DNA of 64,000 nt from Gaiellaceae bacterium (lineage in GTDB: Bacteria > Actinomycetota > Thermoleophilia > Gaiellales > Gaiellaceae). Shown here one piece after another: positions 1-64,000 of this stretch. The translations under genes and the position numbers were made by a program. The stretch's first letter is position 1. Each line of letters begins with the position of its first letter. The stretch is taken from NCBI GenBank assembly GCA_026002995.1, contig BPGK01000001.1, forward strand, positions 496,001 through 560,000, in the 5' to 3' direction. The notes under the pieces are model-generated. The model was not told the DNA's origin, searched no databases, and saw only the letters and a program-made list of their open reading frames with translations.

Positions 1-80
1 TCTCGGAGAGCCGGAGGCCCCGACCCGAGGGTCTTGGCACGGAATCGACACAGGTGCTCGAGCTCCACGCGAGCCGGGCT

Positions 81-103
81 GGAACGAGGAAGACCTGACC
101 CCC
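81..103 (+). repeat. Family-B intergenic repeat, copy 1
   Basis: A 23-bp segment containing GAAGACCTGACCCCC is repeated exactly 120 bp downstream (201-223). Its core, GACCTGACCCC (reverse complement GGGGTCAGGTC), reappears as an inverted pair near valS at 59232 and 59304. This looks like a REP-type interspersed element; no associated transposase is visible in the window. Confidence 0.6.
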
Positions 104-200
104 AAGCTCCGGACGGCGCTCGCTCGGGGTCGCGAGAGCGTGGAAAGCGGCCGCTCGTCCTGGCTCTCGGGGCCGCGCTGGGCTTCGCGCCGGGGAGGGT

Positions 201-223
201 GGAACGAGGAAGACCTGACCCCC
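201..223 (+). repeat. Family-B intergenic repeat, copy 2
   Basis: This is the second exact copy of the 23-bp segment seen at 81-103, in the same orientation. It lies just downstream of the protease stop codon at 251. Confidence 0.6.
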
Positions 224-250
224 GGGTCACGGGTACCGGTCAATCGCGTC

Positions 251-3200
251 TCAGTGGACGACCATGTTGCCGCCGGCGATCTTCTGCTTCACCGTCGCCG
301 CGCCGTTCCAGTTGCTCGAGAACAGCAGCGTGCTCCCCTGCCAGAGCGTCACTGCGATCTCGTCGTCCCTGCCGGGCTCGCCTTTGTCGGTGAGCGCCAT
401 CTGCAGCGTGAGGTTGCCGCCCAGCGAGACAGGCGCGCTCGGGTCGGTCACATCCGTCAAATTCGCCTTCGAGCGGAACTCGGCGAGCCCGAAGCAGGTC
501 GCGCTCGGCGGGCCGGGGCAGCTCGTGTTGTCCGCTTTCCTGTACGCGATGCCGAGCGACTCCATCGCGTTCGCCTTGATCTGGTACGTCTTCCCGCCCT
601 TCCGGAAGATGATGTTGACGTGCCCCTGGAGGTTCTTCATCGACTTGTTGTACTTGACGTTGAACCCGTAGTTCATCCGCGAGCCGGCGTCCGCTGCATG
701 CTGGCCCACCGAGCTCTGGACGACCGTGTACCCGCCGCCGGTGATGAAGCTGCCGTCGGGCTGCGACACGGTGACGACGCCCGGTCCCGAGCCGACGTAG
801 TAGCCGTTGATCTCGATGGTGAGCGTGTGGTCGCCGACCCCGAGGCTCGCGGTGCACTCAGCCGACCCGGTGGTCGTGTCGCCGCTATTGATGGGGGCCA
901 CGGGGAGCGAGCTACAGAGCAGTGTGCCATTGTCCTTGAACGCCACCTTCGCGTTCGTGATGTTGCCGGGCGAGCCGTCGGGAGCGTCGATGACGGTCGC
1001 TCGGAGAAGCACGCTCGCGGTCGAGCCGCCAGGGGCCGTGAACGCCAGCATGTCGCCCGTGTAGATCGCGCTCGCGTTCTCCTGCGTCACCGTGAACGTG
1101 CCTGCCACGTACGCGAACGAGTAGTTGTCGTCGGCGCCGCTCGAGCAGGTGATCGGGTATTCCCCGGGGGCGCTCTCCGTCGTCCTCGTCGTCGAGCACG
1201 TGGGCGGGGCGTCGATCACCATAGGGTTCTCTCCAAGCACGAACCCTGTGTACTGGAACGTCAGCGTTGGGCTCGGATCGCTGTACTGCGCCGTCTGGTT
1301 GTCTGCCGTCACCGTCAGCTCCTTCTTGGCGACCACGAACGATCCGTTGACGTAGGTGAACGAGTAGTTGTCGTCGGCACCGCCCGAGCAGCTCGTCGGG
1401 TAGGTGCCGGGGCCGGCGCCTTGGGTGTAGGTGGTCGAGCAGGTGGGCGGCGTGTCCAGGTCATCGGCGTCGTCGTCGAGCACGAAGCCCGCGTACTGCG
1501 GCGTGATCGTCGGCGCCGGGTCGCCGTAGGTGCCGTCGGGCGGGCTCGAGGCCGTCACCGTCAGCTCCTTCTTGGCGACCACGAACGATCCGTTGACGTA
1601 GGTGAACGAGTAGTTGTCGTCGGCACCGCCCGAGCAGCTCGTCGGGTAGGTGCCGGGGCCGGCGCCTTGGGTGTAGGTGGTCGAGCAGGTGGGCGGCGTG
1701 TCCAGGTCATCGGCGTCGTCGTCGAGCACGAAGCCCGCGTACTGCGGCGTGATCGTCGGCGCCGGGTCGCCGTAGGTGCCGTCGGGCGGGCTCGAGGCCG
1801 TCACCGTCAGCTCCTTCTTGGCGACCACGAACGATCCGTTGACGTAGGTGAACGAGTAGTTGTCGTCGGCACCGCCCGAGCAGCTCGTCGGGTAGGTGCC
1901 GGGGCCGGCGCCTTGGGTGTAGGTGGTCGAGCAGGTGGGCGGCGTGTCCAGGTCATCGGCGTCGTCGTCGAGCACGAAGCCCGCGTACTGCGGCGTGATC
2001 GTCGGCGCCGGGTCGCCGTAGGTGCCGTCGGGCGGGCTCGAGGCCGTCACCGTCAGCTCCTTCTTGGCGACCACGAACGATCCGTTGACGTAGGTGAACG
2101 AGTAGTTGTCGTCGGCACCGCCCGAGCAGCTCGTCGGGTAGGTGCCGGGGCCGGCGCCTTGGGTGTAGGTGGTCGAGCAGGTGGGCGGCGTGTCCAGGTC
2201 ATCGGCGTCGTCGTCGAGCACGAAGCCCGCGTACTGCGGCGTGATCGTCGGCGCCGGGTCGCCGTAGGTGCCGTCGGGCGGGCTCGAGGCCGTCACCGTC
2301 AGCTCCTTCTTGGCGACCACGAACGATCCGTTGACGTAGGTGAACGAGTAGTTGTCGTCGGCACCGCCCGAGCAGCTCGTCGGGTAGGTGCCGGGGCCGG
2401 CGCCTTGGGTGTAGGTGGTCGAGCAGGTGGGCGGCGTGTCCAGGTCATCGGCGTCGTCGTCGAGCACGAAGCCCGCGTACTGCGGCGTGATCGTCGGCGC
2501 CGGGTCGCCGTAGGTGCCGTCGGGCGGGCTCGAGGCCGTCACCGTCAGCTCCTTCTTGGCGACCACGAACGATCCGTTGACGTAGGTGAACGAGTAGTTG
2601 TCGTCGGCACCGCCCGAGCAGCTCGTCGGGTAGGTGCCGGGGCCGGCGCCTTGGGTGTAGGTGGTCGAGCAGGTGGGCGGCGTGTCCAGGTCATCGGCGT
2701 CGTCGTCGAGCACGAAGCCCGCGTACTGCGGCGTGATCGTCGGCGCCGGGTCGCCGTAGGTGCCGTCGGGCGGGCTCGAGGCCGTCACCGTCAGCTCCTT
2801 CTTGGCGACCACGAACGATCCGTTGACGTAGGTGAACGAGTAGTTGTCGTCGGCACCGCCCGAGCAGCTCGTCGGGTAGGTGCCGGGGCCGGCGCCTTGG
2901 GTGTAGGTGGTCGAGCAGGTGGGCGGCGTGTCCAGGTCATCGGCGTCGTCGTCGAGCACGAAGCCCGCGTACTGCGGCGTGATCGTCGGCGCCGGGTCGC
3001 CGTAGGTGCCGTCGGGCGGGCTCGAGGCCGTCACCGTCAGCTCCTTCTTGGCGACCACGAACGATCCGTTGACGTAGGTGAACGAGTAGTTGTCGTCGGC
3101 ACCGCCCGAGCAGCTCGTCGGGTAGGTGCCGGGGCCGGCGCCTTGGGTGTAGGTGGTCGAGCAGGTGGGCGGCGTGTCCAGGTCATCGGCGTCGTCGTCG

Positions 3201-5461
3201 AGCACGAAGCCCGCGTACTGCGGCGTGATCGTCGGCGCCGGGTCGCCGTAGGTGCCGTCGGGCGGGCTCGAGGCCGTCACCGTCAGCGTCGCCTTGTTGA
3301 TCGTCTGGGTCTGGCTGGCCGGCGTGAGTCCCGTCGCGGATGCGGTCAACTGATGCGACCCGTCGCCAACACCGTCGGGTCGGTAGTAGAAGCTGCCGGA
3401 GTTGCTCCCGCTCGGGATCACCGCGCTCGTGACCGACGTCGTGCAACCGCTGTCGCCGAAGAACGTGCCTGTCGCGTTGGTCGCGAGGCTCACTGTCGTG
3501 TCACTCGTGACGTTGGTCGCCACGTTGCTCGCATTCTGCGTTTGAACCGTGATCGGGCCGAGGCACTGCCCGTAGACGCCGGTCAACGCCGGCGTCGTGA
3601 ACGCCAGTTTCGTCGGGCCGACGGGCGCAGTGACGGTCACAGTCGGCGATCTCCCGCTCGGCGAGAGAGTGAATGTGTAGACCTGCGACGGAGAAGTCGG
3701 TGTGGGTGCCGTGGCCTGGTTGTAGTTGATGATGATGGTCTGACCGTTGGTACAGCCGTTTCCACTTGGCTGAGTAACCGAGATGACCATGCCGGTGACG
3801 GTTAGGTTGCTGACTGAGCAGGTCCCAGCACCAAGGTTGACCTGGCCTGCGCCTGCCCCCGTCTGCGGAGCTGTCCAACCAGTCGGCACCGTGAGAGTCA
3901 CGTTCCTACTCGAACCCGGATTGCCGCTGTTGGTCGCGGTTATGGTGAACACGAGGTTGTTGGTGCTACCGCCCGTAACGGAGTTCGGAGCGGCGACTCC
4001 TGAGAAGCTGTTTGCAGCAACCGCGTACGGCCCCACGTAGGGACCGCCGGAGCCAACCGGATCCGCGCCCGCAGGTTGCACAGAGTCGGTCGACTCGTCC
4101 GCGAGCGCGCGGTCGAGCTGGAGGCGGCCGTTGCCGGTCTCGCCCTGCGAGCCGGCGGGCTCTGCCGTCCTCGCCAGACGTCCCACGATCACGCCGTTCG
4201 AGGCGCCCGAGACGGCCTTGACGAGCGCCGCGGCGCCCGCGACGTGCGCTGCCGCGGCAGACGAGCCCGTGACCGTGCCGTAGCCGCCGCCGGGGGACGT
4301 CGTGGCGATGTCCACGCCGGGTGCTCCGAGGAAGACGGCCTGCCCGGAGTTGCTCCCGCCGCCGAGCGCGTCGCTCTGATCCGTGGCGGAGACGCCGACG
4401 ACGCCGCGGTCGCCGGCCGGGAAGGTGACGGTCGAGGAGCCGTCGTTGCCGGCGGCCGCGATGAGAACCGCTCCCTCGTCCCAGGCGTAGTCGATCGCTT
4501 CCTGCAGGAGCTCGGAGTAGCCGGGGTTGGAGAAGGCCATGAGGATGACGTCCGCGCCCGCCTCGGCCGCGTAGACGACGCCCTCGATGATGTCGCCGTC
4601 CTGGCCCGTGCCATCAGATCCGAGGACCGTGACCGGCATGACCTGCACTCCGGCGTAGCCGACGCCTGCGATGCCGGCGCCATTGTCGGTCTCGGCCGCG
4701 ACGATCCCGGCCATGGCGGTGCCGTGGCCGTTCGGGTCGCTCAGGCCGTTCGAGCCGTCGAGGATCGACGTCCCCGGGACGACGACGCCGTCGAGGTCGG
4801 GATGCGATCCGTCGACGCCCGTGTCGAGGATGGCGACCCGCGCGGAGCCGCCGGGCGACACAGAGCCGAAGACGGTGTCCCAGCCGATCTTCGGGAGCGC
4901 CCACTGGTCGCCGTAGCGCGAGTCGCTCGGCGTCCCGCTGACCTCGCGGGTGCGGTTCGGCTCGACTCGGGCGACCTCGTCGAAGGAGTCGAGCGCCTCG
5001 AGCGAGGCCTCGAGGCTGTCTCCGCCGGGCAGGAGGACGGAGTGGATGCGCAGCGCGCGGACGTACGACTGGCTCACGGCGCCCGCCGCGGCGAGGACCT
5101 CGTCTTGCCTGGCAGCGGACGTGCCGGAGGCGAACTTCACGAGGTAGGGCTCGGTGGCCTCGGGCCAGGGGGGCTCGGTATCGGCTGGAGACGGCTCAGG
5201 CTCGGGCTCGGTGGGAGCCGGCTCGGTCGGATCGGTGGAAGTGGTCTCGGTGTCGGTGGGTTCGGTGGGAGCCGGCTCGGTCGGGTCGGTGGCGGTCGTG
5301 TCCGTATCGCCCGACGAGGCGCTCGAGAGCGCGGCGAGCGGACCCTGGCCCGCGACGACGCCGGCGGTCACGAGCGCCGTGGCGAAGAACGCCACCAGCA
5401 CGAAGCAGATCTCGATCAGCCGCCGGTGCGTCCGGCGCCCGGATGTCGGGCCTGAGCCCAT
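251..5461 (-). CDS. Anchored subtilisin-like serine protease (S8) with MBG repeat stalk
   Basis: This is a predicted exported endopeptidase of 1736 residues. The chosen ATG (5461) follows a GGTGGGG ribosome site and lies 19 bp after the upstream glycosyltransferase stop; the longer ORF would overlap that gene. A membrane segment (about 15-38) is followed by an acidic T/E/P-rich linker (about 50-105) and an S8 domain. The catalytic residues are Asp213 (DTG), His246 (HGT) and Ser401, with oxyanion Asn339. The serine motif is GSSAAAAHVAG, so the usual Met and Pro of GTSMAxP are replaced by Ala. Beta-rich domains follow, then eight identical 82-residue MBG-type repeats (about 727-1382), each with two cysteines, one divergent repeat and a C-terminal domain without a visible sortase motif. 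A surface adhesin/protease is likely; the substrate is unknown. Confidence 0.9.
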   Translation of the reverse strand: MGSGPTSGRRTHRRLIEICFVLVAFFATALVTAGVVAGQGPLAALSSASSGDTDTTATDPTEPAPTEPTDTETTSTDPTEPAPTEPEPEPSPADTEPPWPEATEPYLVKFASGTSAARQDEVLAAAGAVSQSYVRALRIHSVLLPGGDSLEASLEALDSFDEVARVEPNRTREVSGTPSDSRYGDQWALPKIGWDTVFGSVSPGGSARVAILDTGVDGSHPDLDGVVVPGTSILDGSNGLSDPNGHGTAMAGIVAAETDNGAGIAGVGYAGVQVMPVTVLGSDGTGQDGDIIEGVVYAAEAGADVILMAFSNPGYSELLQEAIDYAWDEGAVLIAAAGNDGSSTVTFPAGDRGVVGVSATDQSDALGGGSNSGQAVFLGAPGVDIATTSPGGGYGTVTGSSAAAAHVAGAAALVKAVSGASNGVIVGRLARTAEPAGSQGETGNGRLQLDRALADESTDSVQPAGADPVGSGGPYVGPYAVAANSFSGVAAPNSVTGGSTNNLVFTITATNSGNPGSSRNVTLTVPTGWTAPQTGAGAGQVNLGAGTCSVSNLTVTGMVISVTQPSGNGCTNGQTIIINYNQATAPTPTSPSQVYTFTLSPSGRSPTVTVTAPVGPTKLAFTTPALTGVYGQCLGPITVQTQNASNVATNVTSDTTVSLATNATGTFFGDSGCTTSVTSAVIPSGSNSGSFYYRPDGVGDGSHQLTASATGLTPASQTQTINKATLTVTASSPPDGTYGDPAPTITPQYAGFVLDDDADDLDTPPTCSTTYTQGAGPGTYPTSCSGGADDNYSFTYVNGSFVVAKKELTVTASSPPDGTYGDPAPTITPQYAGFVLDDDADDLDTPPTCSTTYTQGAGPGTYPTSCSGGADDNYSFTYVNGSFVVAKKELTVTASSPPDGTYGDPAPTITPQYAGFVLDDDADDLDTPPTCSTTYTQGAGPGTYPTSCSGGADDNYSFTYVNGSFVVAKKELTVTASSPPDGTYGDPAPTITPQYAGFVLDDDADDLDTPPTCSTTYTQGAGPGTYPTSCSGGADDNYSFTYVNGSFVVAKKELTVTASSPPDGTYGDPAPTITPQYAGFVLDDDADDLDTPPTCSTTYTQGAGPGTYPTSCSGGADDNYSFTYVNGSFVVAKKELTVTASSPPDGTYGDPAPTITPQYAGFVLDDDADDLDTPPTCSTTYTQGAGPGTYPTSCSGGADDNYSFTYVNGSFVVAKKELTVTASSPPDGTYGDPAPTITPQYAGFVLDDDADDLDTPPTCSTTYTQGAGPGTYPTSCSGGADDNYSFTYVNGSFVVAKKELTVTASSPPDGTYGDPAPTITPQYAGFVLDDDADDLDTPPTCSTTYTQGAGPGTYPTSCSGGADDNYSFTYVNGSFVVAKKELTVTADNQTAQYSDPSPTLTFQYTGFVLGENPMVIDAPPTCSTTRTTESAPGEYPITCSSGADDNYSFAYVAGTFTVTQENASAIYTGDMLAFTAPGGSTASVLLRATVIDAPDGSPGNITNAKVAFKDNGTLLCSSLPVAPINSGDTTTGSAECTASLGVGDHTLTIEINGYYVGSGPGVVTVSQPDGSFITGGGYTVVQSSVGQHAADAGSRMNYGFNVKYNKSMKNLQGHVNIIFRKGGKTYQIKANAMESLGIAYRKADNTSCPGPPSATCFGLAEFRSKANLTDVTDPSAPVSLGGNLTLQMALTDKGEPGRDDEIAVTLWQGSTLLFSSNWNGAATVKQKIAGGNMVVH
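1315..3282 (-). repeat. Eight-copy perfect 246-bp tandem array inside the protease gene
   Basis: The unit recurs at 1315, 1561, 1807, 2053, 2299, 2545, 2791 and 3037, exactly every 246 bp (82 codons), and stops at 3283 where the sequence diverges. I found no base difference between copies when comparing line by line, and the eight translations are identical. Because 246 is divisible by three, the array also keeps an antisense frame open, which explains the spurious 1221-residue plus-strand ORF. Perfect identity points to very recent amplification or gene conversion, so the copy number may vary or be affected by assembly. Confidence 0.95.
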
Positions 5462-5480
5462 CGTCCCCACCCCCTTGTGG

Positions 5481-6929
5481 TCAGATCCACCGGCGGCCTC
5501 CCCAGCCGCACGTCGAATTATTTGCCACGTACGCCACGAAGTCAATGACATCGAGGTCGTGTCTAACACTCGCCTCTCGAGTAGCGTGGCCGCTTGTCGA
5601 GGGCGGCGGGCACCCGGCGGACGGGGCGGCACGGGAGCGGGTCTCTTCCCGCAGGGCGAGTCGCGGCCGGGTGTAGCTCCGCGACTCAGCATGAGCGCTG
5701 CAACGGCTTCGCGGCGGCGGCACCATGACACCGAGCCTGCGGAGAGCGGGGATCTCATAGGGGCTGTTTCTCGGGTACCCCGCTGAACGGGGAGGAGCGG
5801 CGAGTCGCCACCAGCGTCGGTAGCCGAACCTGTACCTGCCGAGTCGGCGCTGGCGTACGGCCAAGACGCAGAAGTACACGGCGCCGACAGTCGGCATGGC
5901 GAGCGCCTGTGCGAACGCGTAGAGGGGGTAGGCGACCATCCACGGCGAGCGAACCGGCCAGTTCGCCACGAAGGTCACGAGCACGTACAGGGCGAAGAGG
6001 GCGAGGAGCGCCCGTGCGGCGGACGGGCCCGACCCGGGCTGGACGAGATGCCCGGTTTTCCAGAGCACCCCGGCCGTGACGAGGCCGAGGTAGTACGCCG
6101 TCCAGCCCGGCATGTGCCAGGCGTTCTTGTCGACGTTCACCACGATGTGGCGGAAACCGCCCGCCCACCAGAGGCGCCGCTGTCGGTAGAGGCCGCGCCA
6201 GGTCTCCGGCGCGGCTGTCGCGACCCGCAGGTCGAGGTGCCTCACCCGCATGCCGAGGCCGTGGGCGATGCGGCCGGTCTCGACGTCCTCGCCCGGAAAC
6301 CAGAGCGAGTGCCGACGGAGGATCGTGGTCAACGCCTCGCTGCGAGCTGCGAAACAGGCGCCGGACGTAAGCCACGGGCGGAAATTGCGGGAGAGCATCG
6401 CCATTCGATACTCCAGCGCTTGGATGCGCTCCACCACCGTTCGGGGCCGTGCGACCTCGACCTTGACCGAGCAGATGTCGGCCTGCGCCTCCAGCATCTG
6501 GTGGATGAACTTGCCTACGTCCTCGAGGGGGTAGGTGTCGGCGTCCATGCGCAGGACGAAGGTCGTCGTCACCGATCCCGACTCGAGCGCCGAGAGGACG
6601 AGTTCGGGCGGGCTCGGCTGTGTGCTCTCCACTCGGTGGACGCGCCATCCCTCTGCCTCCAGCTCGTCCGCGAAGACGCGGAGCTCCCGGGCGTGGGGGC
6701 CGCCGACTCCGAGCGCCACGAGCGTGTTTGCCCTGTAGCGCGCGAGGCGCTCGCGCTCCGCGAAGTAGCGGGGGTGACCGTAGACGGGAACGACGAGCGT
6801 GAAGTCGGCGGAGCGCTCGTCTGGGCGCGCGAGCCAGCTGGCGCGAATCGTCCAGCCGTGCCACCAGGAGAGGAGGTTCTGGAGGTCGGCTGCGAGGAGC
6901 AGGCCGAGGAGCGCGATCGTCCAGCTCAC
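5481..6929 (-). CDS. GT2-family membrane glycosyltransferase
   Basis: The 482-residue protein resembles processive family-2 glycosyltransferases such as cellulose or hyaluronan synthase relatives. An N-terminal membrane segment is followed by a GT-A domain with VVPVYG (about 46), the metal-binding DAD at 129-131, the catalytic-base region GEDVETGR (ED at 214-215) and QRRLWW at 250, a variant of QxxRW. Three or four hydrophobic segments follow (about 270-385), then a low-complexity basic tail from about 420. It is the upstream partner of the S8 protease gene with a 19-bp gap, so the two are probably co-transcribed and may build or decorate a surface structure. The sugar donor cannot be read from the sequence. 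Confidence 0.85.
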
Positions 6930-7173
6930 CAGCTCACGCTCCCATGCCCGGCCTCCCGGGTGGACGGCGGGGTACCCGCCCCCGCGTCCCGTGCGACCCG
7001 CTGCCGACGCGCAGGCTGTCAGCTCTGGGTGTTTGCTCCCCCACGCCGGAGAGTCGGCGGCACCGAGCTCGATCCTTACGCTCGATCGTCGAGTCTCTCG
7101 GGCACGGCGACGCGACGCCGCCAGTCGGTTGCTAGAATCCGGCGCCGGCGGACAGGCGTCCGCCCTCTTTGCG

Positions 7174-7605
7174 ATGAAGACCTACACGGCAAAGCCCGGT
7201 GAGATCGAGCGCGAGTGGCTCCTCGTCGATGCGGAAGGCCAGACCCTCGGCCGCCTCGCGACCCGCATCGCCGACCTCCTGCGCGGGAAGGGCAAGCCGC
7301 ACTACACGCCGCACGTGGACACGGGCGACTTCGTCGTCGTCGTGAACGCGGAGAAGATCGCGGTCACGGGCTCGAAGCTCGATACGAAGATCTACTACCG
7401 CCACTCCGGCTACCCGGGTGGGATCAAGCAGCGCACGCTGCGCGAGCAGCTCGAGCGGCGGCCGACCGAGGTCATCCGCAAGGCGGTGAAGGGCATGCTC
7501 CCCAAGAACAGGCTCGCCGCGGCGCAGCTCCGGAAGCTCAAGGTGTACGCAGGGCCGGAGCACCCGCACGCCGCGCAATCCCCGAGGAAGTTGGAGCTCT
7601 CGTGA
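7174..7605 (+). CDS. rplM: 50S ribosomal protein L13
   Basis: RplM is an early-assembling protein of the large ribosomal subunit. The ATG at 7174 gives 143 residues, the normal family length, beginning [10 protein letters not shown]; the longer ORF only adds arginine-rich non-homologous sequence. Hallmarks include [14 protein letters not shown], the [11 protein letters not shown] segment and the KGMLPKNRL stretch near the C-terminus. The TAGAAT element about 40 bp upstream could be a -10 box. Its stop overlaps the rpsI start (GTGA), the usual L13-S9 arrangement. Confidence 0.98.
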
Positions 7606-7997
7606 CCGAGATCGCGCAGTACCGAGGCACGGGCAAGCGCAAGACGTCGATCGCGCGCGTGATCCTCCGCCCCGGCGACGGGAAGACCTGGATCAACGGG
7701 CGGACGCTCGAGGACTACTTCCCGCGCGCGCTCCACCGAAAGACGGTGCTCGCGCCGCTCGAGGTCGCCGAGGCGGTGGGGAGGTACGACCTCCGCGTCC
7801 GCGTCCACGGCGGCGGGATCTCCGGCCAAGCCGGCGCGATCCGCCACGGCATCGCGCGCGCGCTCGTCGAGGCCGACCCGGAGCTGCGAGTCCCGCTCAA
7901 GCGCCAGGGGTTCCTCACTCGCGACGCCCGTATCGTCGAGCGCAAGAAAGCCGGCCTGCACAAGGCCCGCAAGGCTCCGCAGTTCTCGAAGCGGTAG
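7602..7997 (+). CDS. rpsI: 30S ribosomal protein S9
   Basis: RpsI contacts tRNA in the ribosomal P site through its C-terminal tail. The GTG at 7602 overlaps the rplM stop by four bases and gives 131 residues. The [12 protein letters not shown] opening, the [19 protein letters not shown] core and the basic C-terminus ending in FSKR are diagnostic. Translational coupling with rplM is likely. Its stop codon forms one arm of a 16-bp palindrome. Confidence 0.98.
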
Positions 7998-8009
7998 CCG
8001 TACGGCTAC
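7994..8009. terminator. Palindrome at the rpsI stop codon, possible terminator
   Basis: GTAGCCGTACGGCTAC is a perfect 16-bp palindrome spanning the rpsI stop codon. It can fold as a 6-bp stem with a 4-base loop. There is no U-tract, so a terminator role is only possible; it could instead stabilise the 3' end of the ribosomal-protein mRNA. Confidence 0.35.
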
Positions 8010-8106
8010 GGGAGTTCGCACTCGTCCTCCGTCCGCATGAGGGCGACCTGCGGGGTGCCATCACGGTTGCTCTCTCGCTCGCAGCGGCGTCGGTATCGTC
8101 GCCGCG

Positions 8107-9369
8107 ATGGGCAGGCGCTACTTCGGGACGGACGGCGTGCGCGGCGTCGTCGGGGAGACGCTGACACGCGACCTCGTCGAGCGCCTCGGGCGGGCAGCGA
8201 CGCTCTGGGCCGGCGTCGGCCACGTCGTCGTCGGCCGGGACACGCGCGGCTCGGGGCCGGAGCTCGAGGAGGCTCTTACGAGCGGAGTCGTCTCGGCGGG
8301 GGGGACGGCGGTGCTCGCGGGCGTCTTGCCCACGCCCGCGGTTGCGCTGCTCGCCGAGGATCTCGGCATCGTGCTCTCCGCCTCGCACAACCCACCCGAG
8401 TACAACGGCGTGAAGGTCTTCGGGCCGGAGGGCGCGAAGCTGACGGACGCCGAGGAAGAGGAGATCGAGTCCCTCCTCGGGGAGCCGGGGCCCGGTGGCG
8501 GCTCGGTGGTCGAGCTCGAGGGCGCTGCGAGCACGTACCTCGAGCACCTCCTCGCGCGGTTCGGGACCGACCTCTCTGGGCTGCGCATTGCTGTGGACTG
8601 CGCGAACGGGGCTTTCTCCACAATCGCGCCGCAGGCGTTCGAGCGGCTCGGGGCCGAGGTGCGCGCGATCGGCGTCTCTCCCGACGGCACGAACATCAAC
8701 GTCGGCTGCGGCGCCACCGACCTCGTGGCTCTGAGCCACAAGGTGAGGGAGGAGGGCCTCGACCTCGGGGTTGCCTTCGACGGCGACGGCGACCGGATGC
8801 TCGCCGTCGACGAGCGCGGCGAGCCGCTGGACGGCGATCACGTCCTCGCGCTCCTCGCGCTCCACCTCGGCGTCGACGTCGTCGCCGTGACGGTGATGAC
8901 GAACCTTGGCTTCCACCGGCTCATGGCCGAGCACGGGATTCGCGTGCTCACGACCCCGGTCGGCGACCGCTACGTGCTCGAGGCCCTCCGCCGCGAAGGC
9001 GGTCTCCTCGGCGGTGAGCAGTCGGGCCACATCGTGTGGCTGCGCGAGCACGTCACCGGCGACGGCCTCGCGGCGGCGCTCCTCCTCTGCGCGGCGACAC
9101 GCGGGCGGACGCTCTCCGAGGCGGCAGCCGTCCTCGACCGCTTCCCGCAGGTCACGCGGAACGTCCCGGTCGCGCGTCGCGAGTTGACACAGTCGATCCT
9201 CGACGAGGCGGAGCGGCTGACCGACGAGCTCGACGGGCGCGGGCGCGTGCTCGTACGCCCCTCGGGCACCGAGCCGGTTGTGCGCGTCCTGGCCGAGGCG
9301 GAGAATGAGCGGGATGCCGAAAGCCTCTGTGCTAGCATCGCCGCGCTCGTGGAAAGGGAGCTCGGCTGA
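8107..9369 (+). CDS. glmM: Phosphoglucosamine mutase
   Basis: GlmM interconverts glucosamine-6-phosphate and glucosamine-1-phosphate on the way to UDP-GlcNAc for peptidoglycan. The 420-residue protein starts MGRRYFGTDGVRG, the family N-terminus. It carries the phosphoserine motif SASHN (Ser93), the metal loop DGDGDR (about 223-228) and the sugar-binding GGEQSGH. The C-terminal phosphate-binding loop RPSGTEP is present. Product (GlmM) and substrate supplier (GlmS, next gene) are adjacent, so the locus forms a compact amino-sugar module. A family-C palindrome lies inside the coding region. Confidence 0.97.
   Translation: MGRRYFGTDGVRGVVGETLTRDLVERLGRAATLWAGVGHVVVGRDTRGSGPELEEALTSGVVSAGGTAVLAGVLPTPAVALLAEDLGIVLSASHNPPEYNGVKVFGPEGAKLTDAEEEEIESLLGEPGPGGGSVVELEGAASTYLEHLLARFGTDLSGLRIAVDCANGAFSTIAPQAFERLGAEVRAIGVSPDGTNINVGCGATDLVALSHKVREEGLDLGVAFDGDGDRMLAVDERGEPLDGDHVLALLALHLGVDVVAVTVMTNLGFHRLMAEHGIRVLTTPVGDRYVLEALRREGGLLGGEQSGHIVWLREHVTGDGLAAALLLCAATRGRTLSEAAAVLDRFPQVTRNVPVARRELTQSILDEAERLTDELDGRGRVLVRPSGTEPVVRVLAEAENERDAESLCASIAALVERELG
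8722..8739 (+). repeat. Family-C palindrome inside glmM
   Basis: CTCGTGGCTCTGAGCCAC, with the perfect palindrome GTGGCTC-T-GAGCCAC, sits in the glmM reading frame and encodes LVALSH. The same 18 bases occur twice in the 38996-39330 gap, once per orientation. Chance sharing of this length in 64 kb is unlikely even at high GC, but I cannot compute a genome-wide expectation. Confidence 0.5.
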
Positions 9370-9534
9370 GCCCGACGGAGGGCGCTGCCGGGCTCTCGCG
9401 CGTTTGTTGCGACCAGCCGACGCCATGACGACACCGACGAACTCAGCGACCCGCGGGACGGACGACCGCCACGACGAGCGGACGCACAGCGTCCGTGCTT
9501 CGGGGATCTCCCGCGCGAGATAACCGAGATAACC

Positions 9535-11361
9535 ATGTGCGGGATCATCGGGTACGTCGGCTCACGGGAGGCGAAGCCGCTCCTCCTCCAGGGGCTGGAG
9601 CACCTCGAATACCGCGGCTACGACTCGGCCGGGATCGCGCTGCTCGAGAACGGCGAGCTCCGCTACGTGCGAGCGGTCGGCGTCCTCTCGAACCTGAAGG
9701 AGCGCGCGGGCAACGGCCGCTCCCCGGCGACGACGGGGCTCGGCCACACCCGCTGGGCGACGCATGGCGCCGTGACCGAGCAGAACGCCCACCCGCTCGC
9801 CGGCTGCGACGCGGGAGCGGTCTCGATCGTCTTGAACGGGATCGTCGAGAACTACCGCGAGCTCAAGGAGAGCCTCGTTGCCGAAGGCCACGTGTTCAGC
9901 TCGGAGACGGACGCCGAGACAGTCACGCACCTCGTCGAGCGCCACTACGACGGGGATCTCGTCGAGGCCGTGCGCCGTGCGTTCGCCGAGCTCGAGGGGC
10001 ACTTCTCCTTCGTCGTGATCCACCGCGACCACCCTGGGCTCCTCGTGGGCGCGCGTCACCAGGTGCCCCTCGTCGTGGGGCTCGCCGAGGGCGAGTCGTT
10101 CCTCGCCTCGAACGCGGCGGCGTTCCTCACGGAGACGCGCACGGTGCAGTTCCCGGGCGACGGCGAGATCGTCGCCGTGACCCCCGCCGGCGCGACGTAC
10201 CGGGACGTGGACGGAAACCCGGTGGCGCACGAGGAGACCGTCCTCGACTGGGACTACGAGGGCGCCGAGAAGGCCGGCTTCGAGACGTTCATGCTCAAGG
10301 AGATCCACGAGCAGCCGGAGGCCGTCGCCGAGACGATCGGCGACCGGGTACGCCACGGTCAGCTCGTCCTCGAGGGGCTCGGTATGACCGACGTCGAACT
10401 CCGCACCTTGCGGCGACTCGTCCTGGTCGCCTGCGGCACGGCCTACCACGCGTGCGTGGTCGGGCGCTACGTCATCGAGGAGTGGGCGCGCGTGCCGGTC
10501 GAGTTCGACATCGCGAGCGAGTGGATCTACCGCAACCCGGTCATCGACGAGCACGACCTCGTCATCGGGATCACGCAGTCGGGCGAGACGCGCGACACGA
10601 TCTCGGCTCTGAAGCTCGCGAAGGAGCGTGGGGCGCGCACGGTCGCGATCACGAACATGATGGGCTCGCAGGTCACGCGGGAGGTCGACTCGGTGCTCTA
10701 CACCCGGGCGGGCCTGGAGATGGGTGTCGCCGCTTCGAAGACCTTCACCGCGCAGGTCGCCCTCCTCTACCTCGTCGCCCTCAAGCTCGCGCAGATCCGG
10801 GAGACGCTCCCCCGGGGCGAGATCGAGTTCATCCTCGACCACGTCTACAAGCTGCCCAAGCGCATCCAGCAGTTCCTCGACTCCGACCATCCGATCGAGG
10901 AGATCGCCAGGCGCACCTACGACGCGCCGTTCTTCCTCTACCTCGGGCGCCACATCGGGCTGCCCATCGCGCTCGAGGGAGCCCTCAAGCTGAAGGAGAT
11001 CTCGTACATCCCGACCGAGGCCTACTCGGCGGGCGAGATGAAGCACGGGCCGATCGCACTCCTCGACGAGGCGACGCCGGTCGTCGTCGTCGCGACGAAC
11101 ATCCACGTCTACGACAAGATCGTCTCCAACATCCAGGAGGTGCGGGCGCGCGGAGCGCACGTCATCGCGATCGCGACCGACGGCAACGACGACATCGGCC
11201 ACCACGCCGACGACGTCGTCTTCGTCCCCAAGACGCCCGCCTTCTTGCAAGCGGCGCTCGCCGTCGTTCCTCTCCAGCTCCTCGCCTACCACATCGCGCG
11301 CCTGCGGGGTCTGAACGTCGACCAGCCGCGGAACCTCGCGAAGACGGTCACCGTCGAGTAG
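9535..11361 (+). CDS. glmS: Glutamine-fructose-6-phosphate aminotransferase (isomerizing)
   Basis: GlmS makes glucosamine-6-phosphate from fructose-6-phosphate and glutamine, the committed step to UDP-GlcNAc. The 608-residue protein begins MCGIIGYVG, where Cys2 becomes the N-terminal nucleophile of the class-II glutaminase domain (1 to about 220). Two SIS domains follow; ACGTAYHA, GITQSGETRDT and the C-terminal PRNLAKTVTVE match the isomerase half. It follows glmM by 165 bp. No glmS ribozyme core was recognised in the leader. It converges on the DUF3179 gene. Confidence 0.98.
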   Translation: MCGIIGYVGSREAKPLLLQGLEHLEYRGYDSAGIALLENGELRYVRAVGVLSNLKERAGNGRSPATTGLGHTRWATHGAVTEQNAHPLAGCDAGAVSIVLNGIVENYRELKESLVAEGHVFSSETDAETVTHLVERHYDGDLVEAVRRAFAELEGHFSFVVIHRDHPGLLVGARHQVPLVVGLAEGESFLASNAAAFLTETRTVQFPGDGEIVAVTPAGATYRDVDGNPVAHEETVLDWDYEGAEKAGFETFMLKEIHEQPEAVAETIGDRVRHGQLVLEGLGMTDVELRTLRRLVLVACGTAYHACVVGRYVIEEWARVPVEFDIASEWIYRNPVIDEHDLVIGITQSGETRDTISALKLAKERGARTVAITNMMGSQVTREVDSVLYTRAGLEMGVAASKTFTAQVALLYLVALKLAQIRETLPRGEIEFILDHVYKLPKRIQQFLDSDHPIEEIARRTYDAPFFLYLGRHIGLPIALEGALKLKEISYIPTEAYSAGEMKHGPIALLDEATPVVVVATNIHVYDKIVSNIQEVRARGAHVIAIATDGNDDIGHHADDVVFVPKTPAFLQAALAVVPLQLLAYHIARLRGLNVDQPRNLAKTVTVE

Positions 11362-11363
11362 TC

Positions 11364-11405
11364 GCAGGCCGCGCGGTCGCGGCCGAAGAGCACGGGGCGG
11401 CCTGC
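11364..11405. terminator. Hairpin between convergent glmS and DUF3179 genes
   Basis: GCAGGCCGC (11364-11372) pairs perfectly with GCGGCCTGC (11397-11405) around a 24-base loop that contains GC-rich secondary structure. It lies between two convergent stop codons, so it could end transcription from both sides. It lacks a U-tract, which is common in very GC-rich genomes. Confidence 0.45.
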
Positions 11406-11416
11406 TGAGCCCGAGC

Positions 11417-12541
11417 TCAGCCGTCGACGATCTGGATGTCCGGGCGGAAGGCCGCGACCGCAAACCAGAAGGGCTCGTGGAAGGGGTACGGCTCGCCGTC
11501 GAGGGTCACGCTCGTCGCTCCCACGTCTCGCCCGGAGGCGATCGTGACGTGGTGGAGCGCCGAGCTGACGCCCGGCGTCCAGCGAACGGCGACCGTCCCT
11601 TCGGCAGTCTCGATCTCGATCGTCCGCTTCTCGGCGAGCGACGAGAACGGCACGGCGTACGCCTGCTCGCCGACCTCCACGTACGCGACCCGCTCCTTCG
11701 GCGGCAGGCGGTCGTCGCTCTCGTTCCGCACGGCGAAGAGCGGCGAGCTGTCGATCCGGTCGTAGCCCGCGTACGGGTTCACGCCGTACTCGCGGAAGAA
11801 GCCCGTGTCGGTGTTCAGGACGAGCCCGTCGGGGTACTCCTTCCGGAACTCCGACCAGGCGACGATCCGGGCAGGGATCTGCTCGAGCTTCGTCCCGGTG
11901 AGCTCGCCGACGATCGCCTCGCCCGAGAACTGCTGCCACCACGACTCGGTCTGGCGGTCGTACATCACGAGGTCGGAGTTCCGGAGCTTGCCGGTCGTCC
12001 CGAAGTCGAGCAGGCGCCCGTTCACCCGTCGGTCGAAGACGATCGCGGTGTTGCACAGCGGGCAGAACGTCACGGCGACGTCCCGGTCGCCGACGCGCGC
12101 GTTCACGATCTCGTGCCAGATGAGGATCTGGATCGGGTAAGCGTGCGTCTCGCCCTCGATGCTCACGAGGATGACGGGCTCCGGATCCTCGAGGAAGTCG
12201 ACGTCGGTCGCCTTCGCGTAGCGGGGCTCGTCGATTGCCGGAATGCCGTCCTTCGGCGGGCCGCCCGACTCGATCTCGTCGAGCGAGACGCTCGCCTTCG
12301 AGAAGTCCGTCCTCCACTGCGCGGCATCCGGTGGCGGCGACCCCTCGCCGAGGCCGACGTTCGGCACCTCCCTGTTGATCTCGTCCGCCATCTTCGCCAG
12401 CTCCTCGTCGCTCGGCGTGCTTTCGTCGGAGCCGCCGCACCCGGCCGCCGCGAGCGCGATCGTCGCGAGGAGGAGCGCGCCGGCTGCGGAGATGCGATGC
12501 CGCGCGTGCGGTCGATCTCGGCGCTCGCTCGGGCTCGACAT
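11417..12541 (-). CDS. DUF3179-domain lipoprotein
   Basis: A 374-residue exported lipoprotein of unknown function. An N-terminal hydrophobic segment ends in a lipobox-like ALAAAGC, with Cys35 as the lipidated residue. The DUF3179 core includes HAYPIQILIWHEIVN, a TFCPLCNTA motif with Cys160-Pro-Leu-Cys163, the QQFSGEAIVGELTG stretch and the C-terminal EPFWFA region. It starts 3 bp after the ccdA stop, so it is almost certainly in the same operon. The CxxC motif and its redox neighbours suggest the protein exchanges electrons or needs reduced thiols; that is inference. Confidence 0.92.
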   Translation of the reverse strand: MSSPSERRDRPHARHRISAAGALLLATIALAAAGCGGSDESTPSDEELAKMADEINREVPNVGLGEGSPPPDAAQWRTDFSKASVSLDEIESGGPPKDGIPAIDEPRYAKATDVDFLEDPEPVILVSIEGETHAYPIQILIWHEIVNARVGDRDVAVTFCPLCNTAIVFDRRVNGRLLDFGTTGKLRNSDLVMYDRQTESWWQQFSGEAIVGELTGTKLEQIPARIVAWSEFRKEYPDGLVLNTDTGFFREYGVNPYAGYDRIDSSPLFAVRNESDDRLPPKERVAYVEVGEQAYAVPFSSLAEKRTIEIETAEGTVAVRWTPGVSSALHHVTIASGRDVGATSVTLDGEPYPFHEPFWFAVAAFRPDIQIVDG

Positions 12542-12544
12542 GTC

Positions 12545-13279
12545 TCAGATCGAGAGCCCCGTGAACTGCGCGAGGCTCCTCGTCAGGCGTCCGAGGTAGC
12601 CGGTTGCGAGGAGGACACCGAAGACGACGAGCACGGAGCCCGAGATCGTGCCGACCGCTGCCCGGTGTCGCTGGAGGACGCCGACGACTGAGAGCGCCCT
12701 CGTGAACGCAAGGCCGAAGGCGAGGAACGGGATGCCGAGCCCGATCGCATAGACGGCGAGCAGTACCGCTCCCTGCGGGGCGCTCCCGGTTGCGGCAGCG
12801 AGTGTGAGAATGGCTGCGAGTGTCGGCCCGATGCACGGCGTCCAGCCGACCCCGAAGCCCAGTCCGACGAGGGCGGCCGTCAGAACCCCTCCACCACGGG
12901 GCCTGTGCCCGAGCACGCGCTTCTCTCGCAGCAGGGGGAGGGGGAGAGGCACTCCCGCGAACACGAGCCCCGCGAAGACGATCAGGATGCCGGCTACGAT
13001 CTCGAGCGTCCGACGGTTGGTGAGGAGGAGGTCGCCGAAGAGGGCCGCACCCGCCCCGAGCAGGACGAACACGGTCGAGAAGCCGCCGACGAAGGCGATC
13101 GTGGCCGAGGTCACCTTGCGCGGCGCCGACCCGAGCTCGCCGACGCCGACGCCCGACACGATCGAGAGGTAGCCGGGGACGAGGGGGAGGACGCAAGGGG
13201 AGAGGAACGAGACGACGCCGGCTGCGAATGCGGCCGCGAACGCGGGCGGCCCGAACTCGATTGCGGTCAGAAGTTCCAC
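12545..13279 (-). CDS. ccdA: CcdA-type cytochrome c biogenesis / thiol transporter
   Basis: CcdA is a membrane protein that carries reducing equivalents from cytoplasmic thioredoxin to extracytoplasmic thiol proteins. From the GTG at 13279 it has 244 residues and about six hydrophobic segments. The two redox-active cysteines sit in the expected symmetric motifs LSPCVLPLVPGYLS (Cys29) and GWTPCIGP (Cys149). An ATG at 13342 would add 21 hydrophilic residues; neither start has a strong ribosome site. It is divergent from the TlpA-like gene and directly upstream of the DUF3179 lipoprotein gene. Confidence 0.93.
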   Translation of the reverse strand: MELLTAIEFGPPAFAAAFAAGVVSFLSPCVLPLVPGYLSIVSGVGVGELGSAPRKVTSATIAFVGGFSTVFVLLGAGAALFGDLLLTNRRTLEIVAGILIVFAGLVFAGVPLPLPLLREKRVLGHRPRGGGVLTAALVGLGFGVGWTPCIGPTLAAILTLAAATGSAPQGAVLLAVYAIGLGIPFLAFGLAFTRALSVVGVLQRHRAAVGTISGSVLVVFGVLLATGYLGRLTRSLAQFTGLSI

Positions 13280-13352
13280 GACACGTTGGATGCATTCGCT
13301 CGCGTCCGGGATTCCGTGAATCGCTCGCCGCCCACGGCGCATCGAACCCGTC

Positions 13353-13955
13353 GTGAGCGAACGCACGGCGAGAGAAGCCCGGCGGGCGGAGCAGGTCGCT
13401 GCGTGGGCAGGAGCTCCGCGCCGGCTCCCGGGCGGCATGAGGCTCTGGGCGGTCTGCGGGGCTGCACTGCTCGCGGGGGTCGTCGTCCTCGGTGTGCTCG
13501 CCGCGCGGGACACGGGGCGCGCCGAGCCGGTGGCGCAGCGCCAGGGTGACCCCGTCTCCTTCTCGGGCACCGATCCGATCACCGGGAAGGAGGTTTCCCT
13601 CGCCGACTACGCAGGCACGCCGCTCGTGATCACCGTGTGGGGCTCGTGGTGCCCGGGCTGCAACGCCGAGGCCGAGGATCTCCGCCGGTTTGCCGAGGAG
13701 CATCCCGAAGTGCAAGTGGTCGGCGTCAACCTCCAGGACTCGACGAGCGGCGCGCGCGCCTTCTACGCGCGGTGGGGCTGGACGCACCCGAGCGTCTCCG
13801 ATCCCGACGGCGCCATCTCGTTCTCTCTCGGGCTCCAGGGCACGCCTACGACGTTCTTCACGGATCGCGAGCACCGGATCGTCACCCGGATCGTCGGCGA
13901 GACCGACTACGAGGGGTTCGTCGAGGCGTTGCGCGTGGCGCTCGCCGAGTCCTGA
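13353..13955 (+). CDS. TlpA-like membrane-anchored thiol-disulfide oxidoreductase
   Basis: The 200-residue protein has a basic N-terminus, a single membrane segment (about 30-51) and a thioredoxin fold outside the membrane. Its redox site is WGSWCPGC (Cys100 and Cys103), and the cis-proline loop is represented by GTPTTFF. The GTG at 13353 is the first start of the frame and leaves a 73-bp divergent gap to ccdA. Proteins of this family receive electrons from CcdA and reduce apocytochrome c or other exported thiols. Confidence 0.9.
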   Translation: MSERTAREARRAEQVAAWAGAPRRLPGGMRLWAVCGAALLAGVVVLGVLAARDTGRAEPVAQRQGDPVSFSGTDPITGKEVSLADYAGTPLVITVWGSWCPGCNAEAEDLRRFAEEHPEVQVVGVNLQDSTSGARAFYARWGWTHPSVSDPDGAISFSLGLQGTPTTFFTDREHRIVTRIVGETDYEGFVEALRVALAES

Positions 13956-14060
13956 ACGCGACTCTGCGCGGTCGCCGTACTCGACGGTTCGCTATCCGTC
14001 TTCGACGACTCTCGGTCGATCGCGCCGAGCCGCAGCGCGTCGATTCTGATCGGAGCCACG

Positions 14061-15467
14061 CTACGCGGCGCAGCAGGAGAGCGTCGCCACCTCACTGTCG
14101 AACGTCTGCGCGGCGAGCTTGAGCGCCTCGCTCATCGTCAGATAGGGAGCCCAAGTCGCTGTCAGCTGGTCGAGCGTGAGCCCGAAGCGCACGGCGTAGA
14201 CTGCCGCAAGGATCACGTCTCCGGCGCCCTCGGCGACTACCGTCGCGCCGACGATCCGGCGCGTTGTGCGCTCGACGACGAGCTTTACGATCCCGCAGGT
14301 GTCGCGCTCGACGATCGCGCGTGGCACGTGGGAGAGCTCGAGCGTACGGCACGAGCAGTCGAGTCCGTGTTCTCTCGCCTGCTCGTCGGTGAGTCCGACT
14401 GCAGCGAGCTGTGGGCTCGTGAACGTGACTCTCGGGAGCGCCTGGTAGTCGATGGTGTGAGCGCTCGCCGTGAGCGCGTTCTCGGCCGCCGCCGCGCCCA
14501 TGGCCGCCGCGACGTAGACGAACTGCGGAGCAGTGGTGACGTCCCCGGCGGCGTAGACACGCGGGTTCGTCGATCGCAGTGTCGCATCGATCGCGATCTG
14601 GCCGAGCGGCGTCGTCGCGATGCCTGCGCGCTCGAGCCCGAGCGTCTCTGTGTTCGCGCGCCGACCGGTCGCGACGAGGATCTCGTCGGTCGCGAGGATC
14701 GTGCGCTCGCCGTCGACGCGTGCGTGCACGAGCGTGTCTCCGTGGTGCCGCTCGACACGCTCGACGAGCGCTCCTGTGACGACCGTGATTGCCTCGCCGC
14801 GGAGCGCCTCGGAGAGGACGGCACTTGCCTGTGGCTCGTCGAAGGGGGCCACCCGATCGAGCGCCTCCACGAGCGTGACCTCCGTCCCGAGGCGAGTGAA
14901 GAGCTGAGCGAGCTCGAGCCCGACGTAGTTCCCGCCGATGACGACGAGGCGTCTCGGGAGCTCAGTCAGCTCGAGCGCTGTCGTGGACGTCAGGAAACCC
15001 ACCTCGGCGAGACCGTCGATCGGGGGAACGGCAGGCGAAGCCCCGGTCGCGAGGAGGTAGCGCTCGGCGCGCAAAGGCTCGCCGTCGACGACGAGCGTCT
15101 CCGCGTCGGCGAAGCTCGCGCTTCCGTGGACGAGCTCGAAGCCGTAGTGGTCGACGAGGTCGAGGTACTTGTGGCGACGCAGCGAGCAGACGATCTCGTC
15201 CTTGCCTGTGACAAGGGACGGAAGGTCGACCGCCTCCGCGCTCGTTTCGATTCCCGGGAATGGGCTGTGCAACCCGCGGTATCGCTGCGCTGCAGCCGCG
15301 AGCAGCGCCTTCGACGGAATGCAGCCCACGTTGACGCACGTTCCGCCCACGACCCCGCGCTCGACCATCGCGACGGAAGCGCCGAGACGTGTTGCCCGAA
15401 TCGCGGCGGCGAACCCCGCCGAGCCCGAGCCGACGATCGCGAGGTCGTACCCTCGGGCCTCGCTCAC
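14061..15467 (-). CDS. merA: Mercuric-reductase-like FAD disulfide oxidoreductase
   Basis: Predicted to reduce Hg(II) to Hg(0) with NADPH. It has 468 residues from the GTG at 15467, which is preceded by a GAGG-like site. An FAD Rossmann motif (GSGSAG), the redox pair GGTCVNVGC (Cys44, Cys49), an NAD(P) motif and a dimerisation domain are present. The C-terminus ends in SCCAA, the vicinal cysteine pair typical of MerA. There is no N-terminal heavy-metal domain. An ATG at 15500 overlaps a TATAAT box and is unlikely to be used. It is divergent from an ArsR gene with a shared operator. A lipoamide-dehydrogenase relative is possible, but the CC tail argues for MerA. Confidence 0.85.
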   Translation of the reverse strand: MSEARGYDLAIVGSGSAGFAAAIRATRLGASVAMVERGVVGGTCVNVGCIPSKALLAAAAQRYRGLHSPFPGIETSAEAVDLPSLVTGKDEIVCSLRRHKYLDLVDHYGFELVHGSASFADAETLVVDGEPLRAERYLLATGASPAVPPIDGLAEVGFLTSTTALELTELPRRLVVIGGNYVGLELAQLFTRLGTEVTLVEALDRVAPFDEPQASAVLSEALRGEAITVVTGALVERVERHHGDTLVHARVDGERTILATDEILVATGRRANTETLGLERAGIATTPLGQIAIDATLRSTNPRVYAAGDVTTAPQFVYVAAAMGAAAAENALTASAHTIDYQALPRVTFTSPQLAAVGLTDEQAREHGLDCSCRTLELSHVPRAIVERDTCGIVKLVVERTTRRIVGATVVAEGAGDVILAAVYAVRFGLTLDQLTATWAPYLTMSEALKLAAQTFDSEVATLSCCAA

Positions 15468-15498
15468 GAGTCGCCTCGTCGCGCGTGCACGGATGAAC

Positions 15499-15526
15499 AT
15501 TATATCAAAAAAAGCTGATAAAAGAT
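15499..15526. promoter_or_regulatory. ArsR-type operator overlapping the merA promoter
   Basis: This AT-rich island contains the inverted repeat TATCA-N8-TGATA (15503-15507 and 15516-15520), with partial symmetry extending outward. On the minus strand it carries a TATAAT -10 box (15504 to 15499), so a bound repressor would occlude merA transcription. The ArsR start codon begins 5 bp to the right, which suggests autoregulation. The geometry matches ArsR/SmtB-family operators. Confidence 0.65.
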
Positions 15527-15530
15527 CTGC

Positions 15531-15887
15531 GTGCCTCCCGTTCCGCCGTTCCGCCTCCCCGACGCACCAGCACGCCACGAGCTCGTCGCCAAGTACTTCC
15601 GCGCGCTCGGTGACCCGACGCGTTTGAGGATCCTCGAGTTGCTCCGAGCGCACGGGCAACTCACCGTCGGTGAGCTCGTCGCGGAGCTTGCGCTGCCGCA
15701 GCCGAAGGTCTCGAACCACCTGGCCTGCCTTCGCTGGTGCGGGTTCGTGGACGCGATACGGGATCGGCGCTTGAGGCACTACCGACTTGCCGATCCTCGG
15801 GTGGCCGCGTTGCTCGACCTCGGACACACGCTCCTCGAGGCGAACGAGGAGCACGTGGCGATGTGCCGCCGCATCGACGCTCCGTAG
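15531..15887 (+). CDS. ArsR/SmtB-family metal-responsive repressor with a CmtR-like site
   Basis: A 118-residue winged-helix regulator starting at GTG 15531. It has the family core ALGDPTRLRILELL, the recognition helix PQPKVSNHLACL and a wing region DRRLRHYRLADP. Cys66 and Cys70 (ACLRWC) lie in and after the recognition helix, and Cys112 lies in the C-terminal helix. That spacing resembles the CmtR cadmium/lead site of mycobacteria, and ArsR-type MerR proteins control mer operons in streptomycetes. It probably represses merA until Hg, Cd or Pb binds. Confidence 0.88.
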   Translation: MPPVPPFRLPDAPARHELVAKYFRALGDPTRLRILELLRAHGQLTVGELVAELALPQPKVSNHLACLRWCGFVDAIRDRRLRHYRLADPRVAALLDLGHTLLEANEEHVAMCRRIDAP

Positions 15888-15943
15888 CCGCTGCCGAGCA
15901 CGACGCAGCGAATCGTCTGGGCACGACCCGGGTTGAACCGGGC

Positions 15944-16486
15944 ATGTGGAGAGCACGCCGCTCGCTCGCGACGAAGCTACGAGGCGTCGCCACCCCGGAG
16001 GCGTGCGAGCACGTTCCCTTCGCGCACGCAGAGGCGCGAACCGACGCGTGCGAGGAACGCGGGTCGCGTGTCATTCTCCGCGTCTGCTCGACATGCGGTC
16101 ACGTCGGGTGCTGCGACTCACAGTTCGGCCACGCGCGCGAGCACTACCATCCGACGGGCAATCCCGTCATGCGCGCGAGGACGCGGGGCGGCACCGGCTT
16201 CGCCCGTCGCTCGGCTTCCGCGACGATGTCGGCGAGCGACCGTCGAACTGCTGCCTCCCAGCTCCTCGCGACGACGTACGTCCAGATTCGCCCGGCGCGC
16301 GCGAGATCGGCGCCGAGCTCGCCCGTGCAGACGAGCTCCGTGCCGTCGGGACGCTCGGAGAGCGCGAGCTGCTCGACCGCGTACGTCCCGGTCGCGACGA
16401 CGACGGCGCGACGTGTGTGGACGACTCGCCGTCGACCTCGGCCACGCACTCGCCGGCAAGACGTCCGACGCCTCGTAGGACGGTGA
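15944..16486 (+). pseudogene. Truncated UBP-type zinc-finger protein
   Basis: The first 75 codons encode a recognisable UBP zinc finger: CEHVPF, then CSTCGHVGCCDSQ and HAREHYHPTGNPVM, with the spaced Cys and His ligands. The family continuation (an FEPGEDW-like tail) is absent. After NPVM the frame becomes arginine/serine-rich and runs antisense through the SRPBCC and oxidoreductase fragments. The gene therefore appears cut by a deletion or rearrangement near 16172. The domain itself could still fold. Confidence 0.65.
16144..16384 (-). pseudogene. Fragment resembling the C-terminus of an SRPBCC protein
   Basis: The frame encodes about 75 residues including PDGTELVCTGELGADL and RIWTYVVARSWEAAVRRSL, which match the last strand and long C-terminal helix of SRPBCC/polyketide-cyclase-like proteins. 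Nothing of the N-terminal part is present. It joins directly, in frame, to the oxidoreductase fragment upstream. Its last codons overlap the truncated UBP gene on the other strand. Confidence 0.5.
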
Positions 16487-16683
16487 CGCTCCGTTCCTCG
16501 GGCCACGGGAGCATGACTCTGTCGTCGAGATCGTGGATGACCTCGTTTCGCCCGCTCGAGCACGGCAGCGACGTCGAGCGCGCTCGACGCAGCCTCCCGC
16601 GCTCAGGGAGTCCGGCGCGCCTCGGCGAGCACCTCTGCGGGGCGCAGCAGCGCCTTCGAGGGCATGCAGCCGTGGTACGAGCA
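16385..16683 (-). pseudogene. FAD-dependent disulfide oxidoreductase fragment with frameshifts
   Basis: Three frames are needed to read it. The first encodes ECSYHGCMPSKALLRPAEVL, the redox-active CxxxxC motif of this family, and then stops at 16613. The second encodes EVIHDLDDRVMLPW and VLRGVGRLAGECVAEVDGE. The third encodes RRAVVVATG, the FAD-binding ATG motif. The N-terminal GxGxxG domain and everything after the ATG motif are missing. It may be a relic of a second MerA/mycothione-reductase-like gene. Confidence 0.7.
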
Positions 16684-17002
16684 CTCGCTGTCGAGGTCGG
16701 GGACGTTGTGCATGACGTGGTCGAAGGGGAGGTGCTCGCGACGGCTCTCGTGCGCGAGGGAGCGGTTACCCTCGTTGAGCGCGATCCGGTAGATCCACGT
16801 GGAGAACCGAGCGTCGCGGCGGAAGCGCGGGAGCGCGCGCCAGGCGTGGACGAAGCTCTCTCGGGTGACGTCCTCGGCCGCGCTCGGATCTCCGAGCAGA
16901 CGTACGAGCAGACGGTAGATGGCAGGGCCCCCCGCGGCGGACGAGCTCCTCGAAGGCGCCCACGCCCCCGCTGTGCGCGCGGATGACGAGCTCGTCGCTC
17001 AG
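16684..17002 (-). pseudogene. ECF sigma factor fragment, frameshifted and truncated
   Basis: The sequence LSDELVIRAHSGGVGAFEEL is followed by a one-base frame change within a GGGGGGCCC run, then LLVRLLGDPSAAEDV, FVHAWRALPRFRRDARFSTW and IYRIALNEGNRSL, which are sigma-2 region signatures. Sigma region 4 is missing: after DLDSE the frame passes into the CSYHGCMPSK motif of the oxidoreductase fragment. No proper start codon is visible. The frame change lies in a homopolymer run and could be a sequencing error, but the loss of region 4 cannot be. Confidence 0.75.
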
Positions 17003-17066
17003 CTTGAGGTACCGGGCGGGTGAGGGTGGCGAATCTCGGGAGGTCGCCGGAGGTCCAACGGACACG

Positions 17067-17339
17067 ATGCGCGCGTCGCTCGACAAGCTCATGAGGCCCG
17101 ATCCGCGGGAGTGCGAGGAGACCCGTGCTCTGATGTCCGACTTCGGCGACGGTGACCTGGACGACGTAGCGCGAAAACGCGTCGAGCGTCACGTGCGCCT
17201 CTGTTCTGGCTGCGACAGGGTGCTCGGCAATCTCCGGAAGACGATCGCGCGCTTGCGAGCGATCCGCAGCGAGCTCCCAAGCCCCGAAGACGATGCCGTA
17301 GATGCGCGAGTGCCGCGTGCCTGGCGCGACCGCGTGTAG
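17067..17339 (+). CDS. Zinc-finger (zf-HC2) anti-sigma factor
   Basis: A 90-residue soluble protein from ATG 17067 with the anti-sigma zinc motif HVRLCSGC (His42, Cys46, Cys49). Such proteins bind and silence ECF sigma factors. It is divergent from the broken sigma gene to its left, presumably its former partner. It has no membrane segment. It converges with a second zf-HC2 gene with a 3-bp gap. If its sigma factor is dead it may be orphaned or may act on the neighbouring intact sigma factor. Confidence 0.75.
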   Translation: MRASLDKLMRPDPRECEETRALMSDFGDGDLDDVARKRVERHVRLCSGCDRVLGNLRKTIARLRAIRSELPSPEDDAVDARVPRAWRDRV

Positions 17340-17342
17340 ACA

Positions 17343-17606
17343 TCAGTCGCCCCGGCGGATGCGGGAGACGATCACAGCCACCGTTTCGGGGGCAGGCTCC
17401 GCGGGCTCGCTTGCTCGCAGCGATCGGAGCTGGTCGAGGGCTCGCGTCAGGGAGGAGAGTAGCTCCCGGCAGCGCTTGCAGCGGCGCAGATGGCGCTGGA
17501 CGCGCGCGAGGCCGCGACCCTGGAGCTCACCGTCGATGTAGTCGGAGAGTCGGTCTGCGGTCTCGTGACACGTCGCCACCCAGGGCTTGAGGACGAAGTC
17601 ACGCAC
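17343..17606 (-). CDS. Zinc-finger (zf-HC2) anti-sigma factor
   Basis: An 87-residue soluble protein with CHETADRLSDYIDGEL and the zinc motif HLRRCKRC (His39, Cys43, Cys46). It is divergent from the intact ECF sigma gene that starts 54 bp away, its likely partner, and converges with another zf-HC2 gene. No membrane segment is present, so it would act in the cytoplasm, possibly as a redox-sensitive switch through the zinc cysteines. Confidence 0.8.
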   Translation of the reverse strand: MRDFVLKPWVATCHETADRLSDYIDGELQGRGLARVQRHLRRCKRCRELLSSLTRALDQLRSLRASEPAEPAPETVAVIVSRIRRGD

Positions 17607-17660
17607 GATCGTTTAGATGCAGGCGTGCGGCGGAACGGTTCTCGGCCGTACGATCCTCGA

Positions 17661-18242
17661 ATGGACGTCGGCGCACGCTCCGACGGCGATCTCGCTCGGC
17701 TCGCCCGCGAAGGAGACATCGACGCGTTCGTGGAGATCGTTCGTCGCTATGAGCCGAGGGTCCGAGCCGTCTTGATCCGTCTCCTGGACGACACGCGCGA
17801 CGTCGAGGAGGCCGTACAGGACGTCTTCGTCCAGGCGTGGCGGAACGTCGACGGGTACCGCGGAGACGCTGCGCTCTTCACGTGGCTCTATCGCATCGGC
17901 GTGAACGCGGCGCTCGCGCGCACGCGCCGGAGGAGCCTTCCAACCGTCGCTGCGTCCGAGATCGAGAGTGGGGCGCAGGCGAGCGTAAGCGACCAGCCGG
18001 AGGTTGTCGTCGAGCGTGAGGATCTGCGCGGAGGCGTGCTGCGCGCGCTCGCCGCGCTTCCGTTGCAGTACCGAGAGGCCGTGATTCTCCGCGATCTTGT
18101 CGGGCTCTCGAATGCCGAGGTGGCCGACACCCTGGGCATTGGAATCGCGGCGGCGAAGAGCCGGATCCACCGCGGCCGGCTTCAGCTCCACGAGTTGCTC
18201 CGACCGCTCCTGGAGGACGAGCGGGACGAGCGCATCGCGTGA
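17661..18242 (+). CDS. ECF-family RNA polymerase sigma factor
   Basis: A 193-residue alternative sigma factor from ATG 17661. Region 2 reads AFVEIVRRYEPRVRAVLIRLL, VEEAVQDVFVQAWRN and FTWLYRIGVNAAL. Region 4 reads LPLQYREAVILRDLVGLSNAEVADTLGI, with the helix-turn-helix ending AAKSRIHRGR. It is divergent from a zf-HC2 anti-sigma gene, the usual arrangement for zinc-controlled ECF systems. It is the only intact sigma gene in a zone of decayed genes. Confidence 0.9.
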   Translation: MDVGARSDGDLARLAREGDIDAFVEIVRRYEPRVRAVLIRLLDDTRDVEEAVQDVFVQAWRNVDGYRGDAALFTWLYRIGVNAALARTRRRSLPTVAASEIESGAQASVSDQPEVVVEREDLRGGVLRALAALPLQYREAVILRDLVGLSNAEVADTLGIGIAAAKSRIHRGRLQLHELLRPLLEDERDERIA

Positions 18243-18268
18243 CGGGCTCCGGGCATCGAACTCGCTGA

Positions 18269-18770
18269 GTGTGGATGGATAGGGCACGCCTCCTGCTTGC
18301 CGCCGGAGCGGGATACCTGCTGGGGATGGCTCCCTCGGCTGACCTCGCCGTACAAGCGGTTGGGCGAGAAGGCGTGGACCTGCGCCGGGACGGCAGTCGG
18401 AACCCCGGTGCACTACGTCGGCGCCGTCGCCGTGGTGGCGGGACACTGCTATCCAGTCTGGAACGGCTTCCGCGGGCGCAAGGGGCATCGCCACCTCAAT
18501 CGGGCACTGCCTCGCGACGATGCCCTTGTACGCATCCGCTCGATGTCGGGCTCGCCCTCGTCGTCGCGCGCCTCTCGCGTGCGCGCCGGCCTGCGTGGGT
18601 CGGGTCGGTCGTCGCCTCGTTCATGTGGGTCGGAGCAGGTGTCGTGTGGTGGAAGCGTGATCTGCCGACCCTCTGGGGCCCTCGACCCACCGCTGCTCTC
18701 CCCCTCGCAAACGCTGCGACGATGGCCGTCATCGCGCCACGAGCGCTCGAGATCGTCGTCTGTCGTCAGC
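18269..18770 (+). pseudogene. Degenerate glycerol-3-phosphate acyltransferase (PlsY-like)
   Basis: The start and end are in one frame and the middle is in another. Frame one encodes GYLLGMAPSADL and DLRRDGSRNPGA, the PlsY phosphate-binding motif. The next frame encodes VGAVAVVAGHCYPVWNGFRGRKG, the second PlsY motif. Roughly 45 residues between the two are missing. Frame one resumes with WVGSVVASFMWVGAG. Several lesions are required, so this is a decayed gene and not a single sequencing error. Confidence 0.75.
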
Positions 18771-18792
18771 CCGATCAGCTCGCGCTCCAGGG

Positions 18793-19589
18793 GTGGCCTC
18801 GATCCAGGTTTGCAGCGACTCGAGCGCGCTTCTTCCGCAGGAAGAGGAGACCCGGCTCGGAGTCACGGTCGTTCTCGTTCACGTCGTCCTCGACGGCGAG
18901 CCGTTCGACGGTGACACCGACGAGCTCTACGAGCGGCTGGAGGCTGGAGCGAGGGCGACGACCTCGGCTCCGAGCCCCGGGGAGCTGCTCGCGGCGTACC
19001 GCGAGCTCGCCGCCGGCGGGGCTGCCGAGGTCAGTTCGCTCCACCTCGACGCGCGTGTCTCGGGTACCGTCGCGGCCGCCGAGCTCGCCGCCCGAGAGGC
19101 GCCGATCCGCGTCCGCGTTCTCGACACGCGAGCCACGAGTTTCGGTGTCGCGCTCTGCCCCCGGGCCCAAGCGTGGGCTCCCGCGTACGGCCTGGGCGCG
19201 GAGGACGCGGTGGAGAGCGTGCGCAGGCGGGGAAGCTCTCTGCGCAATGCGTTCGTGCGTTCTGTAGGAGGGGGCGGCCGAGCCGCTCCGACTCGGGCTG
19301 GAAGGTTCTGAGTCTCAGCGAAGGACGCGTCGTCGGGAAGGACTCGTGCTCGTCCCCGGAGGAGGCGGTCCGGGTCATGGCCGCTGAGATCGGTGGGCAC
19401 CGTGAGCGGGTGGCCGTTGCGGTGGGACACGCCTCGCGGCGCGTCGAGCCGGGGGCCGACGAGCTTGCGGCCAGCCTCCTCGGCTTCCCGAGCGTGGTCG
19501 GGGTGGAGCGGTATCGGCCCGCCCCCTCGGTCGGCGCGCACACAGGGCCTCGCGCGTTCGGCGTCTTCTGCTATCCGGCCCCGGGCTGA
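18793..19589 (+). pseudogene. DegV-family fatty-acid-binding protein split by a frameshift
   Basis: DegV (FakB-type) proteins bind fatty acids for a kinase. Here the N-terminal half, with VCSDSSALLP and SSLHLDARVSGT, is in one frame to about 19250. The C-terminal half, with VLSLSEGRVVGKDS, VAVAVGHASRRVEPGADEL and a closing segment near VGAHTGPRAFGVF, is in another. Together they make about 265 residues, near the family length of about 280. The second frame ends in TGATG, overlapping the fdhD start, so the gene was probably once translationally coupled to fdhD. Confidence 0.8.
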
Positions 19590-20425
19590 TGGCGCGGACG
19601 GATGCACCGGGAGCGCTACGCTGGCCGCCGGTGACCGACGCGCCCCAGACTCCGCCGCCCTACTCAACGCGGGCGACGCGCGCGCTCCGGCTGCCCGAGC
19701 GGGTCGAGAGCAACGACCTCGTCGCGGTCGAGGAGCCGCTCGAGATCCGCATCGCCGGCGAGCCCGTCGCCGTGACAATGCGCACGCCCGGGCATGACGA
19801 GGAGCTCGCGCTCGGGTTCTGCCTGACGGAGGGGCTCCGGCCGGAGGCCGCGCGGGTGCCCGACGACCTCGCTGCAAACGTCGTCGAGGTTGCGGCACCG
19901 GGCTACGACCCCGCGCACGTGCGTCGGAGCTTCTACACGACGTCGTCGTGCGGCGTGTGCGGGAAGGGGGCGATCGAAGCGGTACGGGTCGAGGCGCCGC
20001 TCGTCGAGAGCGACCTGCGCGTCGACGCTCGGGTCGTGTCCGGGCTCTCCGAGAAGCTGCTCGCCGCGCAGCGCGCGTTCGCCGCGACTGGCGGGCTCCA
20101 CGCGACCGGCCTCTTCTCGGCCGACGGGGAGCTCATCTGCGTGCGCGAGGACGTGGGCCGCCACAACGCGATGGACAAGGTCGTGGGTTGGGCCTTCCGT
20201 GAGGAGCTCCTCCCGCTCGAGCGACATCTGCTCTGCGTCAGCGGGCGCCTCTCCTTCGAGCTCGTGCAGAAGGCGGCAGTGGCCGGCTGCCCGATCGTCG
20301 TCGCCGTCGGCGCGCCGTCGTCGCTCGCCGTCGAGCTCGCCGCGGATCGGAGAATGACGCTCTGCGGCTGGGCACGGAACGGCCGTGTCGCCGTCTACTC
20401 GGAGCCCTGGCGGATCGCTGGCTGA
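19589..20425 (+). CDS. fdhD: Formate dehydrogenase accessory sulfurtransferase FdhD
   Basis: FdhD passes sulfur from a cysteine desulfurase to the molybdenum cofactor, which activates formate dehydrogenase. The 278-residue protein has EEPLEIRIAG, TPGHDEELALGFCLTEG, the catalytic-loop motif SSCGVCGK and EDVGRHNAMDKVVGW. ATG 19589 overlaps the preceding degV frame; GTG 19631 is an alternative start. The next gene encodes a MobA domain, so the two likely form a molybdoenzyme-maturation unit. No formate dehydrogenase gene lies in this window. Confidence 0.95.
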   Translation: MARTDAPGALRWPPVTDAPQTPPPYSTRATRALRLPERVESNDLVAVEEPLEIRIAGEPVAVTMRTPGHDEELALGFCLTEGLRPEAARVPDDLAANVVEVAAPGYDPAHVRRSFYTTSSCGVCGKGAIEAVRVEAPLVESDLRVDARVVSGLSEKLLAAQRAFAATGGLHATGLFSADGELICVREDVGRHNAMDKVVGWAFREELLPLERHLLCVSGRLSFELVQKAAVAGCPIVVAVGAPSSLAVELAADRRMTLCGWARNGRVAVYSEPWRIAG

Positions 20426-20455
20426 CCGCCGGCCACCCTGTGGAAAAGTGGAAAA

Positions 20456-20468
20456 GGTGTCAGACACC
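20456..20468. repeat. Family-A palindrome GGTGTCAGACACC
   Basis: A perfect 13-bp palindrome (GGTGTC-A-GACACC) between fdhD and the MobA fusion gene. Its GTG is a possible start codon of that gene. I found no second copy nearby, whereas the other six copies in the window come in pairs. Confidence 0.8.
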
Positions 20469-21824
20469 GTCTCGGAGAAGGCCGCGGTCAGCGGGATCTT
20501 GCTCGTTGGGGGCAGGTCCGAAAGATTCGGGTCGGCGAAGGCCCTCGCGTCCTTCCGCGGGGAGACCCTTGCCGAGCGCGCGTGGCGCCTTCTCCACGCC
20601 GTCTGCGACGAGGTGCTCGCGGTCGGCAAGGCTGCGGACGCGCTGCCGCTGCCCTTCCCGGTGCTCGACGACGGCTCACCCGAGCGCGCTCCCGTCTTCG
20701 GGCTCGTCGCCGGACTGCGGGCGGCGACGCACGACACGTGCCTCGCCGTCCCGGTTGACTGCCCGCTCCTGACGACAGAGGCGCTCCGGGAGCTCGCACG
20801 AGCCGTCGCCGTTCCCGGGATAGGGCCGCTTCCCGGCGCATACACGAAGGCGATGCTCCCCGTGCTGGAGGAACGGATCGCCGCCAGAGAGCTCTCGCTT
20901 CGAGGCGTCAACGAGACCGTGGTCGAGCTCGACGAAGCGACTCTCACGAACGTCAACACGCGCGCCGAGCTCTTGGCCGCGGCCGCCGCCGACTGGGCGT
21001 CCGAGCACGAGGACGTCCGCGCGGTCATCGTCGTCGGCTCGCAGGCGCGCCGCGACACGCCAGCCGATCGCTGGTCGGATCTCGACCTCGTCCTCCTCCT
21101 CGACGACCCGCAGCCCTACCTCGACGATGCGTCGTGGGTGCGGGAGCTCGGCAGGCCCGTCCTGACCTTCCTGGAGAGCGCGCCCGACGGGCACGTCGAA
21201 CGACGCGTCCTCTACGAGGAGGGGGACGACGTGGACTTCGTCCTCTTCCCGGTCTCCGCCCTCGAGCGGCTGGAGACGAGCGAGAGCGCGACGGCGCTCG
21301 TCCGGCGCGGCTACCGCGTCCTGCTCGACCGGATCGGCCTCGCCGAGCGCTTAGAGCGGATCGCGCGGACGCGGCCCCCGAGCGCCCTCCCCACCGGCGA
21401 CGACCTCCGCGAGCTCGCGAGCGACTTCTGGTACCACGCGCTCTGGACGGCGAAGAAGCTGCGGCGGGGCGAGGTGTTCTCGGCCAAGGAGTGCCTCGAC
21501 TGCTACCTCAAGGCGCGGCTTGTCACCCTGCTCCGTTGGCACGCGCAGGCGCTCGACCCGTCCGTCGACACCTGGCACGGCGGCCGCTTCCTCGAACGCT
21601 GGGGGGATCCAGGGGCGCTCGCCGGCCTCGAGCGCGCCTACGCCCGCTACGACCTGCACGACGTCGTCCGCGCGCTCTGGGAGACGATCGATCTCTGGCA
21701 GGGGCTCGAGGAGGAGACCGCTCGCCGACTCGGAGTGGAGACGGGCCTCGACCACACAGAGTTGCGGCGCCGCATCTCCGCGGTCGCGCTCGATCCGCGC
21801 CGAGGCTCTACGCTTCGGGCGTGA
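20457..21824 (+). CDS. Fusion of MobA-like guanylyltransferase and ANT(6)-like adenylyltransferase
   Basis: A 455-residue two-domain protein. Residues about 10-180 are MobA-like, with GGRSERFGSAKAL and VDCPLL; MobA attaches GMP to molybdopterin. Residues about 185-455 resemble aminoglycoside 6-adenylyltransferases, with the nucleotidyltransferase signature GSQARRDTPADRWSDLDL near residue 195 and the C-terminal SDFWYHALWTAKKLRRGEVF. The halves are joined in one continuous frame. Two GTGs are possible starts: 20448 and 20457, the latter inside a family-A palindrome. The stop overlaps the GerMN gene start. The MobA half fits fdhD; the role of the second half is unknown and antibiotic modification should not be assumed. 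Confidence 0.85.
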   Translation: MSDTVSEKAAVSGILLVGGRSERFGSAKALASFRGETLAERAWRLLHAVCDEVLAVGKAADALPLPFPVLDDGSPERAPVFGLVAGLRAATHDTCLAVPVDCPLLTTEALRELARAVAVPGIGPLPGAYTKAMLPVLEERIAARELSLRGVNETVVELDEATLTNVNTRAELLAAAAADWASEHEDVRAVIVVGSQARRDTPADRWSDLDLVLLLDDPQPYLDDASWVRELGRPVLTFLESAPDGHVERRVLYEEGDDVDFVLFPVSALERLETSESATALVRRGYRVLLDRIGLAERLERIARTRPPSALPTGDDLRELASDFWYHALWTAKKLRRGEVFSAKECLDCYLKARLVTLLRWHAQALDPSVDTWHGGRFLERWGDPGALAGLERAYARYDLHDVVRALWETIDLWQGLEEETARRLGVETGLDHTELRRRISAVALDPRRGSTLRA

Positions 21825-22597
21825 AGCGGCTGCCGACTCTCCTCGCCGCGCTCGTAACGCTCGTCGCGCTCGCCGGCTGCGGCGGCGACGAGCCCGGGAC
21901 GAGCGGGAGGACGACGGACGGAGCGCCGGCCGAGACACTCGACCTGAGCGTCTACTTCCTCCTCGAAGGCAAGGTGTGGCCAGTGCGACGGACGGTCGAA
22001 CGCACGCCGGCGGTGGCGACGGCGTCGCTCGAGGAGCTCCTCGCGGGGCCGACCGACGAGGAGCGAGACGAGCTCTCGCTCTCCACCGCGATCCCGGAGG
22101 ACGCGGAGGTCGTGTCGCTCGCCGTGCAGGACGGGGTTGCGCAGGTCGCGTTCTCGACGCCACTTCCGAACGCTGCGCTCGCGCAGGTCATCTACACGCT
22201 CACGCAGTTCCCGAGCGTGGACTCCGTCGAGCTGCTCGAGGGGGGCGTCGCGATCCCCGGGTTCGATCGCTCCGACTACGAGGACGTGACGCCAGCGATC
22301 CTGGTCGAGTCGCCCCGCTTCTTCGAGGAGGTGGGGAACCCGGTGCGGGTGCAGGGCACGGCCAATACGTTCGAGGCGACGTTCCAGTACGAGCTGACCG
22401 ATACGGATGGGCGGATCGTCGACGAGGGCTTCGTCACCGCGACCTCGGGCTCGGGGACGCGGGGGACGTTCGACTTCACGACGAAGCGCTACGAGGTCCC
22501 GTTCGACGGCGTCGGCGCGCTGACCGTCTTCGAGCTGTCGGCGAAGGACGGGTCTCGCACGAACCTGCGCGAGATCCCGATTCGCATGAGCCGGTAG
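21821..22597 (+). CDS. GerMN / Gmad2-domain lipoprotein
   Basis: A 258-residue exported lipoprotein from GTG 21821, which overlaps the previous stop. A short signal ends in the lipobox LAGC. A GerMN domain follows, with VYFLLEGKVWPV and AQVIYTLTQFPSVDSV, then an Ig-like Gmad2 domain from about residue 160 with NPVRVQGTANTFEATFQYEL. These domains occur in spore-germination and cell-envelope proteins; in actinomycetes the role is not established. Confidence 0.88.
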   Translation: MKRLPTLLAALVTLVALAGCGGDEPGTSGRTTDGAPAETLDLSVYFLLEGKVWPVRRTVERTPAVATASLEELLAGPTDEERDELSLSTAIPEDAEVVSLAVQDGVAQVAFSTPLPNAALAQVIYTLTQFPSVDSVELLEGGVAIPGFDRSDYEDVTPAILVESPRFFEEVGNPVRVQGTANTFEATFQYELTDTDGRIVDEGFVTATSGSGTRGTFDFTTKRYEVPFDGVGALTVFELSAKDGSRTNLREIPIRMSR

Positions 22598-22607
22598 GGT
22601 CGGTGCG

Positions 22608-22988
22608 GTGGCGGATGCTCCCTGGCAGTGTCCCCAGTGCGGGACGGTGAACGAGCCGAGCGCGAGCGCCTGTCGGGGCTGCGGGCGCTGGCCGAGCTTG
22701 TTCGACCTCGAGCGGGGTGCGATCGCGACGACGCGGGACGAGCCCGAGACGTGGGCAAGCCGTCCGCTCGAGGTAGACGAGCTTTACCCCGAGATCTCCT
22801 TCGAGCCCGAGCTCGAGGTCGAGCCGGTCACCGTCGAGCCGACGTCGGTCGAGCCCGTCTTCGAGCCGGCTGCGGAAGAAGAGGTCAGAGGCGGCCGGGG
22901 GAAGCTCCTGCGCTCGCTCATCGTTCCGATCGCCTTCGCGATCTACATCGTCATCTCGATCATCTTCGGCGACCGCGGCTCGTCATAG
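22608..22988 (+). CDS. Zinc-ribbon protein with a C-terminal membrane anchor
   Basis: A 126-residue protein from a GTG start. The N-terminus WQCPQCGTVNEPSASACRGC is a RanBP2-like four-cysteine zinc ribbon. An acidic, valine/proline-rich linker follows, and a single hydrophobic segment (about 103-120) forms a tail anchor. It lies 10 bp after the GerMN gene, so the two are probably co-transcribed. The function is not recognised. Confidence 0.8.
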   Translation: MADAPWQCPQCGTVNEPSASACRGCGRWPSLFDLERGAIATTRDEPETWASRPLEVDELYPEISFEPELEVEPVTVEPTSVEPVFEPAAEEEVRGGRGKLLRSLIVPIAFAIYIVISIIFGDRGSS

Positions 22989-23010
22989 GGGCGAGGCTCG
23001 CCTCCCTCGC
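22987..23010. repeat. Weak family-D-like hairpin between convergent genes
   Basis: TAGGGGCGAGGC followed by an imperfect complementary arm GCCTCCCTCGCC lies between the zinc-ribbon gene and birA, which converge. It resembles the GGGCGACCC hairpins beside valS but is interrupted. It may serve as a bidirectional terminator. Confidence 0.35.
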
Positions 23011-23019
23011 CTGGATCCC

Positions 23020-23769
23020 TCACGGGCGGCCGAGCGAGACCTCGCCCGAGTCGAGCGCATGCACCGTGCCGTCAGGCGCTGCGACCTCGAGGCGCCCGTC
23101 CGCGAGGATCCGCTTCGCGACGAGCGTGCGACCGTCGAGCCGAACGGGTCTCCCGCGCAGGGCGTCGCGGGCTGCGATCTCGTCGTGGAGCGACGCGAGG
23201 CTTCCGCGGAGCCACTCGTCGTAGCGGCGCTCGAGGCGCTCGAGGACGGCGGCGAGGAGCGCGACGCGGTCCGGAGCCGTGCCGGTGACTGTCTGGAGCG
23301 ATCCCGCCGGCGTCGGCGCGTCGGTCGGCAGCTCCTCCTCGGTTTGCGACACGTTGACTCCGATCCCCACGACGACGTGCCGGCGCAGCTCCGCGAGGAT
23401 CCCGGCGACCTTCGCGCCGCCGATCAGAACGTCGTTCGGCCACTTCAGCTCGGCGCGCGCTCCCGTCGTCTCCTCGAGCGCCTCTGCCACGGCGAGCCCG
23501 GCGACGAGGGAGAGCTCCGGGGCGCACCGCTCCGGGGGCGGTCGGAGCAGCACCGAGACGAGCAGCGCCGTGCCCGGCGGTGCCAGCCACGACCGTCCCT
23601 GTCGCCCGCGTCCCGCGGTCTGGTGCTCAGCGACCGCCACCGCCCCTTCCGGGAGGCTCGAGTCGAGCAAGAGGCGCTGGGTCGAGGCGCACTCGTACGC
23701 GTACAGGTAGGGCTGTCCGAACCGCCCTCGCAGGCGGGGGACGACGGCGTCGGGGGCGAGCGGATCCAT
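23020..23769 (-). CDS. birA: Biotin-[acetyl-CoA carboxylase] ligase
   Basis: BirA activates biotin with ATP and attaches it to the carboxyl-carrier subunit of acetyl-CoA carboxylase. The 249-residue single-domain enzyme lacks the N-terminal DNA-binding domain of the E. coli repressor form. Motifs include STQRLLLD, the biotinyl-AMP loop HQTAGRGRQGRSW, KWPNDVLIGGAKVAGILAE and VVGIGVNV. A small C-terminal beta domain ends the protein. Confidence 0.96.
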   Translation of the reverse strand: MDPLAPDAVVPRLRGRFGQPYLYAYECASTQRLLLDSSLPEGAVAVAEHQTAGRGRQGRSWLAPPGTALLVSVLLRPPPERCAPELSLVAGLAVAEALEETTGARAELKWPNDVLIGGAKVAGILAELRRHVVVGIGVNVSQTEEELPTDAPTPAGSLQTVTGTAPDRVALLAAVLERLERRYDEWLRGSLASLHDEIAARDALRGRPVRLDGRTLVAKRILADGRLEVAAPDGTVHALDSGEVSLGRP

Positions 23770-23827
23770 CGGCCTCGAGTATGGCGTGCGCCATGTGCAG
23801 TGGGGGTACAGCCGCGCGTCGCCTCGC

Positions 23828-24223
23828 CTACTCGGAGTCCGCGGGAGGCCGGCGCAGGCGCTTGCGCTCCTTCCGTCTGCGCTTCTCGGCGAGCCGCCGC
23901 TCTCGCGCCGCGGCGGTTGGAGCCGTGGGGACGCGTCGCCGTGGCACGGCGAGCGCGGCGCGCAGCCTCTCGACGAGCCGCTCGAGCGCGAGCTCGCGGT
24001 TGCGCGCCTGGCTCCGCTCGTCCTGGGAGACGGCGCGCAGCACCGGTCCGACCCGCTTCAAGACTCTCCGCTTCTGCGCCTCCGAGAGCGCGCTCGAGGC
24101 CTCGACGTCGAAGGTCGCCTCGACCCGTGTCGAGCTCTTCTGCGCGTGCTGACCACCTGGGCCGGCGGACCGTGACACGCGGAGTCGCACCTCGGAGAGC
24201 GGGAGGGAGACGGAGCGGGTCAC
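23828..24223 (-). CDS. arfB: Alternative ribosome-rescue factor ArfB
   Basis: ArfB is a peptidyl-tRNA hydrolase that frees ribosomes stalled at mRNA ends. From GTG 24223 it has 131 residues. SAGPGGQHAQKSSTRVEA contains the catalytic GGQ, and the lysine/arginine-rich C-terminal tail enters the mRNA channel. An ATG at 24244 would add seven residues and share its CATG with the divergent HAD gene start, so the GTG is preferred. Confidence 0.92.
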   Translation of the reverse strand: MTRSVSLPLSEVRLRVSRSAGPGGQHAQKSSTRVEATFDVEASSALSEAQKRRVLKRVGPVLRAVSQDERSQARNRELALERLVERLRAALAVPRRRVPTAPTAAARERRLAEKRRRKERKRLRRPPADSE

Positions 24224-24242
24224 GCGAATAGACTCCCGCTCC

Positions 24243-25040
24243 ATGGCCTGCATTCTGCTCGACGTCGACGGCGTCCTCCACGTGTCCGGCGAGCCGATCC
24301 CGGGCTCCGTCGAGGCCGTCGCCGAGCTCCGGGCCAGCGGGCACTCGCTCCGCTTCGTCACGAACAACTCGACCCGTCCTCGCGCGCGCCTCGCCGAGGA
24401 GCTCCGCGCGATGGGGTTTGCGCTCGACGACGCCGAGCTCCAGACGACTCCCGGCGCCGCCGCGCGCGAGCTCGCGGGCAAGCGGGTGCTCGCGCTCGTC
24501 ATGGAGGCGATCGTGCCCGACCTCGAGGGGCTCGAGCTCGTGGGTCACGACGTGGACGCGGTGCTCATCGGGGGCTGCGACGAGACGCTCGAGCCGAACC
24601 AGGTGTTCAGCTACATGAACATGGCGCGCGCGTTCAGCGAGATTCGGATGGGGGCGAGCCTGTACTGCCTGCACAAGAACACGTGGTGGCAGACGAGCCG
24701 CGGCCCGATGCTCGACTCGGGCGCGTACGTGGCCGGGCTCGAGTACGCGACCGGTGTGGAGGCGATCGTGCTCGGCAAGCCGAGCCCGTCGTACTTCGCC
24801 GCCGCGCTCGACGCGCTCGAGGCCGAGCCGGAGCTCACCTGGATGGTCACGGACGACGTCGAGGCGGACGTGCGCGGCGCCCGTCTCTTCGGGATGCGGA
24901 CGGCGCTCGTCCGGACCGGCAAGTTCCGCCCAGAGACGCTCGAGCGAGCCGACCCGGCTCCCGATATCGTCGTCTCCTCGCTCGGGCAGTTCCCGTCGCT
25001 GCTCGAGGAGGCGCTGAGCGAGGGGTTCGGGGCGCCGTGA
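24243..25040 (+). CDS. HAD-superfamily IIA phosphatase
   Basis: A 265-residue hydrolase of the NagD/LHPP-like subfamily. Motif I is LLDVDGVL with nucleophile Asp7, motif II is VTNNST, and the C2 cap lies between. LGKPSPSYF and VTDDVEADVRGA represent motifs III and IV. The substrate is not predictable from sequence. Its stop overlaps the acpS start (GTGA). Confidence 0.93.
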   Translation: MACILLDVDGVLHVSGEPIPGSVEAVAELRASGHSLRFVTNNSTRPRARLAEELRAMGFALDDAELQTTPGAAARELAGKRVLALVMEAIVPDLEGLELVGHDVDAVLIGGCDETLEPNQVFSYMNMARAFSEIRMGASLYCLHKNTWWQTSRGPMLDSGAYVAGLEYATGVEAIVLGKPSPSYFAAALDALEAEPELTWMVTDDVEADVRGARLFGMRTALVRTGKFRPETLERADPAPDIVVSSLGQFPSLLEEALSEGFGAP

Positions 25041-25411
25041 GAGTCGGCGTCGACATCATCGAGATCGAGCGCGTGCGGAGGGCGCTCGAGCGGCCCGGCT
25101 TCCGCGACCGTTGTTTCACGCCTGCTGAGCAGGCCTACTGCGACTCCCGCGCGAAGCCCGAGGAGAGCTACGCGGCCCGCTTCGCCGGCAAGGAGGCGGT
25201 CGGTAAGGCGCTCGGCTGCGGCGTGCGCTTCACGTGGAAAGAGGTCGAGATCGTCGGCCGCCCGAAGCCTGGGGTGCGCCTCTCCGGTCGAACGGCCGCC
25301 TTCGCCGAGCGCGTCCAGGCGGGGGCGATCGACCTCTCGATGACGCACTCGCGCGAGCTCGCCGCGGCGATCGCCGTCGTCGCCCCGCGCGATTTCGGCG
25401 CACTTTCTTAA
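25037..25411 (+). CDS. acpS: Holo-[acyl-carrier-protein] synthase
   Basis: AcpS transfers phosphopantetheine from CoA to acyl carrier protein. GTG 25037 gives 124 residues, the normal length. The signature VGVDIIEIERVRRAL supplies the Mg-binding Asp, and RFAGKEAVGKALG is the second motif. It heads an acpS-nnrD-alr-cca run that is common in actinomycetes. Confidence 0.96.
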   Translation: MRVGVDIIEIERVRRALERPGFRDRCFTPAEQAYCDSRAKPEESYAARFAGKEAVGKALGCGVRFTWKEVEIVGRPKPGVRLSGRTAAFAERVQAGAIDLSMTHSRELAAAIAVVAPRDFGALS

Positions 25412-25416
25412 CACAC

Positions 25417-25429
25417 GGTGTCAGACACC
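25417..25429. repeat. Family-A palindrome, left copy of the acpS-nnrD pair
   Basis: A perfect GGTGTCAGACACC just after the acpS stop, preceded by CTTAACACAC. Its partner is 88 bp downstream at 25505. The sequence between the two copies contains no ORF. Confidence 0.85.
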
Positions 25430-25504
25430 GCTCGCACCGATGCCCCGCACGACGACTTCGAACCCGCTCCTCGAGTCAGATTCCGCGGAGCGCACGTAAC
25501 ACAA

Positions 25505-25517
25505 GGTGTCAGACACC
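25505..25517. repeat. Family-A palindrome, right copy, carrying the nnrD start
   Basis: A perfect GGTGTCAGACACC preceded by GTAACACAA. The GTG at 25506 is the only ATG/GTG/TTG between an in-frame TAA (25497) and the first conserved residues of NnrD, so the element appears to supply the start codon. Confidence 0.85.
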
Positions 25518-26966
25518 GGTCCTGAGAAGGGCACGCTCGAGCCGCTCTACACAGCGGCCGAGATGCGCGCCGCGGAGGAGCGCTACCCGCGCTACCCGGA
25601 CTCGATCCCGGAGCTCATGGAGAGAGCCGGAACCGCGGTCGCCGAGGAGACGCTCCGCTCCTACCCCGAGGCGCGGCGGCTCGCGTGCGTCTGCGGCAAG
25701 GGGTCGAACGGCGGCGACGGGCGCGTCGCCGCCCGCGTCCTGCGCGAGGCCGGGCGTGAGGCAGACGTGATCGAGCGAGACGCGGCGGCGACCGTCGACC
25801 TCGATCGCTACGACGTGCTTGTCGACGCACTCTTCGGCACCGGCTTCCGAGGAGCCCCGCGCCCGCCCGCCGCGGCGCTGATCGAGGCCATGAACGCGGC
25901 CTCCGCGCCGGTCGTCGCCGTCGACGTGCCGTCCGGCGTCGACGCGTCCACGGGTGAGGTCGCCGGCCCTGCGGTCGCCGCGGCGCTCACGGTCACCTTC
26001 CACGCTCCCAAGGTCGGCCTTGTCGTCGAGCCCGGCCGCACGCACGCGGGGCGCGTCGTCGTCGCCGACATCGGGCTCGAAGGGGTGCCGACCGCGTGCG
26101 CGCGCGCCACTGAGGAGCTCGTGCGCCTCGTGGGCCGCCGCTCTGCGCACGACACGAAGTACAGCGCGGGCTCCGTGCTCGTCGTCGGCGGCCAGCCGGG
26201 GATGACGGGCGCCGCCGCCCTCGCGGCGATGGCCGCCCTTCGTGCCGACGCAGGCTACGTCCAGCTCGCCGTGCCCGCCGCCGCCCTGCCCGTCGTCGAG
26301 ACGCTCACGCTCGAGCCGGTGAAGCTCGGCTGGACGGACGCCGACGCAGTAGAGGTGATCACGAAGGCGGCGGCGAGGGCCTCGGCGCTCGCGATCGGGC
26401 CCGGGCTCGGTCGCGGCCCGGGACGGCAGGCGCTCGTCCGAGAGCTGCTCCGCCGGATCGAGCTGCCGGCAGTCGTCGACGCCGATGCGCTGTACGGCCT
26501 CGAGCCCGTGGAGCGACAGCACCCCACGGTGTTGACGCCGCACGCCGGCGAGCTCACGCGGCTCCTCGAGGCGGCGCCCGGTTGGGTGGATGCACATCGC
26601 CTCGAGGCGGCGCTGACCGCGGCCGCGCGCTTCGGGGCGATCGTGCTACTCAAGGGCCGCGACACGATCGTCGCCTCCCCTCCGGCCGAGCGGTCGGCGC
26701 CCTCGACTGCCCCGGAGACGATCGTCTGCGACTTCGGCCCTCCCTCGCTCGCGACCGCAGGAACCGGCGACGTCCTGACCGGGATCCTCAGCGCCTTCCT
26801 CACGCGCCTGGACGCTCCCCTTGCGGCCGCCGCCGCGGCCGTTGTGCACGGCCTCGCGGCGCGCGCCGCCCCGCACCAGGCCGGCCTTGTCGCCTCCGAC
26901 CTGCTCACCGCGATCCCCGCTGTGCTCGGAGGCGAGCGGCTCGGGCGCGCGGCTTCATCGCAATAG
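25506..26966 (+). CDS. nnrD: Bifunctional NAD(P)H-hydrate epimerase/dehydratase
   Basis: Repairs NAD(P)HX, a damaged cofactor: the N-terminal domain (NnrE-type, about 1-210) epimerises it and the C-terminal domain (NnrD-type, about 215-486) dehydrates it with ADP or ATP. Epimerase signatures are LYTAAEM, CGKGSNGGDGRVAARVL and VDVPSGVDASTGE. Dehydratase signatures are GSVLVVGGQPGMTGA, GPGLGRGPG, LTPHAGELTRLL and ATAGTGDVLTGIL. The start codon lies in a family-A palindrome, giving an N-terminus of VSDTGPEKG before conserved sequence. Confidence 0.95.
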   Translation: MSDTGPEKGTLEPLYTAAEMRAAEERYPRYPDSIPELMERAGTAVAEETLRSYPEARRLACVCGKGSNGGDGRVAARVLREAGREADVIERDAAATVDLDRYDVLVDALFGTGFRGAPRPPAAALIEAMNAASAPVVAVDVPSGVDASTGEVAGPAVAAALTVTFHAPKVGLVVEPGRTHAGRVVVADIGLEGVPTACARATEELVRLVGRRSAHDTKYSAGSVLVVGGQPGMTGAAALAAMAALRADAGYVQLAVPAAALPVVETLTLEPVKLGWTDADAVEVITKAAARASALAIGPGLGRGPGRQALVRELLRRIELPAVVDADALYGLEPVERQHPTVLTPHAGELTRLLEAAPGWVDAHRLEAALTAAARFGAIVLLKGRDTIVASPPAERSAPSTAPETIVCDFGPPSLATAGTGDVLTGILSAFLTRLDAPLAAAAAAVVHGLAARAAPHQAGLVASDLLTAIPAVLGGERLGRAASSQ

Positions 26967-26985
26967 CCCAGAATGCGGGAGCGCC

Positions 26986-28005
26986 ATGCAGCGCTCCTGC
27001 TTCACCATCGATCTCGGGGCGATCCGGCGGAACGCCGAGACGCTTCTTCGAGCCGCGCGGAGCGCGGAGCTGTGGGCGGTCGTCAAGGCCGAGGGGTATG
27101 GGCACGGCGCCGTCGACACCTCGCGGGCGGCGCTCGCCGGAGGCGCGACTGCTCTCTGCGTCGCCACGCTCCCGGAGGCGCTCCACCTCCGGGCCTCGCT
27201 CCGCGACGCGCGCATCATCGTCATGTGCCCGGTGAGTGAGCGCGAGGTCGGGGAGGCGCGGGCGGCGAGGCTCGAGCTCGTCGCGGCCGACGGGCGCGTG
27301 CCGGAGGGCGTCAAGGTGCACCTCAAGCTCGACACCGGCATGGGCAGGTGGGGGCTCTCGGAGCTCCCCTCGCCGTCCCGCGAGGTCGTCGGGGTGATGA
27401 GTCACCTCGCCTGCGCGGAGTCGGACGAGCCGTTCACGCGGGCGCAGATCGAGCGCTTCGCGGCCGCCACCGCTGGGCTCGGGAAGATCACCCGGCATCT
27501 CGCGAACACGGCCGCGACGCTCCGCTACCCGGAAGCGCGCTTCGACGCCGTCCGCTGCGGGATCGGGCTGTACGGGATCTCGCCCTTCGGGGGCGACCCG
27601 GCGGACAACGGGCTCGAGCCGGCGCTGCGCTGGGAGTCGTACCTCGCGCTCGTGAAGCGACTCGAGCCGGGGCAGAGCACCGGCTACTGCCGGCGCTTCG
27701 TCGCCGCCGAGCCGACGTGGATCGGGATCGTCCCGGTGGGGTACGCGGATGGGTTCCGTCGCGACATGACCGGGACGGAGGTGCTCGTCGCGGGCGAGCG
27801 TCGCCGCGTCGTGGGAACGGTGTCGATGGACGCGCTCGCCGTCGAGCTCGGCCGCGAGCTCCCCGTGGGCACGCCGGTGACCCTCGTCGGCGACGGCATC
27901 CGCATCGAGGAGCACGCACGGGTGGCCGACACGATCGGGTACGAGATCGCGACCGGGCTCAACACCCGGTCGGGGCGCGCCCGCCGCGTGACGGTGGATG
28001 GCTGA
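26986..28005 (+). CDS. alr: Alanine racemase
   Basis: A PLP enzyme that makes D-alanine for peptidoglycan. ATG 26986 gives 339 residues, somewhat below the usual 360-390; the shortening is in the barrel segment before HLKLDTGMGRWG. The PLP lysine is Lys34 in VVKAEGYGHGA. The C-terminal domain has VPVGYADGFRRDM and GTVSMDALAVELG. Its 3' end overlaps the cca gene start by 8 bases. Confidence 0.95.
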   Translation: MQRSCFTIDLGAIRRNAETLLRAARSAELWAVVKAEGYGHGAVDTSRAALAGGATALCVATLPEALHLRASLRDARIIVMCPVSEREVGEARAARLELVAADGRVPEGVKVHLKLDTGMGRWGLSELPSPSREVVGVMSHLACAESDEPFTRAQIERFAAATAGLGKITRHLANTAATLRYPEARFDAVRCGIGLYGISPFGGDPADNGLEPALRWESYLALVKRLEPGQSTGYCRRFVAAEPTWIGIVPVGYADGFRRDMTGTEVLVAGERRRVVGTVSMDALAVELGRELPVGTPVTLVGDGIRIEEHARVADTIGYEIATGLNTRSGRARRVTVDG

Positions 28006-29032
28006 CGCGCGCGCGCAGGCACGCGAGCTCCTCGCCGGGGCGCAGGCCTGGATCGTCGGAGGCGCCGTCCGCGACCTGCTGCTCGGCAGGCCGCTACTCG
28101 ACCTCGATATCGCCTGTCCGAGCCCGCGAGACGCGGCGACGCGCTTCGCGCGGGCCTACGGCGGCGCGGCGTTTCCGCTCTCCGACCGACACGGGGCGTG
28201 GCGCGTGGCGCGCGGCGAGGAGACCGTCGACTTCACGCCGCTCCCGGACGGGATCGACGCCGACCTCGCGACGCGCGACTTCACCATCAACGCGATGGCG
28301 ATGCCGCTGCAAGGCGAGGAAGTCGTCGATCCCCACGGTGGGAGGGCCGACCTCGAGGCGGGGATCGTTCGTGCGGTGTCGGCGAGCGTCTTCCGCGACG
28401 ATCCACTGCGGCTGCTGCGGGCGGTGCGCTTCGAGGACGAGCTCGGGTTCCGGATGGACGAGGAGACGGAGACGCTCGCGCGCAGGGAGGCGGGGCTCGT
28501 TACGAGCCCGGCCGGAGAGCGCATTCTCGCCGAGCTCCGGCGCTTGTCGGCAGCCGGCTACCGGAGGCTCGCCGAGCTCGGGCTGCTCGAGCCGCTCGGC
28601 GGATCGCTGGACGGCCCGCTCGACGCGCTCGACGACCCGGACTTCCGTCTCGTGGCCGTCTTCCGGGAGAGCCTCGAGCGGCTGCCGATCTCGAACGAGC
28701 TCCGCCGTTACGCGCGCACGCTGCTCGGCGCCAGCCCTCCCGAGGACGCGTCGCCACGTGCCATCCACCGCTTTCGGCGTCGCACCGAGCCCTGGGCGCT
28801 CGACGCGCTTGCGTTCACCGGCGCCTGGGAGCTCGCTGGCGTGGTCGAGGCGGCGCGCGCGGCCGACTCCCGAGCTCCTCTCGTGCGTGGCGACGAGCTC
28901 GGACTGCCGCCCGGCCCCGAGATCGGGCGTATCCTCGCGGCCATCGACGAGGAGCGGGCAGCTGGGACGATCTCGACGCGCGAGGAGGCGCTCGCGCTCG
29001 CGCGCGAGTTGGCCGGGAAGGCGTCGGCATGA
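27998..29032 (+). CDS. cca: CCA tRNA nucleotidyltransferase / poly(A) polymerase family
   Basis: A 344-residue class-II nucleotidyltransferase. GGAVRDLLLGRPLLDLDIAC carries the catalytic DxD-type carboxylates. TRDFTINAMAM and FRDDPLRLLRAVRFEDELGF are the nucleotide- and tRNA-recognition motifs. There is no HD domain. CCA addition is the likely role because none of the six tRNA genes in this window encodes CCA. It overlaps alr and the following methyltransferase gene. Confidence 0.9.
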   Translation: MADARAQARELLAGAQAWIVGGAVRDLLLGRPLLDLDIACPSPRDAATRFARAYGGAAFPLSDRHGAWRVARGEETVDFTPLPDGIDADLATRDFTINAMAMPLQGEEVVDPHGGRADLEAGIVRAVSASVFRDDPLRLLRAVRFEDELGFRMDEETETLARREAGLVTSPAGERILAELRRLSAAGYRRLAELGLLEPLGGSLDGPLDALDDPDFRLVAVFRESLERLPISNELRRYARTLLGASPPEDASPRAIHRFRRRTEPWALDALAFTGAWELAGVVEAARAADSRAPLVRGDELGLPPGPEIGRILAAIDEERAAGTISTREEALALARELAGKASA

Positions 29033-29646
29033 GCGAGGGGACGGCGTCCGCCCATGCGCCCTACGAGCTCGACGGGCTCGCCGAGCGGGTTCGGCGGCTG
29101 CTCGGGCCGTTCACCGGCTCGGAGGTGGCGCTCGATGCCGGCTGCGGCAGAGGAGCGCTCGCGCTCACGCTCGCGAGGTTCGTCGGCGAGGTCGTCGGCG
29201 TCGACGCGGATCGGGAGGCGCTCGAGGCTGCGCGCGCCTCGGCGCCGCCGAACGTCCGGTTCGTCGAAGGAGACGTGACCGCGCTCCCGTTCGAGCTCGG
29301 GAGCTTCGACATCGCGGCCTGTCGCGGCGTCCTCCACCACACGCGTCGCCCGGAGCTCGTCGTGTCCGAGCTCGCGCGGGTCACCCGTCTCGGCGGGCGT
29401 GTCCTCATCGTCGACCAGCTCGGCTCGATCGATCCGCTCCGCTCGCTCGAGATGGATCGCTTCCTCCGGCGCCGAGACGCGTCGCATCAGCGGCTCCTGC
29501 CGGACGCCGACATCCGCGGCTACCTCGACGCCAACGATCTCGTGCTCGTGAGCCACGAGGTGGCGCGCGAGCCGGTCGCGGTCGAGGGCGGCCCGGACGA
29601 GGTCGAGATCGGCTGGTACGTCGCCCGCAAGCCCGTTCCCTCGTAA
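29029..29646 (+). CDS. Class I SAM-dependent methyltransferase
   Basis: A 205-residue UbiE-like methyltransferase from ATG 29029, which overlaps the preceding stop (ATGA). Motif I is ALDAGCGRGALAL, the acidic residue binding the ribose is in VVGVDADREAL, and the post-I/II region has VEGDVTALPFELGSFDIAACRGVLHH. The substrate is not evident. It ends the acpS-nnrD-alr-cca operon. Confidence 0.88.
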   Translation: MSEGTASAHAPYELDGLAERVRRLLGPFTGSEVALDAGCGRGALALTLARFVGEVVGVDADREALEAARASAPPNVRFVEGDVTALPFELGSFDIAACRGVLHHTRRPELVVSELARVTRLGGRVLIVDQLGSIDPLRSLEMDRFLRRRDASHQRLLPDADIRGYLDANDLVLVSHEVAREPVAVEGGPDEVEIGWYVARKPVPS

Positions 29647-29670
29647 GGGCGAGGCAAAGGCCGCCCCTAC
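29645..29670. repeat. Hairpin between the methyltransferase and SDR genes
   Basis: AAGGGCGAGGC and GGCCGCCCCTAC form an imperfect inverted repeat around AAA between convergent genes. The CGCCCCTAC end matches the family-D elements beside valS. A terminator function is plausible. Confidence 0.4.
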
Positions 29671-30446
29671 TCGTCGCGGTGGCGGGTCGCGCGCGCCGCC
29701 AGCGCGGCGACGAGTCCGGGTGCGAGGGCCTGCGCGATCGTGACGAGCCGGTACGGAAACCACGGCACCGTGATCTCGCCGCGATCCTTCTCGATCGCGC
29801 GCACGACTGCCCTCGCCACGTCGTCGGCCTCGATGACGAAGCGGCGCAGGAGCGGACTGCGCAGCTTCGATCGCTGCGGGAAGCCCTCGGTCTCGACGAA
29901 CCCGGGAAGGACCGCGTGTACTCGGATCCCGCTCCCGCGCAGCAGTGCGGCGGCCGAGCGGGAGAAGGCGAGCTGGGCGTGCTTGGAGGCCGCGTACGCC
30001 CCTGCAGGCGCGAACGCGACCGTGCCCGCGACCGAGACGACGTTGACGACGTGGGCGCGGCCGGTTCCCGCCGCTCGGCGTAGACCCGGCTCGAACGCCC
30101 GCAAGCACCAGACGGAGCCGAGGTAGTTCACGTCCATGGCCGCCTCGATTCGCGCAGGATCGATCTCGAGGAAGCCCCCGCGCGCTGGAATGCCGGCGTT
30201 GTTCACGAGCAGGGCGACGGCGGGATGATGCTGGAGCACGCGTGCCGCCACCGCGTCCACCTGCGCTCGATCGGCGACGTCGCAGGTCTCCCACTCGCCG
30301 CCGATCTCCAAAGCGATGCGCTCGAGCCGGTCGGCGCGGCGCGCCAGCAGCACGCAGCGCCAGCCTCGGGCGGCGAGCGCGCGCGCGGTCGCCTCGCCGA
30401 TTCCCGAGGACGCGCCGGTGACCACTGCGACGGGCTTCTCAGCCAT
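29667..30446 (-). CDS. Short-chain dehydrogenase/reductase
   Basis: A 259-residue classical SDR. The cofactor motif is TGASSGIGEAT, NNAG follows at about 87, and the catalytic set includes Ser in VVSVAG and YxxxK in YAASKHAQLAF. The arginine after strand 2 (LLARRADRLERIA) suggests NADP(H). A hydrophobic C-terminus may bring it to membranes. The substrate is unknown. It is divergent from fabI with a pair of family-A palindromes in the gap. Confidence 0.9.
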   Translation of the reverse strand: MAEKPVAVVTGASSGIGEATARALAARGWRCVLLARRADRLERIALEIGGEWETCDVADRAQVDAVAARVLQHHPAVALLVNNAGIPARGGFLEIDPARIEAAMDVNYLGSVWCLRAFEPGLRRAAGTGRAHVVNVVSVAGTVAFAPAGAYAASKHAQLAFSRSAAALLRGSGIRVHAVLPGFVETEGFPQRSKLRSPLLRRFVIEADDVARAVVRAIEKDRGEITVPWFPYRLVTIAQALAPGLVAALAARATRHRDE

Positions 30447-30475
30447 GGCCGCGCGAGCCTAGCCGAAGACGCAAC

Positions 30476-30488
30476 GGTGTCAGACACC
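30476..30488. repeat. Family-A palindrome, left copy of the SDR-fabI pair
   Basis: A perfect GGTGTCAGACACC in the divergent gap upstream of the SDR gene, preceded by GCAAC. Its partner starts 76 bp downstream. The 63 bases between them are unusually AT-rich for this genome. Confidence 0.85.
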
Positions 30489-30551
30489 GCGAGCCGAACG
30501 GCCCAAAAATTGCAGCCGCTTTTCGTCTTTTGTGCCCTCGTCTTAACATCC

Positions 30552-30564
30552 GGTGTCAGACACC
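30552..30564. repeat. Family-A palindrome, right copy of the SDR-fabI pair
   Basis: A perfect GGTGTCAGACACC preceded by CTTAACATCC, 15 bp before the fabI ATG. The ORF track extends fabI into this element (GTG reading VSDTV), but the conserved protein starts at the downstream ATG. Confidence 0.85.
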
Positions 30565-30579
30565 GTTAGGGTTGGCGCC

Positions 30580-31359
30580 ATGGCCGGAAGGTTCGAGGGG
30601 AAGCGGGCGCTCGTCCTCGGCGTCGCGAACCGGCGCTCGATCGCATGGGCGATCGCGAAGCGCCTCTCCGACGAGGGTGCGACCGTCGCCTTCACATACC
30701 AAGGTGAGCGGATCGAGAAGAACGTCCGCGAGCTCGCCGCGAGCGTCGCGAGTCCGCTCGTGACCGCGTGCGACGTCCGCTCCGACGAGGACCTCGACCG
30801 CGTCTTCCAGGAGGTCGCCGACACCTTCGACGGCGGGCTCGACGTCCTCGTCCACTCGGTCGCATTCGCCGCCGCCGAGGACCTCGAAGGCCGCTTCGTG
30901 GACACCCCGCGGGACCGCTTCTGGCTCGCGCTCGACATCAGCGCGTACTCGCTCGTCGCGTGCGCACGGCGCGCGGAGCCGCTCATGGCGGCGCGAGGCG
31001 GCGGCGCCATCGTGACGATGACGTATCTCGGCGGCGAGCGTGCGGTGCCGCACTACAACGTCATGGGAGTCGCGAAGGCGGCGCTCGACTCGTCCGTCCG
31101 CTACCTCGCCTGGGACCTCGGCTTCGAGAACATCCGCGTCAACGCGATCTCGGCCGGGCCGGTGCGGACGCTCGCGGCGCGCTCGATCGCCGGCTTCACG
31201 ACGATGGAGGCGATGTTCGAGGAACGCGCCCCTCTCCACCGCCAGATCGACGCCGACGACTGCGCCGCAGCGGCGGCGTACCTCCTCTCCGAGGAGGCTG
31301 CGAACGTGACCGGCACGACGCTGTACGTCGACGCCGGCTACCACGCGATGGGCATGTAG
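30580..31359 (+). CDS. fabI: Enoyl-[acyl-carrier-protein] reductase (NADH)
   Basis: FabI catalyses the last reduction in each cycle of fatty-acid elongation. ATG 30580 gives 259 residues beginning MAGRFEGKRALVLGVANRRS, the atypical FabI cofactor loop. The active-site Tyr-x6-Lys reads YNVMGVAKAAL. VNAISAGPVRTLAA and the C-terminal GTTLYVDAGYHAMGM are characteristic. The upstream GTG in the palindrome is probably not used. Confidence 0.96.
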   Translation: MAGRFEGKRALVLGVANRRSIAWAIAKRLSDEGATVAFTYQGERIEKNVRELAASVASPLVTACDVRSDEDLDRVFQEVADTFDGGLDVLVHSVAFAAAEDLEGRFVDTPRDRFWLALDISAYSLVACARRAEPLMAARGGGAIVTMTYLGGERAVPHYNVMGVAKAALDSSVRYLAWDLGFENIRVNAISAGPVRTLAARSIAGFTTMEAMFEERAPLHRQIDADDCAAAAAYLLSEEAANVTGTTLYVDAGYHAMGM

Positions 31360-31389
31360 AGCGTCCCTGCGCGCCTCGCGCACGGGAGC

Positions 31390-32628
31390 TCAGGCGAGGC
31401 GCTCGGCGAGGAGCTCCGGCGCCACGGGGAGGGCCTCGGTCGCGTCGGCGATCTCGCGCGCCACCTCCACGATGTCGTGGTTGGCGTTCCAGATCCGGAG
31501 CTGCCGCTCGGCGCTCGAGCCGCGGTCGAGGATCTCGAGCACGCCCTCGAGCTCGCGCTCCGAGCCGAGCTCGCGCGCGTGCGGGCGGAGCTCCGCCACG
31601 GTTCGACGGACGACGCGCGCGACCGGGATCCGGTTCCGCCGGTTGGATCCGAGATCCATGATTGGCGCCTGGAGCCCGTAGCGAGCCGCGAGCCACTTGT
31701 TCTCGCTCGTGAGGATCCGGTGGTAAGAGGGAATCTCGCGGCCGGCCTCGTAGTGCTCCGAGAGCTGCTTCACGAGCGCTTGACAGTAGGCGGCGATCGC
31801 GACCGCGTCCTCGATTCGCGTCACGGCGTCGCAGACGCGGATCTCGATCGTCCCCAGTCGGGGGTGGAGGCGGATGTCCCACCAGATGTGCGTGTAGTCG
31901 GCGATGCAGCCCGTGCGCTCGAGCTGCCCGACGACCTCGGCGTAGTCGGCGTAGTCGCGGAAGCGTGGCGGCGGTCCCGAGCGCGGGAATGCGGAGAAGA
32001 CCATCTGCCGACTCGAGGCGAGGCCCGTCGGCTCGCCGCGCCAGAAGGGAGAGCTCGCCGAGAGGGCGAGCAGCGGCGCGAGCTGGGGGAGGAGGCCGTT
32101 GACGACCTGCACGGCCTTCTCGGGGTCGTCCACCGCCACGTGCACGTGCATCCCGAAGATGAGCTCGCGACGGGCGACGTACTGGAGCTGGTCGATGAGC
32201 GCCCGGTAGCGATCCTTCGCGGTGATCCGCTGGCGCTCGAAGAGGCTGAAGGGGTGGGTGCCCGCGGAGCCGACGCGCGCTCCTTTGGCGCGCGCGGTCT
32301 CGGTCACGTAGCCGCGGAGGGTCGTCAGCCAGCGCATCACGTCGCCCGCATGACGGCAGACGGGGGTCGAGATCTCGAGGACGGACTGCATGAGCTCCGC
32401 GTTGATCCGCGCCTCGAGCTCGTGGCCGGTGACCGCCTCGAGCATCGTCTCGATGTGCTGTACGAGGTCGAAGGTCTCCGCGTCGAGCAGCTGGTACTCC
32501 TCCTCGACGCCGAGCGTGTAGGGGTCTCCCTTGCCGAAAGCGTGATCGAGGACGCTGCCCGCGTGCCCCGGAACCTCGCCGGTGATCGAGGGCGGGAAGA
32601 TCTGGGCCGTGCCGCTCGCGCCGCTCAC
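31390..32628 (-). CDS. Glutamate-cysteine ligase-like carboxylate-amine ligase (YbdK/GCS2 type)
   Basis: A 412-residue ATP-dependent ligase of the GCS2 family. GVEEEYQLLD, the ELMQSVLEISTPVC segment, FGMHVHVAV, WWDIRLHPRLGTIEIRVCD and ARYGLQAPI are conserved features. GTG 32628 overlaps the ridA stop (GTGA). Family members make gamma-glutamylcysteine or related products; the exact amine substrate cannot be read from the sequence. Confidence 0.92.
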   Translation of the reverse strand: MSGASGTAQIFPPSITGEVPGHAGSVLDHAFGKGDPYTLGVEEEYQLLDAETFDLVQHIETMLEAVTGHELEARINAELMQSVLEISTPVCRHAGDVMRWLTTLRGYVTETARAKGARVGSAGTHPFSLFERQRITAKDRYRALIDQLQYVARRELIFGMHVHVAVDDPEKAVQVVNGLLPQLAPLLALSASSPFWRGEPTGLASSRQMVFSAFPRSGPPPRFRDYADYAEVVGQLERTGCIADYTHIWWDIRLHPRLGTIEIRVCDAVTRIEDAVAIAAYCQALVKQLSEHYEAGREIPSYHRILTSENKWLAARYGLQAPIMDLGSNRRNRIPVARVVRRTVAELRPHARELGSERELEGVLEILDRGSSAERQLRIWNANHDIVEVAREIADATEALPVAPELLAERLA

Positions 32629-33008
32629 TCGAGCACCGCGTCGACTTCGAGCTCCACCGTCCACGCCGGATCCATGAGCGAGGTCACAACCGTCGTGTTC
32701 ACGGGTCGGATGTCTGCGAACGCCTCGCCGTGCGCACGCGCCATCCCTTCGAAGTGCTCGGGGCCGGCGAGGTAGACGCGGGTTCGTACGACGTGCTCGA
32801 GCCCCGCTCCGGCCTGCTCGAGCGCGCGTCGGACGATCTCGAGGCAGAGGCGCGTCTGCTCGTACGAGCCTTCCGGCGGCGGCGAGCCGTCGGGCGGGAT
32901 CGGCGCGGTCCCCGCGACGTAGACGTGCTTCCCGACGACCACCGCGCGGCAGTAGCCCATGACGTCCTCGTAGGGCGACGTCCCTCGGATCGCGCGGCGC
33001 TCCGCCAC
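32625..33008 (-). CDS. RidA/YjgF-family deaminase
   Basis: RidA proteins hydrolyse reactive enamine/imine intermediates released by PLP enzymes. GTG 33008 gives 127 residues, the family length; the upstream ORF extension is antisense to the divergent hydrolase gene. YCRAVVVGKHVYVAGT, VVRTRVYLAGPEHFEGMARAH and TVVTSLMDPAWTVELEVDAVL match, including the substrate-binding Arg. It overlaps the ligase gene. Confidence 0.88.
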   Translation of the reverse strand: MAERRAIRGTSPYEDVMGYCRAVVVGKHVYVAGTAPIPPDGSPPPEGSYEQTRLCLEIVRRALEQAGAGLEHVVRTRVYLAGPEHFEGMARAHGEAFADIRPVNTTVVTSLMDPAWTVELEVDAVLE

Positions 33009-33027
33009 GCGCCTAGTATCGCCCGGA

Positions 33028-33840
33028 ATGGAGGCGCTCCGCCAGGTCGACGCGTGGCCGGCGCCGTTCGCGGCGGCAGGCGTCGTACGCAGGGACGGGT
33101 CGCAGGAGACGCATGGCGACACGAGCCGCGTCGTGCGGCTCGCCTCCGTCTCGAAGCCGGTCGCCGCCCTCGCCCTCCTCGTCGCTGCCGAGGAGGGCGT
33201 CGTCGACCTCGACGAGCCGGCGGGTCCTCCCGGCTCCACGGTTCGCCACCTCCTCGCGCACGCGTCGGGCCTGCCCTTCCACGGCTCGACGCCGATCGCG
33301 CCTCCGGGGAAGCGGCGCATCTACTCGAACGAGGGCTTCCGCGTGCTCGCCGAGCACCTCGAGCGCCGCGCGGAGATGCCCTTCGCCGAGTACGTACGCG
33401 AGGCGATCTGCCTCCCCCTCGGGATCGGTCTCGATCCGTCCGGCGACCCCGGCTCGGGCATGCACGGCTCGCTCTCCGACGTGCTCGCGATCGGGGCCGA
33501 GCTGCTCGCGCCGACCCTCGTGGCCCCCGAGACGCTCGAGGAGATGACGAGCGTGCAGTTCCCGGGGCTCCGTGGCGTCCTCCCCGACTACGGGCGCTTC
33601 GACCCGCTCGACTGGGGCCTCGGCGTCCAGCGCAACACGCGTCCACCCTCGTGGATGGGGGCGAGGGCCTCGTCGCAGGCGTTCGGGCACTTCGGGGGCT
33701 CGGGCACCCTCCTCTGGGTCGATCCCGCTGTCGGTGTCGCCTGCGCGGCGCTCGCGACTCGAGACTTCGGCCCCTGGGCGAAGGAGGTCTGGCCGCGCCT
33801 CGCCGACGCGGTGCTCGAGGAGGAGGCTGCGAGGCGGTAG
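33028..33840 (+). CDS. Serine hydrolase (class C beta-lactamase fold)
   Basis: A 270-residue protein with the SxxK motif SVSK (Ser40, Lys43), the YSN triad IYSNEGF (about 91) and a C-terminal HFGGSG matching the third motif. No signal peptide is visible, so it is probably cytoplasmic. It is much shorter than typical class C enzymes (about 360-390) and resembles esterases or D-aminopeptidases of the same fold. Beta-lactam resistance should not be inferred. Confidence 0.88.
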   Translation: MEALRQVDAWPAPFAAAGVVRRDGSQETHGDTSRVVRLASVSKPVAALALLVAAEEGVVDLDEPAGPPGSTVRHLLAHASGLPFHGSTPIAPPGKRRIYSNEGFRVLAEHLERRAEMPFAEYVREAICLPLGIGLDPSGDPGSGMHGSLSDVLAIGAELLAPTLVAPETLEEMTSVQFPGLRGVLPDYGRFDPLDWGLGVQRNTRPPSWMGARASSQAFGHFGGSGTLLWVDPAVGVACAALATRDFGPWAKEVWPRLADAVLEEEAARR

Positions 33841-33910
33841 CGACGAGCCGCCGAGACCCCGAGGCGCCGCATCGGGGATGATGCAGGCGTCGTCGGAGAA
33901 GGGAGGATCC

Positions 33911-34438
33911 ATGCGAGTACGATCCGTCATCGCCGGAACGGTGGCGCTCGCCGCCGTCCTCGTCGCGCCTGCCGCGTTCCCGTCCGGGACGCGCGGCGCG
34001 GCGCCGACGCTCGAGCGCTTGCCGCGGGCCGCGGCGGCCGGACAGCTCAGCCAGTACGGGCACATCCGCTCACTGACGCGAGTCGGGCCCGGGTTCAGGC
34101 TCCGTTTCGACCCCGCCTTCTGGCTCGGGGGCAGCACCGCGAACCGCGCGGCCGAGGAGGATGGGGTGATCGCACCGGGCGAGGGCGTCCCCAACGACTA
34201 CTACGTCCGCGACGAGGCGAGGAAGCTCCTCACGTACCGCGTGCCCCCGAGCGCGAAGGTCACTGTGCTCGACCGACGGCTGCGGCCGTTCTCGATCAGC
34301 GTCGCGCAGCTCGCCGCCGTGGTCGCGGGACGCAACCCGACCGGGAGGCCGCTGTACGACCGGCCGCGGGCGCTCGGCTACTGGATTCTCGTCGACACCG
34401 ACCGCGTCCTCGCTCTCGACCAGCAGTACCAGCCGTAG
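33911..34438 (+). CDS. Secreted protein of unknown function
   Basis: A 175-residue protein from ATG 33911, preceded by a strong GGGAGGATCC ribosome site. The N-terminus has a signal peptide ending near AAPAAFPSGTRGA. The body includes GQLSQYGHIRSLTR, a segment near EGVPNDYYVRDEARKLL and TYRVPPSAKVTVLDRRL. I do not recognise the family. No cysteines are present. Confidence 0.75.
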   Translation: MRVRSVIAGTVALAAVLVAPAAFPSGTRGAAPTLERLPRAAAAGQLSQYGHIRSLTRVGPGFRLRFDPAFWLGGSTANRAAEEDGVIAPGEGVPNDYYVRDEARKLLTYRVPPSAKVTVLDRRLRPFSISVAQLAAVVAGRNPTGRPLYDRPRALGYWILVDTDRVLALDQQYQP

Positions 34439-34444
34439 AGCGCG

Positions 34445-34822
34445 TCACGCGTCGTCGACGAAGAGGGGTCGCAAGAGCTCGTCGAAGGTCTCGCGGTCGC
34501 AGCTCGCGACGACGCAGGGGGTCATCGCGGTGACCGTCGCGGTTCTCGGAACGCCCATCGTCAACGCGACCTCGCCGAAGTACTCACCCGCGCGCAGCAC
34601 GCGACGCTCGCCGAGCGAGGACTGCGAGACTCCGGCAACGCCTGAGAGGAGGACGAAGAAGCGGTCGCCGGGCTCGCCCTCGTGGACGAGCGTCGTTCCG
34701 GCCGCCACCTCCTCTCGCCGCATGCGAGCGGCAAGCCTCGCGAGCGTCTCGCCGGAGAGGGCCGCGAAGAGGCCGACCCGCGCGAGCTCGGTGACCGAGG
34801 CGGGGACGTGGCGGGGCGACAT
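34445..34822 (-). CDS. Single-domain cyclic-nucleotide-binding (CRP-like effector) protein
   Basis: A 125-residue protein that is just a cNMP-binding beta-barrel: GTTLVHEGEPGDRFFVLLSG followed by GEYFGEVALTMGVPRTATVTA, the phosphate-binding cassette. There is no DNA-binding helix-turn-helix or catalytic partner. It may regulate another protein in trans. ATG 34822 shares its CATG with a possible upstream start of the divergent NUDIX gene. Confidence 0.85.
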   Translation of the reverse strand: MSPRHVPASVTELARVGLFAALSGETLARLAARMRREEVAAGTTLVHEGEPGDRFFVLLSGVAGVSQSSLGERRVLRAGEYFGEVALTMGVPRTATVTAMTPCVVASCDRETFDELLRPLFVDDA

Positions 34823-34841
34823 GCGCGGGTACGGTACCCCC

Positions 34842-35369
34842 GTGGGCGTGCACTGGGGCTGGCGGTTCTGTCCGCGCTGCGGACAGCGGCTCACCGTGCT
34901 CGAGCGTCGGGTCGAGTGCGACTCCTGCGGGTTCGTGCACTACGCGAACCCGATTCCGGCGGTCGCCGCGCTCGTTCGGGACGGCCGGGGCCGGCTGCTG
35001 CTCGCTCGGAGGGCGGAGGAGCCGTTCGCCGGGCGCTGGGACACGCCGGGAGGGTTTCTGGAGGAGGGGGAGCACCCGGTGGACGCCCTCGTGCGCGAGT
35101 TGTCGGAGGAGACCGGCCTGACCGTCGCTGTGCGTGACCTCGTCGGCGTGTTCCCCGACTCCTACGGAGACGGCCCGGACGCGGTCGAGATCGTCAACCT
35201 CGTCTGGGAGGCGGAGATCGTCGCCGGCGAGCCGGCGCCCGCCGACGACGTCTCGGAGCTCGGGTGGTTCGCGCTCGACGCGCTGCCGCCGGACGAGGAG
35301 CTCGCGTTCCACTGGATCGCGCCGATGCTGCGCGAGTGGCGGGCGGCGCAGGCTCGGAGACGAGGGTGA
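34842..35369 (+). CDS. NUDIX hydrolase with N-terminal zinc ribbon
   Basis: A 175-residue protein from GTG 34842 (ATG 34821 is an alternative). The zinc ribbon FCPRCGQ and CDSCGFVHY resembles that of NADH pyrophosphatase NudC. The Nudix box, complete, starts at GGFLEEGEHPVDALVREL and continues SEETGL. The NudC-specific downstream motif is not obvious, so the substrate (NADH, ADP-ribose or other) is open. Confidence 0.9.
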   Translation: MGVHWGWRFCPRCGQRLTVLERRVECDSCGFVHYANPIPAVAALVRDGRGRLLLARRAEEPFAGRWDTPGGFLEEGEHPVDALVRELSEETGLTVAVRDLVGVFPDSYGDGPDAVEIVNLVWEAEIVAGEPAPADDVSELGWFALDALPPDEELAFHWIAPMLREWRAAQARRRG

Positions 35370-35419
35370 CCGGGTCGCTCGGCCACGCCCTCTGTGGATC
35401 GAGTGCGGCGACCAACGTA

Positions 35420-35447
35420 CCGAAGGGCTGCTGATGCAGCCCTTCGG
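35420..35447. terminator. Perfect 12-bp hairpin between NUDIX and trxA genes
   Basis: CCGAAGGGCTGC (35420-35431) and GCAGCCCTTCGG (35436-35447) are exact complements around a TGAT loop. It lies between two convergent genes and is followed by a G-rich stretch, not a U-tract. A bidirectional terminator is the simplest reading. Confidence 0.65.
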
Positions 35448-35529
35448 TCAGGGGAGGGGGGAGGGGGAAGCCTCGAACAATCCGTTGAGGCCCCTATAGG
35501 GTAGCGATCGAGACGAACGTGGCGAGCGC

Positions 35530-35847
35530 TCAGGCGGCGAGGCCGAGCGAGCGCTCGAGCACGCTCTTCGGCTGCGCCCCAACGGCGGACGCCGCGGGCT
35601 GGCCGTCCTTGAACAGGATCATCGTCGGGATGGACATGACCCCGTAGCGTGCGGACAGCCCCTGCTCGCGGTCGATGTTCACCTTGACGAGCTTCAGCTC
35701 GTCCTTTCGCTCCTCGGCGATCGTCTCGAGGACGGGGGCGACGGCGTGGCACGGTCCGCACCACTCGGCCCAGAAGTCCACGATCACCGGCTTGTCGCTC
35801 TTCAGGACCTCCTGCTCGAAGGTCTCCTCCGTGACGTCGATGGCCAT
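35530..35847 (-). CDS. trxA: Thioredoxin
   Basis: A 105-residue cytoplasmic disulfide reductase. The active site is DFWAEWCGPC, the cis-proline loop is VMSIPTMILFKDG, and the length is typical. ATG 35847 is preceded by AAAGGAA at a good distance. It is divergent from the IleRS-like gene. Confidence 0.96.
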   Translation of the reverse strand: MAIDVTEETFEQEVLKSDKPVIVDFWAEWCGPCHAVAPVLETIAEERKDELKLVKVNIDREQGLSARYGVMSIPTMILFKDGQPAASAVGAQPKSVLERSLGLAA

Positions 35848-35935
35848 GCTCTCGTTGGTTCCTTTCGTTGAGATGTCGGCGCCTACGGTGACTCTAACGG
35901 TCGAGGCGCTCGAACCCTTCCCTAGACTCCGCCCC

Positions 35936-38900
35936 GTGGCCCGTACCTTCGCACCACTTCCGGACAAGCCCGACCACAACGCGCTCGAGCTCGAGATGCT
36001 CGAGATCTGGGAGCGCGAGCAGACGTTCGCGCGGCTACGCGAGCAGAACCGCAACGGACCGCGGTTCAGCTTCATCGACGGGCCCGTCACCGCGAACAAG
36101 ACGCTCGCCGTCCACACCGCCTGGGGGAGGACGCTGAAGGACGTCTTCCAGCGCTACAAGGCGCTCCGCGGGTACCACCAGCGCTACCAGAACGGATTCG
36201 ACTGTCAGGGGCTGTGGATCGAGGTCGGCGTCGAGCGCGAGCTCGGCTTCAACTCGAAGCGCGAGATCGAGGAGTACGGGCTCGCGGAGTTCGCGCGACG
36301 CTGCCGGGAGGTAGTCGTCTGGTCTGCGGGCGAGCTCACGAAGGGCTCGATCCGGCTCGGGCAGTGGATGGACTGGGGCAACGACTACTACACGTTCTCC
36401 GACACGAACATCGAGTACATCTGGAAGTTCCTCGCGATCGTCCACGAGCGCGGGTGGCTCGTGCTCGGCCACCGCTCGACCGAGTGGTGCCCGCGGTGCG
36501 GGACGTCGATCTCGGCGCACGAGCTCCACGGCCACTACGAGGACAGGATCGATCCGTCGCTCTACGTGCGCTTTCCGCTCCTCGACCGCGACGGCGAGGC
36601 GCTCGTCGTGTGGACGACGACGCCGTGGACGCTGCCGGCCAACGTCGCCGCGGCAGTGCATCCCGAGGCCGAGTACGGCCTCCTCGAGGCAGGCGACTGG
36701 GTGGCCGTCGCCCTCTTCCCCGACGAGACGTTCGTGCGCCGGACGACCGGCGCCGAGCTCGTCGGGCTCCGCTACCGCGGCCCGTTCGACACGCTCGGGC
36801 CGGGCGCGGGGGTCGACCACCGCGTGATCCCCTGGGAGGAGGTCGACCTCCAGACGGGAACCGGGATCGTGCACATCGCGCCCGGGTGCGGGGCCGAGGA
36901 CTTCGACCTCGCGCGCGAGCACGACCTCCCCGTGCTCGCGCCGGTGGACGAGTCGGGGCGCTTCTACGCCGAGTACGGCTGGCTACACGGCCTCTCGACG
37001 GTCGAGGCCGCTGATCAGATCGTCGCCGACCTCGGCGACCGGGGGCTGCTCGTGCGCGCGGAGACGTACGAGCACGCGTACCCGTTCTGCTGGCGCTGCC
37101 ACACCCCCTTGATCTTCCGCGTCTCGGACGACTGGTTCATCGCGGTGGACGAGATCCGGCCGAAGCTGCTCGAGGCGAACGCAGCCGTCGAGTGGACGCC
37201 CGCGTACATGGGCAAGCGCATGGACGACTGGCTGCGGAACATGGGCGACTGGAACATCTCTCGCCGTCGGTACTACGGCCTGCCGCTCCCCTTCTACCCC
37301 TGCGAGTGCGGGCACCTGAACGTGATCGGATCGCGGGCCGAGCTCGAGGAGCGGGCGGTGCGGGGGCTCGAGCAGCTCGAAGAGCTGCGGCGCCCGTGGA
37401 TCGACGAGGTGCCGATCCGTTGCGCAGCCTGCGGAGAGGAGGTGCGGCGCATCCTCGAGGTGGGCGACGTCTGGCTCGACGCCGGCATCGTTCCCTTCTC
37501 GACGCTCGGCTGGCAGAACCCGACCTGGATCCCGGAGGGCTACGCGACGGGCGCGGCCCGTGGGCTGACGAAGGCCGATCTGCCGGACCACGCCTACTGG
37601 GAGCAGTGGTTCCCCGCCGACTGGGTCTCCGAGATGCGCGAGCAGATCCGGCTCTGGTTCTACTCGCAGCTCTTCATGTCGGTGGTGCTCGTGGGGCGGG
37701 CGCCGTTCGAGCGGGTGCTCGGCTACGAGAAGATGCTCGACGAGCACGGCCGCGAGATGCACGGCTCGTGGGGGAACATGATCGAGGCGGAAGACGCGTT
37801 CGAGCGCATGGGCGCGGACGTGATGCGCTGGCAGTACTGCTCGCAGCCGCCGAACCAGAACCTGCTCTTCGGGTTCGGGCCCGCGCGCGAGATCCAGCGC
37901 AAGCTGCTGACGCTCTGGAACTCGTGCAAGTTCCTCGTCGACTACGCGAACGTCGAGGGGTGGACGCCGACGTGGGCGGATCTCGCGGGCGGCCCCGACG
38001 GCGAGCTCGAGCCGCTCGACCGTTGGCTCGTCGAGCGGACGCGGGCGCTCGTCGCCGAGGCGACAGCGGGCTACGAGAGCTGGCTCACCGTGAACGTCGT
38101 GCGAGCGTTCGAGGCGTTCGTCGACGACCTCTCGAACTGGTACATCCGTCGCTCGCGCCGTCGCTTCTGGGAGGGGGACGCGACCGCGCTCAGGACGCTC
38201 TGGTTCTCCCTCGTCCAGGGCCTGCGGGTCGTCTCGCCGCTCATGCCGTTCCTTACCGATCACCTCTGGCGCGTGTTGACGGCTCCGTGCGAGGAGGCTC
38301 CCTCGTCGGTGCACCTCGCGGGTTGGCCCGAGGTCGCGGAGGCAGACCAGGCGCTCCTCGACGAGATTGCCGAGCTCCGGCGCGTCGTCGAGCTCGGCCG
38401 CCAAGCGCGTGCGACGTCCGGGGTCAAGCTCCGGCAACCGCTCCGCGCGCTCGTCGTCGAGGGCGCGCCGCTCGCCGAGGCCCACGCGGCGGAGATCGCC
38501 GACGAGCTGCGCGTGCGCGAGGTGACGTTCGGGGAGGTCGCGGCGAGCGAGCTCCGCGTCAAGCCGAACCTGCCCGTCCTCGGGCCGAAGCTCGGCCGCG
38601 AGCTCGCTGCCGTGCGGGCCGCTCTCGAGGCGGGCGACTTCGAGGAGCTCCCGGGCGGGGGGTTCCGCGCCGCCGGGCACGAGCTCGGGCCGGACGAGGT
38701 GCTCGTCGAGCGGCGAGGGAAGGAGGGGTGGGCGGTCGCCGCGTCCGACGGGCTGACGGTCGCGCTCGACCTCCACGTCGACGAGGCGCTCGCGCGGGAA
38801 GGCCGCGTCTACGAGCTCGTGCACACAGTCAACACGATGCGCAAGCAGGCGGGACTCGAGCTGACCGACCGCATCCGGCTCACGATCCCCGAGTCCGACG

Positions 38901-38995
38901 CCGACCTCCTCGAGCACGCGGAGTGGATCGCCCGGGAGACGCTGGCCGTCGCGGTAGAGGTCGGCGGCGAGGAGCTTCGGTTCGAGAAGGCCTGA
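35936..38995 (+). CDS. ileS: IleRS-family class I aminoacyl-tRNA synthetase with divergent HIGH and KMSKS motifs
   Basis: Predicted to charge tRNA, most likely with isoleucine, in the cytoplasm. GTG 35936 gives 1019 residues. The catalytic domain has the IleRS region FIDGPVTANKTLAVHTAWG and the editing (CP1) domain has VWTTTPWTLPANVAA and GIVHIAPGCGAEDFDLA. Zinc-ligand pairs CPRC, CWRC and CAAC and an anticodon-binding domain are present. HIGH is replaced by HTAW (His60-Trp63) and KMSKS by MHGSW (Met608-Trp612), so both ATP-handling motifs are unusual. I recall similar sequences in other actinobacteria, so it may be a real subfamily. It may be the only IleRS or a paralogue; this window cannot tell. 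Confidence 0.85.
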   Translation: MARTFAPLPDKPDHNALELEMLEIWEREQTFARLREQNRNGPRFSFIDGPVTANKTLAVHTAWGRTLKDVFQRYKALRGYHQRYQNGFDCQGLWIEVGVERELGFNSKREIEEYGLAEFARRCREVVVWSAGELTKGSIRLGQWMDWGNDYYTFSDTNIEYIWKFLAIVHERGWLVLGHRSTEWCPRCGTSISAHELHGHYEDRIDPSLYVRFPLLDRDGEALVVWTTTPWTLPANVAAAVHPEAEYGLLEAGDWVAVALFPDETFVRRTTGAELVGLRYRGPFDTLGPGAGVDHRVIPWEEVDLQTGTGIVHIAPGCGAEDFDLAREHDLPVLAPVDESGRFYAEYGWLHGLSTVEAADQIVADLGDRGLLVRAETYEHAYPFCWRCHTPLIFRVSDDWFIAVDEIRPKLLEANAAVEWTPAYMGKRMDDWLRNMGDWNISRRRYYGLPLPFYPCECGHLNVIGSRAELEERAVRGLEQLEELRRPWIDEVPIRCAACGEEVRRILEVGDVWLDAGIVPFSTLGWQNPTWIPEGYATGAARGLTKADLPDHAYWEQWFPADWVSEMREQIRLWFYSQLFMSVVLVGRAPFERVLGYEKMLDEHGREMHGSWGNMIEAEDAFERMGADVMRWQYCSQPPNQNLLFGFGPAREIQRKLLTLWNSCKFLVDYANVEGWTPTWADLAGGPDGELEPLDRWLVERTRALVAEATAGYESWLTVNVVRAFEAFVDDLSNWYIRRSRRRFWEGDATALRTLWFSLVQGLRVVSPLMPFLTDHLWRVLTAPCEEAPSSVHLAGWPEVAEADQALLDEIAELRRVVELGRQARATSGVKLRQPLRALVVEGAPLAEAHAAEIADELRVREVTFGEVAASELRVKPNLPVLGPKLGRELAAVRAALEAGDFEELPGGGFRAAGHELGPDEVLVERRGKEGWAVAASDGLTVALDLHVDEALAREGRVYELVHTVNTMRKQAGLELTDRIRLTIPESDADLLEHAEWIARETLAVAVEVGGEELRFEKA

Positions 38996-39158
38996 TCGGC
39001 CCGCTCGACGCCCAGTCGAGACGGCCTCGTTCCTCGGCGACGAGGAGCGTCGGTTCGCGAGGGCCCGACCGGTGTCACGAGGCGCGAGGCGTGCTCGCGA
39101 GGGGACTCCGGATGGTTCCTCGAGCGCGCGCGGCCTGCGCGCCGGCACTTCACTCCAT

Positions 39159-39176
39159 GTGGCTCAGAGCCACGAG
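39159..39176 (-). repeat. Family-C palindrome, copy 1
   Basis: GTGGCTCAGAGCCAC is a perfect 15-bp palindrome with a central A; with the following GAG it is the reverse complement of the 18-base element seen in glmM. It is inverted relative to copy 2. Confidence 0.75.
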
Positions 39177-39231
39177 CCCCTCGTCGCCGCGGAGGGCCCG
39201 GTTGAAGCGCTCTGGATCGAGCAGCGCGTAC

Positions 39232-39249
39232 CTCGTGGCTCTGAGCCAC
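39232..39249 (+). repeat. Family-C palindrome, copy 2
   Basis: CTCGTGGCTCTGAGCCAC contains a perfect 15-bp palindrome with a central T, opposite in orientation to copy 1. The 20 bases 39230-39249 are identical to 8720-8739 inside glmM. Confidence 0.75.
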
Positions 39250-39330
39250 GAGCCGGTGGCGACTCTCGACCACTCGAGACCGCCGAGGGGAGCGTGGTGT
39301 TCGGGGTCGCCCGGGCGCTTGTGTGCGTGC

Positions 39331-40284
39331 TCAGCGTGCGTCCGCGAGCTCGAGCTCGCGTCGCAGCTCGAGTGGGAGGCGGAAGGTGACGTCCTCCTCG
39401 ACGAGCCGGTAGCTATCGATATCCGTCACACCCCGCGCACGGAACCAGTCGCACACACGCGAGACGAGCTTCTCCGGCGCCGACGCGCCCGACGTGACTC
39501 CGACCGTCTCGACCCCGTCCAGCCAGGCCTCGTCGATCTCCGACTCGTCGTCGATGAGGTGCGCCGGGGTGCCCGCCGCACGCGCAGTCTCGACGAGCCG
39601 GTTCGAGTTGGAGGAGTTGCGCGAGCCGATCACGAGCAGGAGGTCGATCTCCGGGAGCATCTCCTTCACCGCCCACTGCCGGTTGGAGGTGGCGTAGCAG
39701 ATGTCTTCCTTCCGTGGGGCACGGATGTCCGGGAAGCGGCGACGCAGCACACCGATGATCTCCTGCGTCTCGTCCACGGAGAGCGTCGTCTGCGTCACGT
39801 ACGCGAGCCGCGCGCCGGCCGGCACCTCGAGCGCTTCGGCCTCGGCGACGTTCTGCACGAGCACGGTGGACTCCGGCGCCTCTCCCATCGTCCCGACGAC
39901 CTCCTCGTGCCCCGCGTGGCCGATGAGGACGACGGTGTAGCCCTCCTCGGCGTACCGGCGCGCCTGCACGTGCACCTTCGTCACGAGCGGGCACACGGCG
40001 TCGATCACGTTGTGGCGGAGCCGAGCCGAGTTCTCGTACACCGACGGCGCCACTCCGTGCGCCGAGTAGACGACCGTCGCGCCCTCGGGCACCTCCGTCT
40101 CCTCCTCGACGAAGATGGCGCCTCGGGCCTCGAGCTCGCGGACGACGTGGATGTTGTGGACGATCTGCTTGCGGACGTAGACCGGGGCGCCGTAGTGCTC
40201 GAGCGCTCGCTCGACCGTCTCGACGGCTCGTTCCACCCCGGCGCAGTAGCCGCGCGGGGAGGCGAGGAGGACGCGCTTCACCAT
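39331..40284 (-). CDS. ispH: 4-hydroxy-3-methylbut-2-enyl diphosphate reductase
   Basis: IspH is the last enzyme of the MEP isoprenoid pathway and carries a [4Fe-4S] cluster. The 317-residue protein has all three cluster cysteines in conserved settings: SPRGYCAGVERAV, DAVCPLVTKVH and DICYATSNRQ. VVYSAHGVAPSV and IGSRNSSNSNRLVE are also diagnostic. ATG 40284 is chosen because the longer frame reads into the DMT transporter gene. Confidence 0.97.
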   Translation of the reverse strand: MVKRVLLASPRGYCAGVERAVETVERALEHYGAPVYVRKQIVHNIHVVRELEARGAIFVEEETEVPEGATVVYSAHGVAPSVYENSARLRHNVIDAVCPLVTKVHVQARRYAEEGYTVVLIGHAGHEEVVGTMGEAPESTVLVQNVAEAEALEVPAGARLAYVTQTTLSVDETQEIIGVLRRRFPDIRAPRKEDICYATSNRQWAVKEMLPEIDLLLVIGSRNSSNSNRLVETARAAGTPAHLIDDESEIDEAWLDGVETVGVTSGASAPEKLVSRVCDWFRARGVTDIDSYRLVEEDVTFRLPLELRRELELADAR

Positions 40285-40304
40285 CGCAGACAGGGTATCC
40301 GCCG

Positions 40305-41252
40305 TCAGCGCGCGGACTGGGCGAGCAGGATTCCGGCGATCACAACCGCTCCACCCGCGAGCTGCACTACCCCCAGCGTCTCGCCGAGCCACGCCCAGGC
40401 GACGACCGTCGCCACGACGGGCTCGAGCGTCATGACGATCGACGCCCGCGTCGCGCTGACGTGCCGGAGTGCCCCGGTGAGGAGCGAGAAGGTGACCATC
40501 GTCCCGACGAGCACGACGAAGCCGACGAGCAGCCAGACCGGCGCGGTGAGCTCCGCGAGGTTCCCCTGGAGGGAGACCGAGTCGTTCAGCGTCTCCCAGG
40601 GGAAGTCCCAGAGCGGCCGCACGAGCATCCACATGGTCGCCGCGACGAGGAAGCCGTAGAAGGAGAGTGAGGCCGGGTCGCGGTGCCGGCGCTCGCGCTC
40701 GGCCATGAGCACGTAGGCCGCGAGCGCGAGCGCGCCGCCGAACGCGGCCGTCACGCCGACGGTGCTGAAGGCGACGCCGTGCCAGAGCTCGACGACGAGC
40801 GCGAGCCCGGTGAGGCAGAGGAGGGCCGCGACCCAGACTCGACGGCGCACGTGCTCCTTGTAGACGAAGCGGGCGAAGAGCGCGATGAAGAGCGGGGCGG
40901 TGAACTCGATGAGGAGCGCGATACCGACCGGCAGGTGCTCGATGGCGACGAAGTAGAGCCACTGGACGAGGGCGATGCCGACGAGCCCGAAGGCGACGAG
41001 GAAGAGGAGCTCGCGGCGACCGACCCGGAGGCGGTGGGGGGCAAAAGCGAGGAGGAAGCCGAGGAACAGGATCGTTGCCGCGGTGTTGCGGAGCTGCGTC
41101 AGCTCGAGGGCCGAGAGCCCGGAGCCGAGGACGACCTTGGACACGCTTCCGTTGACCGCGAAGAGCGTCGCGGCTGCCGCCACCATCGCGTAGCCGAGGC
41201 GCGACCTGTCGTCTGGGCGCCCCTCGGGGAGGAGCGTCGGGGCGTCGACCAT
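40305..41252 (-). CDS. EamA/DMT-family transporter
   Basis: A 315-residue integral membrane protein with about ten hydrophobic segments arranged as two EamA halves. The second half has TRASIVMTLEPVVATVVAWAWLGE, the usual EamA signature. Members export metabolites or amino acids; the substrate is unknown. It ends 20 bp upstream of ispH and may share its transcript. Confidence 0.92.
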   Translation of the reverse strand: MVDAPTLLPEGRPDDRSRLGYAMVAAAATLFAVNGSVSKVVLGSGLSALELTQLRNTAATILFLGFLLAFAPHRLRVGRRELLFLVAFGLVGIALVQWLYFVAIEHLPVGIALLIEFTAPLFIALFARFVYKEHVRRRVWVAALLCLTGLALVVELWHGVAFSTVGVTAAFGGALALAAYVLMAERERRHRDPASLSFYGFLVAATMWMLVRPLWDFPWETLNDSVSLQGNLAELTAPVWLLVGFVVLVGTMVTFSLLTGALRHVSATRASIVMTLEPVVATVVAWAWLGETLGVVQLAGGAVVIAGILLAQSAR

Positions 41253-41286
41253 AGGTGCGCAGGCTATCCACCTACACTTCCGCGGA

Positions 41287-41360
41287 CGGGGCGTAGCTCA
41301 GCCTGGTAGAGCGCTCGCTTTGGGAGCGAGAGGTCGGCAGTTCAAGTCTGCCCGCCCCGA
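41287..41360 (+). tRNA. tRNA-Pro (anticodon TGG)
   Basis: A cloverleaf with acceptor CGGGGCG/CGCCCCG, anticodon stem CTCGC/GCGAG around TTTGGGA, and T-arm GGCAG-TTCAAGT-CTGCC. The C1-G72 pair and discriminator A are typical of bacterial tRNA-Pro. CCA is not encoded. Confidence 0.97.
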
Positions 41361-41462
41361 CTCCTGCGGAGCAGTGCGCCGAGAGCACGTCCGTTCGCGG
41401 ATCGCCGCCAGGTACTCGTCGATCTCCATGGTGCGAGCTGCTTCTCCGCGAGCGGGCACCGA

Positions 41463-41491
41463 CGGAGGGCCCCGCCAAGCGGGACCCTCCG
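41463..41491 (-). terminator. Terminator hairpin downstream of the aquaporin gene
   Basis: CGGAGGGCCCCGC pairs with GCGGGACCCTCCG across a CAA loop (13 pairs, one of them a mismatch or G-U wobble). It is 22 bp past the aquaporin stop on the minus strand. Confidence 0.6.
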
Positions 41492-41512
41492 CGTGAACGA
41501 GGTCGGAGTGGT

Positions 41513-42205
41513 TCAGGCCTCGGCGGTCTCGCGGCGACCGACGACGGAGCTCCAGATCGCGCCGCCGAGCACGGCGCCGGCGAGCGGGCCCACGAGGTAG
41601 ATCCAGACGTCGCCCCACTCCTGGTTCCAGAGCACGGGGTCGAGGGAGCGAGCCGGGTTGAACGATCCGCCGGACGTCGGGCCGACAGTGACGGCGGCAG
41701 TGAAGATGAAGAGGCCGATGAGCCACGGCGCCATGACGCCGTTCCACGGCGCCCGGCCGTCGGTCGCGACGGTGAGGATGACCATCACGAACAGTCCGGT
41801 GGCGATGATCTCGAGCACGAGCGCCGCCCAGCTGTCGATCCCGGAGCCGGGCTGGGTGGAGAGAGCCTCGGTGACGTCCTTCGAGTAGACGATCGCCATC
41901 GCGAGCACGGCCACGAACCCGCCGACGAGCTGCGCGATCCAGTACGGGACGACGTCCTTTCCGGGAAAGCGACCGGCGACCGCGAGCCCCGCGCTCACGG
42001 CGGGGTTGAAGTGCCCGCCTGAGACGTGGCCGAAGGCGCTGATCGCGAGCGCGAGGCCGAAGCCGAAGCCGAGCGCGACCCCGAGCGGCGTGATCGCATC
42101 GAGGCCGACCTCGACCGCGACGGCGATCCCTGCGAAGCCGAGGAAGAAGAAGAGGAAGGTGCCGAGGGCCTCGGCGGCGAGTCGGGTACTGAGCGGGTGA
42201 TCCAT
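41513..42205 (-). CDS. MIP-family channel (aquaporin)
   Basis: A 230-residue membrane channel with six hydrophobic segments and both half-helix motifs: GGHFNPAVSAGLAV and GGSFNPARSLDPVL. Length and motif setting favour an aquaporin over a glyceroglycerol facilitator, but selectivity is uncertain. Confidence 0.93.
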   Translation of the reverse strand: MDHPLSTRLAAEALGTFLFFFLGFAGIAVAVEVGLDAITPLGVALGFGFGLALAISAFGHVSGGHFNPAVSAGLAVAGRFPGKDVVPYWIAQLVGGFVAVLAMAIVYSKDVTEALSTQPGSGIDSWAALVLEIIATGLFVMVILTVATDGRAPWNGVMAPWLIGLFIFTAAVTVGPTSGGSFNPARSLDPVLWNQEWGDVWIYLVGPLAGAVLGGAIWSSVVGRRETAEA

Positions 42206-42276
42206 CAGGGGCGACCTCCTGGAGTCGGTTTCGAGCGACGATTCGTCGTAGCGCGCGAGTCTCCTAGTCTCCGTCC

Positions 42277-43281
42277 ATGGATGCCGCGTCGGCCCTCGTC
42301 GTCGTCCTCGCGCTCGCGTTCGCGTTCACGAACGGGATTCAGGACGCGGCAAACTCGGTCGCGACGCTGGTGGCGACGCGGGCGGCTCCTCCGTGGGCGG
42401 CCCTCGCGCTCGCCACCGTCGTCCTGCTCTGCGCCCCCTTCCTCGTCGGCGCGGCAGTCGCGCAGACGGTCGCCGGGCTCGTGGACGTGCCCCGGGAGGA
42501 CACCCTCTCCGTGCTCTCCTCGGGGCTCCTCGCGGCGCTCGCGTGGAACGTCGGCGTCTGGCTGCGCGGGATCCCGTCGAGCTCGACCCACGCGCTCGTC
42601 GGGGGCCTGACCGGCGCGGCCGTAGGCTCCTCCGGCCTCGACGCGGTCACCTGGGGAGGGATCGACGGGTGGAAGCCGGTCGGCGTCGCGGCGGTTCTCG
42701 TGGGGCTCGCCAGCTCTCCCCTCCTCGGAGCGGTAACGTCGTTCCTCGTGCTGCGCGCGCTCCGGCGGGTGCTGCGTCGGGCAACCCGCCGAGTCGCGCT
42801 CGTCGTGCGCCGGGCCCAGTGGGCGACGTCCGCGGCTCTCGCGATCGGGCAGGGAGCGAACGACGCCCAGAAGGCGGTCGGGGTGATCGCGGCCGTCCTT
42901 GCGGCGGAGGGCGTGTCAGGCGACACCCCGGCCTGGGCGGTTGCGGGGGCGGCGGGCGCGATGGCGGCCGGGACGGCGCTCGGCGGGTGGCGCATCGTGC
43001 GCACCATCGGTCGGCGGATCTACGACCTCCGCTCGCTCGACGCGCTCGCGAGTCAGACGGGCTCGGCCGCGGTGTTGCTGGGCGCGACCGCGGTCGGCGC
43101 TCCCGTTTCCGCGACGCACGTCGTGTCGTCGTCCGTCGTCGGGGTCGGGGGCGCGCGGAGGCGCTGGGGGCGCGTCCGCTGGAGCGTCGTCGAAGGGATC
43201 GCGGTAGCGTGGGTTACGACCCTGCCCGCGACGGCGTTCGCCGGCGCGGCGCTCGTCACCGTCTGGAGGTGGATCGCGTGA
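42277..43281 (+). CDS. pit: Low-affinity inorganic phosphate transporter (PiT family)
   Basis: A 334-residue membrane protein with the duplicated PiT signatures: FTNGIQDAANSVATLV and GQGANDAQKAVGVIAAVL, plus GIPSSSTHALVGGLTGA and GAPVSATHVVSSSVVGVG. PiT proteins import phosphate, often as a metal complex, with protons. The stop overlaps the DUF47 gene start (GTGA), the usual Pit-accessory arrangement. Confidence 0.95.
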   Translation: MDAASALVVVLALAFAFTNGIQDAANSVATLVATRAAPPWAALALATVVLLCAPFLVGAAVAQTVAGLVDVPREDTLSVLSSGLLAALAWNVGVWLRGIPSSSTHALVGGLTGAAVGSSGLDAVTWGGIDGWKPVGVAAVLVGLASSPLLGAVTSFLVLRALRRVLRRATRRVALVVRRAQWATSAALAIGQGANDAQKAVGVIAAVLAAEGVSGDTPAWAVAGAAGAMAAGTALGGWRIVRTIGRRIYDLRSLDALASQTGSAAVLLGATAVGAPVSATHVVSSSVVGVGGARRRWGRVRWSVVEGIAVAWVTTLPATAFAGAALVTVWRWIA

Positions 43282-43889
43282 GGGCGCGGCACTGGTTCCT
43301 CCCCGAGCAGCCCGATGTCCTGGGCCTCGTGCGGCGGCAGCTCGCCCTGACGCGCGAGGGCGTCGACGCGCTCGTCGAGTGGGCGCGCGGCGACTCCTCG
43401 CAGGCCGACCGGATCCGCGCGCTCGAGCACCGGGGAGACGAGCTCAAGCGGGAGCTCGAGCTCGCGCTCACGACCGCCTTCACGACGCCGCTCGAGCCGG
43501 AGGACCTCTACACCCTCTCGCGCGGGATCGACTGGATCCTCAACCTCTCGAAGGACCTCGTGCGCGAGAGCGAGGTCATGGCCACGCCTCCAGATGATGC
43601 GCTCCGCGAGATGTGCGAGTGCCTGGCCGAGTCGGTGCACCTCCTCGCCGAGGCGGTCGACATGCTCGGTACCGATCCCGGCGCGGCGACTGAGAGGGCC
43701 AACGAGGCGCTCCGGGCCGAGCGGCGGATCGAGAAGGTCTACCGGGAGGCGATGGCGCGTCTGCTCGCGGTCGACGATCTCCGCGAGGTCATGGCGCGCC
43801 GCGAGCTGTACCGCAGGGTGGCGCGGCTCGGCGAGGCCGTCGTGGACGTCGCCGAACGCGTCTGGTACGCGGTCGTCAAGGAGGCGTGA
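43278..43889 (+). CDS. DUF47/PhoU-like Pit accessory protein
   Basis: A 203-residue helical protein from GTG 43278. Two repeats of PhoU-like helices include IRALEHRGDELKREL, TTPLEPEDLYTLSRGIDWIL and ERRIEKVYREAM with acidic metal-binding positions. DUF47 proteins are co-transcribed with Pit and are thought to tune phosphate uptake. Confidence 0.92.
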   Translation: MRARHWFLPEQPDVLGLVRRQLALTREGVDALVEWARGDSSQADRIRALEHRGDELKRELELALTTAFTTPLEPEDLYTLSRGIDWILNLSKDLVRESEVMATPPDDALREMCECLAESVHLLAEAVDMLGTDPGAATERANEALRAERRIEKVYREAMARLLAVDDLREVMARRELYRRVARLGEAVVDVAERVWYAVVKEA

Positions 43890-43911
43890 GCGCTCGGGAG
43901 GGGCGAGAGAG

Positions 43912-43984
43912 AGCGGACGACCGGGCTCGAACCGGCGACATCCAGCTTGGAAGGCTGGCGCTCTACCAACTGAGCTACGTCCGC
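43912..43984 (-). tRNA. tRNA-Gly (anticodon TCC)
   Basis: Acceptor GCGGACG/CGTCCGC, D-arm GCTCAGTTGGTAGAGC, anticodon stem CCAGC/GCTGG around CTTCCAA, discriminator T. CCA is not encoded. Confidence 0.96.
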
Positions 43985-44003
43985 GCCCCGTTAGCGTAGC
44001 GCC

Positions 44004-44774
44004 GTGGATCCGTACGCGTGGTCGTGGAACGTCGAGGCCCTCGTCATCGTCCCGCTGCTCGGCCTCGCGTACGCCGTCGCGCTCCGGCGGTTCGGCGCAT
44101 CCAGGTGGCGCGTCGTCTGCTTCGCGTCCGCCTTGCTCCTCCTCCTCGGGGTGACCGTCACTCCGCTCGAGACGCTCGCGCTGCGCTACCTCCTCGTCGT
44201 GCACCTGCTCCAGAACGTCGTCCTCGCGGAGTGGGCGCCGCTCCTCCTCGTGCTCGGGATCCCGCCGGCGCTCGCGGCGAGGCTCGCCCGCCCACGCGTC
44301 GTTCGCGCGGCCACGCAGCCCTTCGTCGCGCTCCCGCTCTGGCTCGCGAACTACCTCGTCTGGCACCTCCCGTGGATCTACGATGCCGCACTGAGGCACC
44401 CGCATTCGCTCCTCCACCTCGAGCACGCCCTCTACGTCGTCACGGGAGTCGCGATGTGGTGGAGCGTGCTCCACGACGAGCCACACCGCCTCGGGGCCGG
44501 GGCGCGAGCCGCCTACGTCTTCGCCGCCTTCGTGCTCGGGAGCCCGCTCGGGCTCGTCATCGCGCTCGTGCCGAGCGCGATGTACGAGTTCTACGTCGAG
44601 GCCCCGGAGCGCCTGTGGGGGCTCTCGGCGCTCGCCGATCAGCAGCTCGGCGGGATGTTCATGGCGGTCGAGCAGGCTGTCGTCTTCTTCGCCGTGTTCG
44701 CGTACTGGTTCTGGCGCTTCCTCGCCGAGGAGGAGCGTCGGGCTGACGCGGAAGGCCCCGTCGAGGCGGCGTAG
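44004..44774 (+). CDS. CtaG-type cytochrome c oxidase assembly protein
   Basis: A 256-residue polytopic membrane protein of the caa3-type CtaG family, started by GTG. LRYLLVVHLLQNVVLAEWAPLL, WHLPWIYDAALRHP, HLEHALYVVTGVAMWW and DQQLGGMFM supply conserved His, Glu and Asp residues in membrane segments. It is thought to help insert copper into the oxidase. No oxidase genes are in the window. Confidence 0.92.
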   Translation: MDPYAWSWNVEALVIVPLLGLAYAVALRRFGASRWRVVCFASALLLLLGVTVTPLETLALRYLLVVHLLQNVVLAEWAPLLLVLGIPPALAARLARPRVVRAATQPFVALPLWLANYLVWHLPWIYDAALRHPHSLLHLEHALYVVTGVAMWWSVLHDEPHRLGAGARAAYVFAAFVLGSPLGLVIALVPSAMYEFYVEAPERLWGLSALADQQLGGMFMAVEQAVVFFAVFAYWFWRFLAEEERRADAEGPVEAA

Positions 44775-44810
44775 ACTCGACCCGACGGAGCGCGACGGAA
44801 AGGAGCAGGC

Positions 44811-45503
44811 ATGAAGGTCGGGGACGTGATGACGCGCGAGGTGAGGGCGGTGAAGGAGGAGACGCCTCTCAAGGAGGTAGCCCGTCTCCTCGCCGAGAAC
44901 GGCATCTCGGGCCTCCCGGTGACAGACGTCCAGGGGCGCGTCGTCGGCGTCGTCTCCGAGGCCGACATCGTCGGCAAGGAGGCGGGCGCTCGGCACGAGC
45001 GGAGCCTCCTGGGACGGCTCCTCGCGGGTGGCGAGTCGCCGAAGCTCGACGCACGGACGGCCGGCGAGGCGATGACCTCGCCCGCGATCACGATCACCGC
45101 CGATCGCGAGGTCGCCGAGGCGGCGCGGACGATGACGGAGCGGTCGGTGAACCGGCTCCCGGTCGTCGACGAGAACGGCAGGCTCGTCGGGATCGTGACC
45201 CGCGCCGACCTCGTCCGGGCCTTCCTGCGCGCGGACGCCGAGATCGAGAGCGAGCTCCGCGAGGACGTCGCCGCGCGCACGCTCTGGATCGACCCGTCGC
45301 GCCTCGAGATCACGGTCGAGAACGGCGAGGTCACGCTCGGCGGCGAGGTGGACACGAAGGCGGACGCCGAGCTCCTCGAGTACTTCGCGTCTCGGGTGCC
45401 CGGGGTCGTCTCCGTGCGCTCGACGCTGCGCTGGCAGGTCGACGAGCCGAAGCTCCCGCAGTCGAGCCCTCGCATCCCCGAGCCTCCGGGGCCCGAGAGG
45501 TGA
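44811..45503 (+). CDS. CBS-pair protein with BON domain
   Basis: A 230-residue protein with two CBS motifs (about 1-60 and 82-140): VGDVMTREVRAV and AGEAMTSPAITITADREV, then a BON domain (about 148-210) with ARTLWIDPSRLEITVENGEV. CBS pairs bind adenosyl nucleotides; BON domains bind membranes or lipids. ATG 44811 follows a GGAAAGGAG site. The target it regulates is unknown. Confidence 0.92.
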   Translation: MKVGDVMTREVRAVKEETPLKEVARLLAENGISGLPVTDVQGRVVGVVSEADIVGKEAGARHERSLLGRLLAGGESPKLDARTAGEAMTSPAITITADREVAEAARTMTERSVNRLPVVDENGRLVGIVTRADLVRAFLRADAEIESELREDVAARTLWIDPSRLEITVENGEVTLGGEVDTKADAELLEYFASRVPGVVSVRSTLRWQVDEPKLPQSSPRIPEPPGPER

Positions 45504-45538
45504 CCTGCCGTTCGGACGGGCGACTACCCTGAGCTCGC

Positions 45539-45611
45539 GCGCCCGTAGCTCAGTGGACAGAGCGGCGGACTTCTAATCCGCGGGTCGGAGGTTCGAATCC
45601 TCCCGGGCGCA
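45539..45611 (+). tRNA. tRNA-Arg (anticodon TCT)
   Basis: Acceptor GCGCCCG/CGGGCGC, anticodon stem GCGGA/TCCGC around CTTCTAA, T-arm GGAGG-TTCGAAT-CCTCC, discriminator A. CCA is not encoded. Confidence 0.97.
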
Positions 45612-45699
45612 TCGCTTCCGACCTCCCGCGCGGGTGCCGCTGCGTCGTCCTCCGTCCTGTGCGAAGATCGGAGCGTCAGCGGGGAGAGGGGGAAGCGAG

Positions 45700-45903
45700 A
45701 TGGCGCAGCGATACGAGCTCCACGCCGGGCGGCGGCCGGTCGCGGTGAGGGCGGCACCGAGCGCGCAGGTCGCGCTGCTCGACTACCTCCGCTCGCTTGG
45801 CTGTCGCGACGACGAGCTCACGCGGCTCGGGAGCGCGGCGATCGCCTGGCGCGGGGCGGTCTACGAGGCTCTGCCCAACGAGGAGACCCCATCTCGCGGG
45901 TAG
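45700..45903 (+). CDS. Small protein of unknown function
   Basis: A 67-residue protein from ATG 45700, preceded by a GAGAGGGGGAAG ribosome site. The sequence is balanced in composition, unlike the antisense ORFs around it, and includes ALLDYLRSLGCRDDELTRLG. I do not recognise a family. It is isolated between a tRNA gene and a convergent oxidase gene. Confidence 0.6.
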   Translation: MAQRYELHAGRRPVAVRAAPSAQVALLDYLRSLGCRDDELTRLGSAAIAWRGAVYEALPNEETPSRG

Positions 45904-45954
45904 CTCGGCGGGCTCCGCGGTCATCGCGGCGCGCCGGGAGCTCCGTCCGAGGAG

Positions 45955-47334
45955 CTACCGCGGAAGCCGCAGGCCGAGGCGGCGGGGCAGCGTCGCGACG
46001 AGCTCCGTCAGGCGTCCCGGAGCCCTTCCCGCGTCCTCGGCGGCGTCCTTCGCGACGAGCGCCCGCCGGATGAGCGAGCCGCCGACATAGCGCAAGGGCT
46101 CCGGCGGGAAGAGCGTGCGGGGAGGATCGACGAGCGCGAGGCGCGTCCGCTCGTCGCGGCGGTCGAGGGCGAGGCGGGCGAGGATCTCGCCGCCCAGGTA
46201 CGACGGTCCGACGCCGTTGCCGGTGAAGCCGAACCCGTGGTGGACGCGACCGCGGCTACCGAAGATGGGCAGGTGCGTCGGCGAGACGTCGATCGGCCCG
46301 CCCCAGGCGTGCGTGACCGCGCGGCCGCGGAGCTGCGGGAAGAAGCGCGTCAGGCTCGACTGCGTCCGCGCGACGACCTCGGGATCGAGCTCGAGCCGGC
46401 GCGAGAGTCGCCCATCGAGCCCCATCGCGCCGCCGCCCCAGCCGAAGGCGATGCGCCCGTCCGCGGTGGTGCGCGTGTAGTGGACGAGGGTGCGGCTGTC
46501 CACGATCGCCTCGCCACCGGTCCAGCCGAGCTCCTCGAGCACCTCCGGCACGGGCTCGGTGAGGACGATGTGGCTGGAGGCGACGGCGAGCGAGAGGCGG
46601 TAGCCGGGAAACCGTGCAGTCGCGCTGTTCGCCGCGAGCACCGTCGCACTCGCCCGGACACGGCCGGCCCGCGTCTCGACGCCGCCCTCCCGCAGGAGCT
46701 TCGTGACCTCGGTTCGCTCGTGGATGCGGACGCCGCGGGCGAGGAGCTTCTCGCGCAGCCCGAGCGCGAGCCGCGCCGGCTGGACGGTCGCGTTCAGGCG
46801 GTAGGCCACGCCCCCGAGGAAGAGGGGAGAGTCGCAGCGCGCGCGCACCTCGTCCGCGCCGAGCTCGACGACCTCCTCGGGTGCGCCGAGCTCGGCCGCG
46901 GCTCGTACGGTGTCCGCCCACGATCCGAGCTGCGACTCGGTGGTGGCGACGCGGAGCATCGGCGCCTCTCGGAACCACGCGTCGACGTCGTTCTCCTCGC
47001 ACCAGGCGCCGATTCCGCGCACGGCCTCCTCGGAGGCGCGGCAGACCGCGAGCGCTGCCGCGTCGCCGGCGCGCTCGCGAAGCGTGGCGGCGTCTCCCCA
47101 CAGCGTTTCGCAGAAGCCGCCGTTCCGCCCGCTCGGGCCGTGCCCGCAGATCTCGGCCTCGAGGACGAGGACGTCTGCCTCCGGCTCGAGCGCGAGCAGG
47201 TGCCACGCCGTCCAGAGACCGAGGTACCCGCCGCCGACGATCACCACGTCGGCGCTCGCGTCGCCCTCGAGCGGGCGGGTCGGGGTCACCGCGCCCGCCT
47301 CCTCGAGCCACCATCCGTGCCGCGTGTGGCGCAC
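45955..47334 (-). CDS. FAD-dependent amino-acid/amine oxidoreductase (DAO family)
   Basis: A 459-residue oxidase started by GTG 47334. The N-terminal GGTHx-like FAD motif is VIVGGGYLGLWTAWHL, followed by EICGHGPSGRNGGFCE, the gamma-glutamylputrescine-oxidase-like loop. The C-terminal FAD segment is FGFTGNGVGPSYLGGEILA. Likely substrates are secondary amines or D-amino acids; none can be assigned. Confidence 0.9.
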   Translation of the reverse strand: MRHTRHGWWLEEAGAVTPTRPLEGDASADVVIVGGGYLGLWTAWHLLALEPEADVLVLEAEICGHGPSGRNGGFCETLWGDAATLRERAGDAAALAVCRASEEAVRGIGAWCEENDVDAWFREAPMLRVATTESQLGSWADTVRAAAELGAPEEVVELGADEVRARCDSPLFLGGVAYRLNATVQPARLALGLREKLLARGVRIHERTEVTKLLREGGVETRAGRVRASATVLAANSATARFPGYRLSLAVASSHIVLTEPVPEVLEELGWTGGEAIVDSRTLVHYTRTTADGRIAFGWGGGAMGLDGRLSRRLELDPEVVARTQSSLTRFFPQLRGRAVTHAWGGPIDVSPTHLPIFGSRGRVHHGFGFTGNGVGPSYLGGEILARLALDRRDERTRLALVDPPRTLFPPEPLRYVGGSLIRRALVAKDAAEDAGRAPGRLTELVATLPRRLGLRLPR

Positions 47335-47343
47335 GGGCAGAGG

Positions 47344-47634
47344 TTACGCGCGCGCCGACTGCCGGCGCGCGAGCGCCACGCTGGACGCGACCACGGCAGC
47401 GGCGGCGACGGGGACGACGATCGTCCAGAACAGCGGGAAGCCACCCGCGATCGCGCCGGTCGAGACGAGCGTTGCCGAGAGAGCGGGCGAGCGCTCGACC
47501 CGCTGGCCGACGAGCATGAGCGTCGCGCCGCCGACCAGCACGGCAACCCAGGCGGCGGCCCGTCCCGGCTCGTAGTCGAGGAAGAGCACGCCCGCGAGCG
47601 CGGCGACGACGAAGAGGGCCGAGAGCGCGTACAC
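47344..47634 (-). CDS. Small multi-pass membrane protein, start uncertain
   Basis: The frame encodes three hydrophobic segments: VYALSALFVVAALAGVLFL, AAAWVAVLVGGATLMLVG and FPLFWTIVVPVAAAAVVASS. GTG 47634 is the only standard start after the tRNA-His gene, yet the frame continues upstream through about 20 plausible residues and then the tRNA itself. A CTG at 47718 is the only other candidate. The function is unknown. Confidence 0.5.
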   Translation of the reverse strand: MYALSALFVVAALAGVLFLDYEPGRAAAWVAVLVGGATLMLVGQRVERSPALSATLVSTGAIAGGFPLFWTIVVPVAAAAVVASSVALARRQSARA

Positions 47635-47719
47635 GAGGAAGCGCGTCGCCTCCGCGAGCCCCGTGTGCTCGGCGGTCGCGTGCTGGACTGCTCTCCGGTA
47701 GCGGCTCTGCGGCTTCAGG

Positions 47720-47793
47720 GGTGGCGGATGGGACTCGAACCCACGACCACCGGGACCACAACCCGGGGCTCTACCAACTGAGCTACCGCCACC
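47720..47793 (-). tRNA. tRNA-His (anticodon GTG)
   Basis: Acceptor GTGGCGG/CCGCCAC with the extra 5' G (position -1) opposite discriminator C, as in all bacterial tRNA-His. Anticodon stem CCGGG/CCCGG encloses TTGTGGT. CCA is not encoded. Confidence 0.97.
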
Positions 47794-47825
47794 GCGGCCG
47801 GCACAGGATAGCCGGGCGGGGCCGC

Positions 47826-48236
47826 TCAGTCGGCTTGGAGCACGGCCTGCGTCTGCGTCGTGCGCGCGACCCGCTTCCCGCGCTCGTCGAAGAGGTCGGT
47901 CTCGACGACGATGGTGCTGCGACCTCGGTGGAGCGGACGCGCGCGGGCACGCACGACGCCGCCGCGGACGGCGCCGAAGAAGTTCGTCTTCGACTCGATC
48001 GTCGTCGTCCCCGCTGCTCCGTCCGGGAGGTTGAGGAACGCGCACACGGCGCCGGCGGAGTCGGCGAGCGCCATGAGCATCCCGCCGTGCAGGACGCCGC
48101 CGGCGGTGCAGAGCTCCGGCGCCCACTCGAGCGTGCACTCGATCTCGTCCGGGCCGCCGAACGTCCTGATGCCGAGCGTCGTGCCGAGCGGCATCTGCTC
48201 GTTCACGGTCGCCGTCAGCTCCGGGTGCTCGGTCAC
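47826..48236 (-). CDS. PaaI-type hotdog thioesterase
   Basis: A 136-residue hotdog-fold protein from GTG 48236, which overlaps the upstream stop. AGGVLHGGMLMALADSAGA is the conserved HGG active-site segment, and GTTTIESKTNFFGAVRGG follows. It likely hydrolyses an aryl- or acyl-CoA thioester. It ends a three-gene operon of overlapping genes. Confidence 0.9.
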   Translation of the reverse strand: MTEHPELTATVNEQMPLGTTLGIRTFGGPDEIECTLEWAPELCTAGGVLHGGMLMALADSAGAVCAFLNLPDGAAGTTTIESKTNFFGAVRGGVVRARARPLHRGRSTIVVETDLFDERGKRVARTTQTQAVLQAD

Positions 48237-48787
48237 CGAGCCTCCTCGCCCACGCTCTCGCGCAGGCGGTCGAGCTCCGCGCGCGCTCGGCGCCGAGATG
48301 CGGCGAGGTACGCCAGTGCGGCGACGAAGAGCGTGGCGAGGATCGCGCCGGCGAGCGTCCCCCCGCGAAAGCCCGGGGCCTCGACGTCGAGGATGCGGTC
48401 GCCCGCGTGGGCCGCGTTGCCGGTGCCGACCGCGATCCCGAGCGTGAACAGGTTCGGCGCCGCGAGCGCGAGCGCGCCGACGGCGAACGCGAGGTACGCG
48501 CGCCAGCCGCGCCGTCTGCGCACCGCCCAGACGACGAGGAGCAGGGGCAGGACGGTGAACAGGAAGCCGTAGACGAGCCCGAGCGTGATGCCCGTCGGGA
48601 TGCTTCCTCCGACCTGGTCGCCCACGCGCTGCGCCCACCAGCGCGGGATGAAGGCGGCGCCGATCCACGCCGCCACGAGCACGGCCACGAGCCCGACGCT
48701 CCCCCAGACGAGACGCCGCCGCCAGCCGCTCGCGACCGACTCGGGTTGTGGCTCCGGCGCGCTCGGTGTCTCGCTCGGAGCCGTCAC
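48233..48787 (-). CDS. Four-helix membrane protein of unknown function
   Basis: A 184-residue protein from GTG 48787, which overlaps the site-2-protease stop. A proline-rich N-terminus precedes hydrophobic segments at about 27-46, 68-88, 98-120 and 142-160, and a basic, coiled-coil-prone tail. I do not recognise a characterised family. Operon position suggests co-expression with the membrane protease. Confidence 0.75.
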   Translation of the reverse strand: MTAPSETPSAPEPQPESVASGWRRRLVWGSVGLVAVLVAAWIGAAFIPRWWAQRVGDQVGGSIPTGITLGLVYGFLFTVLPLLLVVWAVRRRRGWRAYLAFAVGALALAAPNLFTLGIAVGTGNAAHAGDRILDVEAPGFRGGTLAGAILATLFVAALAYLAASRRRARAELDRLRESVGEEAR

Positions 48788-49932
48788 GATGCTCGCCGAC
48801 GTCGGGGAGGGACTTCGAGCGCCCGCGCGAGATCGGTCACGGAGAGCAGCCCGACCAACCGGCCCTCGCCGTCGACGACGAGCCCCCGTCCGATGGGCGT
48901 CTGCGTCAGTCCCGAGAAGGCCTCGAGTGCATCCCCGTCCTCCGCGTACACGGGCACGTCGTCGATCCCGAGCATGCACTCTCGCACGCGGCGACCGTCC
49001 CACTGGTCGCGCGGCACCTCGGCGATCCGCCGGAAGGGGAGGAGTCCGAGCGGAACGCCGTCCTCGGCGACTGGGTAGGTCGTGAATCGTCGGCGCCAGA
49101 CGACGTCGTCGAGCACTTGGCCGAGGGTGAGATCCGGGTGCACGCTGACGGGATCACGGGCCATGAGATCCCGCACGAGCAGGCCCTCGAGGGCGTGTCG
49201 GGCCGTTGCGTACCGTCCCTCGGCGCCCGCTGCCGAGAGCAGGAACCAGCCCAGGAAGGCGAGCCAGACGCCGCTGAACGCGTTGCCCGCGAGCGCGATC
49301 GCCGCGCCTCCCGCGATCAGCAGGTACCCGAACCCGCGTCCGACCATCGCGGCCGTCTCGGTCGAGCGTGCGAAGTCGCCGCTCCGCTGCCAGAGCGCAG
49401 CGTGCAGGATCCTCCCCCCGTCGAGCGGGACGGCGGGCGCGAGGTTGAAGACGAGCAGCGCGAGGTTCACGTATCCGAGCCACGCGGCCACGCCTTCGAC
49501 CGCCTCGGGAGGGTCAACGAGAGCGATCGCGACGAACGCGATGCCGAGGAGGAGCGAGACAATCGGCCCGGCGACGGCGACGCGGAACTCGGCGCCTGCG
49601 GTCCTAAAGGACCCCTTGAGCGTGGCGACGCCGCCGAAGAGCCAGAGCGTGATGCCCTCGATCTCGATCCGCTCTCTCCGCGCTTGGAGGGCGTGCCCGA
49701 GCTCGTGGAGGAGGACCGACCCGAAGAAGAGCGCTGCCGCGACGAGCGCCATGACGAAGTGCGTGCCTCCTCCGAGGTCCGGGTTCGTGGACGGGAAGAC
49801 GTTCGCAGAGAGCGTCCAGACGAAGAGGGCGAAGACCGCCAGCCAGCTCCAGTGGATCCCGATCCGGATCCCGGCGATGCGTCCTACCTCGAGGCTCGAT
49901 CCCACTCCCGGCTCCTCTCGTGACTGCGCCAC
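48784..49932 (-). CDS. Site-2-protease-type metalloprotease (M50) with CBS domains
   Basis: A 382-residue intramembrane zinc protease. The zinc motif is HELGH in FGSVLLHELGHALQARR; the third ligand is in FNLAPAVPLDGGRILHAALW. Two CBS domains occupy about 245-375. SpoIVFB/S2P relatives cleave membrane-bound regulators such as pro-sigma or anti-sigma proteins. CBS domains suggest control by adenylate nucleotides. The substrate is not in evidence. Confidence 0.93.
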   Translation of the reverse strand: MAQSREEPGVGSSLEVGRIAGIRIGIHWSWLAVFALFVWTLSANVFPSTNPDLGGGTHFVMALVAAALFFGSVLLHELGHALQARRERIEIEGITLWLFGGVATLKGSFRTAGAEFRVAVAGPIVSLLLGIAFVAIALVDPPEAVEGVAAWLGYVNLALLVFNLAPAVPLDGGRILHAALWQRSGDFARSTETAAMVGRGFGYLLIAGGAAIALAGNAFSGVWLAFLGWFLLSAAGAEGRYATARHALEGLLVRDLMARDPVSVHPDLTLGQVLDDVVWRRRFTTYPVAEDGVPLGLLPFRRIAEVPRDQWDGRRVRECMLGIDDVPVYAEDGDALEAFSGLTQTPIGRGLVVDGEGRLVGLLSVTDLARALEVPPRRRRAS

Positions 49933-49970
49933 AGTCTCGCACGGACGCGGGTCGGACGCGGGTCTGGAGA

Positions 49971-50042
49971 TGGCCCCGGGAGGAGTCGAACCTCCGCACG
50001 CAGATTCGAAGTCTGCCGCTCTATCCGCTGAGCTACGGGGCC
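49971..50042 (-). tRNA. tRNA-Arg (anticodon TCG)
   Basis: Acceptor GGCCCCG/CGGGGCC, anticodon stem GCAGA/TCTGC around CTTCGAA, T-arm GGAGG-TTCGACT-CCTCC, discriminator A. CCA is not encoded. Confidence 0.95.
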
Positions 50043-50089
50043 GTTGCCGTCACGGTAGCGGGTGACGCCGGAGGGCGGCTCTCGAGCCT

Positions 50090-52057
50090 TCAGGCCGCTC
50101 GCTCGGCGGCGAGCGCGTCGCGGACGTGCGCGACCACGACGCGCACCACCGTCGGGTCGAACTGCGTCCCGGCGCAGCGCTCGAGCTCGGCGAGCGCCTC
50201 CTCCGGCGGGAGCGCCTCCCGATACGCGCGCGTGGACGTCATCGCGTCGTAGGCGTCGCAGACGCAGACGATCCGTGCCGCGAGCGGGATCTCCTCGCCG
50301 GCGAGCCCGTCCGGGTACCCGCTCCCGTCCCAGCGCTCGTGGGTCGAGCGGACGATCGCCGCCACGTCGTAGAGCGCGGGGGACGCGCGCAGGATGCGCT
50401 CGCCGACGACCGTGTGCTGGCGGACGAACGCCCACTCGCGCTCGTCGAGCGGGCCGGGCTTGTGCAGGATCTCGTCGGGGACGGCGATCTTGCCGAGGTC
50501 GTGGAGGCGCGCGGCGCGCACGAGGCGGTCGAGCTCCTCGCCCCGCAGGCCGAGGCTCGTCGCGACTGCCCTCGCGAGGGAGCTCACGCCCTCCAGGTGA
50601 GTCTCGAGCTCGGGGTCGAGCCCCGTGAGCGTGTCGAAGAGGCTCTGCACCGTCCGGTCGTCTGTGCGGCGGGAGCGCTTCTGCGCGTAGAGCCGCTCGT
50701 CGGCGAGCTGCAGCGCTCGGCTCGAATCGGGGGCTTCCTCGGGGAGCAGCACGGCTCCGAAGGAGCTCTCCACGCAGAACCCGTCGCCCTGTTCGCTCAG
50801 CGCCTCGCCGGCGCGGTGGAGGAGCCGCTCAATGTCCTCTCCGCCGGTAGCGGCGAGGATGCAGAACTCGTCGCCGCCCAGCCGGTAGGCCGCGCCGTTC
50901 GGGTGGACGACGTCGGCGAGCTTGCTCCCGAGGCGTGCGAGCAGCGCGTCCCCGGCCGGGTGGCCGAATGTGTCGTTGTAGCTCTTGAAGCCGTCGAGGT
51001 CGAAGAGCGCGAGGAGCGTCGGCTCGGGCGTCGCGCGGCCGAGCTCGCGCTCGAGGTCGTCGATCAGCTTGCGGCGGTTGCCGAGGCCGGTGAGCGCGTC
51101 CGTCGTCGCCTCGCGGCGGGTGAGGTCGAGCAGGCGCGTGTTCTCGCGGAAGGCCACGGCGAGCCGTGCCGTGACGAGGAGGAGGGTCAGGGCGGCGAGG
51201 AGGAGCGCGAGGAGGTTCGTACGGTGGAAGTGGTCGTACACGAGGATCCCGTTGGCGACGAGCGCGCCGGCCGCCGGGACCGCGAGGAGCGGCCGCCCGA
51301 CGACCTCGAGCCCGTCCCGCGTCCGGTCGTCCGTCCAGGCGCTCGCGGAGAGCAGCAGGAGGGCCGCGGGCCAGAGGGTGTCGACCCAGGTGCCTTCGAC
51401 GTACGTTCCCGTCGCCGTCTGCACGAGGTAGACGCCGTCCGCAACCGCGGTCGCGGAGAGCGCGAGCCCGATGAGCAGCCAGCGCGTGCCGGGGCGCCAG
51501 CCCGAGAGCGAGAAGACGCCGACGACGAGCGCGAGGAGGAGGACGTCGGCGATCGGGTAGGCGAGGTTCGTCGCGATGGTCGAGAGACTCCCCTCGGTGG
51601 TGCGGAGGACGATCTCGACGAGGACGGCGGCTCCGAGCGCCGCAGCCGCGAGCGCGGCGATCGCGCCGTCGAGCCACAGCGTTCCCTCGATGCCGCGGGC
51701 GCGCGTGCGCAGGAGGAGGACGATTCCGGCATAGAGGAGCGGGTAGAAGGCGAGAAAGCCGGCGTCCGCCAGCGACGGGTACGCGTCCGGTTGCCATACG
51801 GCATAGACGAGCTCGCCGAAGATCCAGCACCCGATCCCCGCTGCCACGACCGTCCACGCCAGGCGCTCCTCCGGGACGAGGAGCGCGTGCGAGGCGACGA
51901 CGAGGCACGCGAAGACGAGGAGGCCGTTGTAGACCCAGACGTTGAAGAAGGCCGCGAGAGCCTCCTCTTGCGGGGCGAGCACGGTGACGGCCGCGAAGAC
52001 GGCGAGGCCGACGGCGGATGCCGCCCGGGTGAGGTGGATCCACGCTCTCCGCTCCAT
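50090..52057 (-). CDS. Membrane-bound GGDEF / HD-GYP cyclic-di-GMP enzyme
   Basis: A 655-residue protein. The first 310 residues hold about nine or ten hydrophobic segments, a possible sensor. A GGDEF domain follows, with TDALTGLGNRR, DLDGFKSYNDTFGHPAGD and the intact catalytic GGDEF at about 394. An HD-GYP domain ends the protein, with HDLGKIAVPDEILHKPG (about 518) and HERWDGSGYPDGL (about 579). The intact motifs predict both synthesis and breakdown of cyclic di-GMP, probably switched by the membrane part. It has no EAL domain. Confidence 0.94.
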   Translation of the reverse strand: MERRAWIHLTRAASAVGLAVFAAVTVLAPQEEALAAFFNVWVYNGLLVFACLVVASHALLVPEERLAWTVVAAGIGCWIFGELVYAVWQPDAYPSLADAGFLAFYPLLYAGIVLLLRTRARGIEGTLWLDGAIAALAAAALGAAVLVEIVLRTTEGSLSTIATNLAYPIADVLLLALVVGVFSLSGWRPGTRWLLIGLALSATAVADGVYLVQTATGTYVEGTWVDTLWPAALLLLSASAWTDDRTRDGLEVVGRPLLAVPAAGALVANGILVYDHFHRTNLLALLLAALTLLLVTARLAVAFRENTRLLDLTRREATTDALTGLGNRRKLIDDLERELGRATPEPTLLALFDLDGFKSYNDTFGHPAGDALLARLGSKLADVVHPNGAAYRLGGDEFCILAATGGEDIERLLHRAGEALSEQGDGFCVESSFGAVLLPEEAPDSSRALQLADERLYAQKRSRRTDDRTVQSLFDTLTGLDPELETHLEGVSSLARAVATSLGLRGEELDRLVRAARLHDLGKIAVPDEILHKPGPLDEREWAFVRQHTVVGERILRASPALYDVAAIVRSTHERWDGSGYPDGLAGEEIPLAARIVCVCDAYDAMTSTRAYREALPPEEALAELERCAGTQFDPTVVRVVVAHVRDALAAERAA

Positions 52058-52140
52058 CGCGCTCTCGAACGAGCATCGGCGGCGCGGGCGCGCGCCTTGA
52101 GGGCGGAGGCTCCGTCCGGTGGAGGTCCTACCCTGCCGCC

Positions 52141-52377
52141 ATGGTGCTCGGGATCGTGGTGTTCGGCGCCGCGTTCCTCGTCGGGCTCGCGCTCGGCACG
52201 TACACCCGACGACCGCTCTCGACGGCCTTCCTCGTGCTCGGCAGCTTCACGGCGCTGCTCGTGCTCTCCTCGTCGGGGAACGCCGTCCACGCCGGCGCTG
52301 TCCTCGTCATCGTCGGTCTCCTCGGTCTCGTTGCCGAGAGCATGCGCGAGACGTTCGGGCTCATCGCCGGTCGCTGA
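52141..52377 (+). CDS. Small two/three-segment membrane protein
   Basis: A 78-residue hydrophobic protein from ATG 52141: VLGIVVFGAAFLVGLALG, then AFLVLGSFTALLVLSSSG and AGAVLVIVGLLGLVAES. The hydrophobic composition argues for a real gene. It is divergent from the GGDEF/HD-GYP gene. The function is unknown. Confidence 0.65.
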   Translation: MVLGIVVFGAAFLVGLALGTYTRRPLSTAFLVLGSFTALLVLSSSGNAVHAGAVLVIVGLLGLVAESMRETFGLIAGR

Positions 52378-52422
52378 GAGCCGAGTCCCCAGAGCGACGC
52401 GCGAGCCTATGCTAGGTGCCGC

Positions 52423-52508
52423 GCGGGCGTGGCGGAACTGGCAGACGCGCCGGGTTTAGGTCCCGGTGGGCCGTGAGGTCCTTGGAGGTTCGAGCCCTCC
52501 CGCCCGCA
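52423..52508 (+). tRNA. tRNA-Leu (anticodon TAG)
   Basis: An 86-base class-II tRNA with acceptor GCGGGCG/CGCCCGC, anticodon stem CCGGG/CCCGG around TTTAGGT, a long variable arm and discriminator A. CCA is not encoded. The converging oxidase gene reads into it on the other strand. Confidence 0.97.
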
Positions 52509-53628
52509 CTCCCGGGAAGCGGTCGAAGCGGAAGAGCGCGATGTCGTGCCGCGTCGAGCCGTCGAGCGCGAGGTCGGCGAGGATCTCCCCGATCACCGAG
52601 CAGAACTTGAAGCCGTGGCCCGAGAAGCCCGCCCCGACGATGGCCGCCTCCGACTCGGGGTGGCGATCGACGAGGAAGTGCTCGTCGGGACTCGGCTCGA
52701 AGAGGCACGTCTCGAGCGCGAGCGTCGGCCCCGCGCCCGCAGGAAAGTACCGCTCGGCGAAGGCGCGCAGCGGGAGCTCGTCCTCGGGCCTCGGCTCGCG
52801 GTCGATCCCGTCCGGAGCGCCACTGGAGCCGAGGCGGTCGTAGCGGCCGAGCTTGAAGCCCGGGATCCCGTGTGCCGGGAACCCGTAGAAGTGCTCTCCT
52901 TCGAGGACGAGGTTGAAGACCGGGAAGCGCTCGGGCGCGAAGAGCTCCGGACGGGAGGGGTGGAACCAGGCGAACGCTTGTCGGACACCACGAACCATGC
53001 CCTCCGGCAGGCGAGCCACGTCCTGCGACCACGCCCCTGCCGTGAGAACGAGCCGCTCCGCCTCGATCTCGCCGCGCTCGGTCCGGATCCTGACGCCGCT
53101 TCCAGTCTCGCGCCACTCGAGCACCCGCTCGCGGGCGCGCACGATGGCGCCGTGCGCGAGCGCCCGCGCGACGTGGGAGACGATGCACCGCTCCGGGACG
53201 AGGAAGCCGCCGTCGGGCTGGTGCACGACCCGCAGGTCGGGCGGGAGCTGGTAGCCGGGGAAGCGACGCGCGACCTCGCGTCCGTCCAGCACCTCGTGCG
53301 CAAGGTCGTGCTCCTCGCACGAACGGAGCGTCCCTTCGAGGATCCGCTCCCCGCCCTCGACGATGCCCGTGACGTGGAGGAGCTGCTCCCCGGACTCGTC
53401 CTCCAGCGTGCGCCAGAGCTCGTACGCGCGGCGGAGCAGGGGCACGTAGCTCGGGTGCTCGAAGTAGGCGAGCCGGATGATCCGGGTCAGGCCGTGCGAC
53501 GAGCCGCGGTTGTGGAGCACGTTGTAGCGCTCGAGACCGAGCACGCGCCTCCCGCGCCGCGCGAGGTGATACAGGGCCGCGCTCCCCATTCCGCCGACTC
53601 CGACGACGACGACGTCGTAGCGCTCCAT
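52456..53628 (-). CDS. Sarcosine-oxidase / N-methyltryptophan-oxidase-like flavoenzyme
   Basis: A 390-residue monomeric FAD amine oxidase. The N-terminus is MERYDVVVVGVGGMGSAALYHLA, followed by the family loop NRGSSHGLTRIIRLAYFEHPSYVPL. The flavin-linking Cys region is ETCLFEPSPDEHFLVDRHP, and AGFSGHGFKFCSVIGE closes the FAD site. The family usually ends near FRFDRF; here the frame runs on for about 16 residues into the antisense of tRNA-Leu and stops inside that gene. The original stop may have been lost. Confidence 0.9.
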   Translation of the reverse strand: MERYDVVVVGVGGMGSAALYHLARRGRRVLGLERYNVLHNRGSSHGLTRIIRLAYFEHPSYVPLLRRAYELWRTLEDESGEQLLHVTGIVEGGERILEGTLRSCEEHDLAHEVLDGREVARRFPGYQLPPDLRVVHQPDGGFLVPERCIVSHVARALAHGAIVRARERVLEWRETGSGVRIRTERGEIEAERLVLTAGAWSQDVARLPEGMVRGVRQAFAWFHPSRPELFAPERFPVFNLVLEGEHFYGFPAHGIPGFKLGRYDRLGSSGAPDGIDREPRPEDELPLRAFAERYFPAGAGPTLALETCLFEPSPDEHFLVDRHPESEAAIVGAGFSGHGFKFCSVIGEILADLALDGSTRHDIALFRFDRFPGVRAGGLEPPRTSRPTGT

Positions 53629-53646
53629 CGCACCATCCTTAACAAC

Positions 53647-53659
53647 GGTGTCAGACACC
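53647..53659. repeat. Family-A palindrome, left copy of the oxidase-tig pair
   Basis: A perfect GGTGTCAGACACC preceded by CTTAACAAC, 18 bp upstream of the oxidase start. Its partner lies 100 bp downstream. Confidence 0.85.
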
Positions 53660-53746
53660 GTGCCCCGACACCGTGCGCCGATCTTCGCCACAACGCGTGA
53701 CAGCGCAGGGACGCTGTTTCGATCTCGTATGCGTTCCTTAACGCAA

Positions 53747-53759
53747 GGTGTCAGACACC
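53747..53759. repeat. Family-A palindrome, right copy of the oxidase-tig pair
   Basis: A perfect GGTGTCAGACACC preceded by CTTAACGCAA, 57 bp before the trigger-factor start. The ORF track begins tig inside this element, but the conserved protein starts downstream. Confidence 0.85.
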
Positions 53760-53816
53760 GGGTGTCCGATGCGGTCAATCCACCGCGACAGGACTCCAGG
53801 CTGGTTGAATGGCTGC

Positions 53817-55166
53817 GTGTCCACAACGACGCTGGAGGAACTCGGCGAGAACACGGTCCGTCTGACCGTCGAGGTCTCGCAGGCGCAGGTCGAGCACGCG
53901 GTCGAGCACGCGCTTGCCGACCTTGCCGAGAGCGTGAAGATTCCGGGCTTTCGCAAGGGCAAGATCCCAAGGCCCGTGCTCGTCTCGCGGCTCGGCAAGG
54001 ACCGCATCTACGCGGAGGCCGTCGAGAGCCACATCGGGGGGTGGTTCTGGAGCGCGGCGACGCGAAGCCGCATCCGACCCGTCTCGGAGCCACGGTATGA
54101 GTTCGAGCTCCCGGCGACGACGGAGTCCGGCTGGAGCTTCGTCGCGACCGTTGACGTGCAGCCGCTCCCGGAGATCGTGGACTGGACGACGCTCGAGGTG
54201 CCCCGGGCGCAGGTCGAGGTGCCGCAGGAGGAGGTCGACGCCGAGCTCGAGGCGCTGCGCGAGTCCGTCGCCGAGCTCGCGCCTGCGGGAGATCGGCCGG
54301 CGCAGCTCGGAGACACGCTCGTCGTCGATCTCGTGGATGCAGCCGGCGAGAGCCAGCGCGACACCGTCGTCGAGCTCGGGTCGGGGCGGCTGACGGAGGA
54401 GCTCGAGAGCGCGCTCGTCGGCATGACCGCCGGCGAGACGAGAGAGGTCTCGCTCGCGCAGCGCGACGGCTCCACGACGACGATGCGGGTGACCGTTCAG
54501 GAGATTCAGGAGAAGGTCCTCCCACCGCTCGACGACGAGCTCGCTCGCGCGGCGAGCGAGTTCGACACGCTCGCCGAGCTCCGCGCGAGCATCGAGGCCG
54601 ACCTGCGCAAGCAACTCGAGGCGCAGATCGACGCCGCCTTCCGCGTCGCAGCCGTCGACGAGCTGGTGCGCGCCTCCGGAGTGCAACCCGCGCTGCCCCT
54701 GGTCCGGTCGCGAGCGACGGACTTGCTGACCGGCTTCGTCCACTCGCTCGAGCGCCGCGGTATCTCGCTCGAGACGTACCTCGCTGCGAGCGGGACGAGC
54801 GCCGACGACCTCCAGCGGCAGATGGTGCTCGAAGCTGCCGTCTCGGTCGCGCGCGAGCTCGCGCTCGAGGCGCTCGCCGAGCGTGCCGGCATCGAGGTCT
54901 CCGACGACGACGTGAAGGCCTACCTCCGCGAGCGGGCCGAGGCGGAGGGCGAGGAGGACGTCGAGGAGGTGATCGCGGAGGTGTGGGCGCACGGCCAGCA
55001 GGAGTCGATCCGCGAAGACCTCCGGCTGCGCGCCGCGCTCGACCGGCTCGTCGCCGACGTGAGGCCGATCGCCCCCGAGCTCGCTGAGGCGCGCGAGAAG
55101 CTCTGGACACCGGACAAGGAAAAGCCCCAGGGGGACACGAAGGTGTGGACCCCCGGCTCGAGCTAA
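53817..55166 (+). CDS. tig: Trigger factor
   Basis: A ribosome-associated chaperone and prolyl isomerase. GTG 53817 gives 449 residues beginning VSTTTLEELGENTVRLTVEV. The ribosome-docking motif is IPGFRKGKIP (about 41-50). The PPIase domain (about 155-235) and the helical C-terminal chaperone arms follow. It heads a tig-clpP-clpX run with a 9-bp gap to clpP. Confidence 0.96.
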   Translation: MSTTTLEELGENTVRLTVEVSQAQVEHAVEHALADLAESVKIPGFRKGKIPRPVLVSRLGKDRIYAEAVESHIGGWFWSAATRSRIRPVSEPRYEFELPATTESGWSFVATVDVQPLPEIVDWTTLEVPRAQVEVPQEEVDAELEALRESVAELAPAGDRPAQLGDTLVVDLVDAAGESQRDTVVELGSGRLTEELESALVGMTAGETREVSLAQRDGSTTTMRVTVQEIQEKVLPPLDDELARAASEFDTLAELRASIEADLRKQLEAQIDAAFRVAAVDELVRASGVQPALPLVRSRATDLLTGFVHSLERRGISLETYLAASGTSADDLQRQMVLEAAVSVARELALEALAERAGIEVSDDDVKAYLRERAEAEGEEDVEEVIAEVWAHGQQESIREDLRLRAALDRLVADVRPIAPELAEAREKLWTPDKEKPQGDTKVWTPGSS

Positions 55167-55175
55167 GGAGCATCG

Positions 55176-55760
55176 ATGAGTCCACTGATCCCCATGGTCA
55201 TCGAGCAGACCTCGCGCGGCGAGCGCTCGTTCGACATCTACTCCCGACTGCTCAACGAGCGGATCATCTTCCTCGGCACCCCGATCGACGACCAGATCGC
55301 GAACCTCGTCGTCGCCCAGCTCCTCCACCTCGAATCGGAGGATCCCGACAAGGACATCTCGATCTACATCAACTCGCCCGGCGGTGTCGTGTACGCGGGG
55401 CTCGCGATCTACGACACGATGCAGTTCGTCAAGCCCGACGTGCAGACGATCTGCGTGGGGATGGCGATGTCGATGGGCGCCATCGTCCTTGCCGGCGGGG
55501 CGCCCGGGAAGCGCTCGGCGCTCCCGCACTCGAAGATCCTCATCCACCAGGGCTCCGCGGGCTTCCACGGCCAGCCGACCGACATCGAGATCCAGGCGCG
55601 GGAGGTGATCAGCCTCAAGCGGCTAATGGAGGAGATCATGTCCAAGCACACGGGCCAACCGATCGAGAAGGTGCAGAAGGACATGGACCGCGACTACTAC
55701 ATGACCGCCCAGGAGGCGCTCGAGTACGGGATCATCGATCGAGTGATCGAGCACCGGTAG
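55176..55760 (+). CDS. clpP: ATP-dependent Clp protease proteolytic subunit
   Basis: The 194-residue peptidase forms the barrel of the ClpXP protease. The catalytic Ser is in [14 protein letters not shown], the His in [14 protein letters not shown] and the Asp in [38 protein letters not shown] is conserved. The usual QAAS around the serine is MAMS here. It sits between tig and clpX. Confidence 0.97.
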
Positions 55761-55808
55761 GCGAACTTCCCCTTCCACAAATCGTCGAAACGGAGTAAAA
55801 GGAGAGGC

Positions 55809-57086
55809 GTGGCTCGGGCGAGCGAGGGCAACGAGCAGCTGCTCTGCAGCTTCTGCGGCAAGAGTCAGCGACAGGTCAAGAAGCTGATCGCCGGTCCGGG
55901 CGTCTACATCTGCGACGAGTGCATCGACCTCTGTAACGAGATCATCGACGAGGAGCTGACGGGCCCTGCCCAGCTCGATCTCGACAACCTCCCCAAGCCG
56001 AGCGACATCTACACCGTCCTGAACGACTACGTCGTCTCGCAGGAGGAGTCCAAGCGCACGCTCGCGGTCGCCGTCTACAACCACTACAAGCGCGTGCGCA
56101 TGGGGCAGGAGGACTCGGACGTCGAGCTCCAGAAGTCGAACATCCTCCTCCTCGGGCCGACCGGCTGCGGGAAGACGCTCCTCGCGCAGACGCTCGCGCG
56201 CATCTTGAACGTCCCGTTTGCGATCGCGGACGCGACCGCGCTCACCGAGGCGGGCTACGTGGGCGAGGACGTCGAGAACATCCTCCTCAAGCTCATCCAG
56301 GCGGCCGACTTCGACATCAAGAAGGCGGAGACGGGGATCATCTACATCGACGAGGTCGACAAGATCGCGCGCAAGGCCGACAACCCGTCGATCACGCGCG
56401 ACGTCTCGGGCGAGGGCGTGCAGCAGGCGCTCCTCAAGATCCTCGAGGGCACGGTCGCGTCGGTGCCGCCGCAGGGCGGGCGCAAGCATCCCCACCAGGA
56501 GTTCCTCTCGATCGACACGACGAACATCCTCTTCATCTGCGGGGGCGCGTTCGCCGGCCTCGACAAGATCATCGAGCGGCGCATCGGCAAGAACACCGTC
56601 GGCTTCGCAGCCGACGTGCGCTCCCGTACCTCGGCGGAGAGCGCAGAGCTGCTCTCGCAGGTCATGCCCGAGGACCTCATCGCGTTCGGGCTCATCCCCG
56701 AGTTCGTCGGCCGCCTTCCCGTCGTCTCGGCGGTACACCAGCTCACGCGCGAAGACCTCGTGGAGATCCTCACCGTTCCGAAGAACGCGCTCGTGAAGCA
56801 GTACCAGCGCTTCTTCGGGTACGACAAGATCGAGCTCGTCTTCACCGACGACGCGCTGTGGGAGATCGCCGACAAGGCGCTCGAGCGGGAGACTGGGGCA
56901 CGCGGTCTGCGCTCGATCATCGAGGCGGCGCTCCTCGACGTGATGTTCGAGCTCCCCTCCCGCAACGACGTCTCGAAGTGCGTCATCACGAAGGAGACGA
57001 TCTCGAAAGGCCTCAAGCCGACGCTCGTGACGAGCGCGGGGAGCCTGATCGGCGAGCTCGACGAGCTCGCCGAGGAGTCCGCCTAG
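55809..57086 (+). CDS. clpX: Clp protease ATP-binding subunit ClpX
   Basis: The AAA+ unfoldase that feeds ClpP. The 425-residue protein starts at GTG 55809 with a C4 zinc-binding domain ([20 protein letters not shown], then CDECIDLC). Walker A is [15 protein letters not shown], Walker B is [12 protein letters not shown], and the ClpP-docking IGF-type loop corresponds to the IGKNTVGF segment. ATG-proximal spacing and order match clpP-clpX operons. Confidence 0.98.
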
Positions 57087-57162
57087 CCTCCCTCGGGTAG
57101 GGTCCAGCTCGCCGGGTCGAACGCGGGGCCCCGTCCTGCGCCAGTCGAGGAAGGAGATCTGC

Positions 57163-57441
57163 ATGTACGTCCTGCGCATCGAGCACCGGGTGCCCGACTT
57201 CGAGGCCTGGAAGCGGGCGTTCGACTCCGACCCGGTCGGCAGGGAGCGGGGTGGAGTGCGACGGCACCGCGTGCTCCGGCCGGCCGACGGGTCGCTGCAC
57301 GCGCTGATCGACCTCGAGTTCGAGCGCGCGGAGGAGGCCGAGTCTTTCCTGGAAGCGCTGCGCGAGCTGTGGGGCCGGGTCGACGTCGTCCGCGATCCGC
57401 ACGCCCAGGTCCTCGAGGTCGTGGAGACCGCGGCGTACTGA
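57163..57441 (+). CDS. Small alpha-beta barrel-type protein of unknown function
   Basis: A 92-residue protein after an AGGAAGGAG-type ribosome site. YVLRIEHRVPDFEAWKRAF and VRRHRVLRPADGSLHALIDL look like a ferredoxin-like dimeric barrel similar to monooxygenase/cyclase-fold proteins. No catalytic residue can be assigned. Confidence 0.8.
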   Translation: MYVLRIEHRVPDFEAWKRAFDSDPVGRERGGVRRHRVLRPADGSLHALIDLEFERAEEAESFLEALRELWGRVDVVRDPHAQVLEVVETAAY

Positions 57442-57473
57442 GCCCGGCTGCCCGTCCGCGTACATTCCACCGC

Positions 57474-59147
57474 GTGCGCTTCACGACGAGGCCTGAGCTG
57501 CGCGGCACCTTCGGGATGGTCGCGTCCACGCACTGGCTTGCCTCGGCCGTCGGCATGTCGGTGCTCGAGCGCGGCGGGAACGCCTTCGACGCTGCCTGCG
57601 CGGCGGGCTTCACGCTCCAGGTCGTCGAGCCCCACCTGAACGGGCCCGGCGGCGAGGTGCCTGCGATCTTCTGGCCTGCCGCGCGCGGCGAGCCGCTCGT
57701 CCTCTGCGGTCAAGGGGTCGCGCCGGCGGCGGCGACCATCGAGCGCTACCGCGCGCTCGGCCACGAGCTCATGCCGGGCACCGGGGTTCTCGCGGCGTGC
57801 GTTCCGGGGGCCTTCGGCGGGTGGCTGCTCCTCTTGCGGGAGTTCGGCACCTGGCGGCTCGAAGATGTGCTTGCCCCCGCGATCGGCTACGCGGAGCACG
57901 GCTACCCCCTCCACCCCCGCATTCGCGACACGATCGTCGCGCACGAGGAGCTGCTCTCGCAGTGGCCGGGCTCGCGCGAGCTGTACCTCCCCCCGCCTCG
58001 GGCAGGCGCCCTCTTCCGCAACCGGGCGCTCGCGTCCACCTACCGCCGGATCGTCGAGGAGAGCCGCGGCGGCTCGCGCGAGGAGGAGCTCGAGCGTGCT
58101 CGGCGTCTCTGGTACGAGGGCTTCGTCGCCGAGGAGATCGACCGCTTCTGCGCGGCCGAAGGTGGGCTCCTCACGGGCGACGACCTCGCCTCCTGGGAGG
58201 CGACCCTCGAGAGCCCGGTGACCTTCGAGTATCGGGGGCTGACCGTCTGCAAGACCGGCCCGTGGGGATCGGGGCCGGTCGCCCTCCAGCAGCTCTCCCT
58301 GCTTCGGGGCTTCGATCTCGCGGAGCTGTCGGAGGCCGAGTTCGTCCACGTCGTCACCGAGTGTGCGAAGCTCGCCTTCGCCGACCGGGACGCGCTGTAC
58401 GGCGACGCGGACGTGCCGCTCGCGACCCTCCTCTCGGAGGAGTACGCGACGCGCCGACGAGCGCTCGTCGCTGAGCGGGCGTCGGAGCGGTACGAGCCGG
58501 GCCTCGGTCGCCTGCCGCGTGTGCTCGCCGCCGAGGCGGCCCCGGGCTCAGGGGAGCCGACTCGCGGCGACACGGTGCACCTGGACGTCGCCGACCGCTT
58601 CGGCAACCTCGTCTCGGCGACGCCGAGCGGCGGGTGGTTGCAGAGCTCGCCGACCATCCCCGCGCTCGGCTGGCCGCTCGGCACCCGCGCGCAGATGTTC
58701 TGGCTCGAGGAGGGGTTGCCATCGTCGCTCCGTCCGGGCGCGCGGCCTCGGACGACGCTCTCGCCCGGGCTTGCGCTGCGCGAGGGAGCACCCTACCTCG
58801 CGTGGGGCACGCCGGGCGGCGACCAGCAGGAACAGTGGGCGCTGCACGTCTTCCTCCGCCACGTCGATCGCGGGCTGAACCTGCAAGAGGCGATCGACGC
58901 GCCCGAGTTCCACACCGACCACCTCATCTCGTCCTTCTACCCACGTGGGTTCGCCGCGCGCTCGCTCTCGCTCGAGTCGCGCTTCGGGTCGAGGACGATC
59001 GCCGACCTCGAGCGTCGCGGCCACGACGTCCGGCTCTGGCCCGCGTGGTCGCTCGGTCGGGTGAGCGCCGTCGCCCGCGAGCCCGATGGAGTCCTGCGCG
59101 CGGGCGCGAACGCCCGCGGGATGCAGGGGTACGCCGTCGGCCGATGA
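57474..59147 (+). CDS. Gamma-glutamyltransferase-family protein
   Basis: A 557-residue Ntn-hydrolase-family protein from GTG 57474. It has MVASTHWLASAVGMSVLERGGNAFDAA and PGAFGGWLLLLREFG of the N-terminal part. The expected nucleophile region is GDTVHLDVADRFGNLVSATPS, where a threonine is present (DTVH in place of the common TTH). The C-terminal GGTPGGD-like segment is GTPGGDQQEQ. No signal peptide is visible, so it may be cytoplasmic. Enzymes of this family act on glutathione-like or other gamma-glutamyl or acyl substrates. Confidence 0.88.
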   Translation: MRFTTRPELRGTFGMVASTHWLASAVGMSVLERGGNAFDAACAAGFTLQVVEPHLNGPGGEVPAIFWPAARGEPLVLCGQGVAPAAATIERYRALGHELMPGTGVLAACVPGAFGGWLLLLREFGTWRLEDVLAPAIGYAEHGYPLHPRIRDTIVAHEELLSQWPGSRELYLPPPRAGALFRNRALASTYRRIVEESRGGSREEELERARRLWYEGFVAEEIDRFCAAEGGLLTGDDLASWEATLESPVTFEYRGLTVCKTGPWGSGPVALQQLSLLRGFDLAELSEAEFVHVVTECAKLAFADRDALYGDADVPLATLLSEEYATRRRALVAERASERYEPGLGRLPRVLAAEAAPGSGEPTRGDTVHLDVADRFGNLVSATPSGGWLQSSPTIPALGWPLGTRAQMFWLEEGLPSSLRPGARPRTTLSPGLALREGAPYLAWGTPGGDQQEQWALHVFLRHVDRGLNLQEAIDAPEFHTDHLISSFYPRGFAARSLSLESRFGSRTIADLERRGHDVRLWPAWSLGRVSAVAREPDGVLRAGANARGMQGYAVGR

Positions 59148-59186
59148 GCGATCGCTCCCGCCCCGTCCGCCGGTCGGACGTACTGC

Positions 59187-59210
59187 GGGCGACCCAAGGC
59201 TCGCCCCTAC
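59187..59210 (+). repeat. Family-D hairpin upstream of valS
   Basis: GGGCGACCC and GGCTCGCCC flank AA and are followed by CTAC, with one mismatch in the stem. A near-identical element, differing at two positions, lies just after the valS stop. Confidence 0.65.
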
Positions 59211-59221
59211 GTGCGCACTCC

Positions 59222-59253
59222 CGCAACAAGAGGGGTCAGGTCTCCGGTGTTGC
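59222..59253 (+). repeat. Family-B element, forward copy
   Basis: GCAAC and GTTGC arms enclose a GGGGTCAGGTC core (59232-59242). The second copy, with the core reversed, follows about 70 bp downstream. Confidence 0.65.
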
Positions 59254-59290
59254 AGCGAGGCAAGGTGTCGAGGCAAGGCGTCGAGCACGC

Positions 59291-59324
59291 GCGCAACGAA
59301 AGGGACCTGACCCCGGTGTTGCGC
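59291..59324 (-). repeat. Family-B element, inverted copy
   Basis: GCGCAAC and GTTGCGC arms enclose GACCTGACCCC (59304-59314), the reverse complement of the first copy's core. The two copies could pair with each other or fold separately. Confidence 0.65.
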
Positions 59325-59464
59325 GGAACGCCCGGACCGTCCACCGCCCGGAGGGACGAGGCTTGCCTCGCCCTCGCCCGCGTACCTCGTCCACGCCCTC
59401 GCCCCACACGCTCCACCCGATTGGCGACGGGCGTCGCGAGCGCTCCTCTCTAGACTCCCGCGGG

Positions 59465-61891
59465 ATGGATCCCCTCTACCAGCCAGGCGAGGTCGAGCGG
59501 CGCTGGCAGGAGACGTGGGAGGCCGAAGGCCTCTACGCGGCCGGCGCCGGGGCGCGTCGTGACGAGACGTACGTGATCTGCGTGCCGCCGCCGAACGTCA
59601 CCGGCGAGCTGCACATGGGCCACGCGCTGAACGGCTCGATTCAGGACGTACTCATCCGCTGGCACCGCATGCGCGGCTTCGACACGCTCTGGCAGCCCGG
59701 CTACGACCACGCCGGCATCTCCACGCAGAACGTCGTCGAGAAAGAGCTCGCGAAGGAGGGGCTGACGCGCCAGGAGATCGGGCGCGAGGCGTTCCTCGAG
59801 CGGACGTGGGACTGGCTCGAGAAGACGGGCCGCACGATCATGAGCCAGTTCCGGCGGCTCGGCTGCTCGCTCGACTACTCGCGCGAGCGCTTCACCATGG
59901 ACGACGACTACGTCCGCGCGGTGATGACGTTCTTCGTCCACCTCTGGAACCGCGGCTGGATCTACCGCGCGAACCGGATCGTCAACTGGTGCCCGCACCA
60001 CGAGACCGCCATCTCCGACCTCGAGGTCGTGCACGAGGAGATGGAGGACGAGCTCGTCACGATCCGGTACCCGTTCGCGGACGGGGACGGCTCGGACGGT
60101 GTCTCGATCGCGACCGTGCGACCGGCGACGATCCTCGGAGACGTCGCCGTCGCGGTGCACCCCGACGATCCGCGCTACGCGGACGCCGTGGGGCGGGAGG
60201 TGCTCGTCCCCTACGTCGAGCGTCGGGTGCCGGTGATCGCCGACGAGCGGATCGACCGCGATTTCGGAACGGGAGCGCTCAAGGTCACGCCGGGGCACGA
60301 TCCTCTCGACTTCGAGATCGGACGCACGCACGGCCTCCCCGAGCCGACGGTCATCGGGCCCGACGGGCGGATGAACGAGCATGCCGGCGACCTCCAGGGC
60401 CTGACGCAGGAGGAGGCCGGCGCGCGGGTGATCGCCTGGGCGGAGGAGCGCGGCCTCGTCGAGAAGCGCGAGCGCTACCGTCACGCGGTCGGAACCTGCG
60501 AGCGCTGCCACTCCCGCATCGAGCCGCTCATCTCGCTGCAGTGGTGGTGCGCAATGGCCGAGCCGGCGAAGCCCGCGATCGCGGCGCTCCGGGAGCGGCG
60601 CGTCCGCTACCACCCCGAGTCGCAGCACCGCTTTGCGATCTCCTCGCTCGAGGAGGCGCCCGACTGGTGCATCTCGCGCCAGCTCTGGTGGGGGCACCAG
60701 CTCCCGATCTGGACCTGCCCCGAGGGCCATCTGACCGTGCAGGTCGCCGAGCCGACGGCCTGCGGCGAGTGCGGCTCGACCGAGCTCACGCGCGATCCCG
60801 ACGTGCTCGACACGTGGTTCTCCTCGGCCCTGTGGCCGTACGCGACGCTCGGCTGGCCGGACGCGACTCCTGAGCTCGAGCGCTACTACCCGGGTGACGT
60901 CAACTCGACCGCCCGCGAGATCATCCGCCTCTGGGTGAACCGGATGATCTGGACCGGGCTCGAGGTGATGGGAGACGTCCCGTTCACCGACTCGATCATC
61001 CACTCGACCGTGCTCGCGGTGGACGGACGGCGGATGTCGAAGAGCCTCGGCACCGGGATCGATCCCATGGAGCCGATCGAGGAGTACGGAGCCGACGCGA
61101 CGCGCTACGGCCTGCTGAAGATCTCCTCGACCCAGGACGTCCGCTTCTCCTACGGCGCGATCGAGGAGGGCCGGAAGCTCGCGATCAAGCTCTGGAACGT
61201 CGCGCGCCTGATCCTGCAGAACGCCGAGGGAGCCGTGCCGGAGGCGCGACCGCGCGAGCTCGAGGAGCGCTGGATCCTCGCTCGGATCGACGCCGCGCGC
61301 GCCGAGCTCGAGGACGCGTGGGCGCGCTTCGACTTCGCCGAGTCGACGGCGATCCTCTACCACCTCGTCTTCGACGACTTCTGCGACTGGTACGCGGAGG
61401 CGATCAAGCCGCGGCTCTACGACCGCGACGAGGATGCGACGAGCACCGCGCTCGCCGCGCTCGAGCGCTTGCTCGCGCTGCTCCACCCGCTCATGCCGCA
61501 CGTCACGGAGGAGGTCTGGTCGCAGCTTCCTGCGCGCGAGGCTCGCCTCATCGTGTCGCCGTGGCCGGAGCCCGACGGCCGCTACGCGGCCGACGTCGCA
61601 GCCCTCGACCGGGTTCAGGAGGCGGCGCGGATCTTCCGCCGGAGCGGGGTGGAGGTTGCGCTCGGCTCCGACGACGAGCGCCGCATCTTCGCCGCCGTCG
61701 TCAAGCCCGAGCGGGCCAAGGTGCAGGCGAACCGAGAGGCCGAGCTCGAGCGGCTCCGCAAGGAGGTCGCGCGCGCCGAGAGGATGCTCGCGAACGAGCG
61801 CTTCGTGACGAAGGCTCCGCCCGAGGTCGTGGCCGCCGAGCGCGAGAAGCTCGAGCGCTACCGCCGCGAGCTCGCTGCGCTCGAGGCGTAG
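59465..61891 (+). CDS. valS: Valine-tRNA ligase
   Basis: Charges tRNA-Val. ATG 59465 gives 808 residues. PPPNVTGELHMGHALN contains HIGH (HMGH), and VDGRRMSKSLG contains KMSKS, both canonical, in contrast to the IleRS-like enzyme at 35.9 kb. The editing domain has IATVRPATILGDVAVAVHP, and a coiled-coil C-terminal arm (about 735-805) is present. Family-D hairpins lie on both sides. Confidence 0.98.
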   Translation: MDPLYQPGEVERRWQETWEAEGLYAAGAGARRDETYVICVPPPNVTGELHMGHALNGSIQDVLIRWHRMRGFDTLWQPGYDHAGISTQNVVEKELAKEGLTRQEIGREAFLERTWDWLEKTGRTIMSQFRRLGCSLDYSRERFTMDDDYVRAVMTFFVHLWNRGWIYRANRIVNWCPHHETAISDLEVVHEEMEDELVTIRYPFADGDGSDGVSIATVRPATILGDVAVAVHPDDPRYADAVGREVLVPYVERRVPVIADERIDRDFGTGALKVTPGHDPLDFEIGRTHGLPEPTVIGPDGRMNEHAGDLQGLTQEEAGARVIAWAEERGLVEKRERYRHAVGTCERCHSRIEPLISLQWWCAMAEPAKPAIAALRERRVRYHPESQHRFAISSLEEAPDWCISRQLWWGHQLPIWTCPEGHLTVQVAEPTACGECGSTELTRDPDVLDTWFSSALWPYATLGWPDATPELERYYPGDVNSTAREIIRLWVNRMIWTGLEVMGDVPFTDSIIHSTVLAVDGRRMSKSLGTGIDPMEPIEEYGADATRYGLLKISSTQDVRFSYGAIEEGRKLAIKLWNVARLILQNAEGAVPEARPRELEERWILARIDAARAELEDAWARFDFAESTAILYHLVFDDFCDWYAEAIKPRLYDRDEDATSTALAALERLLALLHPLMPHVTEEVWSQLPAREARLIVSPWPEPDGRYAADVAALDRVQEAARIFRRSGVEVALGSDDERRIFAAVVKPERAKVQANREAELERLRKEVARAERMLANERFVTKAPPEVVAAEREKLERYRRELAALEA

Positions 61892-61898
61892 GACGAGC

Positions 61899-61922
61899 GG
61901 GCGACCCGAGGGTCGCCCCTAC
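61899..61922. terminator. Family-D hairpin after valS, possible terminator
   Basis: GGGCGACCC and GGGTCGCCC are perfect complements across a GA loop, followed by CTACG, only 8 bp after the valS stop. It may end transcription, but it is also a repeat: the same element precedes valS. Confidence 0.55.
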
Positions 61923-61931
61923 GATGTCGGC

Positions 61932-62984
61932 GTGACGGCGGTCGAGTGGCTCGATGCGCTCAGCCCGTGGCCGCGGGACGGCTTCGGGCTCGAGCGCATG
62001 CGAGCGCTCCTCGCGGGGCTCGGGAATCCGCAAGACGCGTATCCCGCGATCCACGTCGTCGGCACGAACGGGAAGTCGACCGCGACGGTCACGATCGAGC
62101 AACTCCTCCTCTCGGAGGGGCTCGCAGTCGGCTCGACGATCTCGCCGCATATCGCGAGCTGGGCCGAGCGGATCCGCATCAACGGGCAGCACGCCGACTT
62201 CGAGGCTGCGATCGCGCGCGTGCGCGAGCAGGCCGAGCGCGTCCGGGCGACCCAGTTCGAGATCGTCACCGCGGCGGCGCTCGCCGCGTTCGCGGATGCG
62301 GGGATCGACGTCGCCGTCGTCGAGGCAGGGCTCGGGGGGAGGCTCGATGCGACGAACGTCCTTCGCACGCGGGTCGTGCTGCTCACGAACGTCGGGCTCG
62401 ACCACACCGACGTGCTCGGCGAGAGTCGGGAGGCGATCGCCCGCGAGAAGCTCGCGGTGGCACGTGAGGACAGTGTCGTCGTGCTTCCCGACCGCGAGTT
62501 CGCGCACCTCGTGCCCGAGCGAGAGGTGGTCGTCGGTGGAGCCCGTGAGGCGGCCGAGGCGTTCCTGGGGCGGAGGATCGACGCGGAGCCTTCCGTCTCG
62601 CTTCCCGGGCGGCTCGAGCTGCGCGAGGGCGAGATCCGGGACGGCGCGCACAATCCCGACGGTGCGCGGTTCCTCGTGGAGCGTCTGCCTCCGGGCGACT
62701 ACACCGTCGTCGCCTCCGTTCTTCGCGACAAGGATGTCGATGCGATGCTCGCAACGCTCGCCCGCGTGGGGTCGCGCTTCGTCGCCACGCGCTCGTCCTC
62801 CCCGCGGGCGCTTCCTGCCGAGGAGCTCGCGGAGCGCGCCCGAGCCCGCTTTCCGCTCGTCGAGGCGGTTCCCGAGCCGTCCGCCGCGGTGCGGCGCGCG
62901 CACGAGCTCGGGGAGCCGGTGCTCGTGACCGGATCGCTCTACCTCCTCGGCGACCTCGCGCAGGCGGAGGGAGGGTCGAGATGA
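61932..62984 (+). CDS. folC: Folylpolyglutamate / dihydrofolate synthase
   Basis: FolC adds glutamate to folates with ATP. The 350-residue protein starts at GTG 61932 and is shorter than the usual 420-450. The P-loop is HVVGTNGKSTATVTIE, followed by GSTISPHI, VVEAGLGGRLDATNVL and NVGLDHTDVLG. The C-terminal ligase motif is IRDGAHNPDGARFLVERL. The shortening is in the linker and C-terminal domain. Its stop overlaps the next mini-ORF. Confidence 0.93.
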   Translation: MTAVEWLDALSPWPRDGFGLERMRALLAGLGNPQDAYPAIHVVGTNGKSTATVTIEQLLLSEGLAVGSTISPHIASWAERIRINGQHADFEAAIARVREQAERVRATQFEIVTAAALAAFADAGIDVAVVEAGLGGRLDATNVLRTRVVLLTNVGLDHTDVLGESREAIAREKLAVAREDSVVVLPDREFAHLVPEREVVVGGAREAAEAFLGRRIDAEPSVSLPGRLELREGEIRDGAHNPDGARFLVERLPPGDYTVVASVLRDKDVDAMLATLARVGSRFVATRSSSPRALPAEELAERARARFPLVEAVPEPSAAVRRAHELGEPVLVTGSLYLLGDLAQAEGGSR

Positions 62985-63094
62985 CGCGAACGGGTGAGCG
63001 GATCTCCGTCCTCCTCTTCGCGCTGCTGATCGTGGTCGGGATCGTCGGGCTCGCGTTCGGGCTCGGGTACCTCGTCGGCAGGCTTCTGCTATGA
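62981..63094 (+). CDS. 37-residue single-span membrane mini-protein
   Basis: Too short for the ORF track. It starts at ATG 62981, overlapping the folC stop, and ends in TGA overlapping the next ATG (63091). MTRTGERIS is followed by a hydrophobic stretch LLFALLIVVGIVGLAFGLGY and LVGRLLL. The tight overlaps on both sides and the clean membrane helix argue that it is translated. Confidence 0.6.
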   Translation: MTRTGERISVLLFALLIVVGIVGLAFGLGYLVGRLLL

Positions 63095-63606
63095 GGGAGG
63101 CCACGATGCCGATTGCGCAGGCGCTCGACTCCGTCGACTGGACGCTCGCTCGAAACCTCGGGATCCTGCTCGTCGTCGTCCTCTGGCTGGCGACTGCCTT
63201 CTGGGTCCTCAAGGACGCCCGCCGCCGCATCGCCGACGCGTGGCTCGTCGCGCTCGCGACGCTCGTCGGGCTCGTGCTGCCGTTTCTCGGGCCGATCATC
63301 TACCTCTTCTTCCGACCGCCGGAGTACCTCGCCGACGTGCGCGAGCGCGAGCTCGAGATCCGCGCTATGGAGGAGCGCCTCGCCGAGCTCGATCGCCGCT
63401 GTCCGGTCTGCCGCGCGCGCGTCGAGGCGTCGTACCTCGTGTGCCCGGTCTGTACGACGCGGCTGAAGCAGGCATGTCCGTCGTGCGGCCAACCGCTCGA
63501 GTCGCTCTGGCAGGTCTGCCCCTACTGCGCGACGGAGATCCCGCCCGCGCTACCCGCGCTCGACGAGGTGTCGTTGCGACCGCGCCGTCGTCGGGCGAGC
63601 GACTAG
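63091..63606 (+). CDS. Membrane-anchored double zinc-ribbon protein
   Basis: A 171-residue protein that overlaps the preceding mini-ORF (ATGA). Two hydrophobic segments (about 20-40 and 50-75) resemble PLDc_N-type membrane regions. Eight cysteines in CxxC pairs follow (CPVC, CPVC, CPSC, CPYC), forming two zinc ribbons. The function is unknown. Confidence 0.82.
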   Translation: MREATMPIAQALDSVDWTLARNLGILLVVVLWLATAFWVLKDARRRIADAWLVALATLVGLVLPFLGPIIYLFFRPPEYLADVRERELEIRAMEERLAELDRRCPVCRARVEASYLVCPVCTTRLKQACPSCGQPLESLWQVCPYCATEIPPALPALDEVSLRPRRRRASD

Positions 63607-63618
63607 CATCCTCGCTCC

Positions 63619-64000
63619 ATGGCCAGGGAGACCACGCTCGTTCTCGTCAAGCCCGACGGCATGCGCCGCGGCCTCGCGGGCGAGATCCTCGCGCGCTTCG
63701 AGCGGCGCGGGCTCGAGCTCCGGGGCGCGCGGCTGCTCAAGATCTCGAAGTCGCTCGCTCGTGCGCACTACGCCGAGCACAAGGGGAAGCCGTTCTTCGG
63801 CGACCTCGTGGACTTCATCACCTCGGGGCCGGTGCTCGCGCTCGCCGTGAGCGGCGAGTCGGCGATCTCGGTCGTCCGCGCGATGATGGGCGCGACGAAC
63901 CCGCTCGACTCCGCGCCGGGAACCATCCGCGGAGACTTCGCGCTCGAGCTCTCCGAGAACATCGTCCACGGATCGGACTCGAAGGAGAGCGCGAAGCGGG
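63619..64000 (+). CDS. ndk: Nucleoside diphosphate kinase, partial at window edge
   Basis: Ndk balances nucleoside triphosphate pools. 127 codons are visible from ATG 63619: [19 protein letters not shown], the [20 protein letters not shown] segment, [19 protein letters not shown] and the active-site His in [10 protein letters not shown]. The last few residues lie beyond the window. Confidence 0.96.

Follow-up and report, generated by a model that had tools for sequence, protein, structure and literature searches.

The gene that directly follows fdhD in the window, a stretch of 64,000 nucleotides corresponding to positions 496001-560000 of a 2.62-Mb single-contig Gaiellaceae genome, encodes a MobA-like protein fused to an ANT(6)-like nucleotidyltransferase. 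The fusion is confirmed to be real, spans a genus, has both sites intact, and has a single origin. Its N-terminal half probably acts as the MobA for the formate dehydrogenase cofactor and carries an autonomous small-molecule nucleotidyltransferase as cargo. An operon-linked cargo enzyme, rather than a new cofactor step, is the most economical and most likely reading of the gene. The fusion is present in one copy in the genome; its features and those of the adjoining genes are as follows.

19589..20425, plus strand: fdhD, formate dehydrogenase accessory sulfurtransferase, 278 aa (Pfam FdhD-NarQ, 2.3e-63; NCBIfam NF001943, above cut-off).
20456..20468, no strand assigned: palindromic repeat GGTGTCAGACACC, one of 7 exact copies in the window; it contains the fusion's GTG start codon.
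20457..21824, plus strand: mobA-ANT fusion gene, 455 aa, GTG start, TGA stop (open frame, domain matches, genus relatives).
20490..20972, plus strand: MobA domain, aa 12-172, putative molybdenum cofactor guanylyltransferase (Pfam, PDB 2e8b).
20952..21002, plus strand: junction helix, aa 166-182 (secondary structure of the model, alignment).
20988..21335, plus strand: ANT nucleotidyltransferase core of pol-beta type, aa 178-293 (Pfam PF04439, 178-430).
21036..21086, plus strand: catalytic motif GSxxR...D...SDxD, aa 194-210, invariant in 24/24 aligned sequences.
21234-21236, plus strand: third carboxylate, D260, invariant in 24/24 aligned sequences.
21372..21797, plus strand: ANT C-terminal helical domain, aa 306-447 (alignment; retained without the core in species G002).
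21821..22597, plus strand: GerM/Gmad2 lipoprotein gene, the next gene of the operon (Pfam Germane 6.7e-16, Gmad2 9.9e-23).

The original prediction of two complete domains in one 455-residue frame holds: the frame is open, and the protein matches Pfam NTP_transf_3/MobA at aa 13-118 (E = 1.3e-23) and Adenyl_transf PF04439, the streptomycin adenylyltransferase family, at aa 178-430 (E = 1.2e-35). The predicted position directly after fdhD is also correct, with a gap of 31 bases from the end of fdhD at 20425. At its other end, the fusion shares the four bases GTGA of its stop with the GerM/Gmad2 gene. Adjacency of fdhD and mobA is conserved across the loci of the family. Where readable (e.g. G002, G003, G004), the mobA start lies inside the end of fdhD; the start annotated in the window lies in the palindrome instead. 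The exact N-terminus of the fusion in this genome is uncertain, because the annotated GTG sits inside a dispersed palindromic repeat. Exact copies of GGTGTCAGACACC occur at 20456, 25417, 25505, 30476, 30552, 53647 and 53747, seven in all against 0.04 expected. Six of them form three pairs with a spacing of 76-100 bases, able to fold together like REPIN elements, and another copy contains the start codon of an ORF at 25506. Upstream of fdhD (18269-19589), PlsY-like and DegV-like genes seem frameshifted over overlapping ORFs and may be pseudogenes or reflect indel errors in the assembly.

A stop or frameshift at the domain junction, or a fusion confined to this one genome, had been named as outcomes that would undo the prediction, and neither was borne out. 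The same uninterrupted frame is read in the assemblies of five other species of the genus (G001, G003, G004, G006, G007; 65-69% identity), which excludes chance or assembly error as its origin. A sixth (G009) carries the fusion split across two contig ends. Named GTDB records, available for five of these relatives, describe uncultured Thermoleophilia/Actinomycetota, and the carriers form a single genus of uncultured actinobacteria from soil and sediment. The search of other genomes for the domain pair thus returned five intact copies and one contig-split copy, all from this genus. Wide occurrence of the pair was rejected: none of the 103 genomes of the family that were searched has the fusion outside the genus, and among 38 GTDB loci with the ANT subfamily, collected by a pattern-based scan that can miss distant relatives, MobA fusion is found in this genus only. 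We found no description of a MobA-ANT fusion in the papers searched.

The MobA of unfused relatives stops near the equivalent of residue 175 of the fusion. In a structure model predicted from 24 sequences (mean pLDDT 81; mostly ~80-98 in the ANT half and lower in the MobA half), the end of MobA continues into the first ANT helix at aa 166-182, with no flexible linker. The alignment shows a methionine at position 171 in 4 of the 7 fused species, which is probably the former ANT start codon. The fused ANT copies form one clade (support 100/100) nested among stand-alone actinobacterial ANT genes. dN/dS is mostly ~0.2-0.35 in all three parts (MobA, ANT core, helical half), with a strong GC3 bias, and relaxation in the ANT half exceeds that in the MobA half slightly, if at all; the two halves appear to be under similar purifying selection.

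We assign the N-terminal half, as a working assignment, to the MobA of this cell, a molybdenum cofactor guanylyltransferase. It scores 84 bits against the Pfam NTP_transf_3 cut-off of 27, matches PDB 2e8b in sequence (2.1e-12), and finds 2e8b and 1e5k with Foldseek. The protein is divergent and scores below the curated MobA equivalog cut-offs (61 vs 164 bits for NF001457, 50 vs 152 bits for TIGR02665), so it is fold and genomic context that carry the assignment. This context includes an FdhA in the window genome (TIGR01591, 810 bits; cut-off 666) and further enzymes of the DMSO-reductase family. No second MobA was found among the NTP_transf_3 proteins examined, which were the stronger matches, the others being MocA-like or IspD; an enzyme of the bis-MGD type is present with no other candidate MobA identified. 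In six genus relatives, fdhA lies ~2-5 kb from the fdhD-mobA locus, and an in-frame TGA marks the selenocysteine site CEST-U-H of relatives' FdhA downstream of the locus (L071, L072, L074, L077, L078). In the window genome, the sole FdhA is of the cysteine type and lies ~1.57 Mb from the fusion. A two-hybrid study in Methylorubrum is reported to have detected an interaction between FdhD and MobA, and mobA reportedly could not be deleted there (PMC13197769).

The C-terminal half, aa 178-447, is a complete ANT(6)-like nucleotidyltransferase. Its active site is intact, as predicted (G194 S195 ... R198 ... D204 ... S207 D208 x D210, with D260 as third aspartate), and all catalytic residues are invariant in the 24 aligned sequences; the domain scores 123 bits against a PF04439 cut-off of 22. 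With the Pfam streptomycin adenylyltransferase family and AadS as its best families, it might be taken for an ordinary streptomycin 6-adenylyltransferase, ANT(6), protecting the cell from streptomycin-like soil antibiotics. AadK (2pbe) and ANT(6)-Ib (8vxb) are the nearest solved structures by sequence, and in a Foldseek search with the model, which returned 8vxb, LinB (3jyy) and 2pbe, the top match was ANT(6)-Ib with bound streptomycin. Against this reading, the scores fall far short of the curated NCBIfam resistance cut-offs (107 vs 450 bits for AadS, 46 vs 420 bits for ANT_6), and AadS, the nearest characterised relative, is a plasmid enzyme with only ~25% identity. Two signatures in the substrate half of the subfamily, DFWYHxLWxxKKLxRGE and DTWHxxRFLxxW, are absent, also in their shorter forms HxLWxxKKLxRGE and DTWHxxRF, from aligned AadK and ANT(6)-Ib. 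LinB fits the structural model equally well (TM 0.80 on target, against 0.76 for ANT(6)-Ib).

The subfamily that includes the ANT half is ANT(6)-like, uncharacterised and for the most part encoded as stand-alone genes; it was found by sequence in Actinomycetota, Chloroflexota, Bacillota, Thermoplasmata and Haladaptatus. Archaeal ribosomes are generally regarded as streptomycin-insensitive, and the close relatives in Thermoplasmata and Haladaptatus speak further against streptomycin as the substrate. We consider ordinary streptomycin resistance unlikely; annotation of this broad, partly archaeal subfamily would nevertheless tend toward a streptomycin-resistance label. The reading as a mobile resistance gene was rejected, plasmid relatives being 25-38% identical and mostly AadS. 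A link to anti-phage defence or to an MntA-like antitoxin was likewise rejected, since the matches are weak and generic to the nucleotidyltransferase motif; a comparison with phage protein families gave no match.

An alternative use of the domain, and the one originally suggested, is that it nucleotidylates a cofactor or a molybdoenzyme partner. Molybdopterin (e.g. with AMP, giving a mixed dinucleotide), FdhD or formate dehydrogenase would then be the acceptor, and the fusion would channel an intermediate; if true, molybdenum cofactor chemistry would gain a new step. The tight, conserved fusion of two nucleotidyltransferase domains inside an fdhD-mobA operon, with formate dehydrogenase adjoining and similar constraint on both domains, is what such a role would lead one to expect. 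It also predicts that the ANT half is not lost while formate dehydrogenase is kept, yet two species of the genus, each represented by a single MAG, have lost the domain or its core and both retain fdhD, mobA and a selenocysteine fdhA. In G002 (53% complete), the entire catalytic core is deleted in frame and the C-terminal helical half remains. In G010, MobA ends in RISETVVDARPGYSPAR, in register with the C-terminus of the fused proteins and aligning best with RVADIVRDPRPGHTLSP of G002; only 3 of 20,000 shuffles score equally high. This register suggests that the ANT domain of G010 was probably cut out by an in-frame deletion that left a C-terminal scar. The FdhD+MobA tree nests G002 (97/86) but resolves the placement of G010 only weakly (82/25).

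These losses leave the pathway role unsupported. The stand-alone ANT relatives also argue against it: none adjoins mobA or fdhD. Their neighbourhoods share no partner (acyl-CoA dehydrogenase, TetR, hydrolase, GNAT, methyltransferase, FtsK, ATP synthase). In sister genera, MobA stands beside fdhD either unfused or with unrelated tails, GNAT among them. We regard a role of the ANT half in the cofactor pathway as quite improbable. A special form of it, in which the fusion protein supplies the genus's selenocysteine formate dehydrogenase with a mixed dinucleotide cofactor (e.g. MGD plus an adenine form) and G002 and G010 reverted to bis-MGD, strikes us as exceedingly improbable.

The remnant in G002 also bears on whether the ANT half is catalytically dead and serves MobA as a structural or regulatory appendage. 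Despite the loss of its core, this species keeps 62 of the 74 columns that never vary among the fused species, as an appendage might. The 12 changed columns, however, are clustered: 11 fall within aa 310-374, both invariant histidines among them (Fisher p = 0.0007), whereas p ranges from 0.046 to 1 when the columns of the six intact species are split the same way. Such clustering in the histidine segment is expected if catalysis otherwise holds it in place. In the six intact species, moreover, the catalytic residues are all invariant and the core is under purifying selection, and we consider a dead appendage very improbable.

The tails that MobA carries elsewhere in the family are varied. MobA-GNAT fusions occur in G045, G057, G071 and G122, all of genus g6, and in G038; G060 has MobA-FdhD. 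Two further loci carry the following features.

L054 3260-4588: MobA of G013 with a 274-aa tail bearing a phosphotransferase-like HGxxxxN...D motif.
L143 2290-2745: GNAT gene of G015, headed by a C-terminal remnant of MobA, TLVNVDEPPDLERF.

The G013 tail has no Pfam match at E <= 0.01 and is called aminoglycoside-phosphotransferase-like from its HGxxxxN...D motif alone. Separate relatives of this tail are present in other genera of the family. In G015, a g6 genome that is 94% complete, neither mobA nor fdhD was found, and the GNAT appears to have outlived its MobA carrier; G121 (58% complete) and G124 (77% complete) likewise have the GNAT, with mobA and fdhD not found. As the g6 GNAT occurs without mobA, and MobA elsewhere without a partner, either partner can persist alone. 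No species with the ANT half but without MobA was seen in the genus of the fusion.

Under the cargo reading, the MobA half would transfer GMP from GTP to Mo-molybdopterin, giving bis-MGD, which FdhD, encoded just upstream, would sulfurate and load into formate dehydrogenase. The ANT half, related to ANT(6) and LinB, would use an NTP to attach a nucleotide, probably AMP, to a small-molecule hydroxyl. Both activities are inferred, as are the class of substrate and why the two halves were joined. The joining would have happened once, in the ancestor of the genus: a stand-alone ANT gene from actinobacteria would have come to lie downstream of mobA, with loss of the intervening stop codon; the benefit of the link would be shared expression from the fdhD-mobA operon, with no shared reaction. 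Speaking against a mere cargo is the continuous helix predicted at the junction, which is genus-wide and tighter than a casual read-through fusion needs.

Compared with MobA of E. coli (1e5k) and Aquifex (2e8b), the N-terminal half has the same fold and sequence family, the LxGGxSxRFGxxK and PxD motifs, an fdhD operon and a formate dehydrogenase in the genome. It differs in being shorter (~162 aa), in lying below the NCBIfam equivalog cut-offs, and in the 280-aa C-terminal enzyme attached to it. The ANT half has in common with the ANT(6) enzymes (AadK 2pbe, ANT(6)-Ib 8vxb, AadS) the whole two-domain fold, GSxxR and SDxD-type motifs and the third aspartate, but it has substrate-half signatures of its own, is fused to MobA and stands in no resistance context, in addition to its low identity to AadS. 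LinB, the lincosamide nucleotidyltransferase (3jyy), resembles it in fold but has only 17-19% sequence identity. Much closer are the stand-alone ANTs of Micromonospora and Thermoleophilia (L102, L103, L104, L105, L111), which have 45-51% identity and common signatures and differ in being separate genes with neither mobA nor fdhD nearby.

Other fusions of MobA with a second domain in one chain are known, namely MobA-MobB and MobA-MoaC in NCBIfam and MobA-ThiS/MoaD-like proteins in relatives. Their partners belong to cofactor biosynthesis, whereas PF04439, GNAT and the phosphotransferase-like domain do not. The family can be viewed as a natural experiment in which the C-terminus of MobA beside fdhD gained an ANT, a GNAT, a phosphotransferase-like domain or FdhD and sometimes shed it again. 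It shows that two domains can be fused without belonging to one pathway, and cautions against inferring function from fusion alone.
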